A stretch of DNA of 64,000 bases from Azonexus hydrophilus (lineage in GTDB: Bacteria > Pseudomonadota > Gammaproteobacteria > Burkholderiales > Rhodocyclaceae): assembly GCF_905120355.1 (NCBI RefSeq), contig NZ_CAJHOB010000001.1, positions 124,001 through 188,000 of the forward strand, in the 5' to 3' direction. Each line of letters opens with the position of its first letter. The stretch's first letter is position 1. The position numbers and the translations under genes are program-made. Under the pieces are notes generated by a model. The model did no database searches. It was not told the DNA's origin and saw nothing but the letters and a program-made list of their open reading frames with translations. Positions 1-64,000 of this stretch are shown one piece after another.

Positions 1-3
1 GTA

Positions 4-1359
4 TCAAGGCGCTGGCGGCGGCGGAGGCGGCGGCGTGAATTGCTGCAGCAGGGGCGCCAGCTCGGCAACGTTGGCGAGCAACTCCCACTGACTCATGCCT
101 GCCTTCCAGACATGCACACCGGCATGCAGCTGACCGGCCGCTGCCAGTTGCTGCAACTGGGCCATATTGAAGGGGCCGCTGTTCTGCCCATTGACCGATA
201 CGTGGTAGAGCGCCTGCGGGGGCGGCGGTGGCATGTTGGCAGGATTCATCTGCTGCCCCATAGTGCCCATCATGTTCGCCATCTGCCCGCCCATGGCGCC
301 ACCCAGTGCCATGCCCATCATCATCCCCGCCGGATTCAGGCCGCCATCGCCGCCCCCCTGGCTGCCGCCCCCAAGATCAACCTGCCCCATGCTGCCCAGA
401 TTTTCTGCGGCCGCAGTCAGTACTGCCGTCTGCTGGTTGATCTGGTGTGCCCCCAAGTATTGCTGCTGGGTCTGCAGGGCAGCCAGACGTTCGGCCTGCT
501 CACGCTGGATGCGCAAGGTTTCGCTCATGTTTTCGGCATTGATTGCTTGCGTTGCTTCGAGGTTGCGCATGTTGATCTCGTTCTGTTTCTGGCGCATTGC
601 CGTTTCCAGATCGGCAGTCACTGCACGCAGCTGACGGTATTCCTCGGAATCCTTGTTCGGCTCGATGCTGCTCAGATCGAAGCTGTGCAGGTTCACCCCG
701 AACTGCTCCTGGAATACCTGACTCAGCTGCGGTGTAATCAGGTCATTCACCTCGGCCAGCTTGCGCTCCAGCTGCAGCACGGGCAAACCATGCTCGGCAG
801 GTGCGTTGGCAACAACCTGCTTGACACGGCGCACCACAGCATCGCGCACCAGATCGGCAAAGGCCGAAATTTCGAAATTCACCAGCCGATGCAGGCGAAT
901 GAACGCCCGGTAATCGGTGATGTTCATCCGCAATGAACCCCCGGCGGCCATACGCACCGGGAAATCCAGGGCCCGCGGATCGAACACGTCGAAATAAGGT
1001 ACCCGGAAGTCGATCTTGATGTTCCCGGCCAGGTTGATGAAATACACCTCGGCCTGAAACGGCGAGTCTCCGGCATAGGCCATGCCGAGGATATTTGACA
1101 GCACAGGAAAGTTGGCCGTCCGCAGGGTATCGTCAAACGGGCCCTCGATGAAATCCTGAACTGCCCCACTCTCCTGCTTGTAGACAAAAACGGCCACCTC
1201 GCCGTCCTTGACCCGCAGGCTGCTCCCCCAGCGAATGGCGTTTTCCTTGCGCGTAGCTGCACCGTCACCCGGTCGCCATTTCCAGACCAGATAGGTCGGC
1301 TCATCGCAGCGTATGACGTCAAGCACGCCGCCTTCGTTTTTCTTGCCAAACAAAGCCAT
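4..1359 (-). CDS. SPFH domain protein with C-terminal GYF_2 domain
   Basis: This 451-residue protein has no signal peptide or membrane segment and is probably cytoplasmic, acting at the membrane surface through partners. Residues of about 30-240 read as an SPFH/Band-7 domain of the YdjI type (often named virion core protein-like). A Gln/Glu-rich coiled coil follows (about 245-305), then a Gly/Met-rich linker (about 325-375). A GYF_2 domain with the signature NGQNSGPF and a WKAGMSQW core lies at about 385-435. The tail is polyproline, which GYF modules commonly bind in other proteins. An AGGAG ribosome site sits 6 bases before ATG 1359. It is the last gene of the six-gene minus-strand cluster, and its partner is probably the zinc-ribbon membrane protein just upstream. 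The exact role is unknown. Confidence 0.85.
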   Translation of the reverse strand: MALFGKKNEGGVLDVIRCDEPTYLVWKWRPGDGAATRKENAIRWGSSLRVKDGEVAVFVYKQESGAVQDFIEGPFDDTLRTANFPVLSNILGMAYAGDSPFQAEVYFINLAGNIKIDFRVPYFDVFDPRALDFPVRMAAGGSLRMNITDYRAFIRLHRLVNFEISAFADLVRDAVVRRVKQVVANAPAEHGLPVLQLERKLAEVNDLITPQLSQVFQEQFGVNLHSFDLSSIEPNKDSEEYRQLRAVTADLETAMRQKQNEINMRNLEATQAINAENMSETLRIQREQAERLAALQTQQQYLGAHQINQQTAVLTAAAENLGSMGQVDLGGGSQGGGDGGLNPAGMMMGMALGGAMGGQMANMMGTMGQQMNPANMPPPPPQALYHVSVNGQNSGPFNMAQLQQLAAAGQLHAGVHVWKAGMSQWELLANVAELAPLLQQFTPPPPPPPAP

Positions 1360-1417
1360 GCCAGCTCCTTTTACCGTTGTTCGGTGCGTGCCTGAGGCAC
1401 GTCACACAACATGATCA

Positions 1418-2422
1418 TTAGTCCCTTGCCTGGCGCGTTTCTGCACCACGCCGTGCCCGCTGGGCCAGCTCAGCCTCGGCCCTGGCAATGCGCCGGGCCT
1501 CTGCCTGCGCGGCCACAGCTCGCTGCTGCTCAGCTTCCCGCGCTTTTTCCTGGTCGAGCTCAGCTTGCTGGGCCGCTTTTTCGCGCGCAATCTCGGCCGC
1601 TGCCTGTTCCCGTTCAGCCGCCTGAGCCGCTTCGATACGCGCGGCCAGTGCCTGTCGGCGTGTTTCCCAGGCCGCCGTCTCCTGCGCAACCGCTTCCGCC
1701 TTGCAGGCTTCCTGGTATTGCCAGCGCAACTGCGCCAGTTCAGCCTGGGCCGCAGCGTAGTCCTTCTGTTGCAGCTTGCCGTCAAAAATAGCCACAATGC
1801 TTTCCAGACGCGCCGTTTCAGCCTGGGCAGCGGGTGTATAGGCCGCCGTGCAGCGAGCTTCCTGCCAGCCTTGCCATTGCGTGCTGATCAGACCGACAAC
1901 CGCCAGCACGGCAACCCCGCCAACTAGCAAAAAAAGCATCGGATTACGCCGGGTACGCTCCTTCACCGCCTCGGTAAAACCAAGATTGGCACTGCGCTCA
2001 AGCGCTTCCAGTTCCTCCCGCGTTTTCACGTCGCCACGGTAGGCGTTTCTGGCCAGGTTCATCACCTCGGTGAACTTGACCCGCCAGTCTTCTTCGTTGG
2101 GGTCGCGTTTACCCACCCCTTGCAGTTTGGGCAGGATGAAATGGATCAGACTCAACAGATCTTCGCGCGCATTGGGAATGGGCAGATCGCGGATCACCCG
2201 CGCCCGCCGGGCGCTGACTTCCTTTTCCAGCTTGCTGCCCTGCAGGCCAGCAGCCACCAGCGTAGCCTCAATTTCATTAAATTTATTGACCAGCTCAACC
2301 ACCGTACGATTGGCGCCCACGCCGGTCAGTTCATGACCACACAGCTCGCAGCGTGCGGCAAAGGCTTTCAGCGCGCCACCGCAGCTCGGGCATTTAGGGA
2401 CCACCCCGTTTTGCTCACTCAT
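1418..2422 (-). CDS. zinc-ribbon membrane protein with C-terminal coiled coil
   Basis: The 334-residue product begins with a zinc ribbon (CPSC at 11-14 and CELC at 25-28). A helical cytoplasmic region follows, then one transmembrane helix at about 161-182, then an Ala/Glu/Gln/Arg-rich coiled coil from about 200 to the end. There is no signal peptide. The zinc ribbon plus one membrane helix next to an SPFH gene resembles the Bacillus YdjG/YdjI arrangement, in which membrane partners bring the SPFH protein to the membrane. That parallel is inferred from architecture only. The ribosome site before ATG 2422 is weak. A strong hairpin lies upstream at 2461-2485, so this gene and the SPFH gene may form a separate transcript. 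Confidence 0.75.
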   Translation of the reverse strand: MSEQNGVVPKCPSCGGALKAFAARCELCGHELTGVGANRTVVELVNKFNEIEATLVAAGLQGSKLEKEVSARRARVIRDLPIPNAREDLLSLIHFILPKLQGVGKRDPNEEDWRVKFTEVMNLARNAYRGDVKTREELEALERSANLGFTEAVKERTRRNPMLFLLVGGVAVLAVVGLISTQWQGWQEARCTAAYTPAAQAETARLESIVAIFDGKLQQKDYAAAQAELAQLRWQYQEACKAEAVAQETAAWETRRQALAARIEAAQAAEREQAAAEIAREKAAQQAELDQEKAREAEQQRAVAAQAEARRIARAEAELAQRARRGAETRQARD

Positions 2423-2460
2423 GTTCGCCTACTTTCATTCAGTTCATCATCGCAAAACAA

Positions 2461-2485
2461 ACACCGCCCCGGGCGGGGGCGGTGT
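2461..2485 (-). terminator. hairpin terminator after the CsgG/LpoB-like gene
   Basis: A perfect 10-base GC-rich inverted repeat (ACACCGCCCC at 2461-2470 and its complement at 2476-2485) is followed on the minus strand by a T-rich run, TTTGTTTTG. This fits a Rho-independent terminator for the gene ending at 2501. It separates the LpoB group from the zinc-ribbon/SPFH pair. Confidence 0.75.
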
Positions 2486-2500
2486 CAAGACAGCACCTTT

Positions 2501-3328
2501 TCAACGGAAGATCATCACTTCTTCCTGCCGCGACTGCCCACGCTCCATTACCGTTTCCCGCTGCACCGGAGCTTCTCCCCCCAGCGCCGCGAGCTGCTCC
2601 TCCATCTGGCGGATGACGTCTTCACCCAGACTCTTGGAGACTTCCGACACGACCTTGCCGCGGTTGAGGACAAGGCGGCCGCCGCGTGAAGACATCAGCT
2701 TCACATCACTCCCCTCGCCCATGGCAGAAAAGGCTGCTTTCACTTCGTAGGTCCGGGTACTGATCAGGCTGAACTCTCCCACGAGCTCAAGACTCAGCGT
2801 ATGCGATACGGTGTCGGTATGGTCAATCGGGTTGGCCTCCTGGCGAAACTGGATGTTATTGACCGAACCAAACAGCACGTAATCGGCGCCCGGATACATC
2901 CCCTGCTTGATGCGGGCAATCACGTCGTACAGTTTCTCAGTGTTCTTGGCAGTGAAGGGCTTACCCTGCACCACCTTGAAATACCCCGACTTGACGATCT
3001 CCCCCTTGATATCGGCAGTGAACTTGCGCAGCTCACCCCGCTCGATATAAGAATAGACCCCTTCGTCATAGGAGTAGGTCGACTCCGAACGGGCATTGAG
3101 CGAACCGCTGGCACGACGGGAATAGGAATGATCGCTGTCCCGCTCGCTCTCGCGTGCAGAAGCCCGCAGCGAGGACTTTTCCGTCGCCCGGATCGAACGG
3201 AAATACTCCTGCACCCGTTCCTCATAAGCCAGATCGGTAACGGCCACCTTGAGACTGGGGCCCGCCTGCGCCAGCAGGGTAGCCCCCAGCAAGACACTCC
3301 CGAGCAACGCTTTCTTCAAGATTTGCAT
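2501..3328 (-). CDS. periplasmic CsgG/LpoB-like protein
   Basis: The 275-residue protein has a cleavable signal peptide (about 1-22, ending AQA) with no lipobox cysteine, so it should be soluble in the periplasm. A Ser/Arg/Glu-rich segment (about 45-90) precedes an alpha/beta domain. The segments EIVKSGYFKVVQ and GADYVLFGSVNNIQF resemble the CsgG/LpoB fold, where a short-lived factor domain ends in a G-x-V strand. ATG 3328 has GGGAG about 7 bases upstream. The gene lies 15 bases after the LpoB-like gene, so co-transcription is likely. I recognise the fold type, not a named family. Confidence 0.7.
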   Translation of the reverse strand: MQILKKALLGSVLLGATLLAQAGPSLKVAVTDLAYEERVQEYFRSIRATEKSSLRASARESERDSDHSYSRRASGSLNARSESTYSYDEGVYSYIERGELRKFTADIKGEIVKSGYFKVVQGKPFTAKNTEKLYDVIARIKQGMYPGADYVLFGSVNNIQFRQEANPIDHTDTVSHTLSLELVGEFSLISTRTYEVKAAFSAMGEGSDVKLMSSRGGRLVLNRGKVVSEVSKSLGEDVIRQMEEQLAALGGEAPVQRETVMERGQSRQEEVMIFR

Positions 3329-3343
3329 GATGCGACTCCCGAC

Positions 3344-3955
3344 TCAGCGCTTGGCCGATTTGCGAATTTCCTTCTCGTCCGACCACTCGACGATGCCGCT
3401 TTCGATCTCGATCAGGCGCATGTTGATCTTGTAATAGACATCCTTCATCGAACTGTTGCGCTTGACGATGGAAGACACGCTACCGTCGATCCGGTATTTG
3501 GCCCCCTGCATGTTGCCCATCTTGGCCGTTTTGGATTTCTTGTACAGACCGCTTTGATTCTGGCGACGCAATTCATCCACCTGATTCTGCATGTCTTCGC
3601 CCTCGATCACGTAACGGATACCGTTCTTCTGCAGTTGGGTCAGGATGGTATCGGTAATCAGCCGGGTGTCGAAATATTCGCTGGTCTTGTTCTTTACCGG
3701 CGAGGCCATGAGCAATTCGCGCTTCCTGATGGCGGTCTGAATCACCGGATGCTGGATCATGGACTGGGTCATCTTTTCCGACGTCATCTGGATGTCGGTG
3801 GATCCCAGGTCGGTAGTGACTGCTTCCACCGCTTTGGCATCGCCATAGCTGACACTACCGTCGCCCAGTGTCGGTGAAGTGGTCTGGCAGGCGGACAAGG
3901 AAAAACCAAGCACTGTAGCCAACAACAGGGCACGGGAAGAAGATGCGGATTTCAT
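3344..3955 (-). CDS. lpoB: penicillin-binding protein activator LpoB-like lipoprotein
   Basis: The 203-residue lipoprotein has a lipobox LSAC with the acylated cysteine at residue 23. The body carries the LpoB (YcfM) pattern: conserved VKNKTSEYFDT, TQLQKNGIRYVIEG and GAKYRIDGSVSSI. In Escherichia coli, LpoB is an outer-membrane lipoprotein that reaches through the peptidoglycan to stimulate PBP1b. Length is close to E. coli LpoB. ATG 3955 was chosen over an upstream in-frame start at 3985 because it gives a standard signal peptide. The YcfL-like and COG3014 neighbours upstream match the known ycfL-lpoB neighbourhood. Confidence 0.9.
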   Translation of the reverse strand: MKSASSSRALLLATVLGFSLSACQTTSPTLGDGSVSYGDAKAVEAVTTDLGSTDIQMTSEKMTQSMIQHPVIQTAIRKRELLMASPVKNKTSEYFDTRLITDTILTQLQKNGIRYVIEGEDMQNQVDELRRQNQSGLYKKSKTAKMGNMQGAKYRIDGSVSSIVKRNSSMKDVYYKINMRLIEIESGIVEWSDEKEIRKSAKR

Positions 3956-4056
3956 GAAATACCTTTCAGTCAAACAAATGAACAATCACAACGCACGGCG
4001 AGCATCGGGCAAGCGCCCCCGATCCCCCGGCGAAAAAAAACAGCAAACATTTTGCT

Positions 4057-4494
4057 TCAGCGCCCGGACATACCTTCCATACCGGGGCTGTTGCCGGAAT
4101 AAGGCGCCCCGGCATTTTTCGGACTCTGCAGTTCGATACGGAAGTCCGTCGCCTTGAAACTGGGCGACACGGCATTGATCACTTTTTTCTGCAACCCATA
4201 AACGGTTTCCGGCTTCCAGGGTTCTTCCTCCCAAACCACGAAACCGTCTTCATCCAGCCAGCGGAAACGGTAGTACAGCTGCTGCACATCGCTGCTGCTG
4301 TTCTCCAGAGTGGCCTGGATACGCAGCAGCCCGTCACGTTTGACGGCACGCAAATCCACCACTTTCAAGTACGTCATTTTCCCCAGTTCTTCAACCTTGC
4401 TGGCGATCGTACCGGGCTCAGCCGCCAGAGCCGCAAGCGGCGTCAAGCCAAGAAGGGCGCAGCCGAGCAAGCCACGGATGAGCGTCTGTTTCAT
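4057..4494 (-). CDS. ycfL: YcfL-like (DUF1425) periplasmic protein
   Basis: The 145-residue protein has a signal peptide (about 1-24) without a lipobox, then a DUF1425/YcfL domain. Visible features are LRIQATLENSSSDVQQLYYRF and WLDEDGFVVWEEEPW, a beta-sandwich seen in YcfL of enterobacteria. ATG 4494 is preceded by CTGGAGGTTT, a strong ribosome site, whereas the longer open frame to 4575 lacks one. It stands between the COG3014 lipoprotein and lpoB, as ycfL stands beside lpoB in other Proteobacteria. Its molecular role is unknown. Confidence 0.85.
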   Translation of the reverse strand: MKQTLIRGLLGCALLGLTPLAALAAEPGTIASKVEELGKMTYLKVVDLRAVKRDGLLRIQATLENSSSDVQQLYYRFRWLDEDGFVVWEEEPWKPETVYGLQKKVINAVSPSFKATDFRIELQSPKNAGAPYSGNSPGMEGMSGR

Positions 4495-4586
4495 GAATAA
4501 AACCTCCAGAAAATTTTCCCTAAATACAATGTCGCGGAACAGCAACAGCAGGCTTCCCGCCACCGTGACAATCATTAACCGTCAAG

Positions 4587-6158
4587 CTACTGCGCCGCAG
4601 CACCTGCCTTCTTCGGCGCTTGCTTCGCACCTGCCCGACGCGCCCGCGGCGGCGCCTTGACCGGTTCATCAGTAAACGCGTCGGCCCACGCCTCGATCCG
4701 CGGCTGACCGACATACACCGTGCCATTGGCCAGGCGGATCGGAATCACCGTCACCCGATTACCCACCATCACCTCACCTCGAAACAGGCCATTACCCGTA
4801 TCGAATTCAAGCGCAGCACTCCCCCGTGGCAGAACTGCCCGCGCCACCGCCAGCCGCTCGGGCAACGTTCGCCAGGCACGCTCATCAGCCTGCTCGGTCA
4901 CCACCGAAGCAATGCCGGTGATGATCCCCGCCACTGCTCCGCCTTTTTTCTGCGCCTGGTATTGCAGGGCCGATTTGGCAACTGCACGGACGACAGTGCG
5001 TCCCATGATCCCCGGCAGCTGATCCCTGAGCTGACGCCGGGCCATGGCATCCACATCGACCAGAGTTTCCACCGGATAGTCTTTGCCATTGATGCGCAGC
5101 GCATTCGGCATGTAGCCCTTACCCTCCGACTTGACGATAGGAAAGGATAGTGGCGTTGCGACGAAACGGCCATTTACCGGGATCGGCAAGGGAATGGTGA
5201 CCGACTTCCAGGCCGGCGCAAACCCGCTTTCAACAACGAACAGCACATCGGTCTGCCCCGGGCCAGCGCGCCGGCTGCCTGTCCGCCCGAGTTTTTCCTT
5301 GATCAGCTTGCTATCTGGTTGCAATGCCAGAGCATTGCGATAGCCCGGCTCGGCCATCGACGGCTCGCCGGTGACCTCGAAGAAATAGCCCGCCAGATAA
5401 TGGGCAAAGGCATTCTGGTAACCGTTCTTCAGCCGCCGCACTTCGGGCGCATCAAGTTCGTCGAGTGGATAACCGTGCGCCGACAGATCCTTGGTGTCGG
5501 TCTTGACGCCTTTCTGTTTCTGCTCCTCCTGCAGTTTTTCATACTCCTTCTCGCGGAAGCTCTCGATCAGCTTCTCCCGCTCCACCGTTTTCTTCATCTC
5601 GACCCGAGCGTGGTCGAAATTGCCGAGCAGGATGTGGTCGAGGGCAAGTTTCGCCGACAAAAAGACCTTTTCGTAATCCTGGCCGTCATAGCGGCGGACC
5701 CGGTCACTGACCAGGAAAGCACCGATGTCGCCCAGCAGCTTGGTCGGGTTGGTGCGGTAGTCATCTTCCCAGGTGCGTACGATTTCATCAGCCATCAACC
5801 AGCTGTCGCGACTTCCCTCGTAATCGGTCTTCAAGCTGAGCAGTTCGCCCTTCTCGAAGTAATAGAGGATATCGCGCCCATTGACCGAATCCAGTACGGT
5901 TTTTTCCTTGGCACGTCCTTCCTTGTCCCTGGCCTCATCGGCTGCGAACAAGGGCTTGTTGTTCTTCTCAAGAAGCTGCAGCGCCTGCTCCAGCTGCCCT
6001 CCCTGCACCAGCGCCACCGTCGTACGCATTTCACTATCGTAGCTGCGCAAGGGATTCCCCGCACAGCCCGCCAGCACAAGCAGCCCGGACAGCAAAATGG
6101 GCAGACGGCCCCGTTTAAATAATTTAATGGAATTGTTTGTGCGCACTATAAAACTCAC
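4587..6158 (-). CDS. COG3014 family lipoprotein
   Basis: The 523-residue product has an N-terminal lipoprotein signal with lipobox LAGC (cysteine 32). A helical, TPR-like region (about 40-290) includes a charged segment EKYEKLQEEQKQKG-type coil. A beta-rich C-terminal half (about 300-495) follows, with a basic Ala/Pro/Lys tail. This is the COG3014 architecture, which co-occurs with ycfL and lpoB in several gammaproteobacteria. The function is unknown; the context suggests cell-wall assembly at the outer membrane. The assigned start is GTG 6158 without a clear ribosome site, so the true start could be GTG 6146. Confidence 0.8.
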   Translation of the reverse strand: MSFIVRTNNSIKLFKRGRLPILLSGLLVLAGCAGNPLRSYDSEMRTTVALVQGGQLEQALQLLEKNNKPLFAADEARDKEGRAKEKTVLDSVNGRDILYYFEKGELLSLKTDYEGSRDSWLMADEIVRTWEDDYRTNPTKLLGDIGAFLVSDRVRRYDGQDYEKVFLSAKLALDHILLGNFDHARVEMKKTVEREKLIESFREKEYEKLQEEQKQKGVKTDTKDLSAHGYPLDELDAPEVRRLKNGYQNAFAHYLAGYFFEVTGEPSMAEPGYRNALALQPDSKLIKEKLGRTGSRRAGPGQTDVLFVVESGFAPAWKSVTIPLPIPVNGRFVATPLSFPIVKSEGKGYMPNALRINGKDYPVETLVDVDAMARRQLRDQLPGIMGRTVVRAVAKSALQYQAQKKGGAVAGIITGIASVVTEQADERAWRTLPERLAVARAVLPRGSAALEFDTGNGLFRGEVMVGNRVTVIPIRLANGTVYVGQPRIEAWADAFTDEPVKAPPRARRAGAKQAPKKAGAAAQ

Positions 6159-6297
6159 CGGAATATGCTATTTTGAAATGTGACGGATTGTTTGTGTTTC
6201 GTAAATTTTTGTCAATAAACTCGTTACGCACATCCCAAAGCAGCCACCACGACAGCACTCTCGGTCCATTCATCCTTGCTCTCCTTCCCAATTCAAC

Positions 6298-6306
6298 TGC
6301 TAGAAT
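6298..6306 (+). promoter_or_regulatory. extended -10 promoter of the ABC binding-protein gene
   Basis: TGCTAGAAT (TGn followed by TAGAAT) lies 31 bases before ATG 6338. No good -35 is visible, as expected for an extended -10 promoter. The rest of the 6159-6337 gap is AT-rich and holds no gene. Confidence 0.5.
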
Positions 6307-6337
6307 CAGCGCATATTTTTCGGGGGAGACGCCAACC

Positions 6338-7480
6338 ATGCTGAGTCTGAAACACCTTGCCGCCGCCGCACTGCTGGCCTTGTCAACAATTTGCGCCGCC
6401 GAACCCGGCGTCACCGACACGACCGTCACGCTCGGCATGTCTGCTCCTTTCAGCGGGCCCAACGGCGCTTATGGCGAGGACATGCGGCAGACCATTCAGG
6501 CCTACTTCGGACAACTCAACAAAGCCGGCGGTGTCAATGGCCGCAAGATTGAGCTGATCGCCCTTGATGATGGCTATGAAACCGACCGCGCCCTCGCCAA
6601 CACCAAGACCCTGATCAAGGACAAGCAAGCCTTTGCCCTGCTGGGTTTTTTCGGCACCACCCCCACCGAAGCGACCATGAATACCGTGTTCGGCCCCGCC
6701 GGCGTTCCCCTGGTCGGCACCATCTCCGGCGCGCCCAGCCTGCGCCAGCCAATTTCCAGCAATCCGCATGCGCGTTTCATGTTCCACATTCGTGCCAGCT
6801 ACAACGACGAAACCGAAGCCATCGTCAACCAGATGGTCGCCATCGGCCTGCGTCGCATCGCCGTGTTCTACCAGAACGATGGCTTCGGCAAAGCCGGCCT
6901 GGACGGTGTCACTGCGGCCCTCAAGCGGCACAACCTGACTCCGGCAGCGGTCGCCACCGTCGAACGTAACTCGCTGGATGTCAATACCGCCGTCCAGAGC
7001 GTTGCCAAAGCCAACCCGCAGGCAGTGGTCATGGTCACGTTGTACAAACCCAGCGCTGCCTTCATCCGGGCCATGAAGCAGGCCGGACAACACCCGATGT
7101 TCATGACGCTCTCCCCGGTCGGCACCGAGCAACTGGTCGACACCCTGGGCAATGAGGCCCGTGGCATCGGTATTTCACAAGTCGTTCCCTACCCGTGGAA
7201 TGACACTATTCCGGTCGTGCGCGACTATCAAAAGATTGCGCCCAAGCCCGGCAAATACTCCTATTACGGGCTTGAGGCCTACCTCACCGCGCGTGTCATG
7301 GTGGAAGGACTGCGCCGTGCCGGACGCGACCTGACCCGGGAAAAACTGGTCAGCGCTCTGGAGAGCATCAACAATGTGGATTTCGGTGGTTACCGGGTGA
7401 ATTACTCGACCACCGCCCGCGGTGGTTCGCGCTTTGTTGAAATGACCGTCATCGGCCCAGGCGGTAAGGTATTGCGCTGA
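6338..7480 (+). CDS. ABC transporter substrate-binding protein, branched-chain amino-acid type
   Basis: This 380-residue periplasmic protein belongs to the LivJ/LivK-type (Peripla_BP_6) family. A signal peptide (about 1-20, ending TICA) precedes the mature start EPGVTDTTVTLGMSAPFSGP. The family pattern is clear: G-x-N-A-Y-G-E-D near 45, GRKIELIALDDGYE near 75, and LLGFFGTTPTEA near 110. ATG 6338 has GGGGGAG 9 bases upstream; the longer frame starting at 6173 lacks a signal peptide. No permease or ATPase genes lie nearby, so it is an orphan binding protein. The ligand is unknown. It lies directly upstream of a MocR regulator on the same strand. Confidence 0.88.
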   Translation: MLSLKHLAAAALLALSTICAAEPGVTDTTVTLGMSAPFSGPNGAYGEDMRQTIQAYFGQLNKAGGVNGRKIELIALDDGYETDRALANTKTLIKDKQAFALLGFFGTTPTEATMNTVFGPAGVPLVGTISGAPSLRQPISSNPHARFMFHIRASYNDETEAIVNQMVAIGLRRIAVFYQNDGFGKAGLDGVTAALKRHNLTPAAVATVERNSLDVNTAVQSVAKANPQAVVMVTLYKPSAAFIRAMKQAGQHPMFMTLSPVGTEQLVDTLGNEARGIGISQVVPYPWNDTIPVVRDYQKIAPKPGKYSYYGLEAYLTARVMVEGLRRAGRDLTREKLVSALESINNVDFGGYRVNYSTTARGGSRFVEMTVIGPGGKVLR

Positions 7481-7568
7481 TATCAGGCAACAGATCGGAG
7501 CGGGCAGGCGCAAGCCTCGGCAGTACGAAGAACACGTCTGCCTGTCCCTCCTGATTCGGAAAGACCAT

Positions 7569-9032
7569 TTGTCGCAGCGCCAGCACGGCAAGCATTCAAA
7601 AAAGACCGGAGCCGTGAAAGTAGCGCGTTACCAGCAATTGGCGTACGAAACAGAAAAGCTGATCGCTGACGGCATCCTGCGCCCCGGCGACCGGCTCCCC
7701 TCGGTACGGCAGACCTGCCGTACCTACGCCATCAGCCCGGTCACCGTCACCCAGGCTTACTACCTGCTGGAAAGCCGAGGTCTGATTGAGGCACGCCCGA
7801 AATCCGGCTATTTCGTGCGCCCTCGTCTTGGCCAACGCCTTGACGAACCGCAGATGAGTCATCCACGCAGCCAATCGACAGCACTCCAGGTCAGCGACTT
7901 CATCTTCCAGATTCTCAATAGCGTCAAAGATCCGGCGGTAGTCCCGCTGGGATCGAGTTTTCCCAGCCCGTTCCTATTTCCACTCGACAAATTGGGCCGT
8001 TTTCTCGGTCAGTCAGCACGTAACAGCAACCCTTTATCCACTGTCACCGACCTGCCTCCGGGCAATGCTGAGCTGCGCCGCCAGATCGCGCTGCGCTATC
8101 TGGCGCGGGGCGCGACCGTCTCAACCGATGAAATTGTCATCACCTCAGGCGCAATGGAAGGAATCAATCTGTGCCTGCAAGCCGTCACACAGCCAGGCGA
8201 CCTGATCGCCATTGAATCCCCGACCTTTTATGCCGGACTGCAGGCCAGCGAGCGACTCGGACTGAAAGTCATCGAAATCCCTTCACATCCGCGCGAAGGG
8301 ATCGATCTGCAGGCCCTGGCGGCTGCCTTGCAACAGCACCCGATCAAGGCCTGCCTGCTCATGCTCAACTTCGGCAATCCAACCGGTTGCCTGGTCAGCC
8401 CGGAACGCAAGCGGGCGCTGATCGACCTGCTGGCACGGCACGCCGTGCCGCTCATCGAAGACGATGTCTATCAGGAACTCTACTTCGGAACGCAACCGCC
8501 CCTGTGCAGCAAATCGGTCACGCCAGCAGACCATGTGATGCACATAGGTTCATTCTCCAAGTGCCTGGCCCCTGGTTACCGCCTAGGCTGGGTGGCGGCC
8601 GGTCGCTACGCGGAAAAAATCATCCGCCTCAAGCTGGCTACCAGTCTGGCCACGACCATTCCGGTGCAGATTGCCATCGCTGAATATCTCAAACACGGTA
8701 GCTATGACCTTCATTTACGCCGCCTGCGGCAGCAGTTGATGCTCCAGGAAGCCCGCCTGATCGAGGAAATTGAACGGCATTTTCCTGCCACCACCCGTCT
8801 GGCCAGGCCTGCCGGAGGATATTTCGTCTGGATCGAACTGCCGCAAACCGTCGACGCATTGAACCTGCAACGGCAAGCCCTCGAGCAGGGCATCAGCATC
8901 GCCCCCGGGCCGATTTTTTCTGCCAAGAAGGAATTCCGCCACTGCATCCGCCTCAATTTTGGTCATCCACCCGACACCCACACACAGCAGGCCATCGCTA
9001 CCCTGGGCCGGATCATCAGCAGTCATATTTGA
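7569..9032 (+). CDS. MocR/GntR-type PLP-dependent transcriptional regulator
   Basis: The 487-residue protein joins a GntR winged helix-turn-helix (about 18-86; PGDRLPSVRQ and SPVTVTQAYYLLESRGLIEARPKSGYFV region) to a fold-type I aminotransferase domain (about 125-480). The PLP-binding lysine is K331 in GSFSK. N270 in NFGNPTG and the Asp-x-Tyr in DDVYQE are the usual cofactor contacts. MocR proteins use this domain as an effector sensor, often for PLP or amino compounds. The start is uncertain: TTG 7569 has GGAAAG upstream, and GTG 7614 is the alternative. The target is not evident; the ABC binding-protein gene or ccoG are the neighbours. Confidence 0.88.
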   Translation: MSQRQHGKHSKKTGAVKVARYQQLAYETEKLIADGILRPGDRLPSVRQTCRTYAISPVTVTQAYYLLESRGLIEARPKSGYFVRPRLGQRLDEPQMSHPRSQSTALQVSDFIFQILNSVKDPAVVPLGSSFPSPFLFPLDKLGRFLGQSARNSNPLSTVTDLPPGNAELRRQIALRYLARGATVSTDEIVITSGAMEGINLCLQAVTQPGDLIAIESPTFYAGLQASERLGLKVIEIPSHPREGIDLQALAAALQQHPIKACLLMLNFGNPTGCLVSPERKRALIDLLARHAVPLIEDDVYQELYFGTQPPLCSKSVTPADHVMHIGSFSKCLAPGYRLGWVAAGRYAEKIIRLKLATSLATTIPVQIAIAEYLKHGSYDLHLRRLRQQLMLQEARLIEEIERHFPATTRLARPAGGYFVWIELPQTVDALNLQRQALEQGISIAPGPIFSAKKEFRHCIRLNFGHPPDTHTQQAIATLGRIISSHI

Positions 9033-9146
9033 TCCTGCAGAGCCACTTCCGGCATCTCCATCTGTGCTTATTGAAAACATGAACATCTGAAACTGTTACC
9101 CGGTGCGTTTCAATGTTCTACTCGCGTCCATTCGCCAAAGAAGGAA

Positions 9147-10544
9147 ATGGACATGAACAAGCCACTCGGCAAAGCCCACGAAGCAAGGCTGACACGCCAC
9201 CGCGCGCAGGGAAAAATTCACGCCAAAGCAGTGCAGGGCCGCTTCAATACGGCGCGCTGGGTCATGGTATGGCTCACCCAGATTGTCTTTTATGGGCTGT
9301 GCTGGCTGAACTGGGATAGTGCCGACGGCCGTCGCCAGGCCGTATTGTTCGACATTCCAGGGCAGAAGCTCTATGTCTTCGACCTGATCCTGTGGCCGCA
9401 GGACGCCCTGATCCTGGCCTTCGTCCTGATCATCGCCGCCACCGCGCTGTTCCTCGTCACCGCGCTGGCCGGACGCCTGTTTTGCGGCTTTGCCTGTCCG
9501 CAGACGGTCTACACCAGCATCTTCACCTGGATCGAGGCACGCATCGAAGGCGATCACCTTGCCCGTCGCAAGCTCGATGCCAGTCCGTCGCATCCGCGCA
9601 AACTGCTGCGCAAGGCGGTCAAGCACACCCTCTGGTCTATCGTCGCCGGATGGACCGCGATCACCTTCGTGGGCTATTTCACCCCGATCCGGGAACTTCT
9701 ACCCGCGCTGGCTCAATTGAACATCAGCCCATGGGAAACATTCTGGCTCATCTTCTACGCCGTCTTCACCTACGTACAAGCCGGCTTGGCCCGCGAAGCC
9801 GTGTGCCAGCACATGTGCCCCTATTCGCGCTTTCAAGGCGTCATGTTCGACCCCGCCACACGTAACGTCGCTTATGACCGGAGACGTGGAGAACCTCGCG
9901 GTCAGAAACAACAGGACGGAAAGTGCATCGACTGCGCCATCTGTGTTCAGGTGTGTCCTACCGGAATCGATATCCGCGATGGTTTGCAATATCAGTGCAT
10001 CAACTGCGGCCTGTGCATCGACGCCTGCGACCAGGTCATGGATAGAATCGGCGCCGCCCGGGGCCTGATTCGCTTTGCTTCAGAACATGAATTGAGCGCG
10101 GCAGCATACAACCCCCCTTGGTACTCGCGCCCGCGGGTGCTCATCTACTCCATCCTCGGCGTGATTTTCTGCACGTTAGCCGCATGGACATTGCATGAAC
10201 GGCCGGAACTACGGCTCGACATCCTGCGCGACCGGGGGGCCCTGCTGCGGGAAACGCCAGACGGTCTGATCGAGAACGCCTATACCCTGAAACTGATCAA
10301 CTTTGCCGAACGGCCGCGCGAATTTGCCATCAGCGTCACTGGCGTTCCCGGTGCCGAGATCGTCGGCACACACCGCTTCAGTGCAGACCCAGGTAGCCTG
10401 CGCACGCTCTCGTTAACGGTTGCCGCGCCCGCCGACACGACCTTATCGGGCATCCAGCCGCTCTATTTCAAGGTTCAGGCGGAGGATGATCCCTCGGTCC
10501 ACATTCGCGAGAAGAGCAGCTTTGCCCTGCCAGGGCTCCGCTGA
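9147..10544 (+). CDS. ccoG: cytochrome c oxidase accessory protein CcoG
   Basis: This 465-residue polytopic ferredoxin belongs to the CcoG/RdxA/FixG family, which supports copper supply for cbb3-type cytochrome oxidase assembly. Membrane helices lie at about 35-55, 86-108, 160-180, 195-215 and 330-350. The membrane CxxxCP motif is FCGFACPQT (113-121). Two 4Fe-4S clusters are bound by cysteines 260, 263, 266, 270 and 284, 287, 290, 294. A C-terminal immunoglobulin-like domain follows. The start ATG 9147 has AAGGAA directly upstream. The ccoNOQP and ccoIS genes are not in this window, and I saw no FNR-type box in the 114-base upstream gap. Confidence 0.95.
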   Translation: MDMNKPLGKAHEARLTRHRAQGKIHAKAVQGRFNTARWVMVWLTQIVFYGLCWLNWDSADGRRQAVLFDIPGQKLYVFDLILWPQDALILAFVLIIAATALFLVTALAGRLFCGFACPQTVYTSIFTWIEARIEGDHLARRKLDASPSHPRKLLRKAVKHTLWSIVAGWTAITFVGYFTPIRELLPALAQLNISPWETFWLIFYAVFTYVQAGLAREAVCQHMCPYSRFQGVMFDPATRNVAYDRRRGEPRGQKQQDGKCIDCAICVQVCPTGIDIRDGLQYQCINCGLCIDACDQVMDRIGAARGLIRFASEHELSAAAYNPPWYSRPRVLIYSILGVIFCTLAAWTLHERPELRLDILRDRGALLRETPDGLIENAYTLKLINFAERPREFAISVTGVPGAEIVGTHRFSADPGSLRTLSLTVAAPADTTLSGIQPLYFKVQAEDDPSVHIREKSSFALPGLR

Positions 10545-10583
10545 GCGTAGCCCGCGCGGCGGAACAAGTTGCAGCGGCGCAGC

Positions 10584-10605
10584 ATGGGGCGAGAGATTGC
10601 CCCAT
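10584..10605 (-). terminator. hairpin downstream of cysS
   Basis: A 7-base inverted repeat, ATGGGGC at 10584-10590 and GCCCCAT at 10599-10605, has an 8-base loop. It lies in the convergent gap between ccoG and cysS and could end either transcript. There is no strong T run, so it is a weak call. Confidence 0.4.
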
Positions 10606-10627
10606 TGCCCAACACCACCGCAATAGC

Positions 10628-11998
10628 TCAGCCCGCCCGCCGCCAGGTCGTCCCCTGCGGGCTGTCATCAAGGATCACGCCAGCGGCCTTCAATTCATCC
10701 CGCAGCCGGTCGGCGCTGGCAAAATCACGCGCCTTCTTGGCTTCGGCACGCGCCACAATCATCGCCTCGATCTGTGTCGCATCAAGCTCGCCGCCGGGAG
10801 CCGCTTGCAGGTAAACCTGCGGGCTACGTTCCAGTAACCCGATCACTCCGCCCAGCGCCTGCAGCAGTCCGGCAAGCTCTGCCGACTTCTGGCGATTGGC
10901 GTCAGCGGCCAGCTCAAACAACACGGCAATGGCCCCGTGCGAATCGAAATCCTCGTTCAAGGCCGCGGCAAAACGAGCCGCATATCCTTGCGTCCAATCG
11001 ATCGTCACCGCTGCGGGTGGCACATCGCGCAGGGTGAAATACAAGCTGTCGAGCGAGCGCTTGGCGTCGTCGAGATGGGCATCCGAGTAGTTGAGCGGGC
11101 TCCGATAGTGCGCACGCAAGATGAAGAAGCGCACCACCTCGGGATCGTATTTTTTCAGCACCTCGCGGATGGTGAAGAAATTACCGAGTGATTTCGACAT
11201 CTTCTCGTTATCGACGCGCACGAATCCGTTGTGCATCCAGTAATTGACGTAAGAACAGCAATTGGCGCCTTCCGACTGGGCAATTTCGTTCTCGTGGTGC
11301 GGAAACTGCAGATCCTGACCGCCGCCGTGAATGTCGAAATGCTCGCCGAGCAGGGAAGAACTCATCGCCGAGCACTCGATATGCCAGCCCGGACGACCGC
11401 TACCCCAGGGCGAATCCCAGGCCGGTTCACCCGGTTTTGCACGTTTCCAGAGCACGAAGTCGAGCGGATCTTCCTTGGCCGTATCGACCTCGACCCGCTC
11501 GCCGGCCCGCAGATCATCCAGCGATTTGCCCGACAACTTGCCATAGCCCGCAAATTTGCGGACCGCATAATTCACATCCCCGTCGCCGGCCTGATAGGCC
11601 AGACCTCGTGCTTCGAGGCGGCGGATGATGTCCTGCATCTGCGGCACGTAATCCGTCGCGCGCGGTTCATGATCAGGGCGCTGGACGCCGAGCGCATCAG
11701 CATCTTCGTGCATGTAGGCGATGAAACGGTCCGTCAGCTGAGCGATGGACTCACCGTTTTCGACAGACCGGCGGATGATCTTGTCGTCGATATCGGTAAT
11801 GTTGCGCACATAAGTCACCTGGTAGCCGGAAGCCTTCAACCAGCGGTACACCATGTCAAAAACCACCATCACCCGCGCGTGACCGAGGTGGCAATAGTCG
11901 TACACCGTCATGCCACAAACATACATACGCACCTGTCCGGAACGGATCGGTTCGAACACTTGCTTCTCACGTTTAAGCGAATTGTATATTTTTAGCAT
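10628..11998 (-). CDS. cysS: cysteinyl-tRNA synthetase
   Basis: This 456-residue class I aminoacyl-tRNA synthetase charges tRNA-Cys in the cytoplasm. The zinc ligand C28 lies in [14 protein letters not shown], whose HLGH (37-40) is the HIGH signature. Further zinc ligands come from WHIECSAMS and [17 protein letters not shown] is at 266-270. Length matches the bacterial family (about 460). It is transcribed alone on the minus strand, divergent from the TPR gene at 12103. Confidence 0.97.
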
Positions 11999-12058
11999 GT
12001 TGGAATTAAAAATAGTTGCGATGAAACGCTTGGAAAATCAATAAAACGCCCGGATATT

Positions 12059-12067
12059 TGCTAGAAT
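12059..12067 (+). promoter_or_regulatory. extended -10 promoter of the TPR-LDT operon
   Basis: TGCTAGAAT (extended -10) lies 35 bases upstream of ATG 12103 and is identical to the element before the binding-protein gene at 6298. No convincing -35 is seen. It would drive the TPR, L,D-transpeptidase and cyclophilin genes. Confidence 0.5.
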
Positions 12068-12102
12068 CCGTCGATTCGAAACTCACGGATTGTAACACGG
12101 CA

Positions 12103-13257
12103 ATGAATACCCCTCTGCGCTCTCGTTCCCGCATCGACACATCGATTCCGTCCAGTTTTAAAACCCTGCGTGCCATCGCGCTCGGCCTTACGATCAGCTT
12201 AGCGGCACCCGCTTTTGCCGACAATCTCCCCGAAATCCAGCGCCTCATCAAGCAAGGACAACACGCTCAGGCCCTGGAAAAAACGGAGCAATACCTGAGC
12301 AGCCGCCCAAAAGATGCACAAGGCCGTTTTCTCAAGGGCCTGATCCTGACCGAAATGAATCGCCCCACCGAGGCGATCGGGGTATTCACCAAGCTTTCCG
12401 AGGACTACCCGGAACTCCCCGAGCCCTACAACAACCTTGCCGTGCTCTACGCTCAGCAAAAACAGTACGACAAGGCACGGACCGCTCTGGAAATGGCCAT
12501 CCGCACCCACCCGTCGTACGCCATCGCCTATGAAAACCTGGGCGACGTTTATGCCAAACTCGCCAGCCAGGCTTACGACAAGGCCCTGCAACTCGATGGT
12601 GCCAACACCAGCATGCAGAACAAGCTGGCGCTGATCCGCGACCTCATCAGCACCTCCGGCAAAGGTAATGTCCGCCCGCCAGCCGCCCTCGCGGCAAACA
12701 CCGAGCAGCCGCCAGCCACCCGCCCGGCGGCACCTGTCAACCAAACCCCCACCAGCAAACCGGCCGCTACCGCCACCGTCGTCACCACCACTCCCGGCGC
12801 TGCCGCACAACCCCCGCAGGCAACGCCCCCCGTTACCACCCCGGCAGCAAGTGTCGCGCCGGCTGAAAAACCGCAGGTTGCCGAGAAGCCCGCGAACAGC
12901 AAGACTGCCGCCGCAAACAGCGATACCGAGGGTGTCAACAAGGCGATAAAAAACTGGGCAAACGCTTGGTCAAACAAGGACATGAAAGCCTATTTCGCCG
13001 CTTACACCAGCAGCTTCGCCCCCAGCGGCATGAGTCGGAAAGCCTGGGAAAACGAACGGCAACAGCGTATCGGCAAGCGGGGCGGAAAAATTTCCGTGAC
13101 AGTGGAAGAGCCGACCATCAGTATCGACGGTGACGAGGCAAAAGCCCGCTTCCGCCAGCATTACAAGGCCCCGGGATTGAACAGCTCCAGCACCAAGACC
13201 CTGGTTTTCGTGCGTAGCGGCAGCAAGTGGCTGATCAAGGAAGAAATCGCCCGCTGA
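12103..13257 (+). CDS. periplasmic TPR protein with NTF2-like (Cds6-type) C-terminal domain
   Basis: The 384-residue protein has a signal peptide (hydrophobic core about 25-40, ending APAFA). Three to four TPR repeats follow at about 42-185 (NNLAVLYAQQKQYDKA, YENLGDVYAKL). A Pro/Ala/Thr-rich linker spans about 190-275. The C-terminal NTF2/SnoaL-like domain (about 280-384) begins AIKNWANAWSNKDMKAY. The same domain ends the next gene's protein, an L,D-transpeptidase. The stop codon overlaps the next start as TGATG, which suggests translational coupling. It probably acts in cell-wall remodelling by association; the molecular function is unknown. ATG 12103 was chosen over TTG 12058 because of the signal peptide and the promoter. 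Confidence 0.82.
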   Translation: MNTPLRSRSRIDTSIPSSFKTLRAIALGLTISLAAPAFADNLPEIQRLIKQGQHAQALEKTEQYLSSRPKDAQGRFLKGLILTEMNRPTEAIGVFTKLSEDYPELPEPYNNLAVLYAQQKQYDKARTALEMAIRTHPSYAIAYENLGDVYAKLASQAYDKALQLDGANTSMQNKLALIRDLISTSGKGNVRPPAALAANTEQPPATRPAAPVNQTPTSKPAATATVVTTTPGAAAQPPQATPPVTTPAASVAPAEKPQVAEKPANSKTAAANSDTEGVNKAIKNWANAWSNKDMKAYFAAYTSSFAPSGMSRKAWENERQQRIGKRGGKISVTVEEPTISIDGDEAKARFRQHYKAPGLNSSSTKTLVFVRSGSKWLIKEEIAR

Positions 13258-14564
13258 TGCAGAAGAAGTCCTGGTTACCGCTGCTCCTGATCGGTCTGGC
13301 AGCGGCGATCGCCATCCCCTCGGTCATACAACTCGCTACCCGCCAGACGCCGGCCCCTGAGCCGGCGTTGCCGCGTAGTGCCGAGACCACCCTGCCCGTA
13401 TGGCCAAGCAAGCCGACAACCAGTGCAAACCCGTCGGACACGCCGGCACAATCGCTCGCCAGCAACCCGGAACTTGCCCTGACGCAGATCTTTGCGGAAA
13501 TCGAGCAAAACAATCTTGGCCTGGCCCTGCAGCACACTGAAGCCCTGATCGAACGCCACCCCAATTACCGTCTGGCGCATCTCATCAAGGGTGACCTGTT
13601 GCTTGCCCGCAGGCACCCCCTCACCACCTTTGGCGCCGCCCCCTCCGGCACGGAAAAAATTTCCGATTTGCGCGCCGAAGCGCTGCGCCGTCTACAGGCC
13701 TACCGGGAAAAACCAGCTCCCGAACAAGTACCGCGCTATCTCCTGCAGATGCGGCCAGATCAGCGTTACGCCGTCGTCATCGACACCCAGCGCTCGCGCC
13801 TCTACATCTACGAGAACGACCTTGCCACCGGCGGTCGACCGCGCTTCGTCGCCGATTACTATGTCACCCAGGGCAAACTGGGCGCTGACAAGTTTTACGA
13901 GGGTGACAAGAAAACCCCTCTTGGCGTCTATCACGTCACCGCCGACCTGTCGCGCCAAAAACTACCCGATCTTTACGGCAGCGGAGCTTTTCCGATCAAC
14001 TTCCCCAACGAATGGGACCGCCGCCGTGGTCGTGGCGGCAGTGGCATCTGGCTGCATGGCACACAATCGGACACCTTTGCCCGCCCCCCGCTCGCCTCTG
14101 ACGGCTGCGTGGTCCTCACCAACCAGGATCTCGATGCCATCCGCGACCACCTCCAGGTCGGTCTGACACCGGTCATCATCAGCCCGCAAGTCGAATGGCT
14201 GTCGCTCGACGACTGGGCCAAAGAGCGGGAAGAGTTCAACCGCACCATCGAAGCCTGGCGCGCCGACTGGGAAAGCCGCGATACGGACCGCTACCTTGCC
14301 CACTATTCGCGGCAGTTCAGCGCCGGCGGCCAGGATTTCACGCAATTCGCAGCGCAAAAACGCCAGGTCAACGCCGGAAAAACCTGGATCAAGCTCAAAC
14401 TCGATAAAATCTCCATCCTGCGGAATCCCGGCGCGGAAGAAATGGTGGTCGTCACCTTCGAGCAGGATTACCGCAGCAACAACCTCGACAACCGCATGAA
14501 GAAGCGCCAGTACTGGGTGCGCGAAGGCGGTCAATGGAAAATCATTTACGAAGGAGCCGCCTGA
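13257..14564 (+). CDS. L,D-transpeptidase (YkuD) with NTF2-like (Cds6-type) C-terminal domain
   Basis: This 435-residue periplasmic enzyme is anchored by an N-terminal hydrophobic helix (about 5-25). The YkuD catalytic domain lies at about 165-305, with H267 in WLHGT and catalytic C284 in SDGCVVLTN, matching the H-x16-SxGC signature. Such enzymes make or cleave peptidoglycan cross-links or attach proteins to the wall. The C-terminal domain (about 325-435; [21 protein letters not shown]) is related to that of the preceding TPR protein. Both junctions, with the TPR gene and the cyclophilin gene, are TGATG overlaps. The start ATG 13257 is fixed by that overlap. Confidence 0.9.
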
Positions 14565-15139
14565 TGCGCAAACTGATCCCTACCCTCGCCCCCACCCTGC
14601 TTCTGCTCAGCAGCCTGAATCTCAATGCAGCCTGGGCAGCGCCGACGCTGGAACTGGAAACCAGCCTGGGCAACATCACCGTTGAACTCGATGCTGAGAA
14701 AGCGCCAAAATCCGCCAGCAATTTCCTGACTTACGCCCGTGAAGGCTTCTACAACGGCACGGTATTTCACCGCGTCATCCCGGGCTTCATGATCCAGGGC
14801 GGCGGTTTTGATGCCAGCATGAATCAGAAGAAAACGCACTCCCCGATCGAAAATGAGGCCAAAAATGGCCTGAAAAACCGGCGGGGCACGCTCGCCATGG
14901 CCCGAACCGGCGATCCACACTCGGCCACCGCGCAGTTCTTCATCAACCATGCCGACAACCTGCCGCTCGATTATCCAAGCCGCGACGGCTGGGGTTATGC
15001 CGTATTCGGCAAGGTCACCAGCGGCATGGATGTCGTCGACAAGATTGCCAAGGTACGCACCGGCAATGCCGGCTTCCATCAGGACGTTCCGACCACCCCG
15101 GTGGTCATCAAGAACGTCCGCATCATTTCGGATAAATAA
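14564..15139 (+). CDS. ppiA: periplasmic peptidyl-prolyl cis-trans isomerase, cyclophilin type
   Basis: This 191-residue cyclophilin has a signal peptide (about 1-24, ending AWA), so it folds exported proteins in the periplasm. The active-site pattern [15 protein letters not shown], the ATAQFFIN motif and [10 protein letters not shown] are intact. It lacks the extra loop of eukaryotic cyclophilins, as bacterial family members do. It is coupled to the L,D-transpeptidase gene by a TGATG overlap, which suggests its clients may include that enzyme or other wall proteins. The next gene encodes its cytoplasmic paralogue. Confidence 0.93.
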
Positions 15140-15148
15140 GGAACAGAC

Positions 15149-15655
15149 ATGATCAAACTCACCACCAACCACGGCACCATCACCCTCGAACTGGATACCG
15201 TCAACGCGCCCAAGACCAGTGCCAACTTCATTGCATACGTCGAATCCGGCCACTACGACGGCACCATCTTCCACCGCGTCATCAAGAACTTCATGATCCA
15301 GGGTGGCGGCATGACCCCAGACATGGAACAGAAACCGACCCAGGCTCCGATCGAGAGCGAAGGCGAGCAGACCGCCAAGGCCGGCCTGAAGAACGTGCGT
15401 GGCAGCATTGCGATGGCCCGCACCAATGACCCGCACTCGGCGACCGCCCAGTTCTTCATCAACACCGTCGACAACGACTTTCTCGACTTCAAGGCACCTT
15501 CCGGCCAGGGTTGGGGTTACTGCGTTTTCGGCAAGGTAGTCGAAGGCATGGACGTGGTCGACGCGATCCGCGCTCTGCCCACAGGTAACAAGGGTTTCCA
15601 CCAGGATGTGCCCAAGGAAAGCGTAATCATCGAAAAGGCCGAAGTCCTGGCCTGA
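15149..15655 (+). CDS. ppiB: cytoplasmic peptidyl-prolyl cis-trans isomerase B
   Basis: This 168-residue cyclophilin has no signal peptide. It starts MIKLTTNHGTITLELD and carries FHRVIKNFMIQGGGM and ATAQFFINT, the catalytic core. Length and sequence match PpiB. It follows the exported paralogue by 9 bases with an AAGGAAC ribosome site, so the two form a tandem cytoplasm/periplasm pair. A weak 6-base inverted repeat after the stop (15669-15705) may attenuate transcription before lpxH. Confidence 0.95.
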   Translation: MIKLTTNHGTITLELDTVNAPKTSANFIAYVESGHYDGTIFHRVIKNFMIQGGGMTPDMEQKPTQAPIESEGEQTAKAGLKNVRGSIAMARTNDPHSATAQFFINTVDNDFLDFKAPSGQGWGYCVFGKVVEGMDVVDAIRALPTGNKGFHQDVPKESVIIEKAEVLA

Positions 15656-15717
15656 TCGCTGTCGAAGAAGACCGGGCAATGTGCTGAGCACTACCCGCTC
15701 GGTCTCTCTTCATCACC

Positions 15718-16446
15718 ATGCATCTGTTCGCTTCCGATCTCCATCTGTCGCCCCGCTCACCCGGGGCGACTGCGTTGTTCCTCGACTTTCTCGCCGGCCC
15801 GGTGCGGCAGGCAGAAGCCCTGTACATCCTCGGCGACCTGTTCGAGGTCTGGGTCGGCGACGATGTCGCCGACGCCTGGCACCGCAACATCATCGCCGCC
15901 CTGCGCCAGACCAGCGATGCCGGCGTGCGCCTCTACGTCATGCACGGCAACCGCGATTTCGCCCTCGGCGAGGCGTTTGCCGCAGCAGCAGGCGTCCAGC
16001 TGATTCCCGACCCCTTCGACCTGCACCTGCCAACATGGTCCTTCGTCCTGGCCCACGGTGACGCACTCTGTCTCAGTGACCCGGCCTATCTGGCCTACCG
16101 CGCGAAAGTGCGCGATCCCGCCTGGCTCGCCCGCATGCTGAAAAAACCACGCTGGCTGCGTACCCTGCTCGGCCGCTACATCCGCTGGCGCAGCAGCCGC
16201 AACAAACGCGGCGGGCAGACATACGCCGACCTCAGCCCGGATGCCACCGACGATTTCCTGCGCACCCACGGCTACGCCACCTTCATTCATGGCCACACCC
16301 ACCAGGCGGCGACGCATGATCACATCGTTGACGGCATTCACGTCGAACGCTGGGTCCTGGGCGACTGGCACGAGGACCGGGGGGATTATCTCCGCTGGGA
16401 CGGGGAGCGCCTGCAACGCCTGAGCATCACCGCCGCCGCAGTCTGA
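15718..16446 (+). CDS. lpxH: UDP-2,3-diacylglucosamine diphosphatase
   Basis: This 242-residue metallophosphoesterase hydrolyses UDP-2,3-diacylglucosamine to lipid X in lipid A synthesis, at the inner face of the cytoplasmic membrane. The di-metal motifs are in order: FASDLHL (D7, H9), GDLFEVWVGDD, GNRDF, LAHGD and HGHTHQAA. Length matches LpxH (about 240). ATG 15718 follows the ppiB stop by 62 bases, and recQ begins 4 bases after its stop. Confidence 0.95.
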   Translation: MHLFASDLHLSPRSPGATALFLDFLAGPVRQAEALYILGDLFEVWVGDDVADAWHRNIIAALRQTSDAGVRLYVMHGNRDFALGEAFAAAAGVQLIPDPFDLHLPTWSFVLAHGDALCLSDPAYLAYRAKVRDPAWLARMLKKPRWLRTLLGRYIRWRSSRNKRGGQTYADLSPDATDDFLRTHGYATFIHGHTHQAATHDHIVDGIHVERWVLGDWHEDRGDYLRWDGERLQRLSITAAAV

Positions 16447-16449
16447 GCC

Positions 16450-18279
16450 TTGCACGTGAACACTCCCCTCGCCCTCCTGCGCGACATCTTCGGCTACCCC
16501 GCCTTTCGCGGCGCGCAAGCCGAAATCATCGACCACATCTGCCAGGGCGGCGACGCACTAGTCCTCATGCCGACGGGTGGCGGCAAGAGTCTGTGCTATC
16601 AGATACCAGCCCTGCTCCGCCCCGGCTGCGCCGTCGTCGTCTCCCCCCTGATCGCCCTGATGCAGGACCAGGTCGATGCGCTGACCCAGCTCGGCGTCAA
16701 AGCCGCCGTCCTCAACTCGACACTCGACTGGCGTGACGCACAAACCGTCGAACAAGCCATGTTCAGCGGCCAGCTCGACCTGGTCTACATTGCTCCCGAG
16801 CGCCTCATGCTCGAACGCACCCTGGCTCTGTTCGATGCCCTCTACGCGGCAGGAAAACTCGCCCTGTTCGCCATTGACGAGGCCCATTGCGTATCCCAGT
16901 GGGGGCACGATTTCCGCCCGGAATACCTGCAGCTCTCCGCCCTGCACGAGCGTTATCCCAAGGTACCGCGCATTGCGCTGACGGCCACCGCCGACCAGGC
17001 GACACGCGACGAGATGCTGCACCGCCTCGGCCTGGGCGAAGCACGCGTCTTCCTGTCCAGCTTCGACCGCCCGAACATCCGCTACAGCGTGGTTGAAAAG
17101 GATAATGCCCGCCGCCAGCTGCATGCCTTTCTCGCCAACCGCCGGGGGCAGGCTGGCATTGTTTACTGCCTGTCGCGCAAGAAGGTGGAGGAAACCGCCG
17201 CCTGGCTGTCGTCCCAGGGCTATCCCGCCCTGCCCTACCACGCCGGCTTGCCGGCGCCCGAGCGGGCCGCCAACCAGCGCCGCTTCCTGCGCGAGGAAGG
17301 CCTGATCATGTGCGCCACCATTGCCTTTGGTATGGGCATCGACAAACCCGATGTGCGCTTCGTCGCCCACCTCGATTTACCCAAGAGCATCGAAGCCTAC
17401 TATCAGGAAACCGGCCGTGCCGGCCGTGATGGCGAACCCGCCGAGGCCTGGATGGCCTACGGCATGCAGGATGTCGCCCTGCAGCAGGCCCGTATCAGCG
17501 ATTCCGGAGCGGAAGAACGCCAGAAACGCCTGGAAGCGCAACGCCTCACCGCCCTGCTCGCCTATTGCGAGGCACCACGCTGCCGGCGCCAGGTACTGCT
17601 CGACTATTTCGGCGAGCAGCACGCGCCCTGCGGTAACTGCGACGTCTGCGCCGATCCGCCCGAACTCTGGGACGGCACTCTGGCCGCACAAAAAGCGCTG
17701 TCCGCCATTTACCGCACCGGCATGCGCTTCGGCGTCAGCCACCTGATCGACCTGCTACGCGGCAAGGCAAACGACAAAATGCGGCAATGGGGGCATGACC
17801 GCCTGCCCACTTTCGGTGTCGGCAGCGATCTTGATGAACGCACCTGGAAAAGCGTCTTCCGGCAGCTGGCGGCAGCCGGCCTGGTACATGTTGACCTGAG
17901 CGAACATGGCGCGCTGCAACTCACCGAGGACGCCCGCGAAGTACTCAAGGGCCAGCGCAGTGTGCAATTACGCCGACCGGCGGCAAGTAGCGAACGCAGC
18001 CGCCGCCCCACTACCGCGAGCGCCACGGCAACCGCGCTCGCCCCCGCCGACGAAGCCCTGTTTCAGATCCTGCGCAGCTGGCGCACCGACACCGCGCGCG
18101 AGCAAGGCGTTCCCGCTTATGTCATCCTGCATGACAAAACCCTGCGCGAACTTGCCGAATGCCGGCCCGTCAGCCATGGTCTGCTGGCCCAGATCAGCGG
18201 CATGGGCAGCGCCAAGATCGAGCACTACGGGGAAGAATTGCTGCAGTTGATCCGGGCAACCGAGTCTCAGGCGAACTGA
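16450..18279 (+). CDS. recQ: ATP-dependent DNA helicase RecQ
   Basis: This 609-residue 3'-5' DNA helicase acts in recombination and fork repair. Walker A is PTGGGKS (K46) and the DEAH box begins at D143 with [14 protein letters not shown] after it. The second RecA-like domain carries GIAFGMGID-type and [10 protein letters not shown] motifs. The RecQ zinc site uses CRRQ, CGNC and CDVC-type cysteines at about 376-400. A winged helix and a C-terminal HRDC domain (about 530-605) complete it. The start is TTG 16450 or GTG 16456; there is no ATG nearby. It converges with the ZIP gene with only 4 bases between stops. Confidence 0.95.
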
Positions 18280-18283
18280 AGAC

Positions 18284-19252
18284 TCAACCCAGCGTGGTAT
18301 CAAGCACCATCATCAAGGCAAAACCCGTCATCAGGCCGAGCGTGGCACTGGTCTGGTGACCATTGCGGTGCGTTTCAGGGATCACCTCGTGCGACACCAC
18401 AAACAGCATAGCCCCTGCCGCCAGCCCCAGCCCGATCGGATACGCCACCGCCAAACCGCCCGCCAGGCCGACACCGAGCAATGCCCCCACTGGCTCAAGC
18501 AGGCCACTGGCCGCGGCAATCAGCACCGAGTAAATGGCGCTGACACCGGCACTGCGTAACGCCAGCGCGACTGCCAGACCCTCCGGAATGTCCTGTAGCG
18601 CAATCGCCGTCGTCAGCGGCAGCCCCACGCCCATATCGCCCTGAGAAAAGCTGACACCGATGGCCATACCTTCTGGCAGGTTGTGCAAGGCAATGGCGAA
18701 CACGAACAGCCAGACACGGCCGCAGATTTCATACCCTGGCCCACAGGGACCGCTCTGGTCGTGCGCATGGGGCGTGAACTCGTCCAGCCCGAGCATCAGC
18801 AACACCCCCAATGCCATCCCGAAGACAACGACCGCAGCCCCGCTACCACGATGCCCGAGCAGAGAGGCCCCTGCCTCCAGCCCCGGCAGCAGCAGGGAAA
18901 ACGCGCTGGCAGCCAGCATCATGCCAGCCGCCAGGCCCAGCATGCTGTCTTCGATCTGCTGCGGCAGGCGGCGCAGCAAAAGTGCCGGCAAGGCCCCCAG
19001 CCCGGTGGCAACAAAACCTGCCAGGCCACCATACAGCGCCAGACGCAGACCCGCAGCGGCCTGTCCGGAAAACACCTGGAACGCGCTCTGCACGAACAGG
19101 GCGACGACCGCCAGCAAAGCCAGCGCGAGGCCAGCCGCCACCCACTTATGCGCCAACACATGCCGGTACAGCAGGAACCACCAGGATGGCCGGGCAGTTT
19201 CGATACCGCGCGCCGGCGCTTGCTCGCTGATGTGTCCACCAGCCATTTCCAC
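18284..19252 (-). CDS. ZIP family metal transporter
   Basis: The 322-residue inner-membrane protein has an N-terminal hydrophilic segment of about 35 residues and then about eight membrane helices. The helix IV and V metal motifs are HNLPEGMAIG and ALQDIPEGLAVA, as in ZupT/GufA-type ZIP proteins; one histidine of the second motif is replaced by Gln-Asp. A His-containing loop (FTPHAHDQ) lies before helix IV. These proteins import zinc or other divalent metals. The extra N-terminal helix (about 38-60) makes it longer than ZupT (about 257). The substrate cannot be read from sequence. Confidence 0.88.
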   Translation of the reverse strand: MEMAGGHISEQAPARGIETARPSWWFLLYRHVLAHKWVAAGLALALLAVVALFVQSAFQVFSGQAAAGLRLALYGGLAGFVATGLGALPALLLRRLPQQIEDSMLGLAAGMMLAASAFSLLLPGLEAGASLLGHRGSGAAVVVFGMALGVLLMLGLDEFTPHAHDQSGPCGPGYEICGRVWLFVFAIALHNLPEGMAIGVSFSQGDMGVGLPLTTAIALQDIPEGLAVALALRSAGVSAIYSVLIAAASGLLEPVGALLGVGLAGGLAVAYPIGLGLAAGAMLFVVSHEVIPETHRNGHQTSATLGLMTGFALMMVLDTTLG

Positions 19253-19395
19253 CCCCTATTCAATTTCAAGCAAACGTAAAACCATCCTCTGTCCGCCACG
19301 TTGTGCGCATGATACGAACTCGATCCGGCACCGTGACAAGCGACAAATCATAAAGGCCGCCCCCCGTGGCTGTCCAATGCAACAAGGCCATGCAC

Positions 19396-19809
19396 TCAGG
19401 CGGAATTATCCGTGGCAGCTTCCAGCAATTCGGTATCGGCGTGATCGTAAGCCGGTGCGCAGCAGCACAGCAGGGTCAGTGGTGTATCACCAAGCGCGGC
19501 GATGCAGTGGGGCGTGCCCGGTGGGATGCAGATGGTATCGCCTGCCGCGACGGTGAATTCGCTATCCGCCAGTGTCATGCGGCCACTGCCGGCGGTGATG
19601 TGATACAGCTCCTCGGTCCGCAGATGGCGATGCAACTGGGTCCGCTGGCCGGGCTGAACAGTCGCTTCGGCCAGGCTCTGCAGCTGGTTGCCATGAACCG
19701 CTGGGTGCATCAGCTCCCGAATGACCGAGCCATCCTTGGTGATATAAGGCGTCACTGCGGCGTAGGCTTGCCGCCGGACAGGGGTTTCAAGCACGGTCAT
19801 GTCGGACAT
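19396..19809 (-). CDS. cupin domain protein
   Basis: This 137-residue single-domain cupin has metal-site residues H60, H62 and E67 in LHRHLRTEELYH and H101 in PPGTPH, the complete two-motif pattern. It resembles the mannose-6-phosphate isomerase-like small cupins, whose substrates are mostly unknown. The C-terminus has an unusual Cys run (CCC at 115-117). Two starts are possible, ATG 19809 and ATG 19800; the longer open frame extending to 20115 overlaps the divergent deaminase gene and was rejected. It is divergent from the cytosine deaminase-like gene. Confidence 0.82.
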   Translation of the reverse strand: MSDMTVLETPVRRQAYAAVTPYITKDGSVIRELMHPAVHGNQLQSLAEATVQPGQRTQLHRHLRTEELYHITAGSGRMTLADSEFTVAAGDTICIPPGTPHCIAALGDTPLTLLCCCAPAYDHADTELLEAATDNSA

Positions 19810-19927
19810 GGTGGGAATTTCCGTAATCAAGTTGGCCGAGTATGGCGCGCTGGCAAACTGGCGTCGAGTCCCGGTGACAAATACGACGACTGGCAGAAAA
19901 GCACAGCAGGCAAGCACGAGATTTGCA

Positions 19928-19933
19928 TACAAT
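19928..19933 (+). promoter_or_regulatory. possible -10 of the cytosine deaminase-like gene
   Basis: TACAAT lies 32 bases before ATG 19966 in the 156-base divergent gap shared with the cupin gene. No good -35 partner is seen. Confidence 0.3.
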
Positions 19934-19965
19934 TGAAACAAACCAACTTCAGCGAGACCCGCATC

Positions 19966-20406
19966 ATGGACCGATTCATGCAAGCCGCAATTGCCGAAGC
20001 CAAGCAGGGGCTGGCCGAAGGAGGCATTCCGATTGGCTCGGTGATCGTGCATCAGGGCCGCATCATCGGGCGCGGCCATAACCGCCGGGTGCAGCGCGGC
20101 AGCGCCATCCTGCACGGGGAAATGGATGCTTTTGAAAATGCCGGACGCCAGCCGGCGACGGTGTACCGGGAGGCCGTCCTCTACACCACCTTGTCACCGT
20201 GCTCGATGTGTTGCGGGGCCATTCTGCTGTACGGCATCCCCCGCGTGGTGATTGGCGAAAACACGACCTTCATGGGCGATGAGGCCCTGCTGCGCAGCCG
20301 TGGTGTCACGGTGGAAGTCCTGCAGGACGCCAGCTGTATCCGCCTGATGCAGGATTTCATCGCCGCCCGGCCGCAGCTGTGGAATGAGGATATCGGCGTC
20401 GACTGA
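19966..20406 (+). CDS. cytosine deaminase-like protein of the fungal (Fcy1) type
   Basis: The 146-residue zinc deaminase has H50-x-E52 in ILHGEMDAFENAG and C79-x2-C82 in SPCSMC. Zinc would be bound by H50, C79 and C82, with E52 as proton shuttle. The flanking sequence follows yeast cytosine deaminase closely from memory: GRGHN near 36, LYTTLSPC near 72, YGIPRVVIGEN near 89 and the terminal W-x-EDIG. The spacing is like yeast Fcy1 H62, E64, C91 and C94. It is therefore expected to convert cytosine to uracil or act on a related base. It is not the larger amidohydrolase-type CodA. The start ATG 19966 gives a length close to the yeast enzyme (158). Confidence 0.85.
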   Translation: MDRFMQAAIAEAKQGLAEGGIPIGSVIVHQGRIIGRGHNRRVQRGSAILHGEMDAFENAGRQPATVYREAVLYTTLSPCSMCCGAILLYGIPRVVIGENTTFMGDEALLRSRGVTVEVLQDASCIRLMQDFIAARPQLWNEDIGVD

Positions 20407-20440
20407 GCCTGTGGCCCGGTCAGCCAACGCCTAATTCCGC

Positions 20441-21712
20441 TTATCGATGTCGGCTGCCGGAATGGCGTTGCTGCCTCGGGCTGGCATTCCTGGCGCCGGC
20501 AGGTTTGCCCGCTGCCGCAGGTTTGCGCGGCGGACGCGGCTGCGGCGCAGGACGCGGAGCAGCCACAGCGGCCGGCTCGAAGCCGGCGATTTCCAGCCGC
20601 TCCAGCGTCCGTTTGATCAGTTTTTCAATATCCTTCAACTGCGGACGCTCATCGTGGCAGACGAGAGAAATCGCCTCGCCCTCCATGCCGGCACGACCGG
20701 TTCGGCCGATGCGGTGCACGTAATCTTCCGGCACGTTGGGCAATTCGTAGTTGATGACGTACGGCAGCGCATCGATGTCGATGCCACGGGCAGCAATATC
20801 GGTAGCCACCAGCGCCGCCAATTTACCCTCCTTGAATTCCGACAACACCCGCGTGCGTGCGCCCTGTGATTTGTCGCCATGGATGGCAGCCGCCTTGATG
20901 CCGGCCTTGTCCAGAGTCCGGGCCAGCGCATCGGCGCCGTGCTTGGTGCGGGCAAACACCAGCACCTGATGCAGGCTGCGCGACTCGAACAGATGCTTGA
21001 GCAGATCCTTTTTCTGCTCGCGGTTGCACTCGATCACCTTCTGCACCACCGTTTCAGCGGCAGTATTGCGCGGGGCCACATCGACCGAAACCGGCTGATG
21101 CAGCAAGCCCGCGGCCAATTCGCGGATTTCCGGCGAAAACGTGGCGGAAAAAAGCAAATTCTGACGATTTTTCGGCAACAGGGCGATGATCTTGCGGATA
21201 TCGCGGATGAAGCCCATGTCGAGCATGCGGTCGGCCTCATCCAGCACGAAAATTTCAATGGCCGAGAGATCCACTGTCTTCTGCTGCACGTGGTCAAGCA
21301 GACGCCCGGGTGTCGCCACCAGAATGTCTACCCCGCGCCGCAGGTGGGCAATCTGCGGATTGATGCCCACCCCACCGAATACAGCCAACGAATTGACGGG
21401 CAGATATTTGCCGTAAGTCCGCACGCTTTCCTCGACCTGAATGGCCAATTCGCGTGTCGGCGTCAGCACCAGCACCCGTGGCATACGGGCTACCCGTGAC
21501 AGCTTGTCGTTGGCCGCCGCACTCAGACGTTGCAGGATGGGCAGGGTAAAGCCGGCGGTCTTGCCGGTACCGGTCTGGGCAGTGGCCATCAGGTCATGGC
21601 CGGCGAGTACGGCGGGGATGGCCTGCTGCTGAATCGGCGTGGGCGTGGTATAGCCCTGCTCGGCAACGGCGCGCTGAATTTCGGCCCTCAGGCTGAGATC
21701 GGAAAACTGCAT
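20441..21712 (-). CDS. rhlE: DEAD-box RNA helicase, RhlE type
   Basis: This 423-residue ATP-dependent RNA helicase has a Q motif ([10 protein letters not shown], about 24-33), Walker A AQTGTGKT (K51), DEAD in [16 protein letters not shown], and [10 protein letters not shown]. The C-terminal extension is Pro/Ala/Arg/Lys-rich and basic, as in RhlE, and probably binds RNA. RhlE proteins act in ribosome assembly and RNA turnover. ATG 21712 begins the Q-motif domain directly; the 49 upstream in-frame codons lack family similarity. It lies 49 bases after the HD-GYP gene, so it may be read from the same transcript. Confidence 0.93.
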
Positions 21713-21761
21713 GGAATACTCCAGAAAATACTGCGGAAAGCCGGATAAGCGGCGGTGAAGG

Positions 21762-23003
21762 TCAATGAACGCCTTCGATGTAATAGTCGACACGGCCGCG
21801 CGGTGCCAGGTATTCAACCGCTGCCAGCGGCAGCTTGCCGGGGTTGACCGCACTTTCAATCTTCAGTGCGCCATCGGCGAGATCAATCAGCAAGGCTTCG
21901 TTACGCGGCACATCCGGATCGTAGAGCATGATCAGCGGCCGCAGCAGGTCGGCGGTATTGGCTTCCACCACCAGTCCGACGCTGCCATCGTCAAGTACGA
22001 CAAAACAGCCGGGAGGGTAGACCCCCACGGTCTTGACGAAAAGTTGCAGCAACTCGGGATCGAAGTGGCCGGCCTCATGCCTGAACATGTGCGCCACCGC
22101 CTCGCTGGGCGTACGTGCCTGCGCCAGATCGAACGGGTTGCACAGATTGTCGTAGCGGTTGGCAATTGCCGCCATGCGGGCCAGCAGGGGAATCCTGGTA
22201 GCGGCCAGGCGGTTGGGAAAACCGGAGCCATCCCAGTGCTCATGGTGGCAGGCGATGATGTTGCGTGCCGGCGTCGCCATGTCGCTCATCGGTGCGGCAT
22301 GCTTGATGCCATAGCCGACATGCGCCTGGTAAAACTGTTCCTCGGCGGGCGAGCGCTGCGGGTTGCGCAAGACGCGTGCCGGCACATCGACCTTGCCGAT
22401 ATCGTGAAACAGTGCCCCCAGCCCCAACTGGCGCAACTGCTCTGCATCAAGCCCGGCCTCCTTACCCAGCAGGAGCGACAGCACCGTCACGTTCATCGCA
22501 TGCTGGGCAGCGCCGGCCTCTTTGCTTTTCATATTGACCAGATGGATGGCCACACTCTGCGCCCCGATCAGACCATTGACCAGGCGACCGACAGTGGCGC
22601 GGGCATGCGCGTGCGCCTCCGCCGGCCGGCTGCCGAGTTGCTGCAGAATACCCTGCATGCCGTTCGCTTCCTGTTCATACAAACGCTCGCAGCGGGCCAG
22701 CGATTCACGCTGCTGGCGTATCCTTTCGGTCCGCTCACGCTTGCTGTCCAGCATCGAGGCCATCGCCGTCGCGGAAAAATCTTCCTCAACCTCTACCGAC
22801 TGCGCTTCAGGCAAGGGCTGGGCACTGCTGCGAGCCGGATCCCATTCCACTTCCTTGACGCCCAGGCTGCGCAACACCCTGATCTGTTCGTGATCGGCAA
22901 GACGAAAACGGTTGAGCAGAAAGGGATGGTCGAGCCAACGCACGCTGGTGATCGAAATGAATACACCAGGTTGCAGCCGGTCGACCGAAACCAGATGCTT
23001 CAT
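21762..23003 (-). CDS. HD-GYP domain protein with DUF3391 N-terminus
   Basis: This 413-residue probable cyclic-di-GMP phosphodiesterase starts with a DUF3391 domain (about 1-130; [12 protein letters not shown]). The HD-GYP domain (about 150-345) carries H200-D201 in HDIGK and [11 protein letters not shown], with Phe in place of the usual Tyr of GYP. A C-terminal region of about 60 residues follows. There is no membrane segment. Its ATG overlaps the metZ stop by 4 bases, so its translation is tied to a methionine-synthesis gene. This coupling is unusual for a signalling enzyme. Confidence 0.9.
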
Positions 23004-24184
23004 GCCGGAATTAGCGCCAGCCCACGGTCAAGATCGGCCTGCAGATCGGCCACGGCTTCCAGGCCGACGGCCACGCGCAGCAGGCCTTCACTGATGCCGG
23101 CCGCAGCGCGGGCCTCTGCCGAGATACGCCCATGCGTCGTGGAGGCGGGGTGGGTGATGGTGGTCTTGGTATCGCCCAGATTGGCGGTGATGGACAGCAG
23201 CCGGCACTGATCGACCACCGTCCAGGCTTCCTCACGCGCACCGCGCACTTCGAAGGAGACAACCGCTCCACCACTGGCCTGCTGGCGTTGCGCCAAGGCA
23301 TGTTGCGGATGCGAAGGCAGCCCCGGGTAATGCACGCGCGCCACTTTCGGGTGCGCCTGCAACCATTGCGCCAGTTCAAGCGCTGCCGCCGACTGGGCAT
23401 GCATGCGCAGTTGCAGGGTTTCCAGGCCCTTCAGCAAGACCCAGGCATTGAAGGCGGACAGGGTCGGCCCCGCCGTGCGCAGATATTTGAACACCTCATC
23501 CGTCAGATGCTTCGGGCCGCACACGGCCCCGCCCAGGACACGCCCCTGGCCGTCGATGTATTTGGTCGCGGAATGCACCACCAGATCGGCCCCCAGGGCC
23601 AGCGGACGCTGCAGAATGGGGGTACAGAAACAGTTATCCACCGCCAGCAGGATGTCATGCGCTTTGGCAATAGCACTCAGGGCGGCAATGTCGGCCAACT
23701 CGGTTAACGGATTGGAGGGTGTTTCGAGGAAAAAGAGGCGGGTCTGCGGTGTGATCGCCGCTTCCCACGCGGCGGGATCGTTCAGTGGCACGTAGCTCAC
23801 CGTGATGCCGCAGCGGGTAAGGATGTTGTTGAACAACTGCACGGTCGCGCCGAAGAGACTGTTGGCCGTGACGATATGATCGCCTTGCTTCAGGTGCGCC
23901 AGCACCAGCGCCATGATGGCCGACATGCCACTCGCTGTCGCAACGCAGGCCTCAGCCCCTTCCAGCGCCGCCAGACGCTGCTCGAAGGCACTCACGGTAG
24001 GATTGGAAAAGCGCGAGTACACGTTGCCCGCCTCTTCTCCGGAAAAACGCCGGGCCGCCTGGGCAGCGTTTTCAAAGACAAAACTGGAGGTCAGGTACAG
24101 CGCTTCTCCGTGTTCGCCGAACTGGCTGCGCTCCTGCCCGGCCCGCACGGCCAGGGTCGGCAGCTGCCATGCCGCTGCCGTCAT
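23000..24184 (-). CDS. metZ: O-succinylhomoserine sulfhydrylase
   Basis: This 394-residue PLP enzyme of the Cys/Met metabolism family makes homocysteine from O-succinylhomoserine and sulfide. The PLP lysine is K208 in [12 protein letters not shown], the MetZ form of the motif. [13 protein letters not shown] and [10 protein letters not shown] are further family signatures. It overlaps purF by 4 bases upstream and the HD-GYP gene by 4 bases downstream. The purF-metZ order is common in beta- and gammaproteobacteria such as Pseudomonas. Confidence 0.94.
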
Positions 24185-25713
24185 TCCTGCCCTCCGTTGG
24201 CCAGACCAAGCACCATCTGATGCGAAGCGCGGCCTTCACCATCATCTTCGTTGCGCGGCCTGTCGTGCCGCCCTTCCAGATGATCGAGGTAGGCGTCATC
24301 GATATCACCGGTGACATAAGTCCCATCGAAACACGAGGCATCAAACTCGGTCAGATCGGCCCGCAGGCGGGTGACGGACTGCTTGAGCGCGGCCAGATCC
24401 TGGTACACCAGGGCGTCCGCACCGATTTCGCTGGCAATTTCGGATTCCTTGCGCCCGGTGGCAATCAGTTCGGCACGCGTCGGCATGTCGATACCATACA
24501 CATTGGGGAAGCGCACCGGCGGCGCGGCGGAAGCGAAATACACCTTGGTCGCCCCAGCTGCGCGCGCCATCTCGACGATTTCCCGGCTGGTGGTACCACG
24601 GACGATGGAATCATCAACCAGCAGTACCCGTTTACCCTTGAACTCGTGACCGACGGTATTGAGCTTCTGTCGCACCGATTTGCGGCGCTTGGCCTGCCCC
24701 GGCATGATGAAGGTGCGCCCGACATAACGGTTCTTGACGAAACCTTCGCGGAAAGGAATACCCAGCGCCTGCGCCAGTTCCATTGCCGAAGGGCGGCTGG
24801 AATCCGGAATCGGGATCACCACGTCGATTTCCTCGACCGGAATCGACTGCTTCACCTTCTCTGCCAGCAATTCGCCCATCGCCAGCCGCGCTTCGTAGAC
24901 CGGCACGCCATCCATCACGGTATCCGGGCGAGCGAGGTAGACATATTCGAACAGACAGGGTGAATACATGGGTTGCTGCGCGCACTGGCGGCTGTGCAAC
25001 TGGTGCTTGAAATCGATGAAGATGGCTTCGCCCGGCTCGATGTCACGCACCACCTCAAAGCCCAGGGTATCGAGTGCCACAGACTCGGAGGCGACAAGAT
25101 ATTCCGTTCCTTGCGGCGTTTCGTTGCGGCCATAGATGAGCGGGCGGATACCATGCGGATCGCGGAAGGCAAGCAAGCCATAGCCTGCAATCAGCGCCAC
25201 CACGGCGTAAGCACCGCGACAGCGGCGATGCACGCCGGCCACCGCCTGGAAAATGCTGTCCACATCGAGCTCGTAACCATGTGCCGCCGTTTGCAATTCA
25301 TGCGCCAGCACATTGAGCAACACTTCCGAGTCGGAATTGGTGTTGATATGCCGGCGGTCCATGCGGAACATCTCTTCCTTCAACTGCTCGGCGTTGGTCA
25401 GGTTGCCGTTGTGCCCAAGCACGATGCCAAACGGCGAATTGACATAAAAAGGCTGTGCCTCGGCAAAATTGAAGGCGGAACCCGCGGTCGGGTAGCGGAC
25501 ATGGCCGATGCCACAATTACCGGGCAGTGCCCGCATATTACGGGTACGAAAAACGTCGCGCACCAGCCCGGGGCCCTTGTGCAGGTGGAAGGTATTGCCT
25601 TCGGCCGTAGCGATACCTGCCGAGTCCTGCCCCCGGTGCTGCAGCACCATCAGACCGTCATAGAGCAATTGGTTGACCGGAGAGGTTGCCAATACACCGA
25701 GAATCCCGCACAT
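24181..25713 (-). CDS. purF: amidophosphoribosyltransferase
   Basis: This 510-residue enzyme catalyses the first committed step of purine synthesis, transferring glutamine amide nitrogen to PRPP. The N-terminal glutaminase nucleophile is C2 (MCGILGV), with no propeptide, as in the E. coli type. The phosphoribosyltransferase PRPP loop is [14 protein letters not shown] at about 366-379. Length matches the family (about 505). It follows cvpA by 14 bases and overlaps metZ by ATGA. Confidence 0.97.
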
Positions 25714-25727
25714 GATGTTTTCCTGAG

Positions 25728-26219
25728 TTAACTGAAACGAATTCGTTTGGCCAGATCATTCGGCAGCAAAGGCTTCATCGCCAGCACCACCGTTTCCAGG
25801 GGCGGCGCGAACATCGCGTTACGCCACCAGGGCTGGCTGGGGGCACTGGTCAGTCCGCCAACCGCGACAAGCAAAAGCAGGATCAACGCCCCCCGCGCAA
25901 GACCAAAAAACATCCCGAGCAGGCGATCCGAAGCAGTCAGTTTGAGTACCTTGATCATTTTCAGGATGAGCAGGCGCAGCAAGGCCATCACGATCAATAC
26001 GGCGAAAAAGACCAGCAGGCAACCGAGCAGCAGACGCAGGATGGGCTCGCCCACAACAGCTGCGAACAGGCTGCTGGCGCCGGGGCCGAACAGGAAAGCG
26101 GCATAAATCCCCAGACCCCAGGCAACCAGCGCCAGAACTTCGCTGACCATGCCACGCCACAGGCCAAAGCACAGTGACAGCACCAGAATGGTGAGGGCGA
26201 TGTAATCAAACAAGGTCAT
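25728..26219 (-). CDS. cvpA: CvpA family membrane protein
   Basis: This 163-residue inner-membrane protein has four predicted helices (about 5-22, 28-47, 62-85 and 98-120). It matches CvpA, named for a role in colicin V production and linked to purF expression in E. coli. It begins [16 protein letters not shown], the usual family start. It sits between dedD and purF as in E. coli. Its biochemical role remains unclear. Confidence 0.94.
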
Positions 26220-26228
26220 GGTGCGCGA

Positions 26229-26972
26229 TCACGGTTTGGCTGCCACGACACCGGACACACCGATCTGCTGCATTTTCTTCAATGCCTTTTCCGCTGCCTC
26301 ACGGTTCGGGAAGGGGCCGGCACGGACGCGGGTCTTCTTGCCCTGCGGCGAATCAAGCGCCTCGGTGTACACCTTGATCCCCTGCTCCCCGAGTTTCTTG
26401 CGCAGGTTGGCCACATTGGCCTCGTTGCTGAAAGCGCCGATGAGGACCACATGTTGCCCGGCAGCAGAGGCCGGAGCATCCGCCGCCTTGCCGGCGAGGA
26501 TGGCTGCCGCACGACTCGCCTCATCCTTCAGCGCCGGCGTGTCCTTGTCGCCAGCTTTCGCAGGGGCCTCCTTGGCTGGCGCCGGCTTTTTCTCCGCTTT
26601 TGGCTCTACCTTTGGCTCTACTTTTGGCTCTACCCTGGATTCGGTTTGCTTCGGTATCACCACCGCCGCTGGTGGTTTTATCGCGGGAGTTTCCGGTACC
26701 GGGTCCTGCCGTACCAAGGGGGGCATTTCCGGCGTCTCTGGTGCGGATTTACTACTCGCCGCCACCGGTTCGGCTGGTGGCACCAAGGCGGGTGTAAAAG
26801 CCTTGTCATCCTGACCGGGGATGCGAATATCGATATCCTGCGCTGGCGGACGCGGTTCGCTATCCATCAGCGTAGGCACCAGCACGGCCACCAGGGAAAC
26901 GAAAAAAATGGCCCCCACCAACCGGCGGCGGGCACGTTTCTTGAGATGTTGCTGGACGTCGTTGTCTTCCAT
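26229..26972 (-). CDS. dedD: SPOR domain protein (DedD type)
   Basis: The 247-residue bitopic protein has a cytoplasmic basic head, one membrane helix at about 18-35, a long Pro/Ala/Lys/Glu linker, and a C-terminal SPOR domain (about 165-245). The SPOR core reads VVLIGAFSNEANVANLRKKL. SPOR domains bind denuded septal peptidoglycan, so a role in division is expected. The linker holds three tandem VEPK units. ATG 26972 is 1 base after the folC stop, and the longer frame inside folC was rejected. Position matches dedD between folC and cvpA. Confidence 0.92.
   Translation of the reverse strand: MEDNDVQQHLKKRARRRLVGAIFFVSLVAVLVPTLMDSEPRPPAQDIDIRIPGQDDKAFTPALVPPAEPVAASSKSAPETPEMPPLVRQDPVPETPAIKPPAAVVIPKQTESRVEPKVEPKVEPKAEKKPAPAKEAPAKAGDKDTPALKDEASRAAAILAGKAADAPASAAGQHVVLIGAFSNEANVANLRKKLGEQGIKVYTEALDSPQGKKTRVRAGPFPNREAAEKALKKMQQIGVSGVVAAKP
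26599..26634 (-). repeat. three tandem 12-base repeats in dedD
   Basis: Three 12-base units (TTTGGCTCTACC on the plus strand, with one T for C in the second) encode VEPK-type repeats in the DedD linker. They could change copy number by slippage without shifting frame. Confidence 0.8.
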
Positions 26973-26973
26973 G

Positions 26974-28302
26974 TCAGGCGGTACGGCCGAGCACCTGAAG
27001 AGCGCCGGCAACAGTGTAAAACGATCCGAAGGCCAGAATTCTATCACTTTCAGCCGCCGCTTCCCGGGCTGCTTGCATCGCCTGCTGCGGCGAATCGTGG
27101 CAGAACACTTCACCCGCCACGCCCAGCCCGGCGAGAATTTCCGCCAGCGTCGCGGCTGGCGTACCGCGCGGACCGGGCAGGCTGGCCAGGTGCCAGACAT
27201 CGATTTTGTCCCGCAGGGGCAACAAGGCGTTTTCAATATCCTTGTCCGACAACATACCGAGCACGGCGTGCGTTCGATTGAAAAACCCCATGTTGCCCAG
27301 ATTGTCGGCCAGTACCGCCAGTGCCTGCGGGTTGTGGCCAACATCCAGGACGATGCTGGGCTTGCCCGGAATGACCTGAAAGCGCCCACACAACTCAGTT
27401 TCGATCAGTCCGGGACGAATCGCCTGCATGGTGACCGGCAGCCGGTCACCAAGCGCTTCCAGTGCCGCCAGGGCAACACTGGCGTTGAACAATTGCGTGG
27501 CCCCACGTAATCCGGGATAGGCAAGCGGACGACGCAACACCTGCCCATCCGGTCGACGACACCACCAGCGCCACTGCCAGCGGTTTTCCGCCGTGCCGGC
27601 GGCCGCCTTTTCAAAACCGAAATCACGCCCCAGCAGCCGCAGATCGGCACCAAGCGCCGCCGCTTGCTGCAGCAAACCTTGCGGCGGATGCGGATCGGCG
27701 CACAAGGCCGGTTTGCCGGCACGAAAAATGCCGGCCTTCTCGTAACCGATGCTGTCACGGTCGTCACCCAGCCAGGTAGTATGGTCCAGCGCCACGCTGG
27801 TGATGACGGCCACATCCGGTTCATAGACATTGACCGCATCAAGTCGTCCACCCAGGCCGACTTCCAGAATCGCCACCTCGACGCCTGCTGCCGCAAACAC
27901 TTCCCAGGCGGCAAGCGTGCCAAATTCGAAGTAGGTCAGCGCCACACCGCTGGCCTGCCGCGCAGCTTCCACCCGGGCAAATGCCGCGCACAGGAGATCG
28001 TCGTCGGCCGGCACACCATTCAGCCGTACCCGCTCGTTGTAACGCAGCAGGTGCGGCGATGTATAACACCCCACCTTGTAACCCGCGCGCAACAGAATGT
28101 TCTGCAGGTAAGCGCAGGTCGATCCCTTGCCATTGGTGCCGCCAACGGTGATGACCGGGCAATGCTGCGACTGCTGCAACAGATCTTTGACCTGACGTAC
28201 CCGCTCCAGACCGAGCTCGATCCCCGCCTGCCCGAGCGGATGCAACTGCTCCAGGTGTTCGAGCCAGTCCGCCAGGGAGGCCGGAGCGGGTGCAGCGCTC
28301 AC
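26974..28302 (-). CDS. folC: dihydrofolate synthase / folylpolyglutamate synthase
   Basis: This 442-residue Mur-ligase-family enzyme adds glutamate to dihydropteroate and to folates. The ATP loop is [14 protein letters not shown] near residue 52. Folate-binding and Mur motifs follow in [11 protein letters not shown] and [12 protein letters not shown], with [11 protein letters not shown] after them. Length is typical (about 420-440). It overlaps accD upstream by 4 bases and leaves a 1-base gap to dedD. Confidence 0.95.
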
Positions 28303-29171
28303 GCCGCGTCGCTCCGGTTGAGCAGAAGCGACAAGGTAGCTGCGAGTTTGTCGCGCATCTCGCGACGATCCACGATCAGATCGATGGCCCCTTTGTCGAG
28401 CAGGAATTCAGCCCGCTGGAATCCTTCCGGCAGCTTCTCGCGTACCGTCTGTTCAATCACGCGCGGCCCGGCAAAGCCGATGAGGGCATTGGGCTCAGCC
28501 ATGACCACATCGCCGACAAAGGCAAAGGACGCAGAAACGCCACCCATGGTCGGATCGGTGAGAATGGAAATGAAGGGCTGGCCGATTTGCGACAAGCGGG
28601 TCAGCGCCGCGGTGGTTTTGGCCATCTGCATCAGCGAAAACAGCCCTTCCTGCATGCGCGCGCCGCCGGAAGCGGTGACGCAGACAAAGGGAATCTGCTG
28701 TTCGACCGCCGCGTTCACACCTCGGACAAAGCGCTCGCCGAGCACCGAGCCCATCGAACCGCCCATGAAGTCGAATTCAAACACCGCCGCCACCAGGGGA
28801 ATACCCTTCACGGTCCCCTGCATGGCCACCAGGGAATCGCTTTCGCCACTGTCCTGATGCGCTGCCATCAGGCGTTCCGGGTATTTTTTGGAATCCTTGA
28901 ACTTCAGACTATCGACCGGCAACACCTCGGCGCCAATCTCGCTGCGCCCTTCCGGATCCAGCAGCAGATCGAGCCGTTCGCGCGCATTCAGCCGATTATG
29001 GTGACCACACTTCGGGCACACCTGCAGATTATTGGCCAGATCGGTCGCGTACAGCACCGCCTCGCAGGCCGGACACTTGCTCCACAGGCCTTCCGGCAAG
29101 GTACTGCGGCGCGGCGCCTGACCGCTCTCGCGTTTGATTTTGGGGGGAAGCAGCTTGTTCAACCAGGTCAT
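28299..29171 (-). CDS. accD: acetyl-CoA carboxylase carboxyltransferase subunit beta
   Basis: This 290-residue subunit works with AccA to transfer the carboxyl group from biotin to acetyl-CoA, the first step of fatty acid synthesis. The N-terminal zinc ribbon uses C33, C36, C52 and C55. The crotonase-like body carries [11 protein letters not shown] and [11 protein letters not shown]. Length matches E. coli AccD (304) closely. It overlaps trpA by 4 bases and folC by 4 bases, typical of this operon in betaproteobacteria. Confidence 0.97.
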
Positions 29172-29974
29172 TTTTTCACCTCATCCATAGCCCGGCGCAT
29201 GTCAGTCAGCACTGCCGCCACCCGGGTACAACACGCCTCAAGCGAGGATTGTTCGATTTCTTCGATCAGTCGGCTACCGACGATCACGGCATCGGCAAAC
29301 GCTGCGATGCGCGCCGCAGCTGTCGCATCACGGATACCAAAGCCAACGCCGACCGGCAAGCCGGTCTGTGCACGGATCTGCGGCAACTTCTGCGCCACCG
29401 CATCGACATTAAGCGCCCCCGATCCCGTCACACCGACCAGCGACACGTAATAAACATAGCCGCTGGCGATAGCCGCCGTATGGGCGATCCGTTCCGGAGA
29501 AGAGGTCGGCGCAATCAGGAAAATGGGATCGATATCAACGGCGCGCATGGCCGAGCCAAAGTTTGCTGCCTCTTCCGGCGGGTAATCCACCACGAGCACC
29601 CCATCCACGCCGGCCTGCGCCGCGGCGGCGGCAAATTTCTGCACCCCCATCGCCTCGATCGGGTTGGCGTACCCCATCAGGACGACCGGAGTATGCGGAT
29701 CCTGCTGCCGGAACTCGGCCACCTGGGCGAGCACGGTCGACAAGCGCATTCCCTGCGCCAGGGCTTTTTCCGAGGCACGCTGAATGCTTGGCCCATCAGC
29801 CATCGGGTCGGAAAAAGGCACACCGAGTTCGATCACATCAACCCCGGCAGCCACCATGGCATGCATCAGCGGCACGGTCAGCGCCGGGCTGGGAAAGCCG
29901 GCGGTCACGAAGGGAATGAGCGCAGCGCGTTGCTCGCTGGCAAGACGTCTGAACGTTGTTTGAATTCTGGACAT
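29168..29974 (-). CDS. trpA: tryptophan synthase alpha subunit
   Basis: This 268-residue TIM-barrel subunit cleaves indole-3-glycerol phosphate to indole, which channels to TrpB. Catalytic residues E49 and D60 lie in [29 protein letters not shown] and GVGFGI form the phosphate-binding loops. It lies 21 bases after trpB and overlaps accD by 4 bases. Confidence 0.97.
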
Positions 29975-29995
29975 GGGCGTAAGTCGCGGAAGGTT

Positions 29996-31201
29996 TCAGA
30001 AGGTAATGCCGGATTGTTCGGCAACCGTGTGCATGTCTTTATCGCCACGCCCGGAAAGATTGACCAGCAGAATCTTGTCGGCAGCAAGTGTCGGCGCGAG
30101 TTTCATGGCGTACGCCAGGGCATGGCTAGACTCGAGCGCCGGAATGATGCCCTCGTAGCGGCAGAGATCGTGAAACGCCTTGAGCGCTTCGGCATCCGTG
30201 ACGGGCTGGTACTGCGCCCGTCCGGTATCCTTCAACCAGGCATGCTCCGGGCCCACGCCGGGGTAATCCAGCCCGGCCGAAATGGAATGAGTTTCGATGA
30301 TCTGGCCATCGTCATCCTGCAGCAGATAGGTCCGGTTACCATGCAACACCCCCGGCACACCTGCCGTCAGCGAAGCCGCGTGGCGACCCGTCGCCACGCC
30401 GTCGCCAGCCGCCTCGACACCGACCAGGCGGACCTCCGGGTGATCGAGGTAGGGATAGAAAATCCCCATCGCATTCGAACCGCCACCTACTGCAGCAATC
30501 ACAACATCAGGCTGGCGTCCGGTCATTTCCGGCAGTTGCACCAGGCATTCTTCGCCAATGATTTTCTGAAAATCACGCACCAGCATCGGATACGGATGCG
30601 GCCCAGCCACCGTCCCGATGATGTAGAAGGTGTTGTGGATGTTCGCAACCCAGTCACGCATGGCTTCGTTGAGGGCATCCTTCAGCGTACGCGAACCGGA
30701 CTCCACCGGCACCACGGTTGCCCCGAGCAGTTTCATGCGGTACACATTGGCCGCCTGACGCCGCACGTCCTCCGCGCCCATGTACACCACGCATTCAAAA
30801 CCATAGCGGGCGGCCACCGTCGCTGTCGCCACACCATGCTGACCAGCACCGGTTTCGGCGATCACACGCGGCTTGCCCATGCGTCTGGCCAGCAGAGCCT
30901 GGCCGATGCAGTTATTCACCTTGTGGGCGCCGGTATGGTTCAAATCCTCACGCTTGAGGTAGATCTGGGCGCCGCCAAGCATCGTTGACAGGCGCTGGGC
31001 GTGGTAAACCGGCGATGGCCGGCCAACGAAATGCTTCAATTCATATTCATATTCGGCATGAAAGGCTGGATCGGCCTGTGCCGCAGCATAGGCCGCCTTC
31101 AGTTCATCGAGCGCACCAAACAGCGTCTCGGCGACAAAAACGCCACCGTAAGGTCCGAAATGACCGCTGGCGTCGGGAAAGTTGTAATGCGATTGGGACA
31201 T
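29996..31201 (-). CDS. trpB: tryptophan synthase beta subunit
   Basis: This 401-residue PLP subunit condenses indole with serine. The PLP lysine is K94 in HTGAHKVNN, and GGGSNAMG binds the cofactor phosphate. Length matches TrpB1 (about 400). A 122-base gap with a hairpin separates it from trpF upstream, the largest break in this operon. An AGGAG site precedes ATG 31201. Confidence 0.97.
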
Positions 31202-31240
31202 GGCGAAACTCCTGAAAAATGAATGAACGGGACAGTGCAG

Positions 31241-31260
31241 CCATCCCGTTTCAGGGATGG
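31241..31260 (-). promoter_or_regulatory. hairpin in the trpF-trpB gap
   Basis: CCATCCC at 31241-31247 pairs with GGGATGG at 31254-31260 around a 6-base loop, 40 bases upstream of trpB. There is no T run on either strand, so it is more likely a leader structure or processing site than a terminator. I saw no short Trp-rich leader peptide. Confidence 0.4.
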
Positions 31261-31323
31261 TTCGCCAGATGACGCCGCCAACAGGTTCGGGTGATACCGC
31301 CCACCGATTTGCGCATAACTTTC

Positions 31324-31965
31324 CTAAATGACGCCGCTCGCCGCATCGGCCGCCCGTACGGCAGCGACAAAAGCAGTGATCCGGTCATGATCCTTGATAC
31401 CCTTGCTCACTTCGACCCCGGATGACACATCGACTGCCACCGGGCGCAGTTTTTCCAGCGCCGCCGCCACGTTGCCAGCATGTAAGCCCCCGGACAAAAT
31501 CCAGTGCCCGGGCAGATCAGGCGGAATCAGGCTCCAATCAAACACGTGCCCGCCACCGCCGTACCCCTCCACAAACGCATCGAGCAACAGCGCACGAGCC
31601 TGGCCGAACGCAGCGGCGAATTCTACCAGATCGAGCCCCGGCTTCACCCGTGCCGCACGTAGCCAGGGACGCGCAAACTGGGCACAGTAATCTGGTGTTT
31701 CATCACCATGAAACTGCAGCAGATTGAGCGGCACCTGCCGACAAACCGCCTCTACCTGCGCCGCCTCGGCATTGACGAACAGCCCCACCAGATCAACGAA
31801 AGGCGGTACCCGGCGCGCCAGTTCGGCCGCCTGCTGCGGCGCAACATAGCGTGGGCTGGACGGATAAAAAACAAAGCCCAGCGCATCGGCGCCGGCAGCA
31901 ACTGCGGCGTCCACATCCTCGGCGCGGGTCAGACCGCAAATCTTGATGCGTGTTTTCCCCTGCAT
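31324..31965 (-). CDS. trpF: phosphoribosylanthranilate isomerase
   Basis: This 213-residue TIM barrel isomerises phosphoribosylanthranilate in tryptophan synthesis. The N-terminus [13 protein letters not shown] holds the catalytic Cys; the phosphate site is [11 protein letters not shown] and VDVSSGVE near the end. ATG 31965 has AGGAGAG upstream and follows the truA stop by 2 bases; the longer frame to 32022 lies inside truA and was rejected. truA-trpF-trpB-trpA is a standard betaproteobacterial order. Confidence 0.96.
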
Positions 31966-31967
31966 CC

Positions 31968-32759
31968 TCAGCTCTCTCCTAGATCGACCAAGTCGTCCAA
32001 CGGTTCCGGAATATTCCAGCACTCCGGATAAACCGGACCACGAAAATAAAGACCATCGGCGGCAAACGTCGGGGCGGCCAGACTGCGGTCACGCTGCCGC
32101 AGCAGTTCATCAAACCAGTCCGGCGACTGCGCCGCTTTCCCGACATAGACCAGCGCTCCGACAAGATTGCGCACCATGTGATGCAAAAACGCTGACGCCA
32201 TGAAATCGAAAATGAACAGATCGCCCCGACGCGAAACAGACGCTTCATGCATCAGCTTGACCGGCGATTTGGCCTGACATTGCGCGGCGCGGAAGGCAGA
32301 AAAATCGTGCTCACCCAGCAGACGCTGCGCCGCATCCTGCATGCTTTTCAAGTCCAGTGGCACGTGCAACCAGCCCACCCGCCCCTGCCACAAACCCGGG
32401 CGCTGGGCGCGGTTGAGTAAAAGGTAGCGATACCGACGCGCCTGGGCAGAAAAGCGTGCATGGAAGGTAGCATCGACCTCCAGCGCCCAGCGCACCGCGA
32501 CTCCTTCGGGCAAATGACTATTCACACCGCGCACCCAGGCTGTCAGCGGTCGCCTGGCTCCCGTATCGAAGTGCACCACCTGCTGGATGGCATGCACCCC
32601 GGCATCGGTCCGACCTGCACACAAGGCTGCAACCGGCTCGCCTGCAATGGCAGCCAATGCCGCTTCCAGTGCGTCCTGTACCGTGCCACCGCCAGCCTGA
32701 CTCTGCCAGCCATGAAAAGGCTGGCCAAAATACTCAACACCAAGCGCAATACGAGTCAA
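31968..32759 (-). CDS. truA: tRNA pseudouridine(38-40) synthase
   Basis: This 263-residue enzyme makes pseudouridine at positions 38-40 of tRNA anticodon arms. The catalytic aspartate is D52 in CAGRTDAGVHA. FMASAFLHHMVRNLVG near the C-terminus is the other strong signature. The start appears to be TTG 32759, with AGGAG about 9 bases upstream and no suitable ATG. It lies between fimV and trpF as expected. Confidence 0.95.
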   Translation of the reverse strand: MTRIALGVEYFGQPFHGWQSQAGGGTVQDALEAALAAIAGEPVAALCAGRTDAGVHAIQQVVHFDTGARRPLTAWVRGVNSHLPEGVAVRWALEVDATFHARFSAQARRYRYLLLNRAQRPGLWQGRVGWLHVPLDLKSMQDAAQRLLGEHDFSAFRAAQCQAKSPVKLMHEASVSRRGDLFIFDFMASAFLHHMVRNLVGALVYVGKAAQSPDWFDELLRQRDRSLAAPTFAADGLYFRGPVYPECWNIPEPLDDLVDLGES

Positions 32760-32791
32760 GGATGTGATTCTCCTGATACGGGGTCAACAAC

Positions 32792-32813
32792 AAACGGCCC
32801 GAAAGGGCCGTTT
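32792..32813 (-). terminator. hairpin between fimV and truA
   Basis: AAACGGCCC at 32792-32800 pairs with GGGCCGTTT at 32805-32813 around a GAAA tetraloop. It lies 43 bases past the fimV stop on the minus strand. The T tract is short, so readthrough into truA is plausible. Confidence 0.6.
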
Positions 32814-32855
32814 GCCATGGTTGGGGCATGCATTCTACCCCGGCTTGCGGCAGAC

Positions 32856-35800
32856 TCAGCCGCCGATCTGCGCCAGAACTTCGCGCGCCTTTTCGACCAG
32901 ATCGACTGGCCCCTCACCAATGACTTCCTGCAGCAATTCACGCGCCCCCTCGAGATCACCCATTTCCTGATAGGCCTTGGCCAGATCAAGCTTGGTATTG
33001 ACCTCTTCCCAGCGTCCATCACGAACCGGGGTGGCCGCTTCAGTCTCCGGCGTCGTGGCAGCCGGCGCAGGTTCAGCAGCCAGGTCGAGATTGATCGAAC
33101 CGATATCGAAATCCGAAGCCATCGGCTGACCAAGAAATACCGAGTCACTGAGTTTGACGTCGAAATCGATATCCTCGGGGGCTCCCACCGGCGTATTGAT
33201 GACGGTGCTCGTCAAATCCGGCATGTTGACCACTGTACTGGCAAAGCTCGGAGCCGTTTCTATGCTCTGCGCCAGATCGGCCAGGTTCTGCTCGGCTACA
33301 GCATCGTCGCCAGCAAAAGTCGACATATCGGTGGGCACTTGTGTCGCAACCAGGGTTTCCGGCAAGGCATCACGCTCAGCCACGAGTTCCGTGGACGCGG
33401 GTGCTGCAATCCCAGGCTGCGCAAAATCGAGCCCATCCAGATTCAGGTCATTCTCGGTCTCATCAACCGTGAAATCGCTGCTTGGTGCAACGACCAAGGT
33501 TCCTTCCGGCGAGAACTGGTGCATGCCGTCAGTTGCGACGGGGGCTTTGGTCACAGCAGCAGCCGGCACATCGGTTGACGGTACCGGCGACTCGGCAGCA
33601 GCCAGCTTGCTATCGCCAAGGTCGAAGTCAAGACTGATGTCGCTTGCCACGAAAGGATCTTCCGCCACTTCCTCCGGCACAGACACCTCCGGCGCCGCGA
33701 AAGACAGCGGCTGAGTTTTTTCGGCCGCAAATTCAAGCACCGTATCCTTTGCCGGAGTTGTCGCCATCGTGGGTACAACAGGCGCTTCGGGTTCGGCGGC
33801 CGGAAAATCGAAGGATAAATCAGCATCGGCCGCCCGCTCTGGCGAGGCCTGCGGCAATTCAGGCACAGGCGCAGCCTCAACGGCAACGGAATCAGATTCG
33901 CTGGCCGGCACCTCGAAAGCTGACACAGCGACTGGCTCCACTGTGGCCACCGGGGCTTCGGGCGGCAAAGCAATTTCCACCGGAGCACCTGGCGACACCG
34001 CAGCACTTGTTTTTGCTGCGCCATAAAGCGGGTTGCTGGGGTCGATCTGCCGTCCCATCTCCGCTACCTTGTGCCATTCTGGACCATTACCCCCCGATTG
34101 CGCATAAAGCTCACCGGCCAGGGTTTCAAATTGCTTGGTGCTACGTCGGTTCGCGTAAATCTCCAGCAATTTGGCATGAATGGCAAGACGGCTCGGATCC
34201 TTGTGCATTGCTTCGAGCAAAATCTCTTCGGCCTGGGAATCACGCCCGTAGGCCATATAAACATCCGCTTCAGCGACGGGGTCCACTTCATCGGTATCAA
34301 TGGTTCCCGGACCGGCCTGGCTGAACTCGCCGGTATGAGGCGGCGCAGTACCGGTATCAACCGTCTGCCCACCATTCGTGCCAAACACAGAATTTGGCCC
34401 AAGGCTGGAGGGCGGTGGCGGCAGGGTCTCGGTCAGCGCGATTTCGGTTGCTGTATTTTGTTGCCGACGACGATAGAAGAACAAGCCTCCAAGCAGTGCC
34501 AAGGCACCTGCACCACCCACCAGAGGCAGCGGATCTTCCAGCAGGCCATCAAGGAAGCCAGCCTCTGGCACAGGCTCCGGCTCCGGCTCTGAAACTGATG
34601 CTATCGGTTTTTCAACAGGGAGCGGTGCCGGCTCGGCAACGGGCGCTGGCGCAGTCTCTTCAGCCGGCGCAGCAGCCTGTTCGGCTGGGGTTTCCGCTGC
34701 AGGCGCAGTTTCTGCGGCAGGCGCGCTTTCCTGCGCTGGAGCAGAAACCGCCTCCTTCACTACTTCAACCGGGGTTGCCGCGACCGGCGCAACCACCGCT
34801 GCAGCAGGCGGCGCTACTGCCGGTTTTTCGAGTTCTGCCAGACGCTGGTTCTTCATCTCCAGCAATTTCTGCAATTCACCCAGATTCTTTTCCAGAAGTG
34901 TTACGCGTGTCTGCGATTCCTGCAGTGACTTCTCCAGAGCGAGGCGCTCCAGATCGTTTGCCTTGTCGCCTTTACCCCCCTTGTCTGCGCGCCCGACCTT
35001 GACCTGATCCTTGCTGGCATCGATGGCTGGCGTTTTTTCTTCCACACGAGGAGTAATCTTGCCGGCAGCAGCCTGCTCAGGCGCCACGGCATCCTGCTTG
35101 CTCTCAGCCCCCTGGCTGGCTGCCGCTGCCAGTTTCTTCCGATAGGCATCAAAATCGCCCGCCGAAACATAGATCTGACGGGCCTCTTTGGGGCTGATCG
35201 CAGCGACAGCTGCCTCATCCGGAATATTCAGGATGGCGCCGGCTTTCAGGCGATGAATGTCGTTTTCGATGAAAGCTTTGCGGTTGTTGCGATAGATACC
35301 AGCCAGCATCTGCTCCAGCGTAACCCCCGCATATTGGCGCTCAGCAGCGATCTTGCGCAGATTTTCACCGCGCTCTACCGTATGCTGTCCTGGTTCGGCA
35401 GTCGCTGCCGGCGCTTTCGCCGCAGATGCCACCGGTGCGGCTTTGGCTGATGCTGCCGTATCCACAGGCTTGGGTGCCGGAGCACTGGCTACCGGTGCAT
35501 CGTGCCGGTTGTCACGCACCGTTTCAACCACCCTCGCATCGACCGTGCTGCGCGCTTTGGCTGCCGGCGAAAATTCAGGAGGATCAAGGAGGAAGGTATA
35601 CTCACGCACCAGGCGACCAGTTGGCCAGTTCAGCTCGACAAGAAAATCGAGGAATGGATCATTCACCGGGCGGCCGGAAGAAATCTTGAGTACTGCTTTA
35701 CCGCCTTTACGCTTCTCGACATTGAAACTCAGATCATTCAGTACGCTCGAATACTCAACACCTGCCTGGCTGAACACATCGGCTGGTGCCAGACGCGCCG

Positions 35801-35996
35801 TCATCCCGCTCAATTCTTCCGGTGTAGCCGAGAGCGTCACCTCGGCACGTAAGGGCTGCCCCAGACCGGACAGCACCGTCAATTTACCCAGTCCTGCTGC
35901 ATGCGCCGAGGCGCCCGCCAGAGACATGCCGGCAGCAACTGCAAGCGCCAGTGCGCACTTTTTGAATTTGGAAGATTTGTTCTCGATCACGGCCAT
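32856..35996 (-). CDS. fimV: FimV/HubP-type polar landmark protein
   Basis: This 1046-residue protein has a signal peptide (about 1-33), a FimV N-terminal domain (about 35-135; LTVLSGLGQPLRAEVTL) and a LysM peptidoglycan-binding domain at about 203-257. A coiled coil (about 345-395), a Pro/Ala/Glu linker, and one membrane helix (about 492-510, followed by RRRQQ) come next. A long acidic cytoplasmic part with a TPR-like segment (about 575-650) leads to the conserved C-terminal FimV TPR (about 1000-1046; KLDLAKAYQEMGDLEGARELL). FimV/HubP organises cell-pole functions such as type IV pili and twitching. Position between asd and truA matches other Proteobacteria. Confidence 0.95.
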   Translation of the reverse strand: MAVIENKSSKFKKCALALAVAAGMSLAGASAHAAGLGKLTVLSGLGQPLRAEVTLSATPEELSGMTARLAPADVFSQAGVEYSSVLNDLSFNVEKRKGGKAVLKISSGRPVNDPFLDFLVELNWPTGRLVREYTFLLDPPEFSPAAKARSTVDARVVETVRDNRHDAPVASAPAPKPVDTAASAKAAPVASAAKAPAATAEPGQHTVERGENLRKIAAERQYAGVTLEQMLAGIYRNNRKAFIENDIHRLKAGAILNIPDEAAVAAISPKEARQIYVSAGDFDAYRKKLAAAASQGAESKQDAVAPEQAAAGKITPRVEEKTPAIDASKDQVKVGRADKGGKGDKANDLERLALEKSLQESQTRVTLLEKNLGELQKLLEMKNQRLAELEKPAVAPPAAAVVAPVAATPVEVVKEAVSAPAQESAPAAETAPAAETPAEQAAAPAEETAPAPVAEPAPLPVEKPIASVSEPEPEPVPEAGFLDGLLEDPLPLVGGAGALALLGGLFFYRRRQQNTATEIALTETLPPPPSSLGPNSVFGTNGGQTVDTGTAPPHTGEFSQAGPGTIDTDEVDPVAEADVYMAYGRDSQAEEILLEAMHKDPSRLAIHAKLLEIYANRRSTKQFETLAGELYAQSGGNGPEWHKVAEMGRQIDPSNPLYGAAKTSAAVSPGAPVEIALPPEAPVATVEPVAVSAFEVPASESDSVAVEAAPVPELPQASPERAADADLSFDFPAAEPEAPVVPTMATTPAKDTVLEFAAEKTQPLSFAAPEVSVPEEVAEDPFVASDISLDFDLGDSKLAAAESPVPSTDVPAAAVTKAPVATDGMHQFSPEGTLVVAPSSDFTVDETENDLNLDGLDFAQPGIAAPASTELVAERDALPETLVATQVPTDMSTFAGDDAVAEQNLADLAQSIETAPSFASTVVNMPDLTSTVINTPVGAPEDIDFDVKLSDSVFLGQPMASDFDIGSINLDLAAEPAPAATTPETEAATPVRDGRWEEVNTKLDLAKAYQEMGDLEGARELLQEVIGEGPVDLVEKAREVLAQIGG

Positions 35997-36036
35997 GCCT
36001 TGCGCGTATTACTTGGAATAATCAAATTAACATCAT

Positions 36037-36061
36037 GGGTTTAGCATTGCAAGCTAAACCC
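36037..36061. promoter_or_regulatory. 25-base palindrome upstream of fimV
   Basis: GGGTTTAGC at 36037-36045 and GCTAAACCC at 36053-36061 are perfect complements around a 7-base centre that contains TTGCAA. On the minus strand this TTGCAA (36052-36047) could be a -35, with TAATTT as -10 at 17-base spacing, so the palindrome would overlap the fimV promoter as an operator. It could instead be a 5' leader hairpin. A smaller repeat, GGGGAT/ATCCCC, lies at 36073-36092. Confidence 0.5.
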
Positions 36062-36098
36062 GCTTCTGAACAGGGGATTTTTGCATATCCCCAACAAT

Positions 36099-36126
36099 GA
36101 AAAACGGGGCTGATGCCCCGTTTTTC
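36099..36126 (-). terminator. strong bidirectional terminator after asd
   Basis: A perfect 12-base stem, GAAAAACGGGGC at 36099-36110 with its complement at 36115-36126, surrounds a 4-base loop. On the minus strand the second arm ends in TTTTTC. It lies 17 bases past the asd stop and separates the leu-asd unit from fimV. Confidence 0.9.
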
Positions 36127-36142
36127 ATCAGTCCTGCGACAC

Positions 36143-37276
36143 TCACGCAGCCAGCAGAATACGCAGCATGCGACGCAGCGGCTCGGCAGCACCCCACAAC
36201 AACTGGTCGCCGCAAGTGAAGGCCGCCAGATACTCCGGACCCATCGCCATTTTGTGCAGACGGCCGACCGTCACCGTCAGCGTGCCGGTGACGGCCGCCG
36301 GCGTCAGTTCACGCTCGGAAATCTCGCGATCGTTCGGCACGACCTTGGCCCACGGGTTGGCCTTGGCGAGCATGTCGGAAATCTCGTCGAGTGGCACGTC
36401 CTTCTTCAGCTTGATGGTCAGCGCCTGGCTGTGGCAACGCATCGCGCCGATGCGCACGCACAGGCCGTCGATGGGAATCGAACCGGCCGTGCGGAAAGCC
36501 GGCTTGCCGAGGATCTTGTTGCATTCGGCGCCGCCCTTCCACTCTTCCTTGGACTGGCCGTTTTCGTACGGCACGTCGATCCACGGGATCAGCGAGCCGG
36601 CAAGCGGCGTGTTGCGGAAGTTCTTCTTCGGGAAGCTGTCGGAGCGGATGGTCTCGGCAACCTTGCGATCGATGTCGAGAATAGCCGAGGCCGGATCGGC
36701 GAGCAGATCCTTGACCGAGTCGTGAATGACGCCCATCTGCGAGATCAGCTCACGCATGTTCTGCGCACCGGCGCCGGACGCAGCCTGGTAGGTCATGGAC
36801 GTGGCCCACTCGACCAGATCGTTCTGGAACAGGCCACCAAGGCCCATCAGCATCAGGGAAACGGTGCAGTTGCCGCCGATCCAGTTTTTTCCGCCCTTGG
36901 CCAGCGCATCCTTGATCACGTGCATATTGACCGGATCGAGTACGATCACGGCGTCATCAGCCATGCGCAGCGACGAGGCGGCATCGATCCAGTGGCCGTT
37001 CCAGCCGGCGGCGCGCAGCTTGGGGAAGACTTCCTTGGTGTAGTCGCCGCCCTGGCAGGTGATGATGATCTCGCAGGCCTTCAGCGCCTCGATGTTGGAC
37101 GCGTCCTGCAGCGGCAGCGAGGCTTCCTTGCCGCCGAAGACCGGCGCCTTGCCGCCAGCGGCGGAGGTCGAGAAATAAACCGGATCGATATGAGCGAAAT
37201 CGCCCTCTTCGACCATACGCTGCATCAGCACGGAACCGACCATGCCACGCCAACCGACCAGACCAACCTTCTTCAT
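36143..37276 (-). CDS. asd: aspartate-semialdehyde dehydrogenase
   Basis: This 377-residue NADPH enzyme reduces aspartyl phosphate in the lysine, threonine and methionine pathway. The N-terminus [14 protein letters not shown] is the cofactor loop of the Gram-negative family. The catalytic cysteine is C137 in [10 protein letters not shown]; the substrate histidine is in [12 protein letters not shown] 37276 is preferred over GTG/ATG at 37282 because AGAAGGGA then stands 6 bases upstream. The gene follows leuB and ends at a strong terminator. Confidence 0.96.
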
Positions 37277-37367
37277 TACCATTCCCTTCTAATATGAAAA
37301 ACGAAGCGTGAAATGCAAAGCGCAAGGTTCGCCCAACGCAGCGATTACGCCTGCCATGATTCACATT

Positions 37368-38420
37368 TCACAGATTTTTAAGGACCGCCTCACCCATTTC
37401 CCGCGTGCCCACTTTGTTCGTGCCGCGTTCGTAGATATCACCGGTGCGATAACCCTGAGACAGCACTTTCTTGACTGCGTTCTCGATCCGCTCTGCTTCT
37501 TCCTCACGGCCGAAGGTGTAGCGCAGCATCATCGCTGCCGACAAAATGGTCGCCAGCGGATTCGCCAGGTTCTTGCCGGCAATATCAGGCGCCGAGCCGT
37601 GCGACGGTTCGTACAGCCCCTTGTTCTTTTCGTCGAGCGAAGCCGACGGCAGCATGCCGATCGATCCGGTCAACATCGAAGCTTCGTCGGACAGGATGTC
37701 GCCGAACATGTTGCCGGTCACCATCACGTCAAACTGTTTGGGCGCCCGCACCAGTTGCATGGCGGCGTTATCGACCAGCATATGGCTGAGTTCAACGTCC
37801 GGATAATCCTTGCTGACTTCGATCATCACATCGCGCCACAACTGTGTGCATTCAAGGACGTTCATCTTGTCCACCGAACACAGCTTCTTGTTGCGCTTCT
37901 GTGCGGCCTGGAAGGCGACGTGACCGATGCGGCGGATTTCCGACTCGCTGTAGACCATGGTATTGAAACCGACGCGCTCGCCATTCTCCTCGCGCACGCC
38001 ACGTGGCTGACCGAAATAGATATCACCGGTCAATTCACGCACGATGAGGATGTCCAGCCCCGCCACGACTTCCGGCTTCAGGGTGGAGGCGTTGGCCAGT
38101 TCCGGGTAAAGAATGGCCGGGCGCAGGTTGGCGAACAGGTTGAGATCCTTGCGGATACCCAGCAGACCGCGCTCTGGACGCTTTTCGCGCGGCAGGCCGT
38201 CCCACTGCGGGCCACCAACGGCGCCGAGCAGTACGGCGTCAGCCGCACGCGCCAGCTTCTGCGTGGCTTCCGGGTAAGGATCACCCGTCGCGTCAACAGC
38301 ACAACCGCCCAGCAGCGCTTCTTCCATTTCGAATTTCAGATCCAGCGCATGCAGAACGCGGACCGCTTCGGCCATGATTTCCGGGCCGATGCCATCACCT
38401 GGCAATACACAAATCTTCAT
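37368..38420 (-). CDS. leuB: 3-isopropylmalate dehydrogenase
   Basis: This 350-residue NAD enzyme performs oxidative decarboxylation of 3-isopropylmalate in leucine synthesis. The start [20 protein letters not shown], the [10 protein letters not shown]-type loop and [14 protein letters not shown] (adenine-binding) are typical. Length matches the family (about 355). It follows leuD by 12 bases with an AAGGAGAT ribosome site. Confidence 0.97.
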
Positions 38421-38432
38421 GTCATCTCCTTG

Positions 38433-39071
38433 TCAAGCAAACAGCCAGGGCTGCTGAATGCGGCGGTTGGCTTCGAACGCCTTGATTTTCTCGGCATGGC
38501 GCAGGGTCAGACCGATATCGTCCCAGCCATTGATCAGACATTCCTTGCGGAATGCGTCCACCTCGAATGTGCAGGCATGGCCATCCGGGCGGGTGACTGT
38601 CTGCGCCGGCAGATCGACACGCAGGCGATAACCGGGCGTTGCTTCGACCTGCTGCAGGATGGCCGCAATTTCCGCGGCCGGCAGGACGATGGGCAAAATG
38701 CCGTTCTTGAAGCAGTTATTGAAGAAAATATCGGCAAACGATTCGGCGATGATGGCCTTGAAGCCATAATCCAGGAGCGCCCAGGGCGCATGTTCGCGCG
38801 AGCTGCCACAGCCGAAATTGGCCCGGGTGAGGAGGATTTCTGCCCCCTGATAACGCGGCTGGTTGAGCACGAAATCGGGATTCTTCGGACGCTGAGAGCA
38901 ATCCTGGCCCGGCTCACCCACATCAAGGTAGCGCCATTCATCGAACGCATTCGGACCGAAACCGGAGCGCTTGATCGACTTCAGGAACTGCTTGGGAATG
39001 ATGGCGTCGGTATCGACGTTGTTGCGATCAAGAGGCGCCACCAACGCATCAAGCTGTACGAATTTTTCCAT
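38433..39071 (-). CDS. leuD: 3-isopropylmalate dehydratase small subunit
   Basis: This 212-residue subunit pairs with LeuC to isomerise 2- to 3-isopropylmalate. [15 protein letters not shown], the [15 protein letters not shown] motif and [18 protein letters not shown] are the swivel-domain signatures. Length matches proteobacterial LeuD (about 200-215). Its ATG directly abuts the stop codon of the small lipoprotein gene between it and leuC. Confidence 0.97.
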
Positions 39072-39254
39072 TTACTCCACCGCTTTCTGAACGGCCTCGC
39101 CGCCCTTTTTCATGGCCTCACCGACCACTTCACCACCTTTTTTGATGACTTCCCCGGTTTTTTCCGCGCCGATGGCGACGTCTTTCTTCACCCCTTCGGC
39201 CGTATTGCAGGCCGCGAGCAGCAGGAAGACAGCAATGCAGAATCCGTGTTTCAT
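39072..39254 (-). CDS. entericidin-like small lipoprotein
   Basis: This 60-residue lipoprotein has lipobox LAAC (cysteine 16) after a short signal, then a Lys/Gly/Glu/Val-rich tail with two copies of a KKGGE motif and an AVQKAV end. It resembles the EcnA/EcnB entericidin family, small cell-envelope lipoproteins linked to programmed lysis in E. coli. ATG 39254 has GAGGAG 5 bases upstream; GTG 39260 is less likely. It sits inside the leu operon, 9 bases after leuC and immediately before leuD. Confidence 0.85.
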   Translation of the reverse strand: MKHGFCIAVFLLLAACNTAEGVKKDVAIGAEKTGEVIKKGGEVVGEAMKKGGEAVQKAVE

Positions 39255-39263
39255 CGCCACTCC

Positions 39264-40670
39264 TCAGCGCAGATCGCGCACATCGGCGAAATGTCCGGCA
39301 ATCGCCGCCGCCGCTGCCATGGCCGGGCTGAGCAGGTGCGTACGTCCACCGGCGCCCTGCCGCCCTTCGAAATTACGGTTCGAGGTCGAGGCGCAGCGCT
39401 CGCCAGGTTCCAGACGATCGGCATTCATCGCCAGGCACATCGAACAGCCCGGTTCGCGCCATTCAAAGCCAGCGGCAATGAAGATCTTGTCCAGACCTTC
39501 GGCCTCGGCCTGACGCTTGACCAGCCCTGAACCCGGTACTGCCAGCGCCAGCTTGACGTTGGGAGCAATATGCTTGCCCTGGATCACTGCCGCGGCCTCG
39601 CGCAGATCCTCGATACGCGAATTGGTGCACGAACCGATGAACACCTTGTCGATAGCAATCGAGGTCATCGGCGTATTCGCTTGCAGCCCCATGTATTTCA
39701 GCGCCCGCTCCATGCCCTCGCGCTTGACTGGATCGTTTTCCCGTGCCGGATCGGGCACTACGGCATCAACCGGCACGACCATTTCAGGCGAAGTCCCCCA
39801 GGTCACCTGCGGTCGAATGTCTTCCGCCCGCAGCGTCACGGTCCGGTCGAACGAGGCACCGGCATCGGAATGCAGGGTACGCCAGTAGGCCACTGCCTGC
39901 TCCCAGATATCGCCCTTCGGCGAGAAGGGGCGGTCCCTGAGGTATTCGATGGTCGTATCATCAACGGCCACAAAGCCCATGCGCGCCCCGCCTTCGATCG
40001 CCATGTTGCACAGCGTCATGCGGCCTTCCATCGACAGACTGCGAATGGCGCTGCCACCGAACTCGATGGCGTAGCCGGTCCCACCCGCCGTACCAATGGT
40101 ACCAATGATGGCCAGGGCGACGTCCTTGGCGGTCACGCCCGGGCCCAACTGGCCCTCTACCGCCACCAGCATGGTTTTCGACTTCTTCTGCACCAGACAC
40201 TGGGTCGCCAGCACATGCTCGACTTCCGAAGTACCGATGCCATGCGCCAGACAGGCGAAAGCGCCGTGCGTCGACGTGTGCGAATCGCCACACACCACGG
40301 TCATCCCCGGCAGGGTGGCGCCATTTTCCGGGCCAACCACGTGCAGGATGCCCATCCGCGCATCCTTGAACGGGAAATAGGCCAAGGCACCAAACTCCCG
40401 GATATTGGCGTCGAGTGTCTCGACCTGCAGGCGGGAAATCGGATCCTTGATACCTTCGTCCCAGTGATCGGTCGGCGTGTTGTGATCCGGCGTCGACACG
40501 ATGGAGGAAACCCGCCACGGCTTGCGCCCGGCCAGTTTCAAACCTTCAAAAGCCTGCGGGCTGGTGACTTCATGCACCAGGTGGCGATCGATGTAAAGCA
40601 GCGCCGTGCCGTCCTCTTCCTGATGGACGACATGGTTCTCCCACAATTTGTCGTAAAGTGTCTTGGGCAT
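39264..40670 (-). CDS. leuC: 3-isopropylmalate dehydratase large subunit
   Basis: This 468-residue 4Fe-4S aconitase-family subunit starts [15 protein letters not shown]. Cluster cysteines lie in FIGSCTNSR (about 347) and in GCSMCLAMN (about 407 and 410). [14 protein letters not shown] is another family signature. Length equals E. coli LeuC closely. leuC is the first gene of the leucine unit here; leuA is not in the window. Confidence 0.97.
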
Positions 40671-40715
40671 GGCTGACCTGAAAAATCGGCAAAACGCTGG
40701 ATTATTGCACAGGAC

Positions 40716-41906
40716 TCAGGCGTTTTCGGGAAGATTTTCGCCCCTCACCCCAGTGGCCCCGGCTTCGGCAAACCAGCGCCAGATCAGGCAAAAACCGAGC
40801 AACCCGAACACCGCTGCCAGGGCAAAAACCCAGCCTGCCCCCCACGGCTCCCAGAAAAGCCCGCTCAGCAGCGCACCGAGCAGGCCGCCGGCACCAAAGG
40901 ACAAGCTCGAATAAAGCGCCTGCCCGCGCCCCCGCAGCTGCTGAGGAAAATACTGGTTAACCGCCGCAATGGCGGCCGCATGGTAGGCACCAAACGTCAG
41001 CCCGTGCAGTGACTGCACCAGCAGCATGGTCAACAACGAGTCGACGGCCCAGCCCATGAGCAGGAAACGCGGTACCGCCGCAGCAAAACTCACCAGCAGG
41101 ATGGCGCGCAGGGAAAACCGCCGCAGCAGCCGTGGCATCAACAAAAACACGCCAATCTCGGCCAGCACCCCCAGCGACCAGAGCAAACCGATCATGGCCT
41201 TGCCATAACCATGATCGCTCAGGTGGATGGAGAAGAAAACATAGAACCCACCATGCGCGGTCGACATGGCGGTGCACGCCAGCATCAGCGCCAGCACCGG
41301 CGGCCGGCGCAGGACCACCATGATGGGCGCTGCCGGTGAACCTGCCGGATGGGGCGGCGCTTCTGGCAGGCTAAGCGCCAGCAGCAGCAAACCTGCCAGG
41401 ATCAGGGTGCATGCCCACAACACGCCAACAGGTGGCATGAAATCGAGCAGCAGGCCGGTCGCCAGCACCGCAACGATGAAACCGACCGATCCCCAGACCC
41501 GCACCGGGCCATAACGCCCGCCTTCCTCGCGCAGATGATCGAAAGTCAACATTTCGACCAATGGCAGGGCGCCGCTCCAGAAAAACGCCAGCACGGCCAT
41601 TGCCAGCAACATGCTAGGCAAACGGTCGAGCCAGAAGAAGCTGACAAAACCGAGCAGGCCGATCAAGCCCGCCAGGCGAATAATGCGCAAGCGGTAGCCA
41701 AAGCGGTCCACCACCCAGCCCCAGACATTGGGACCGAAGACGCGCATCAACTGCATCTGCGACATCAGCAGGCCGATATCCAGCGCCGAAAACTCGATCG
41801 CTTGCAGGTACAGGCCGAAATAAGGCGAGAAAGCGCCAATGAAGGCGAAATAGAAAAAATAGTACGCGGCCAACCGCGCGTAGGGAAAAGCCTTGTGCGC
41901 CGTCAT
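40716..41906 (-). CDS. MFS transporter, MFS_1-like
   Basis: This 396-residue inner-membrane protein has twelve predicted helices. The pattern AAYYFFYFAFIGAFSPYFGLYL at the N-terminus, the GWVVDRFGYRLRI loop after helix 2 and GPVRVWGSVGFI resemble the HcaT/MFS_1-like group, which includes phenylpropionate and nucleoside-like permeases. The substrate cannot be predicted. ATG 41906 is preferred to TTG 41912. It lies between aroC and leuC with no obvious functional link to either. Confidence 0.88.
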   Translation of the reverse strand: MTAHKAFPYARLAAYYFFYFAFIGAFSPYFGLYLQAIEFSALDIGLLMSQMQLMRVFGPNVWGWVVDRFGYRLRIIRLAGLIGLLGFVSFFWLDRLPSMLLAMAVLAFFWSGALPLVEMLTFDHLREEGGRYGPVRVWGSVGFIVAVLATGLLLDFMPPVGVLWACTLILAGLLLLALSLPEAPPHPAGSPAAPIMVVLRRPPVLALMLACTAMSTAHGGFYVFFSIHLSDHGYGKAMIGLLWSLGVLAEIGVFLLMPRLLRRFSLRAILLVSFAAAVPRFLLMGWAVDSLLTMLLVQSLHGLTFGAYHAAAIAAVNQYFPQQLRGRGQALYSSLSFGAGGLLGALLSGLFWEPWGAGWVFALAAVFGLLGFCLIWRWFAEAGATGVRGENLPENA

Positions 41907-42022
41907 AAGCAATGCGGCTGCAGGGAAGCTGGCAATTCTGTGTCTCTCTGCGCTGCCGCGCCTAGTTCAGGCAATACCGCTGCCGCCGCAGGCAGGACGG
42001 AACGCCCCAACCCGGCCACGGT

Positions 42023-43111
42023 TCAGGCGATACGCGGTGTCGTGCAGCGCACATCGGCGCACTGCGCGCGGTGCCGCAGCGCGTGATCCATCAGCACCAG
42101 CGCCAGCATCGCCTCGGCAATCGGTGTCGCGCGAATGCCGACACACGGGTCATGCCGCCCCTGTGTCGCCACGTCGACGGCATTCCCCGCCACATCAATC
42201 GAGCGCCGCGGCTGGGCAATGGAGGAAGTCGGTTTGATCGCCATGTTGACAACGATTTCCTGCCCCGTGGACAAGCCGCCAAGAATGCCGCCCGCGTGAT
42301 TGCTGAGAAACCCCTGCGGCGTCATTTCGTCGCCATGCTCGCTGCCTTTTTGCGCCACTGACGCAAAACCCGCACCGATTTCCACGCCTTTCACCGCATT
42401 GATGCTCATCATGGCGTAAGCGATCTCGGCATCCAGCCGGTCGAATACCGGCTCGCCCCAGCCCGGCGGCACGCCCTGGGCCGTGACCGTGATGCGGGCG
42501 CCCACCGAGTCAAGCGACTTGCGTAGCGCATCCATGTAGTTTTCCAGCTCCGGCACGATGTCGGCGTTGGGTGCAAAAAACGGGTTCTGCTCGATGGCTT
42601 CCGCGCTGATAAAAGGAATGTCGATCGGCCCGAGCGCACTCATCCAGCCGCGAATACTGATGCCATGGTGTTCCCGCAGCCATTTCCTGGCGATCGCCCC
42701 GGCTGCCACGCGGACCGCGGTTTCGCGCGCCGATGAACGACCTCCGCCACGATAATCGCGGAAACCATATTTCTGCGTATACACATAGTCGGCATGGCCG
42801 GGGCGGAAGGTACTGGCAATGTTGCCGTAATCCTTGCTGCGCTGATCCTGGTTGCGGATCAGCAGGGCAATCGGCGTGCCGGTCGTCTTGCCCTCGAAAA
42901 CACCGGAAAGAATCTCCACCGTATCCGGCTCACGGCGCTGCGTCACATGTCGGGAAGTGCCGGGTTTTCGCCGGTCCAGCTCCTGCTGGATGTCTGCCGC
43001 ATCCAGTGCCAGGCCCGGTGGGCAGCCGTCGACAACACAGCCGATCCCCTGACCATGCGACTCGCCAAAGGAAGTGACTGTAAATAAAGTCCCGAAAGTA
43101 TTGCCTGACAT
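42023..43111 (-). CDS. aroC: chorismate synthase
   Basis: This 362-residue flavin-dependent enzyme converts EPSP to chorismate, the branch point to aromatic amino acids. The three family signatures are present: [18 protein letters not shown] near the start, [11 protein letters not shown] in the middle, and [12 protein letters not shown] near the end. Length matches AroC (about 360). It supplies chorismate to the trp genes lying 11 kb away on the same strand. Confidence 0.97.
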
Positions 43112-43120
43112 CGCTCACCA

Positions 43121-43151
43121 CCGCACGCTCAAGAGGGTGCGGATTTTAGCA
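43121..43151 (-). promoter_or_regulatory. aroC promoter with overlapping hairpin
   Basis: On the minus strand TGCTAAAAT (43151-43143) is an extended -10 that would start transcription near 43136. The predicted start falls inside a hairpin formed by CCGCAC (43121-43126) and GTGCGG (43137-43142), 10 bases before the aroC ATG. Confidence 0.45.
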
Positions 43152-43179
43152 CGGCGACAATGCACCGCTCCGGTTGCAC

Positions 43180-43629
43180 TCAGGCTTCGGCTGCTTCTTC
43201 CGGCCAGTTCTTGATGTAGTTCTTGAGCAGCGTATTTTCCAGGCTTTGCTCTTCGAGCACGGCTTTCGCCACATCAAGGAAGGAAATCACGCCCTGCAAA
43301 TCGCCATCCTCGACCACCGGCACATAGCGCGAATGTTTTTCGATCATCAGGCGGCGCAGGCTAAAGGCATCCATGGCCGGGGGCACAGTCACCGGAGCGG
43401 ACACCATCACTTCACGCACAGTAGGCCAGAGCCCCGTCTGGTTCGCAGCTTTCACGGCCTGCAAAACCTCACGGAAAGTCACCAGCCCCACCATCTTGCC
43501 CCCTGCCATGACCACCAGCGAACCGACATCGAGATCAGCCATGGCTGCCACCACGGCCTCCAGGTTCTGCTCAGGCGTCGTCGTATACAGCGCCCCGCCC
43601 TTCACCCGCAAGATTTCCTTGACCAGCAT
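43180..43629 (-). CDS. tandem CBS domain protein
   Basis: The 149-residue soluble protein is made of two CBS motifs (about 8-62 and 75-130) and little else. MADLDVGSLVVMAGGKMVGLVTFREVL and HSRYVPVVEDGDLQGVISFLDVAKA mark the two units, read here by key residues only. CBS pairs bind adenosyl nucleotides and act as energy or redox sensors, often for a partner protein. The partner is not evident. It lies between the HD-GYP response regulator (131 bases upstream) and aroC. Confidence 0.88.
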   Translation of the reverse strand: MLVKEILRVKGGALYTTTPEQNLEAVVAAMADLDVGSLVVMAGGKMVGLVTFREVLQAVKAANQTGLWPTVREVMVSAPVTVPPAMDAFSLRRLMIEKHSRYVPVVEDGDLQGVISFLDVAKAVLEEQSLENTLLKNYIKNWPEEAAEA

Positions 43630-43760
43630 ATTGATTCTCTCCGTGTTCCCACAACTCGAATCTGGGGGATATTAGTGGAAGCCAAGACGATACGCAAAAC
43701 CGGGAGCGGGCCAGAGATGCAATGCACCATTGATCGCGCCATCGCCCAACCGTGCAGGTA

Positions 43761-44945
43761 TCACCCCTTGGCCGCATCCCCCAGCTCGATGTTCTCTGCG
43801 GTCTCGGCTTCGAGACGCGCCAGCTCGCGTTCCCTATCCTGTTCGCTGTCGGCAAAGCGCTGGGCAATCGACTGGAACTCATCTTGGATGGCCAGAAAGG
43901 CGTCCACCACGTCCGGATCGAAGTGACTGCCCAGCCCGGCCAAGATGATTTCCGTCGCCGCGGCATGACTCATCGGCGCCTTGTACACCCGCCGACTGAT
44001 GAGTGCATCGTACACGTCCGCCAAGGCCATGAGCCGGGCCGAAAGGGGAATGTCCGTTCCCGCAAGCCCCTCCGGATAGCCGCTACCATCCCATTTCTCC
44101 TGGTGGCTGTAGGCAATCTCCTTGGCGCAGGCAAGAAAGTCCACCGTCATTCCCAACTGTTTCTCGGCGTGCTCGATGGCATCCCGCCCCAAGGCAGGGT
44201 GGGTCTTCATGACCTCAAACTCTTCCGTTGTGAGTCGGCCTGGCTTGAGCAGAATGCGGTCAGGAATGCCCACTTTACCGATGTCGTGCAGCGGCGCGGA
44301 TTTGTACAGTGTATCGATGTAGGCATCGGTCAGCCTGACCGCCCAGAAAGGATGCGACCGCAGGTGCTGCGCCAGCGCACGCACGTAATGCTGGGTACGA
44401 CGGATATGGTTGCCGGTTTCGTTATCCCGCGTTTCGGCCAGCGATGCCATGACCAGGATGGTCACATCCTGAATCGCCTGGAGTTCGCGGGTGCGTTTGG
44501 CCACCTCGCTTTCCAGAAAGGCCGCTTTGTCGCGCAGGAAATCGGCGCTTGCCTTCAGTTGCAGATGCGCAGCAACACGCGCCAGAACGATGGGCGGACT
44601 GATCGGCTTGGTGATGTAATCGACCGCCCCCAGTTCCAGCCCACGTCGCTCATCTTCCACCTCCGCCTTGGCGGTCAGGAAAATGATGGGAATGTTCCAG
44701 CTCGCCGGATTGGCCTTGAGCCGCGAGCAGACTTCGTAGCCATCCATGTCCGGCATCATGATGTCGAGCAGGATCAGGTCCGGAGGATGATCGGAGAGCG
44801 CGATTTTCAGGGCTTTCTCACCATGGTTGGCCACCTTTACCTTGTACTCGTCCTTGAGCAGCTTACTCATCAAGGTCAGATTGTCCGGCAGATCGTCCAC
44901 CACCAGCACGGTGGGCTTGCTGGTGAAATCCAGTGCTTGCGTCAT
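43761..44945 (-). CDS. response regulator with HD-GYP output domain (RpfG-like)
   Basis: The 394-residue protein has an N-terminal receiver (about 10-125) with phosphoacceptor D61 in [14 protein letters not shown] short coiled link leads to an HD-GYP domain (about 165-360) with [10 protein letters not shown] and [14 protein letters not shown], all catalytic residues intact. It is expected to hydrolyse cyclic-di-GMP under control of the kinase encoded upstream, with which it overlaps by 4 bases. A C-terminal Glu-rich helix ends the protein. Confidence 0.94.
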
Positions 44946-47900
44946 GACAAGTCTCCCAGGGTAATGCCACCCGCCGCAGCCGCCTGCTTCAGGCCAGCCA
45001 GCGCCGTCTCGAATTCAAACCCGCGCATGGCGCGCTCCACGGCCGCAAAATGCGGCCCCAGGCCGCGCTCCAGCAGCATCCGCTCGGCATCCAGGACATC
45101 TGCGGCCTCGGCATCATCGTCCGCCAGCAACCCAGCCAGCCGCTGCAACACCTGTGGCAGACGGGCCGCATCCTGAGGAGACACATTGCCCGCAGCAGGC
45201 TGTGCGGCAGCTGGTGCTGTGTTGGCCAGAAAAGCCTGCAGCGCCGTACGGCAGGCTTCAAGCTCAGGCGCCAGGCGGGCCAGCCCGGTACGTGCGGCCT
45301 GCGCATCGCGTTCGCGACACGCATGTTCCAACGCTGCGGCAGCAACCTGTACCGGTTGCGCCCCTATGTTGCCGGCACCTCCTTTGATGTTGTGTGCCAG
45401 ACGCTCGGCCAGTGTCCAGTCCTCCTGCCCCAACGCGGTTTGCAGCTGTGCCACCGCATCCGCCTGACCACTGACGAATTTCTCCAGCATGGTCCGGTAC
45501 AGGGCAGTCTTTCCCATCACCCGAGCCAAGCCAGAACGCACATCCAGCCCGGCAATCGCACCGGGCCGGGGTATCTGCGCAGCATTCACGGGGTCTGCGC
45601 GTGCAGATTTATCCCCCACGCTGCCCGCCGCGCCCCCATCCCCCAACCCTGGCCGGGGTTGAATCCAGCGACGCAGGGCGGCCCACAACTGGACCGGCTC
45701 GACTGGTTTGGCGACATGATCATTCATGCCGGCCTCAAGGCAACGCTCCCGGTCACTCTGCATGGCATTTGCCGTCATTGCCACGATGGGCAAAGTACAG
45801 CCCTGGGCCCGCAAGCGGCGGGTGGCCTCCAGACCATCCATCACCGGCATCTGCATGTCCATGAGAATGAGGTCATAGGACGGCAGGGCGCTGCCCACTT
45901 TCTCCACTGCCTGGGCACCATCTGCCGCCAGATCAACCTGAAAACCCGCATCGGCGAGCAGCTCACTGGCCACCTGCTGATTCATCTCGTTGTCTTCAAC
46001 CAGCAGGATGCGGGCCCCCGCCAGAGTCTCCAGGCCATGCCGGGAAGCAGGAAGCGGCGAAATCACACCTTCCTCAACGGCCTCGCCCCCTCCGCCCAGC
46101 AGGCGCCGCATCTCGTCATAAAGCAAGGAAGCGCTCACGGGCTTGATCAGCACATTTTCCATACCGGCCTGACGCGCCCCATGCAGCACTTCCTCTCGCC
46201 CATGTGCCGTCACCATGACCAGGCGCGGGCACTGGTTTCCCAACTGGGCGCGCAGGACACGAGCCACTTCGACGCCATCCATGCCGGGCATCTGCCAGTC
46301 CAGCAGCACCACCTGGAAAGGTTTTTGCTGTGCCAGCGAGGACTGGATCAAGGCGATCGCTGCCGGGCCGCTATCCGCCTCCGCCACCGTCAGCTGCATG
46401 GCCTTGAGCATCTCACCGATGACCTTGCGTGCATTCTCATTGTCATCCACCACCAGCACCTGCTGGCCACACAGTTCATGGGGGAACACACGGGGCTGAC
46501 TGGCCTGCGTGCCGCGCCCCAGCCGGGCAGTGAACCAGAAAGTGGAGCCCTCACCCAATGTGGACACCACCCCCACCTCGCCGCCCATGAGTTCGGCCAG
46601 ACGCCGGGAAATCGCCAACCCCAGCCCGGTGCCGCCGTAGCGTCGGGTCGTGGACGTATCGGCCTGCTGAAAACTCTGGAACAGTCGCTCCTGCTGTGCC
46701 GGACTCAACCCGATACCCGTATCACGCACAGCGAAGTAGAGCACGACCTCATCCACGCTGCTTTCCTTGAGCTGGACCAGAATGTCGATTTCGCCCTGCT
46801 CCGTAAACTTGACCGCATTGTTGGCGTAATTGATGAGCACCTGCCCCAGCCGCAAAGGGTCACCCAGCAAATTCCGTGGCACATCCTGGTCTACCTGGAA
46901 AATCAGCTCCAACCCCTTGTCTGCGGCTTTCTCGACCACCAGGTTGCTCACATTTTCCAGGACCTGTTCCAGATCGAACTCGACCCGTTCGACAGTGAGT
47001 TTGCCGGCTTCGATCTTGGAAAAGTCGAGAATGTCATTGATGATGCCCAGGAGGTGCTGACCAGATTGCTGGATCTTGCGCAGATAATCCTGCTGCCGGG
47101 GTGTCAGCGCCGTCTTCAACGCCAGGTGGGACATGCCGATGATGGAATTCATCGGCGTCCGGATTTCGTGGCTCATATTGGCCAGGAAATCCGATTTCAT
47201 CCGCGTCGCCTCTTCCGCCACTTCTTTGGCGCGCAGCAGCGCTTCCTGCGCCTGTTTCAGCGGACTGATATCGACCAGCACGCCGATCAGCCCCCCCGGA
47301 CGCCCATCAGCGAGCCGGAAACCACTGACCGAGTACATCACCTGATGGCGGCTGCCGTCGCCAAAACTGATTTCCAGCTCCCGCACCACCGCTGCCGAGC
47401 GCCGGATCAGGTCCATGTCTTCGGCGTGGAAGGTCTGACGATCCGCCACAGGCAGATAATCAAGCTCCAGCACTGTCTTGCCAAGCAGGTAGTCGCGTCG
47501 CGTCGCAAAAGCCTGCTCGTAAGCCTTGTTGCAGCCAAGAAACCGCCCTGCCGGATCTTTGAAGAAGAGGGGATTGGGCAGGGTATCGATCAACCCGGCC
47601 TGAAACAGCAGCTGATCGGCCAGCTCCTGCTTGGCCAGCTGCTGCTCGGTCACATCCAGCCAGTAGCCGTTCCAGCTCTGGCCACCATCCGCCGTAGAGG
47701 TCATTTCCAGGCGCGTTTCCACCCAGCGCAAGTGTTGCCCGGGAAGCTGGACACGCTCCACGAAACTCCCCCCGCACCCTTCCTTGATGGCGCTCTGCAG
47801 CAGTATCTGGCCCCGCTGGCGATCTTCCGGCAGTACATGGTTCCAGCGCAGCTCAGGCTCAGCCAGAATTTCCAGGTGGTTGTAACCGTAAATCTCACTG

Positions 47901-49339
47901 ACTTTGCTGCTGATGAAGACAAATCCTTCATCTCCATCTATCGGCCGTTCATAGCGGAAAACCGCACACGGTAGTGAATCCGCCATATCCATCAGCAAAC
48001 GGCGTGAATGCTCAGCCGCCGACTTGATTTCCGCCAGCTGGTGCGTCCGCTCCAGCACCTTCTCCTCCAAATTCAGATTGCTCTCCGCGAGCGAACGAGT
48101 AGCTCCCAGCAATGCGCGGCGCATGGCATCCTGAGCGACGGCGAGCGCATCAATTTCACGCCAGGAAGACGCCACCTGTACCGGCGCTTCCAACTGCATA
48201 GCGCCCAATCTCTGGCTTTCCGCCGTCAACTGTTCCAGCGGCCGGGAAAACCGCGCCGCCATGCGCCAGGCAACGACAAAAGCAAAAGCCAACGCGCCCA
48301 ACGCCAGCACGCCGAGCAACACCACCTCGTCCGCCTGTCCTGGCATGAAATCCTCCTCGGGCGCAAACACCCCTAGCCAGAATTTCTGTTCCCCCAGATC
48401 CAGGGGCCGAAAATAGGCAAACCAGTCCTTCCCATCTAGGCGATAAGGCAGCAGGCTGTTCTGCGGCTCCTGCGCCGCCTGCCATTTGGCGAAACCCTGC
48501 GACAGGGAAGGGATATCGAGCTCATCAGGCGTTTTCAGCACCGCCCCACGGATGGCATCGATCTGCTGGAAACGCGGATGATTCGGCAAACCGATCAGCT
48601 TGGAATCTGCCGCCGCCATCAGCATGGCCAGACCATGCTGCCCTACCTGCAGAGTGGTGGTGAATCGGGAAATATCAAGCAGCCTGACATCATGCGCAAT
48701 GACATAACGCCCGCCATCGGCATCTGTCCAGCGCCGCGCTGCGGTGATACCGGGTTCCCGTGTCGTAAAGAAAGTATACGGCTGGGTCCAGAAACGTTCC
48801 CCCTCTTCCGCCAGCGCCATGGCACCCATGAACCAAGGACGGGTACGCGCGTCGTAATCGTGCTCCCGCATTTCAACCGTTTCCAGTTGCCCGTCCGGAC
48901 TCCAGGTCAGCCAGAAGGTCTGCTTGCCCCAAGCCTCCGGATGACTGATGCGATTAACCCAACGGCCATCATCCTGTTGCAGGAGCAGGATTTCCTGCCC
49001 GGACTCACGTGCAAAAATGACGGAAGAAATCTCTTTATGATTCTGAATGACCGGAAAGAAGAACTGATTGAAACGCAGCAGCTCATCGTGTTTCAGCGTG
49101 CCATCCCGGCCCCATTGATAACTGGTATCGAGTGTCGTCTCCACCGTCGCCAGCAACCGTTGCATGCGCGCCTGAATCTGGGTGACGCCTTGGTCAAGCT
49201 GGGATTGAGCAATATTCTCAATCGCCGGCACGATGATGAAACGATAGGCGCTGAAGGCAAACAACAGCAAGGTGGCCAGCACAATCAGGAAAGCCTGCAG
49301 CACCAGGCTTTCTCGTATGCTCAGACGGGGTGAGGCCAT
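44942..49339 (-). CDS. hybrid sensor histidine kinase with PAS, two receiver and HPt domains
   Basis: This 1465-residue membrane kinase has helices at about 12-34 and 335-358 flanking a periplasmic Cache-like sensor. HAMP (about 358-415), two PAS domains (about 460-570 and 590-705) and HisKA with H724 in [11 protein letters not shown] follow, then an HATPase domain (about 830-945). Two receivers carry D1014 (LLDWQM) and D1161 (LMDMQMP). An HPt domain carries H1316 in [14 protein letters not shown]. All phosphorelay residues are present, so phosphate can pass His-Asp-His-Asp to the coupled HD-GYP regulator. The signal is unknown. The layout is of the BarA/EvgS-like type. Confidence 0.93.
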
Positions 49340-49509
49340 GGCTTTTCGTTCCGGGCGGCGGGGCTTTCAGTATGCCAGTCAGAACCGCACCTCACAATCC
49401 TGAAACAATCGCACTGCGAACAGCAAGAAGCCCGCCTTGATTCGGTGCATGACTCACTCATGAACGGTGACACTTGTAGCAAAAACCGTCACACAACACC
49501 GTGAGCCGT

Positions 49510-49538
49510 TTGATACTTTTGCGACTCTAAGCTACGCT
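49510..49538 (+). promoter_or_regulatory. possible promoter of the BI-1 family gene
   Basis: TTGATA (49510-49515) and TACGCT (49533-49538) are 17 bases apart and 30 bases before ATG 49569. The -35 is good and the -10 weak. The surrounding 229-base divergent gap shows no gene or other clear signal. Confidence 0.35.
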
Positions 49539-49568
49539 GCACGCCATTCACATTTTCTGGAACCCGTT

Positions 49569-50261
49569 ATGACCACTCCGTACGAAATCAATCGCTCCGG
49601 CACGCTGGCCGAAACCCCCCAGCAAAACCGCGTTCTGCGCAACACCTACATGCTGCTCGGCATTTCCATGGTACCGACCGTACTGGGTGCTCTGGCAGGC
49701 ATTCAGATGGGCTTTTCCTTTTTTGCCGGCAGCCCGCTGATTTCCTTCCTGCTGTTCATGGGCATTGCCTTCGGCTTCATGTGGGGCATTGAAAAGAACA
49801 AGAACAGCGGCCTGGGCGTTGCCCTGCTGCTTGGTTTCACCTTCTTCATGGGCCTGATGCTCTCACGCATCCTGCAGTATGCCCTGGGCTTCAGCAACGG
49901 CGGTTCGATGATTGCCCTCGCCGCCGGAGGTACCGGCGCAATCTTCCTGACGCTGTCTTCGATTGCCGCAACCACCAAGCGTGATTTCAGCGGCATGGGA
50001 AATTTCCTGTTCGCCGGAGTGATCCTGGTGCTGCTGGCCATTGTCGCCAACATCTTCTTCCAGATCCCCGCCCTGTCCCTGGCCATTTCTGCCGCCGTGG
50101 TCGGCATTTTCTCGGCCTACATCCTGTACGACATCAACCGCATCGTGCATGGTGGCGAAACGAGCTACGTTACCGCCACCCTGGCCGTGTATCTTGATGT
50201 TTACAACGTGTTCGTCGGCCTGTTGCAACTGATCATGGCCTTCACTGGCGAACGCGACTAA
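49569..50261 (+). CDS. BI-1/YccA family membrane protein
   Basis: This 230-residue inner-membrane protein has seven predicted helices. It belongs to the Bax inhibitor-1 family, nearest to YccA, which in E. coli binds and modulates the FtsH protease. The C-terminal SAYILYDINRIVHGGETSY and VTATLAVYLDVYNVFVGLLQL regions are family hallmarks, with the Asp pair thought to sense pH or calcium. ATG 49569 is used because the upstream 34 codons are not conserved-looking and overlap the promoter. A strong terminator follows. Confidence 0.92.
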   Translation: MTTPYEINRSGTLAETPQQNRVLRNTYMLLGISMVPTVLGALAGIQMGFSFFAGSPLISFLLFMGIAFGFMWGIEKNKNSGLGVALLLGFTFFMGLMLSRILQYALGFSNGGSMIALAAGGTGAIFLTLSSIAATTKRDFSGMGNFLFAGVILVLLAIVANIFFQIPALSLAISAAVVGIFSAYILYDINRIVHGGETSYVTATLAVYLDVYNVFVGLLQLIMAFTGERD

Positions 50262-50294
50262 GCAGGCGCAGATTCTTTCTGCAACCAGTTCAAG

Positions 50295-50321
50295 CGGCGG
50301 GTCTGGCACCCGCCGTTTTTT
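50295..50321 (+). terminator. Rho-independent terminator of the BI-1 family gene
   Basis: CGGCGGGT at 50295-50302 pairs with ACCCGCCG at 50308-50315 and is followed by TTTTTT. It lies 33 bases after the stop and reaches the end of the convergent rlmD gene. Confidence 0.9.
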
Positions 50322-51618
50322 ATTCCCGCTCGAACAAGGCGATCGACTCCACATGCGCCGTATGGGGAAACATGTTAACGATCCCCGCTGCCTGCAAGCG
50401 ATATCCCTTGAGACTGGTCAGCACACCCGCATCGCGTGCCAGCGTCGCCGGATTGCAGGACACATACACCAGACGCCGAGGCGCGTCGCCGCCCAGCGCC
50501 TTGCATAACTCAAGTGCCCCCTCGCGTGGTGGGTCGATCAGCATCTTGTCGAACCTGCCCAGCCCGGCCAGCCAGTCTTCCGTACTATTGAACAGATTGG
50601 CCGCGACAAAGGACACTTTCTCGGCCAACGCATTTGCCCGCGCCGCCTGATGCCCACGCGCCACCAGCGCGGGACTGCCCTCGACACCCACCACCTCGGC
50701 CCCTCGTCGGGCAATCGGCAGGGTGAAATTGCCAAGACCACAGAACATGTCAGCAATACGTTCGCCCGGCTGAGGATCAAGGAGTTGCAGGGCACGCCGC
50801 ACCATGACCCGGTTCATGGCGTGATTTACCTGGGTGAAATCAGTCGGGCGAAACTCCAGCTCCAGATCGAACTCCGGCAGCAGATATGACAGGCGCGGAC
50901 CCGGCAACGGATAAAAGCGCACCACACTGTCCGGACCTTTGGGCTGCAGATAAAACACCACCTGATGTCGATCTGCAAACGCCCGCAATGCCTCTTCGTC
51001 GCGGCGGCTCAACTGCTGCAGAATCCGCAGCACGATCGCCGTGCATTTTTCGCCGACAGCAATTTCGATTTGTGGCAAACGCTCGGCAATGCTCAACCCC
51101 CCGAGCAATTCACGCAGCGGCATGAGCAGGTTCGACGCCTGCGGCAGCAACACCGGGCAAGTACGAATGTCGGCAATATAACTGCTGCGCCACTCGTGAA
51201 ATCCAATCAACATGCCACCGCGCGACGCCAGTTTACGCACACCGAGACGCGCACGATGCCGATACGCCCAGGCCGCTCCCTGTATCGGCGGCAAGACCTG
51301 CGCCGGACGCACGCGGCCGATATGCCACAGACTGTCTTCCAGCACCCGCTGCTTGGCTGCCAGCTGACCCGCCGGATGCATATGCTGCATTGCACAGCCG
51401 CCGCAGATGCCAAAGTGCGGGCAAACCGGTTCGACACGCGCCGCCGAAGCGCGCTGTACTTTCACTAGATGCGCCAGCTCGTATTTTGGCTTTTGGCGAA
51501 AGCTCGCATATTCGACACATTCGCCGGGCAAGGCACCATCAACGAAAATTGTCTTGCCCTCGCGCCGGGTAATGCCACGCGCTTCATGATCCAGTGATTC
51601 AATAATCCCCGTGGGCAC
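50320..51618 (-). CDS. rlmD: 23S rRNA (uracil(1939)-C(5))-methyltransferase
   Basis: This 432-residue SAM enzyme methylates U1939 of 23S rRNA. An N-terminal TRAM-like domain is followed by the 4Fe-4S motif [15 protein letters not shown]. The SAM loop is [14 protein letters not shown], and the catalytic cysteine is in [15 protein letters not shown] 51618 is chosen: it has GCGGAG 7 bases upstream, gives E. coli RlmD length (433) and avoids overlap with the divergent gene at 51671. An ATG at 51672 would lie upstream of the apparent promoter TGATAGAAT (51650-51642). Confidence 0.92.
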
Positions 51619-51670
51619 GATAGGCTCCGCAAAAAGGGCAGATTCTATCAATTCGGTTATAGTCCGGGAC

Positions 51671-52147
51671 ATGGCGCGCACATTGCTCACTACCTGGGGA
51701 GACTACCTGGCCGCAGCGGATGCCTTGCTGGCACGCTGCGCGCACAGTATCTGCGTCTTCGATGGCGACCTAGCCAATCTGCACTGGGAAAACCCGCAGC
51801 GTCTGGCGCTTCTGACCACACTCCTGGCCACTCAGAACGAAGCCCCCTTACGCGTGGTGCTACGTGACAGCCGGCATTTTCTTGTCAAAGCACCGCGTAT
51901 TTACCAAACGTTACAAACTTGGTCACACCGCGCGCAGGTCCGCCAAACGTCAAGAGCACTCTCCGAACTGCGTGATGCAATTTTGATTGTCGACCGACAA
52001 AATGCGCTGATCCGCTTCGAAAAAACGCTGCCACGCAGCGTATTGATCGAAAACAGCCCGGAAGAAGTTTTACCCTATCAGCAACGCTTCGATGAAATCT
52101 GGCAGGAATCGGGGAAAAACCTGTTGCAAACGTCTCTCGGCTTATGA
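51671..52147 (+). CDS. hypothetical protein, possible degenerate phospholipase D-like fold
   Basis: The 158-residue soluble protein has no signal or membrane segment. It opens [20 protein letters not shown], and later shows [14 protein letters not shown] and [18 protein letters not shown], an alternation of strands and helices. The pattern is loosely like half of a phospholipase D fold, but the HKD catalytic motif is absent. It resembles uncharacterised betaproteobacterial proteins. It is divergent from rlmD with 52 bases between, and a TATAGT lies just before its ATG. I cannot assign a function. Confidence 0.65.
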
Positions 52148-52198
52148 CATTCTTGGGGCCACTAGCGCATCTCGCTGCATTGCAGCACGATTTTTCGC

Positions 52199-52204
52199 TA
52201 TAAT
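52199..52204 (+). promoter_or_regulatory. consensus -10 for the small lipoprotein gene
   Basis: TATAAT lies 91 bases before ATG 52295. The leader that follows can form a hairpin from GGCCGG (52208-52213) and CCGGCC (52229-52234). The -35 is not clear. Confidence 0.55.
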
Positions 52205-52294
52205 CGCGGCCGGATCGGCGCTTGCTGACCGGCCCAACACCGAATCGGATTGTGTAATCTCTTTGTAGTTGTTTCTTGTCGATAAGGAAATCTC

Positions 52295-52552
52295 ATGAAC
52301 AAGCTGTCTATTCTCTTTGCTGCCCTGTTTGCCGTCGCCCTGAGCGCTTGCGGTAAGAAGGAAGAACCGGTTGCTCCGGCTCCGGCTCCGGTCGAACAAG
52401 CTGCCCCGGCCGCTGAACAAGCTGCTCCGGCCGCTGAAGGCGAAGCCGCTGCTCCGGCCGCTGAAGGCGAAGCCGCTGCTCCGGCTGCTGAAGGCGAAGC
52501 CGCTGCTCCGGCTGCCGAAGCTGCTGCCCAAGCTGTTGAAGAAAAGAAGTAA
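52295..52552 (+). CDS. small Ala/Pro/Glu repeat lipoprotein
   Basis: The 85-residue product has lipobox LSAC (cysteine 19) and then GKKEEPVAPAPAPVEQ. Three tandem GEAAAPAAE units and an AEAAAQAVEEKK end follow, so the mature protein is an extended, acidic, low-complexity tether. It has a consensus -10, a structured leader, an AAGGAA ribosome site and a strong terminator, which suggests high expression. No known family is recognised. It could be a periplasmic spacer or a surface-charge modifier, but this is speculation. Confidence 0.85.
   Translation: MNKLSILFAALFAVALSACGKKEEPVAPAPAPVEQAAPAAEQAAPAAEGEAAAPAAEGEAAAPAAEGEAAAPAAEAAAQAVEEKK
52439..52519 (+). repeat. three tandem 27-base repeats in the small lipoprotein gene
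   Basis: Units start at 52439, 52466 and 52493, each GGCGAAGCCGCTGCTCCGGC followed by 7 bases. They differ by one or two third-position changes and encode GEAAAPAAE. Copy number may vary between strains. Confidence 0.9.
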
Positions 52553-52569
52553 TTCACTTCTAGCCTTGC

Positions 52570-52595
52570 AAAAACGGGACTTCGGTCCCGTTTTT
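52570..52595 (+). terminator. Rho-independent terminator with UUCG loop
   Basis: AAAAACGGGAC at 52570-52580 pairs with GTCCCGTTTTT at 52585-52595 around a TTCG tetraloop, followed by more T. It is 18 bases past the lipoprotein stop. Confidence 0.93.
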
Positions 52596-52665
52596 TTCGT
52601 CTTCTGTTTTCGTCCAGTGATAAGAACGTCGCCACAAATCACACCCCGAAAAGATTTACTTCGGG

Positions 52666-52700
52666 CAATAAAAAACCGGGACCAGCCCGGTTTTTTATTG
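52666..52700 (-). terminator. terminator of the dapA-bamC unit
   Basis: A 15-base perfect stem, CAATAAAAAACCGGG at 52666-52680 with its complement at 52686-52700, surrounds a 5-base loop and carries T runs on both strands. It lies 31 bases past the bamC stop. A smaller hairpin (52645-52665) adjoins it. Confidence 0.9.
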
Positions 52701-52730
52701 TCCAGAGAATTATCTTCTCCAGGATGCAGG

Positions 52731-53873
52731 TCAGCGCAATTCTTTCTGCAGCAGACCGAGAATACGGCGTGCCGTTTCGGAGCGATCGACACCACCTTCG
52801 TTCGTCAGCACCTGCACCGAAGTGTTACTACCGGAAGCATCCAGGAAAATCCGGTACTGACCACGGGTATCGACAGGTTTTTCAGCACTCCAGAAATTCA
52901 GCTTGGACAACCAGCCATCCTGCTTCTTGCTGGCATTATCCTTGTCAGGGTCGACATAGCGGACAAAATAGAGACCACGCGAGCGGTCGCGGTCCTCGAC
53001 AGTGAAACCAATGCGATCAAGCGCCAACCCGACACGACGCCAGGCGCGGTCAAAGCGGTCAAAGACTTCCAGTTTGCCACTGCCATCCTCAGCACTTCCC
53101 AGACGCGCCCGCGGCTCGACTTTCTGCGTGACCAAAGCCGCTTCGGCACGTTTTTCTTCCGCCCCCAAACGCACCATCAGGCGCCGCAGCATTTCTGCTT
53201 CCAGCTCCGGATCAGCAGGACGCGGTTGCCAGCGGGTATCGTCTTTGGCCGCCGAGGTGTAGACCTCTTCCATCCCTCGGTGGCTGATGTAGATTTCCGT
53301 CGTTCCAGCCTCACTACCGCGCTCCAGCCGGGTACGGAACTTGTCACGTTCGCCCGTGGAGTAAAGGGAATCGAGAATCCGCCCCAGCGTGTTGCGAATG
53401 ATGTCGGAAGGAATCTTGGCCCGGTCTTCCGCCCAATCGGTTTCCATCACACCTGCTTCCGGGCGCTCGACATTGACGATAAACCCCGTTTCCTGCCAGA
53501 ACTCCTTGACCGTGTCCCACAGTGCCTCTGGCGGCATGGCAGCGACCAGCCAACGCTGATTGCCGGAACGCTCGACACGAATCTTGTCCACTTGCGGCAG
53601 AATCGCGGATTGCCCTGCCTGCGCGCCCGGCTCACGCTCTGCGGCATAAGCCGAGAATGTTGCCGAACCACGACCTGCATCGTCAGGAACCAGATAACGG
53701 TCGTCGCGTTGCAGGCTGGAAAGATCCGGCGGCACTTCCAGAGTAGGAACCTTGCCCGCCGATTTGTATTCGATCTTGCGCCCTTCCGGAATGATGTTGC
53801 CGCTGCATCCAGCAACGGCCGCGGCCAGCACACACAGAGTCAAGCCGGGCAAACGACGATTTTGTAATTTCAT
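52731..53873 (-). CDS. bamC: outer membrane protein assembly factor BamC
   Basis: This 380-residue lipoprotein of the BAM complex has lipobox VAGC (cysteine 23). The early segment KIEYKSAGKVPTLEVPPDLS matches the conserved BamC loop that contacts BamD. Two helix-grip domains follow (about 100-220 and 245-375). Length is somewhat above E. coli BamC (344). It lies 7 bases downstream of dapA, the same dapA-bamC order as in E. coli. Confidence 0.93.
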   Translation of the reverse strand: MKLQNRRLPGLTLCVLAAAVAGCSGNIIPEGRKIEYKSAGKVPTLEVPPDLSSLQRDDRYLVPDDAGRGSATFSAYAAEREPGAQAGQSAILPQVDKIRVERSGNQRWLVAAMPPEALWDTVKEFWQETGFIVNVERPEAGVMETDWAEDRAKIPSDIIRNTLGRILDSLYSTGERDKFRTRLERGSEAGTTEIYISHRGMEEVYTSAAKDDTRWQPRPADPELEAEMLRRLMVRLGAEEKRAEAALVTQKVEPRARLGSAEDGSGKLEVFDRFDRAWRRVGLALDRIGFTVEDRDRSRGLYFVRYVDPDKDNASKKQDGWLSKLNFWSAEKPVDTRGQYRIFLDASGSNTSVQVLTNEGGVDRSETARRILGLLQKELR

Positions 53874-53880
53874 GCCTTTT

Positions 53881-54759
53881 TTATACCTCTATCCCTGCCT
53901 GGCGCAAGGCCGCCAGAACACGTCCATGGTTAGCATCAGCCAGCGGTGTCAGCGGCAAACGAATGCCCTCACCCATCAGCCCCATGCGCTGCACCGCCCA
54001 CTTCACGGGAATCGGATTGGCCTCGCAGAATAGATCCCGGTGCAAGCCAAGCAGGCGGAAATGCAATTCGCGCGCCTTGCCGACATTGCCCGCCGCCGCC
54101 GCCGCACACATCTCATGCATCAGGCGCGGCGCCACATTGGCGGTTACGGAAATATTGCCATGGAAGCCCATCATGATCGACAGCACACAGGTAAGGTCGT
54201 CGCCGCTGTACAGGGCAAACTCCTTGGGAGCACGCTGGATCAGGTCATAGGCGCGATCCATGTTGCCGGTGGCGTCCTTGACGCCGACGATTCCCGGCAC
54301 TTCAGCCAGACGCAGGATGGTGTCGTTCGCCATGTCGGCGACGGTGCGGCCGGGCACGTTGTAGAGCAGCACGGGCAGATCAACCGCTTCGGCAATCGTA
54401 CGGAAATGACGGTACAAGCCTTCCTGGGTGGGTTTGTTGTAATACGGCACCACTGACAGCGCCATATCGGCACCCGCCGTCTTGGCAAACTTCGTCAGCT
54501 CAATGGCTTCAGCGGTTGAATTGGCACCGGTGCCAGCAATCACGGGAATGCGTCCGGCAGCATGCTCAACCGTTGTTTTGATCAGGGTGCAATGCTCTTC
54601 GACATCGACAGTAGGCGATTCGCCGGTCGTGCCGACGACGACGATGGCATCACTGCCTTCCTGCACATGGAAATCGACCAGACGCCGCAGGGCATCGAGA
54701 TCAAGACTGCCATCTGCATGCATGGGGGTAACGATGGCGACGATGGATCCGGTAATCAT
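53881..54759 (-). CDS. dapA: 4-hydroxy-tetrahydrodipicolinate synthase
   Basis: This 292-residue aldolase-family TIM barrel condenses pyruvate with aspartate semialdehyde for lysine and diaminopimelate. Catalytic K161 lies in GVKDATGN, Y133 in LLYNVPGRT, and the GTTGES loop is at 43-48. Length equals E. coli DapA. Its substrate comes from Asd encoded 17 kb away in this window. It is the first gene of the dapA-bamC pair. Confidence 0.97.
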
Positions 54760-54859
54760 GAAGTTTGGCTCAAAAATAACTCGGGGATTGTAACTGAAAG
54801 CCGTTCCGCAAACGAAACGCTATACATTTTGCAATTTTTCACGACACAGACCACACAAA

Positions 54860-54886
54860 AAACCCGCCGGATAAGGCGGCGGGTTT
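54860..54886 (-). terminator. terminator of the thiolase gene
   Basis: AAACCCGCCG at 54860-54869 pairs with CGGCGGGTTT at 54877-54886 around a 7-base loop; on the minus strand TTTTTTGTG follows. It is 17 bases past the thiolase stop. Confidence 0.85.
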
Positions 54887-54902
54887 CTATGCAAATCAGT
54901 GC

Positions 54903-56084
54903 TTACATACGTTCGAAGATACAGGCAATACCCTGACCACCACCGATACACATGGTCACCAGGGCATACTTGCCGCCGACTCGCTGCAATTCATAAACCG
55001 CTTTGGTGGCAATGAAGGCACCGGAGCAGCCCACCGGGTGGCCCAAGGCAATTGCGCCGCCGTTCGGGTTGGTTTTCACCGGGTCCAGGTCCAGCCCCTT
55101 GGAAACGGCGATAGCCTGTGCCGCAAAAGCTTCGTTCGATTCGATGACATCCATCTGATCGAGTGTCAGACCGGCTTTCTTCAGCGCCAGCTTGGTCGCC
55201 GGGATCGGGCCTTCACCCATGACATCGTTCGGAACGCCTGCAACTGCGTACGACACCAGACGGGCCAGCGGCTTTTGACCCGCCTTGGCCGCCAGGTCGG
55301 CAGCAGCGAGCACGAAGAAAGCCGCGCCGTCGTTGATGCCCGAAGCGTTACCCGCAGTCACCGTGCCATCCTTCTTGAAGGCCGGTTTCATCTTGGCCAG
55401 CGACTCCAGCGTGGTAGCCGGCTTCAGATGCTCATCGGCATCGAACACCACTTCACCCTTGCGGGTCTGCTTGACGATGGGCACGATCTGCGACTTGAAG
55501 TAACCGGCAGCTTGGGCGGCAGCAGCACGACGCTGCGATTCAAGGGCACAGGCATCCTGATCTTCACGGCTGATGCCCCACTTGGTGGCGAGATTCTCGG
55601 CGGTGATCCCCATGTGACCCACACCGAACGGATCAGTCAGCACGGCAACCATCATGTCGATCGCCTTGGTATCGCCCATGCGAGCGCCCGTACGCAATGC
55701 CGGCATCAGATAGCCGCCGCGCGACATGACTTCGACGCCGCCACCAATACCGTAATCGCAATCGCCCAGCATGATCTGCTGGGCAGTCGTCACAATCCCC
55801 TGCAAACCGGAAGAGCACAGACGATTGACCTGCATGGCCACGGAGTCCATGGACAGACCGGCCTGAATGCTGGCAACACGGGGCACATAGGCATAACGCG
55901 AGTCGGTCGGGATGCAATTGCCCACGGTGACATAGTTGATCTGCTGTGGATCAACACCGGAACGCACCACAGCTTCCTTCATCACGCTGCCGGCAAGCTC
56001 AGCGGGCTCCATGTCGGACAAAGAACCGCCAAAAGCACCAATGGCAGAACGCACTGCGCTCAGAACAACGACTTCTCTAGTCAT
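54903..56084 (-). CDS. acetyl-CoA C-acyltransferase (beta-ketothiolase, BktB-like)
   Basis: This 393-residue thiolase catalyses condensation or cleavage of 3-ketoacyl-CoA. The nucleophile is C90 in NRLCSSGLQG; H349 in GHPVGCSGA and C379 in MCIGGGQG complete the active site. It is of the biosynthetic/BktB type used for polyhydroxyalkanoate precursors or butanoate metabolism; the exact substrate range is not readable. ATG 56084 has AGGAGG 7 bases upstream, so the MFM start 6 bases earlier is rejected. The gene stands without other fatty-acid genes. Confidence 0.92.
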   Translation of the reverse strand: MTREVVVLSAVRSAIGAFGGSLSDMEPAELAGSVMKEAVVRSGVDPQQINYVTVGNCIPTDSRYAYVPRVASIQAGLSMDSVAMQVNRLCSSGLQGIVTTAQQIMLGDCDYGIGGGVEVMSRGGYLMPALRTGARMGDTKAIDMMVAVLTDPFGVGHMGITAENLATKWGISREDQDACALESQRRAAAAQAAGYFKSQIVPIVKQTRKGEVVFDADEHLKPATTLESLAKMKPAFKKDGTVTAGNASGINDGAAFFVLAAADLAAKAGQKPLARLVSYAVAGVPNDVMGEGPIPATKLALKKAGLTLDQMDVIESNEAFAAQAIAVSKGLDLDPVKTNPNGGAIALGHPVGCSGAFIATKAVYELQRVGGKYALVTMCIGGGQGIACIFERM

Positions 56085-56108
56085 GAACAACCTCCTCGAA
56101 AAAACCGA

Positions 56109-57032
56109 TCAACCCACCACAGCGGCGAGTCCCAGGGAAAAAAGCAAAATAACCCATAACACTGTCGCCCGCCAGACCAAACCTACCGCGCGCTGAAGTG
56201 TATCCGGGTCGGCGGTCTCACCGACACCGAACTCCGGCACAGCAGAAACCTCGCCTTCGGCAAAACGGTCTCCACCCAGGCGCACACCGAGCGCACCCGC
56301 TCCACTGGCCAGCACGATAGCCGATTCCGGCTTGGCAAAAGCTTGCTGCACCTGATTGCGCCAGCAATGGATGGCATCTTCAAAATTACCGACGATGGCG
56401 AAAGCCACCGCCGTGACACGCTGCGGCAACCAGTCCAGCCAGGCAAAAACACGACGGGAAAAATGTGCGAAGTCACCGGTTTCTGCGTCCTGTTGCGCCC
56501 ACCGCTCCTGCACGATCTGCGCCAGTCGATACAAAATGATGCCGCAAGGCCCGGGGAGAAGGACAAACCAGAGCATGACCGCAAAGACATGCCGATGCGC
56601 TGCCAGCAACGCTGTTTCGATAGCTTCCGCCGCAACCTCCTCGGCACTCAGCAGCTCTCGTGTGCGGCCCTGCCAGTCGGCCAGCGCCTGCCGCGCCCGC
56701 TCAATATCCCCCAGGCGCAAAGCCAGTTGAATCTCACTGAAATGGTGGCTGAATTGACGAAAGCCCATGCCGAGGTAAAGCACGCACACGGTCAACAGGA
56801 AGCCGAGGAGGACGTTCACCTTCGCCAGCACAAAATAAACCAGCCCCAACGCCAGCACTGGCAGCAGCACCGCCACCAGCCAGGCGGCAATTCCGTGGCT
56901 GCGTTGTCCGGCATTGAATTGCTGGGCAATGAAATCCGCCCAATGCTGCAATGGCTCTCCGACCACCCTGCGATACGCCAGCGGCTGGTATTGCTCGATG
57001 AAAAAAACGGCAATCAGGGCAAGAAGATTCAT
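56109..57032 (-). CDS. CobD/CbiB family membrane protein
   Basis: This 307-residue inner-membrane protein has about five helices (about 1-18, 52-70, 75-95, 165-190 and 285-305). It resembles the CobD/CbiB-AmpE group by the start NLLALIAVFFIEQYQPL, the WLDWLPQRVTAVAFAIVGNFEDA stretch and SGAGALGVRLGG. In cobalamin synthesis CbiB attaches aminopropanol, but no other cobalamin genes are here, so it is probably the uncharacterised betaproteobacterial member. It lies 24 bases upstream of the thiolase gene and 40 bases after the Nudix gene. Confidence 0.8.
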   Translation of the reverse strand: MNLLALIAVFFIEQYQPLAYRRVVGEPLQHWADFIAQQFNAGQRSHGIAAWLVAVLLPVLALGLVYFVLAKVNVLLGFLLTVCVLYLGMGFRQFSHHFSEIQLALRLGDIERARQALADWQGRTRELLSAEEVAAEAIETALLAAHRHVFAVMLWFVLLPGPCGIILYRLAQIVQERWAQQDAETGDFAHFSRRVFAWLDWLPQRVTAVAFAIVGNFEDAIHCWRNQVQQAFAKPESAIVLASGAGALGVRLGGDRFAEGEVSAVPEFGVGETADPDTLQRAVGLVWRATVLWVILLFSLGLAAVVG

Positions 57033-57072
57033 GCAAAAACAGCGCTCGTGGCCACCAGAGTCGACAGGCGTA

Positions 57073-57663
57073 TCAAGATACCACAAGCCTTTCCGACAAA
57101 GAACGGATCATGCCGGCGGTAGCGCCCCAGATGAAATAGCGCCCATAAGGCATGGCGTAGTAGTGGCGCAAGGCACCACGCAAAAAAATGGAATGCCGCT
57201 GGTGATTGGCGGGATCAAGCAGGAAAGACAGCGGCACCTCGAAAATCTCAGCCACTTCGAATGGGTCCGGCTGCAATTCAAAAGGCGGCGTCAGGAGCCC
57301 GACCACAGGCGTCACAACGAAACCCGTCCCCGTGTAGTACTGCGGCAGATAGCCAAAAATCTCGATGTGACTCGGCGACAAACCGATTTCTTCCTGCGTT
57401 TCACGCAAGGCCGTCGCCTGTGGCGACACGTCCACAGCATCAACGCGCCCCCCTGGGAAGCTGACCTGACCCGCATGATCGCGCAAGTGGTCGGTGCGCT
57501 GTGTCAGCAACACGGTATGCCCCTGCGGGCGCTGAACGATGGGAAACAAGACCGCGGCAGGCGTCGCTGCCACTCCCGTCGCGCCATCTTCCAGCACCTT
57601 CACTTCACCGGTCGGCTCCGGCAAAAGCCGCTGACGCAAACGATCGAGAGAAAAATCAGACAT
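57073..57663 (-). CDS. CoA pyrophosphatase, Nudix hydrolase (NudL type)
   Basis: This 196-residue Nudix enzyme is expected to split CoA or acyl-CoA into phosphopantetheine and 3',5'-ADP. The Nudix box is GGRVDAVD followed by ALRETQEEIGL, the slightly divergent form used by the NudL/YeaB group. The upstream LLTQRTDHLRDHAGQVSFPG segment is the NudL family signature. It stands next to a CoA-thioester enzyme (thiolase), which may or may not be meaningful. Confidence 0.9.
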   Translation of the reverse strand: MSDFSLDRLRQRLLPEPTGEVKVLEDGATGVAATPAAVLFPIVQRPQGHTVLLTQRTDHLRDHAGQVSFPGGRVDAVDVSPQATALRETQEEIGLSPSHIEIFGYLPQYYTGTGFVVTPVVGLLTPPFELQPDPFEVAEIFEVPLSFLLDPANHQRHSIFLRGALRHYYAMPYGRYFIWGATAGMIRSLSERLVVS

Positions 57664-57667
57664 CCGT

Positions 57668-58315
57668 TCAGAAGCGTTTCTTCAAGGTCATGGTGGCACC
57701 GTCGCGCTGCATTTCCATGCGATTCAGGAAGCTCATGCCCAACAGCGCAACCGGCATGTCGGTCGAGTGAATCGCCGCATCCACCTGGTGCAGCACGATA
57801 CCGCCAACACGCACCTGATCGAGTTTAACGATACTGATCTGGGTCTGACCATTGGCCGTTTGCGAAATACCCTGCCGCCCCTTGCGCGGATCCAACCCCA
57901 ACCGGCGCGCATCGCTTGCCCCCAGGGAAATCATGCTGGCCCCCGTATCCACCAGGAAGCGTACGGAATTTCCATTTACCGTACCGGTCGTCACGAAATG
58001 CCCCTGCCCATCGGCGGTCAGAATCACCTTGCCCGCACCATCTGACGCCAGCCCCACCGCATGCTGCCCCACCCGCAACGGCCGCTTGCGCCCGGCAATC
58101 TCGACGACGACCTGATCGCTCTGGACCGAGAGCAGCTTGATGCCGTCAATCGTCGCGCCCGCCTGCACAGCCCTGGGAGGCGCACCATTGATCATCAGCA
58201 AGGCCTTGCTGCCCATGATGCCGGCCAGTCCGACTTCCTGCGCCTGAACCGCAGCCCCAGGCAGCGCCAAGCCTGCCAGCAACAGCACCCGCCAACCTGG
58301 TTTACGGAACCGCAT
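57668..58315 (-). CDS. periplasmic retropepsin-like aspartic protease
   Basis: This 215-residue protein has a signal peptide (about 1-26, ending VQA). A retropepsin-like domain at about 105-215 carries catalytic D123 in FLVDTGAS and a flap region VNGNSVRF. It matches the TIGR02281 clan AA family found in many Proteobacteria. One DTGA per chain implies a homodimer. The substrate is unknown. It ends 4 bases before the Nudix gene start, so the two are likely co-transcribed. Confidence 0.9.
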   Translation of the reverse strand: MRFRKPGWRVLLLAGLALPGAAVQAQEVGLAGIMGSKALLMINGAPPRAVQAGATIDGIKLLSVQSDQVVVEIAGRKRPLRVGQHAVGLASDGAGKVILTADGQGHFVTTGTVNGNSVRFLVDTGASMISLGASDARRLGLDPRKGRQGISQTANGQTQISIVKLDQVRVGGIVLHQVDAAIHSTDMPVALLGMSFLNRMEMQRDGATMTLKKRF

Positions 58316-58439
58316 GTTTGCCCCTTAAAAATGCCCAACGATTGAAATCAGAGGAGCATTTTGCCACAAGCCATTGTCTTGCTGATGTCCTCACTACGCG
58401 CGATCCATTCCTGCCGCATGGCTTATCATTGCCGCCATC

Positions 58440-59114
58440 ATGAACATCCTGATCGTCGACGACGAACCGGCCATCGCCGATACGCTGAGCTACGCGCTGC
58501 GCGCCGAGGGCTTCGCCACCGAGTGCTGCACGCTGGGCAGCGAGGCGCTGGCGCGGCTGCAACGGGGCGGCGTCGATTTCGTCGTCCTCGATGTCGGCCT
58601 GCCCGACATCACCGGCTTCGATGTCTGCCGCGCGCTGCGCCGCGACTCCGACCTACCGGTGCTGTTCCTCACTGCCCGTTCCGACGAGGTGGACCGCATC
58701 GTCGGCCTCGAACTGGGCGGCGACGACTACGTGACCAAGCCGTTCAGCCCGCGCGAGGTCGCCTCGCGGGTGCGCGCCATCCTGCGCCGCCTGCACGCCA
58801 ACGGCGAATCTCGCGGTCAGCCTGAAAAACCGGCGAAATTCGCCGTCGACCGTGACGGCCTGCGCATCGCCTACCACGGACAGTGGCTGGCGCTGACCCG
58901 CTACGAATACCTGCTGCTGGCGCTGCTGCTCGAACGCCCGGGGCGCATCCTGAGCCGGCCGCAGATCATGGCGGCGGTCTGGCAGGACGACGGCGAAAGC
59001 CTGGAGCGCACCGTCGACACCCACATCAAGACGCTGCGCGGCAAGCTGCGCGCGGTGCGCGACGACGAGGTGATCCTCACCCATCGCGGCCTCGGCTACA
59101 GCCTGGCAGCCTGA
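58440..59114 (+). CDS. creB: response regulator CreB-like
   Basis: This 224-residue OmpR-family regulator has a receiver with D51 in VVLDVGLPD and a C-terminal winged helix (about 125-220; [14 protein letters not shown]). The sequence follows CreB throughout and is paired with a CreC-like kinase 2 bases downstream. In E. coli CreBC responds to growth on fermentation products and to PBP inhibition. The codons are far more GC-rich than those of the genes to the left. No creA or creD flanks it. Confidence 0.92.
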
Positions 59115-59116
59115 GC

Positions 59117-60544
59117 ATGAACATCTCGGTCCGCCTGTTTTTCGGCTACTTTCTGGTGGTCGGGCTGGCCGCCTGGTTCGTGCTGTACACCTTCGTCAAG
59201 GAGAGCGAGCCGAGCATCCGCCAGGCCACCGAGGAAAGCCTGGTCGACAGCGCCAACCTGCTCGCCGAACTGGCCGCCGGCGAACTCGCCGCCGGGCGCA
59301 TCGAGGACGGCGCCTTCGCCAACGCCGTCGCCGCCGCACTGCAGCGCCATCCGAATGCCGAGATCTACGGCATCAGGAAGGACAGCGTCGACCTGCGCAT
59401 CTACCTCACCGACGCGCGCGGCGTCGTCGTCTACGACTCAGCCGGTCAGGCGCAGGGTACTGACTTCTCGCAATGGAACGACGTCGCCCGCGTCCTGCGC
59501 GGCGAATACGGCGCCCGCCAGAGCCGCTACAACCCGGACGACCCGAGCACCTCGGTGATGCACGTCGCCGCGCCGGTGCGCCGCGACGGCCAGTTGATCG
59601 GCGTCGTCTCGCTGGCCAAGCCGATGACCTCGATCGCCCCCTTCGTCGACCGCGCCACCGACCGCGTGCGCGCCTCCGGCCTGACGCTGCTGCTGGCGAC
59701 GGCGGTGATCGGCCTGGTGTTCACCGCCTGGCTCAGCTGGTCGATCCACCGCCTGCGCGACTACGCCCGCGCCGTCAGCGAAGGGCAGAAGGCCGAACCG
59801 CCGAGCGGCGGCGGCCGCCAACTCTCCGAACTGGCGCAGGCGCTGGCGACAATGCGCGAAAAACTCGAAGGCAAGCAGTACGTCGAACGCTACGTGCAGA
59901 ACCTGGCGCACGAAATGAAAAGCCCGCTGACGGCGGTGATCGGCGCCGCCGAAATCCTCGAAGACGAGCTCCCGCCGGAAGACCGCCGCCGCTTCGCCGC
60001 CAGCATCGGCGAACAGGCCGGGCGCCTGCGCGACATCATCGAACGCATGCTGCAACTCGCCCGCGTCGAACAACTGCAGGCGCCCGGCGCCAATCTGACG
60101 GTCGACCTCGCCGAACTCCTGAAAACCGCCGTCGCCGACCGCCAGCTGGCGCTCGCCGCGCGTGACCTGCATTGCGTGATCGACGCCGAACCGGGCATCA
60201 ACATCAACGGCGACGCCTTCCTGCTCCGCCAGGCCGTCCTCAACCTGCTCGACAACGCCATCGAGTTCTCGCCCGACGGCGGTGAAATCGCGCTGACTCT
60301 CCGTTCAACCGCAGAATCCGCCGAAATCCGCATCCGCGACCACGGCGCCGGCGCCCCCGACTACGCCCTGGCGCAACTCTTCAACCGCTTCTACTCCCTG
60401 CCCCGACCGGCGACGGGGAAGAAGAGCACGGGGTTGGGGTTGGCGTTGGTGCGGGAGGTGGCGCGACTGCACGGTGGCGAGGCGGGGTTTGCGAATCATC
60501 CGGAGGGTGGCGGGGAAGCGCATCTGACGCTGCAGCGTGCCTAG
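59117..60544 (+). CDS. creC: sensor histidine kinase CreC-like
   Basis: This 475-residue kinase has a signal-anchor helix (about 8-28) and a periplasmic domain (about 30-190). A second helix (about 195-215), a short HAMP-like linker and HisKA with H265 in [11 protein letters not shown] follow. The HATPase domain (about 365-475) ends with [18 protein letters not shown]. The N-terminus [21 protein letters not shown] and [15 protein letters not shown] match CreC. The coding sequence is extremely GC-rich until its last 130 bases. It is the partner of creB. Confidence 0.93.
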
Positions 60545-60674
60545 GACTCCGGTTGCAATTGGGTCGAAGAGGCGTTTCAGCCGCTGATTTCTAGACAGCA
60601 GCTATCGACCCTGAGCGGTCAGTCTATGCTTTGGTGATGCAACGACCGGTCTGGAGTAGCGTCGCGGTGTAGCG
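60545..60674. other. gene-free junction between creC and cecR
   Basis: These 130 bases carry no gene. GGGTCGA (60561-60567) and TCGACCC (60605-60611) are inverted copies 37 bases apart, too distant for a good terminator. Base composition shifts from very high GC in creC to a moderate level here, so this may mark a recombination or insertion boundary. Confidence 0.5.
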
Positions 60675-61331
60675 TTAGCTACCTCGGCGGCTGGCTTGCT
60701 CCTTGGTGGCCAGTAATCCTGCCAAAGCAAAATGCTTGAGATGGCTTTTGAGTTCATCTGCGGGCCGCGTCATCAATGCGCGAAATGGAGTAGGCGTATC
60801 GCGGTCCACTACCAGCATCATCAACATCGGTGCGATGACGCTCAGAACGCACCGCAACAACGCCGGGTCCTGTGCGCTGAATCCAGTAACTTCCGAAAGG
60901 ATGTCGCTCATGAGCTTGAAGCGCGGCATCACCCCTTCTCGAACGAGGGCTGCTAGGTGGGTAGAAGGTGCAACCAACTCCCGGGCGAATACACGTCCAT
61001 GCCAGCCCCCTTCGTCGTAAAGCCGGTCGACAATCATGTCGATGGCTGCGGATAGTTTGTTCTCCGCAGAATCCTGCCGAGCGTGAATTTCCTTGAGCTT
61101 CTGAAGGTTAATCAGCTGCTCATATCCTTCGAAGAGCACTGCTTGATACAACCCGTCGCGGCCGCCAAAGTGGTAATTGATGGCGGCAAGGTCTGTTCCG
61201 GCCGCTTCGCAAATCGCTTTGTTTGCGGCCCCTGCATAGCCAAGTCGTGCAAATAGCTGCCCGGCAACTTCCAGGAGGCGGGCTCGAGTTGCATCTCCAT
61301 CGGCACGCGCTGCTCTCTTACGTCCAGCCAT
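60675..61331 (-). CDS. cecR: TetR-family regulator, CecR (YbiH)-like
   Basis: This 218-residue repressor has an N-terminal TetR helix-turn-helix (about 10-60; LLEVAGQLFARLGYAGA and INYHFGGRDGLYQAV) and a CecR-type C-terminal ligand domain (DUF1956; about 80-205). In E. coli CecR controls ybhGFSR and affects sensitivity to some antibiotics. Here it is divergent from a ybhG-like gene, as expected. The ATG 61331 start is preferred to TTG 61340. The palindrome at 61377 is its likely operator. Confidence 0.9.
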   Translation of the reverse strand: MAGRKRAARADGDATRARLLEVAGQLFARLGYAGAANKAICEAAGTDLAAINYHFGGRDGLYQAVLFEGYEQLINLQKLKEIHARQDSAENKLSAAIDMIVDRLYDEGGWHGRVFARELVAPSTHLAALVREGVMPRFKLMSDILSEVTGFSAQDPALLRCVLSVIAPMLMMLVVDRDTPTPFRALMTRPADELKSHLKHFALAGLLATKEQASRRGS

Positions 61332-61370
61332 AGTTTTCAACCCAATCTTGATGCCCGAATGCTACCATAG

Positions 61371-61399
61371 TTGCAATTCAAATTGAATTTGAATATAGT
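61371..61399 (+). promoter_or_regulatory. ybhG promoter with 17-base palindromic CecR-type operator
   Basis: TTGCAA (-35, 61371-61376) and TATAGT (-10, 61394-61399) are separated by exactly 17 bases. Those 17 bases are a perfect palindrome, TTCAAATT-G-AATTTGAA (61377-61393). A dimeric TetR repressor bound here would cover the promoter. The site lies 46 bases from the cecR ATG on the other strand, where TTCAAA and TATGGT at 18-base spacing could form the divergent promoter. Confidence 0.75.
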
Positions 61400-61436
61400 G
61401 CGTCTATCGAGAACGTCAAGCGCAGGAGCATCGAAT

Positions 61437-62429
61437 ATGAACCGGAAAATTCTCGCCGGAGTTGCGATAGCAGTTGTTGGAGTCGTTGGTGTCAGCGCTT
61501 GGCTGTGGAGCGGAAACTCCTCGCAGAAGAACGACATCACGCTGCTTGGCAACGTCGACATCCGTCAGGTTTCACTGGCCTTCCAGGACAGCGAGCGCAT
61601 TGTTGAAATGCGGGTTGAGGAAGGGGCGAAGGTCACAGCTGGCCAAGTTCTGGCGGTGCTCGACACTCGCACGCTCGAGCTTCAGGCGGCTCAGACCGAG
61701 GCTCAAATCGAGGTAAACAAGAAGGCTTTGCTGCGCTTACGCAACGGTTCGCGCCCGGAAGAAATAGGTCAGGCGCAGGCCCGGGTGGATGCTGCTACTA
61801 CCGATGCAAAGTTGGCCGAGCTGGATTTCCAGCGGATGCAATCCATCGCAGAGGAAACTCATGGTCGAGGCGTTAGCCGCCAGGAATTGGACCGGGCCGC
61901 AGCGACATTAAAGGCGGCTCGTGCAAAAGTTGAAGACCAATCAATGGCCCTACGCCTCGCCAAATTAGGTCCGCGCTCTGAAGACATCGAGCAGGCGGCA
62001 GCCCAGCTCAAGGCATCGGAAGAGTCGTTGGCTTTACTCCGGCATCGCATTTCACTGGCTGAATTGAAAGCTCCGACCAATGCCGTCGTGCGTTCCAGAT
62101 TAGCCGAGCCGGGCGACATGGCGTCGCCACAAAAACCGGTCTACGCCTTGGCCATCGTGCAACCCAAATGGATACGCGCTTACGTGAATGAGGCGCAGCT
62201 TGCCCGTGTCCGGCCAGGGATGTCGGCTGAGGTCAAAATAGACGGACTTCCTGACGCATCCATCGCCGGGGAGGTTGGATATATCTCCTCGGTAGCGGAA
62301 TTCACGCCCAAACCCGTCCAAACGGAAGAGCTACGAACGAGCCTTGTCTATGAGGTCCGCGTACTGGTCAAGGACCCTGACGACCAGCTACGGCTGGGCA
62401 TGCCAGCCACTGTCCGCTTGGTGCCCTAA
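61437..62429 (+). CDS. ybhG: HlyD-type membrane fusion protein, YbhG-like
   Basis: This 330-residue periplasmic adaptor is anchored by an N-terminal helix (about 5-25). A lipoyl half (about 38-75), a long coiled-coil hairpin (about 78-200; ELQAAQTEAQIEVNKKALLR and ALLRHRISLAELKAPT) and a beta-barrel (about 230-330) follow. It links an ABC exporter to an outer-membrane channel. Length equals E. coli YbhG (332). ATG 61437 has AGGAG 8 bases upstream; the frame upstream of it lies in the promoter. Confidence 0.93.
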   Translation: MNRKILAGVAIAVVGVVGVSAWLWSGNSSQKNDITLLGNVDIRQVSLAFQDSERIVEMRVEEGAKVTAGQVLAVLDTRTLELQAAQTEAQIEVNKKALLRLRNGSRPEEIGQAQARVDAATTDAKLAELDFQRMQSIAEETHGRGVSRQELDRAAATLKAARAKVEDQSMALRLAKLGPRSEDIEQAAAQLKASEESLALLRHRISLAELKAPTNAVVRSRLAEPGDMASPQKPVYALAIVQPKWIRAYVNEAQLARVRPGMSAEVKIDGLPDASIAGEVGYISSVAEFTPKPVQTEELRTSLVYEVRVLVKDPDDQLRLGMPATVRLVP

Positions 62430-62453
62430 TCACCCCGAGGCACTCGGCAAATC

Positions 62454-64000
62454 ATGACCACAACTGCTCTCACCGTTGATGCAAAGGATGTCGTCAAACG
62501 CTTCAAAGGAGCGGTTGGCGGGCCGGCATTGAACGGCATCACCCTCTCGATTCCCAAAGGGCAGCTCACCGCCCTCGTGGGGCCTGATGGCGCGGGCAAG
62601 ACCACACTCATACGGTTAATCGCTGGTCTGATGAAGCCGGATTCAGGGAGCCTCTACACACTGGGCATTGATGTGGCCGCCAAGCCCCAGGAGGTACAAG
62701 ACCTCATCAGCTACATGCCTCAACGCTTTGGCCTCTATGAAGACCTGAGCGTCATGGAGAACCTTAATCTCTATGCCGACCTGCACGGCGTACCAATGGA
62801 TGAGCGTCGAGAACGCTTTGACCGCATGCTGTCCATGACAGACATGGCCGCATTCACCAATCGCCTGGCAGGAAATCTATCGGGCGGCATGAAGCAAAAG
62901 CTTGGGTTGGCCTGCACGCTGGTACGTTCCCCCCGGCTACTTCTTCTCGACGAACCGACCGTCGGCGTTGACCCGCTCTCCCGCCGTGAGTTGTGGCGCA
63001 TCGTGCAGCAGCTAGTCGAGGAAGAAGGTCTTCCGGTGATTGTGAGCACGGCTTACATGGACGAAGCAGAGCGTTGTAAGCACGTCATCGTAATGACTGA
63101 AGGGCAAGTGCTAGCCCAGGGCACACCGGATGAACTGTGCCGGCCGGCCAAGGGCCGTTGCTTTGTTGCCTATCCGCGGGAAGGTGAGTTGGCTAGGACG
63201 CTACAGGCGAGACTTATCGACGATAAGAGGCATGTTCTCGATGCTGTGCCGGAAAGCGGCGCGGTGCGCTTTATCCAGGCTGGGGGCACGGAGCCTCGTG
63301 ACCTTGAAGGAATACTTCTGGGAGCTCGATGCGAGGCCACTCCCTCCCGCCTCGAAGATGGAGTGATGACCCTCCTGCGCGAGCGTGCGACCCAGGACGG
63401 CCACGAGGATGCGGTTGAGACCAAGAGTTCGTCTGTACAGCTCGACACGAAGGACTCAATCGAGTTAATCAAGGTCCGCGACCTGGTTCGCCAATTTGGC
63501 AGCTTTACAGCGGTTGCCAGTACCTCGTTCAGCGTTCGCCGAGGCGAAATCTTCGGTCTACTCGGGCCCAATGGCGCGGGGAAGACGACCACATTCCGCA
63601 TGCTTTGCGGCCTGCTCCCGGCGACCAGTGGCTTCCTCGAGGTGGCGGGTTTCAACCTGAGAACCGCCCGAGCACCTGCTCGCGCTCGCATCGGCTATGT
63701 CTCCCAGAAGTTTGCCCTGTATGGAAATCTGTCCGTCACCGAAAACCTCACGTTCTTCGGAGGCGCCTATGGCTTGGGCAGACAGGAGCTGAATGCCCAG
63801 GTAGAGCGAGCGCTAGACGAATTTCAGCTGCGGGAAAAGAAAGACGAACGAAGCGGTGAGCTTCCCGGCGGTTTCAAGCAACGGCTGGCCATGGCCACGG
63901 CCCTGATACATCGCCCCGAGATTCTCTTCCTCGACGAGCCCACCAGCGGCATCGACCCACTCGCCCGTCGTGCTTTCTGGCGGCGCATCACGACCCTTGC
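62454..64000 (+). CDS. ybhF: fused double ABC transporter ATPase, YbhF-like (3' end beyond window)
   Basis: The frame starts at ATG 62454 and stays open to the window end, giving 515 codons without a stop; YbhF is about 578. The first nucleotide-binding domain has Walker A GPDGAGKTT (43-51), signature LSGGMKQ and Walker B LLLLDEPTVGVD. The second has GPNGAGKTTT (about 372), a divergent signature LPGGFKQ and ILFLDEPTSGID. It would power multidrug export with two permeases (YbhS/YbhR), presumably encoded just outside. A linker of about 60 residues joins the halves. Confidence 0.93.
   Translation, partial: MTTTALTVDAKDVVKRFKGAVGGPALNGITLSIPKGQLTALVGPDGAGKTTLIRLIAGLMKPDSGSLYTLGIDVAAKPQEVQDLISYMPQRFGLYEDLSVMENLNLYADLHGVPMDERRERFDRMLSMTDMAAFTNRLAGNLSGGMKQKLGLACTLVRSPRLLLLDEPTVGVDPLSRRELWRIVQQLVEEEGLPVIVSTAYMDEAERCKHVIVMTEGQVLAQGTPDELCRPAKGRCFVAYPREGELARTLQARLIDDKRHVLDAVPESGAVRFIQAGGTEPRDLEGILLGARCEATPSRLEDGVMTLLRERATQDGHEDAVETKSSSVQLDTKDSIELIKVRDLVRQFGSFTAVASTSFSVRRGEIFGLLGPNGAGKTTTFRMLCGLLPATSGFLEVAGFNLRTARAPARARIGYVSQKFALYGNLSVTENLTFFGGAYGLGRQELNAQVERALDEFQLREKKDERSGELPGGFKQRLAMATALIHRPEILFLDEPTSGIDPLARRAFWRRITTL

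Follow-up and report, generated by a model that had tools for sequence, protein, structure and literature searches.

The six genes at the start of the window (the whole stretch of Azonexus hydrophilus DNA analysed here, 64,000 nucleotides long) belong to two modules. Module A comprises the genes of a COG3014-type lipoprotein, of YcfL, of LpoB and of a second LpoB-like protein, LpoB2, and module B those of a zinc-ribbon protein, of an SPFH protein with a C-terminal GYF domain and, outside the window, of a small GYF protein and a small hydrophobic protein. The explanation that we prefer, tentatively and with a little less than an even chance of being right, is that module A encodes an assembly of the LpoB/CsgG kind which does not act on PBP1b, and module B a portable SPFH scaffold tethered via the tail of the zinc-ribbon protein. 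The make-up of the cluster is well supported, whereas its mechanism is an inference.

All six ORFs are present on the minus strand at the positions given in the first-pass annotation, as seen in the ORF listing with translations. The COG3014-type lipoprotein (4587..6158, minus strand, 523 residues) has a GTG start and a lipobox, LAGC, recognised by eye; against curated families it gives TPR and other matches below the cut-offs only, and the name COG3014 is that of the first-pass annotation. On the other side of this gene, a divergent ORF on the plus strand (6339-7480) resembles, by eye, a periplasmic branched-chain amino-acid binding protein. YcfL, which is presumably the neighbour of LpoB in E. 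coli as well, is an exported-looking protein of 145 residues (4057..4494, minus strand) read from an inner ATG of the ORF 4057-4575, and matches DUF1425 in Pfam with 82.3 bits. LpoB (3344..3955, minus strand, 203 residues) starts at an ATG inside the longer ORF 3344-3985, carries a signal peptide and a lipobox at its N-terminus (GFSLSAC, with lipobox LSAC, by eye on the translation), and exceeds the cut-offs of both Pfam PF13036 (143.8 vs 22.3 bits) and the NCBIfam equivalog TIGR02722 (139.5 vs 110.55); moreover, a profile of its relatives matches the solved LpoB of the E. coli/Salmonella type with an E-value of 2.6e-11. LpoB2 (2501..3328, minus strand, 275 residues) is LpoB-like and exported-looking, without a lipobox and with a Ser/Arg-rich insert. 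It scores slightly below the PF13036 cut-off (21.1 vs 22.3 bits) and aligns with the LpoB profile with an hhalign probability of 85%; its structure model, built from three sequences, has a pLDDT of 35.6, and a search of its sequence against the PDB returned nothing.

Module B begins with the zinc-ribbon protein (1418..2422, minus strand, 334 residues), identified by its CxxC pairs (CPSC...CELC), the Pfam match lying below the cut-off. A single clear hydrophobic segment is found near residues 162-180, followed by an Ala/Glu-rich C-terminal tail with two conserved cysteines, C191 and C240; the ribbon, the one hydrophobic segment and both tail cysteines are present in all nine aligned zinc-ribbon proteins of the Proteobacterial type, that of the window included. 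This conservation fits a tail that would be exported and perhaps disulfide-bonded. The SPFH protein (4..1359, minus strand, 451 residues) matches Band_7_1 with 73.6 bits and GYF_2 with 59.6 bits in Pfam, and the polyproline reported on the first pass proved to be a constant feature, with PPP in the last 40 residues of 22 of 23 relatives, the 23rd being unreadable. The last two genes of the module were overlooked in the first-pass annotation because they lie outside the window: the small GYF protein (L002:11605-11982, 125 residues, GYF_2 with 61.4 bits) starts 21 bp past the SPFH stop, and its end is overlapped by the gene of a protein of 113 residues (L002:11267-11608) that is hydrophobic in several segments (four by visual count) and has no match in Pfam. 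A strong terminator-like site lies beyond the latter, followed by the convergent genes dnaJ, dnaK and grpE (gene names by eye).

The distribution of module A is that of an old operon. The family set consisted of 255 distinct genomes (a family sample of 199 and 60 genus members, four being shared), where "family" is that of the genome tool, which places Azonexus sp. GS18 (G010) in the genus and Propionivibrio limicola (G605) in the family of the window; in NCBI these belong to Azonexaceae and Rhodocyclaceae, respectively. LpoB is borne by 23 of the 255 genomes (21 of the 199 in the family sample at E <= 1e-20), and in each of these 23 YcfL, LpoB and LpoB2 are adjacent, with COG3014 upstream of ycfL in all 21 whose contig is long enough (those of G637 and G482 stop at YcfL). 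Within a genus-and-order sample of 100 genomes, eight match LpoB; seven do so strongly and hold COG3014, YcfL and LpoB in order, and in the eighth (G071) the match is weak and the triad was not seen. The class sample matches LpoB in 73 of 369 genomes, of which the best 29 after the window were checked for neighbours by tblastn, the other 43 being left out: COG3014 was found in 15 and YcfL in 14 of the best 16 (L055-L070, E <= 1.4e-24), COG3014-like matches in six and YcfL in none of the next 13 (L071-L083). A search of 72,556 plasmid records for LpoB gave two distant matches, one in a record of 4.9 Mb.

Module B follows a different pattern. Its SPFH family was found, at E <= 1e-60, only in the window's genome both in the class sample (1/369) and in the order sample (1/200); in the genus-and-order sample some SPFH match occurs in 58 of 100 genomes, with more than 100 bits only in the window's genome and in Azonexus sp. 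GS18. An SPFH alignment scan of the named genomes gave 33 loci, 26 of which belong, on our reading, to the close family. The four genes stand in order in all close-family loci outside Bacteroidota with enough sequence (L084, L086-L091), and many of 18 Bacteroidota loci hold three or four of them, the module thus recurring in Bacteroidota and in scattered Proteobacteria; ORFs in the fetched loci of relatives come from simple ORF picking, by which starts and small genes may be wrong, and the Pedosphaera MAG contig (L086) is short and may be a binning error. In one locus an ORF for a HerA-type ATPase with a C-terminal GYF_2 domain (L099:7221-8966) lies between the SPFH-GYF gene and the small GYF gene, and GYF matches spaced in the same way were seen in L101, L111 and L115.

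The first-pass annotation had treated the six genes as one candidate system, a proposal that does not hold in this form: module A occurs without module B in 20 of the 23 LpoB-bearing family genomes, and module B occurs without module A across the named range, save in Azonexus sp. GS18 and P. limicola. The same two genomes, on the other hand, show that the co-location is not peculiar to the window, contrary to the outcome by which the first-pass proposal was to be refuted (SPFH and zinc-ribbon genes placed at random in relatives and never beside lpoB). Module B is present in three of the 255 family genomes, and in all three (the window's genome and these two) it lies directly behind LpoB2. If the modules were distributed independently, the chance of all three copies falling within the 23 LpoB-bearing genomes would be about 6.5e-4, a value to be read in the light of the genomes being related.

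The most serious alternative is that the modules are neighbours only, module B having been dropped once behind module A and the pair inherited or transferred as one block, with separate promoters and jobs; we regard this as doubtful while granting it appreciable weight. The presence of module B in just three of the 23 LpoB-bearing genomes speaks for it, as does the hairpin between the modules. A terminator had been claimed at 2461-2485, and a terminator-like stem of 11 pairs with a T-rich tail was indeed found on the minus strand at 2460-2486 (L002:14486-14460), the scan giving 13 such sites vs 7.2 expected in shuffles. However, only 78, 82 and 91 bp separate the modules in the three loci, and no promoter-like site is listed by the scan in the gap of the window. 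The scan lists no terminator-like site in the gap of Azonexus sp. GS18 or P. limicola, where inverted repeats without a T run are visible by eye, while a relative without module B shows, by eye, a plain terminator behind LpoB2. The flanks also differ among the three loci (by eye), and module B lies behind exported sets elsewhere too. The phylogenies bear on both sides of the question. When the SPFH, small GYF and hydrophobic proteins of 16 loci were combined in one tree, the zinc-ribbon protein being left out, the three module B copies formed one clade with support 100, in which Azonexus is joined with Propionivibrio, so that a single origin is possible. By contrast, a tree of the four module A proteins, which covers 15 of the 23 genomes plus three outgroups and has several weak branches, does not group the three module A copies that are accompanied by module B (AU p = 1.3e-4). 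This mismatch could stem from old presence and many losses, from repeated gain at one spot or from transfer with partial replacement.

The preferred explanation, a scaffold tethered through the zinc-ribbon tail, is also the most economical one and takes its model from Bacillus. Membrane foci of YdjI require YdjG and YdjH there, and when these are lost, wall synthesis under stress is disturbed (PMC8581546). The analogy with YdjI drawn in the first-pass annotation is apt, since in both cases an SPFH protein adjoins a zinc-ribbon membrane partner. In particular, pspA-ydjGHI of B. subtilis, like module B, has a Band 7/SPFH protein that lacks a membrane anchor of its own and whose zinc-ribbon membrane partner is encoded in one operon with it; a terminator within the operon is described there too (PMC8581546, PMC9239133). 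Unlike that system, module B has a GYF domain and a polyproline tail on its SPFH protein, includes the small GYF and hydrophobic proteins, has an anchor whose long tail is probably exported and bears two cysteines, and is placed behind exported LpoB/CsgG-like sets; furthermore, no pspA was recognised by eye among the neighbouring ORFs of the window. On the preferred explanation, the module A proteins of this family would assemble in the outer membrane and periplasm without acting on PBP1b, and module B would build a scaffold on the cytoplasmic side of the inner membrane, with an organisation like that of YdjG/H-YdjI: the zinc-ribbon protein would anchor an oligomer of the SPFH protein, and the scaffold would be held together by GYF domains and polyproline tails. 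Where module B lies behind an exported set, the presumably exported tail would touch the LpoB/CsgG-like proteins, a physical link that is the natural guess, and the contact may serve as a trans-envelope tether or as a stress sensor.

Module A is not the only exported set beside which module B is found. In five other loci module B lies behind a FlgT-like set, and in two Bacteroidota loci beside a third one. The key protein of the FlgT-like set was modelled with a domain of the TolB/PelC/CsgG type; this is the exported protein of Duganella, which models with the domain type of the solved structures of FlgT, PelC, CsgG and TolB-N and has relatives by sequence in Rugamonas, Comamonadaceae and Pedosphaera MAGs. 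The likeness belongs to this alternative set and not to the window's own module A. When the profiles of the FlgT-like and DUF6175 sets were compared with those of LpoB and LpoB2, no significant match emerged; the LpoB fold match did not rank above rows of unrelated folds, a search of the FlgT-like protein sequence against the PDB gave nothing convincing, and inspection by eye of the genes next to that protein revealed none for flagella, curli or Pel. From these neighbourhoods a wider proposal may be derived, which we consider rather unlikely: a mobile SPFH-GYF/zinc-ribbon module would plug, via the periplasm, into LpoB/CsgG/FlgT-like assemblies that can replace one another, among them one with an LpoB that lost PBP1b or never had it and would work in something other than its activation. 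A simple rule by which the hydrophobic segment of the zinc-ribbon protein occurs only beside an exported set was discarded, several Bacteroidota loci and Massilia horti breaking it. As a side observation, an acidic stretch with Trp (such as DDNW or SDW) closes the sequence of several exported proteins in the FlgT-like set, and KW, EW or QW that of zinc-ribbon proteins from related lineages (loci L167, L170, L171, L086 and L090).

Among open-access papers, no report was found on COG3014, on SPFH together with LpoB, or on three of FlgT, CsgG, LpoB and TolB together, and a trans-envelope scaffold of this kind is not described in the literature searched. The portable SPFH module offers a testable case of how bacterial SPFH proteins might be tied to the outer envelope. 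For SPFH with a GYF domain, the titles and opening lines of open-access abstracts were off topic. DUF4339, which we take to be what the bacterial GYF domain was formerly called, led to stlA, a salt-tolerance gene with no visible tie to the cluster (PMC3861447).

A second alternative, which we judge improbable, is a conflict or stress-suicide device, in which envelope sensing by the LpoB set would be read out, according to the lineage, by a periplasmic caspase fused to YcfL or by modules of the SPFH-GYF-HerA type. It draws on Azonexus sp. GS18, where within module A a caspase part precedes YcfL in one exported-looking protein (L041:12283-13710; PF00656, Peptidase_C14, 108.9 bits in Pfam, a score obtained for this protein only). 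Caspase and YcfL matches are spanned by one long ORF between COG3014 and LpoB in two more genomes (L138:3360-4742 and L139:7349-8788), and lie in line between the same genes in four further family genomes (L140-L143). The HerA-type ATPase beside SPFH also fits, but only a single locus has a confirmed HerA-GYF; in the window, COG3014 and YcfL lie too close together for a caspase to fit between them, and PADLOC gave only weak, sub-threshold matches for two of the six proteins (LmuB, E 0.033, for the zinc-ribbon protein; Cas4_II, E 0.0066, for LpoB), by which a defence system was rejected. One of the caspase-bearing loci (G658, L139:2750-5326) has, behind LpoB2 and on the opposite strand, two ORFs that resemble, by eye, a membrane protein of the CHASE2 type and a FecR-like one.

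The LpoB operon is kept in genomes in which searches did not reveal PBP1b, its known target. In E. coli, the UB2H domain of PBP1b is the docking site of LpoB (PMC3060616, PMC6220978). The LpoB of the window resembles that of E. coli in its equivalog score and lipobox, whereas the window's genome has neither a PBP1b over the cut-off nor a full UB2H that could be found, and the operon also encodes LpoB2 and a lipoprotein of the COG3014 type. The PBP_1b model exceeds its cut-off in none of the 23 LpoB-bearing family genomes (best score 226 vs 717.75 bits). A UB2H match occurs in 162 of the 199 family-sample genomes and is over the cut-off in 67, but all the matches listed, those over the cut-off included, fall within model positions 1 to 43 of 85, half of the domain at most; most of them sit in ORFs of more than 1000 residues, that of the window's genome being Mfd. 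The route suggested on the first pass, by which LpoB would activate PBP1b here and the SPFH scaffold organise wall synthesis alongside, is therefore highly improbable, in spite of the equivalog score, the UB2H counts and the wall phenotype described for YdjG/YdjH (PMC8581546). The annotation of LpoB as a PBP1b activator can mislead where the operon is kept and PBP1b is not found, and the retention of COG3014-YcfL-LpoB points to another role for this set. In other families, PBP_1b is over the cut-off in nine of 16 LpoB-bearing genomes, with partial high-scoring matches in two more, and UB2H is near full length in 11; in the five without UB2H (G395, G170, G313, G300 and G158), COG3014 still adjoins LpoB.
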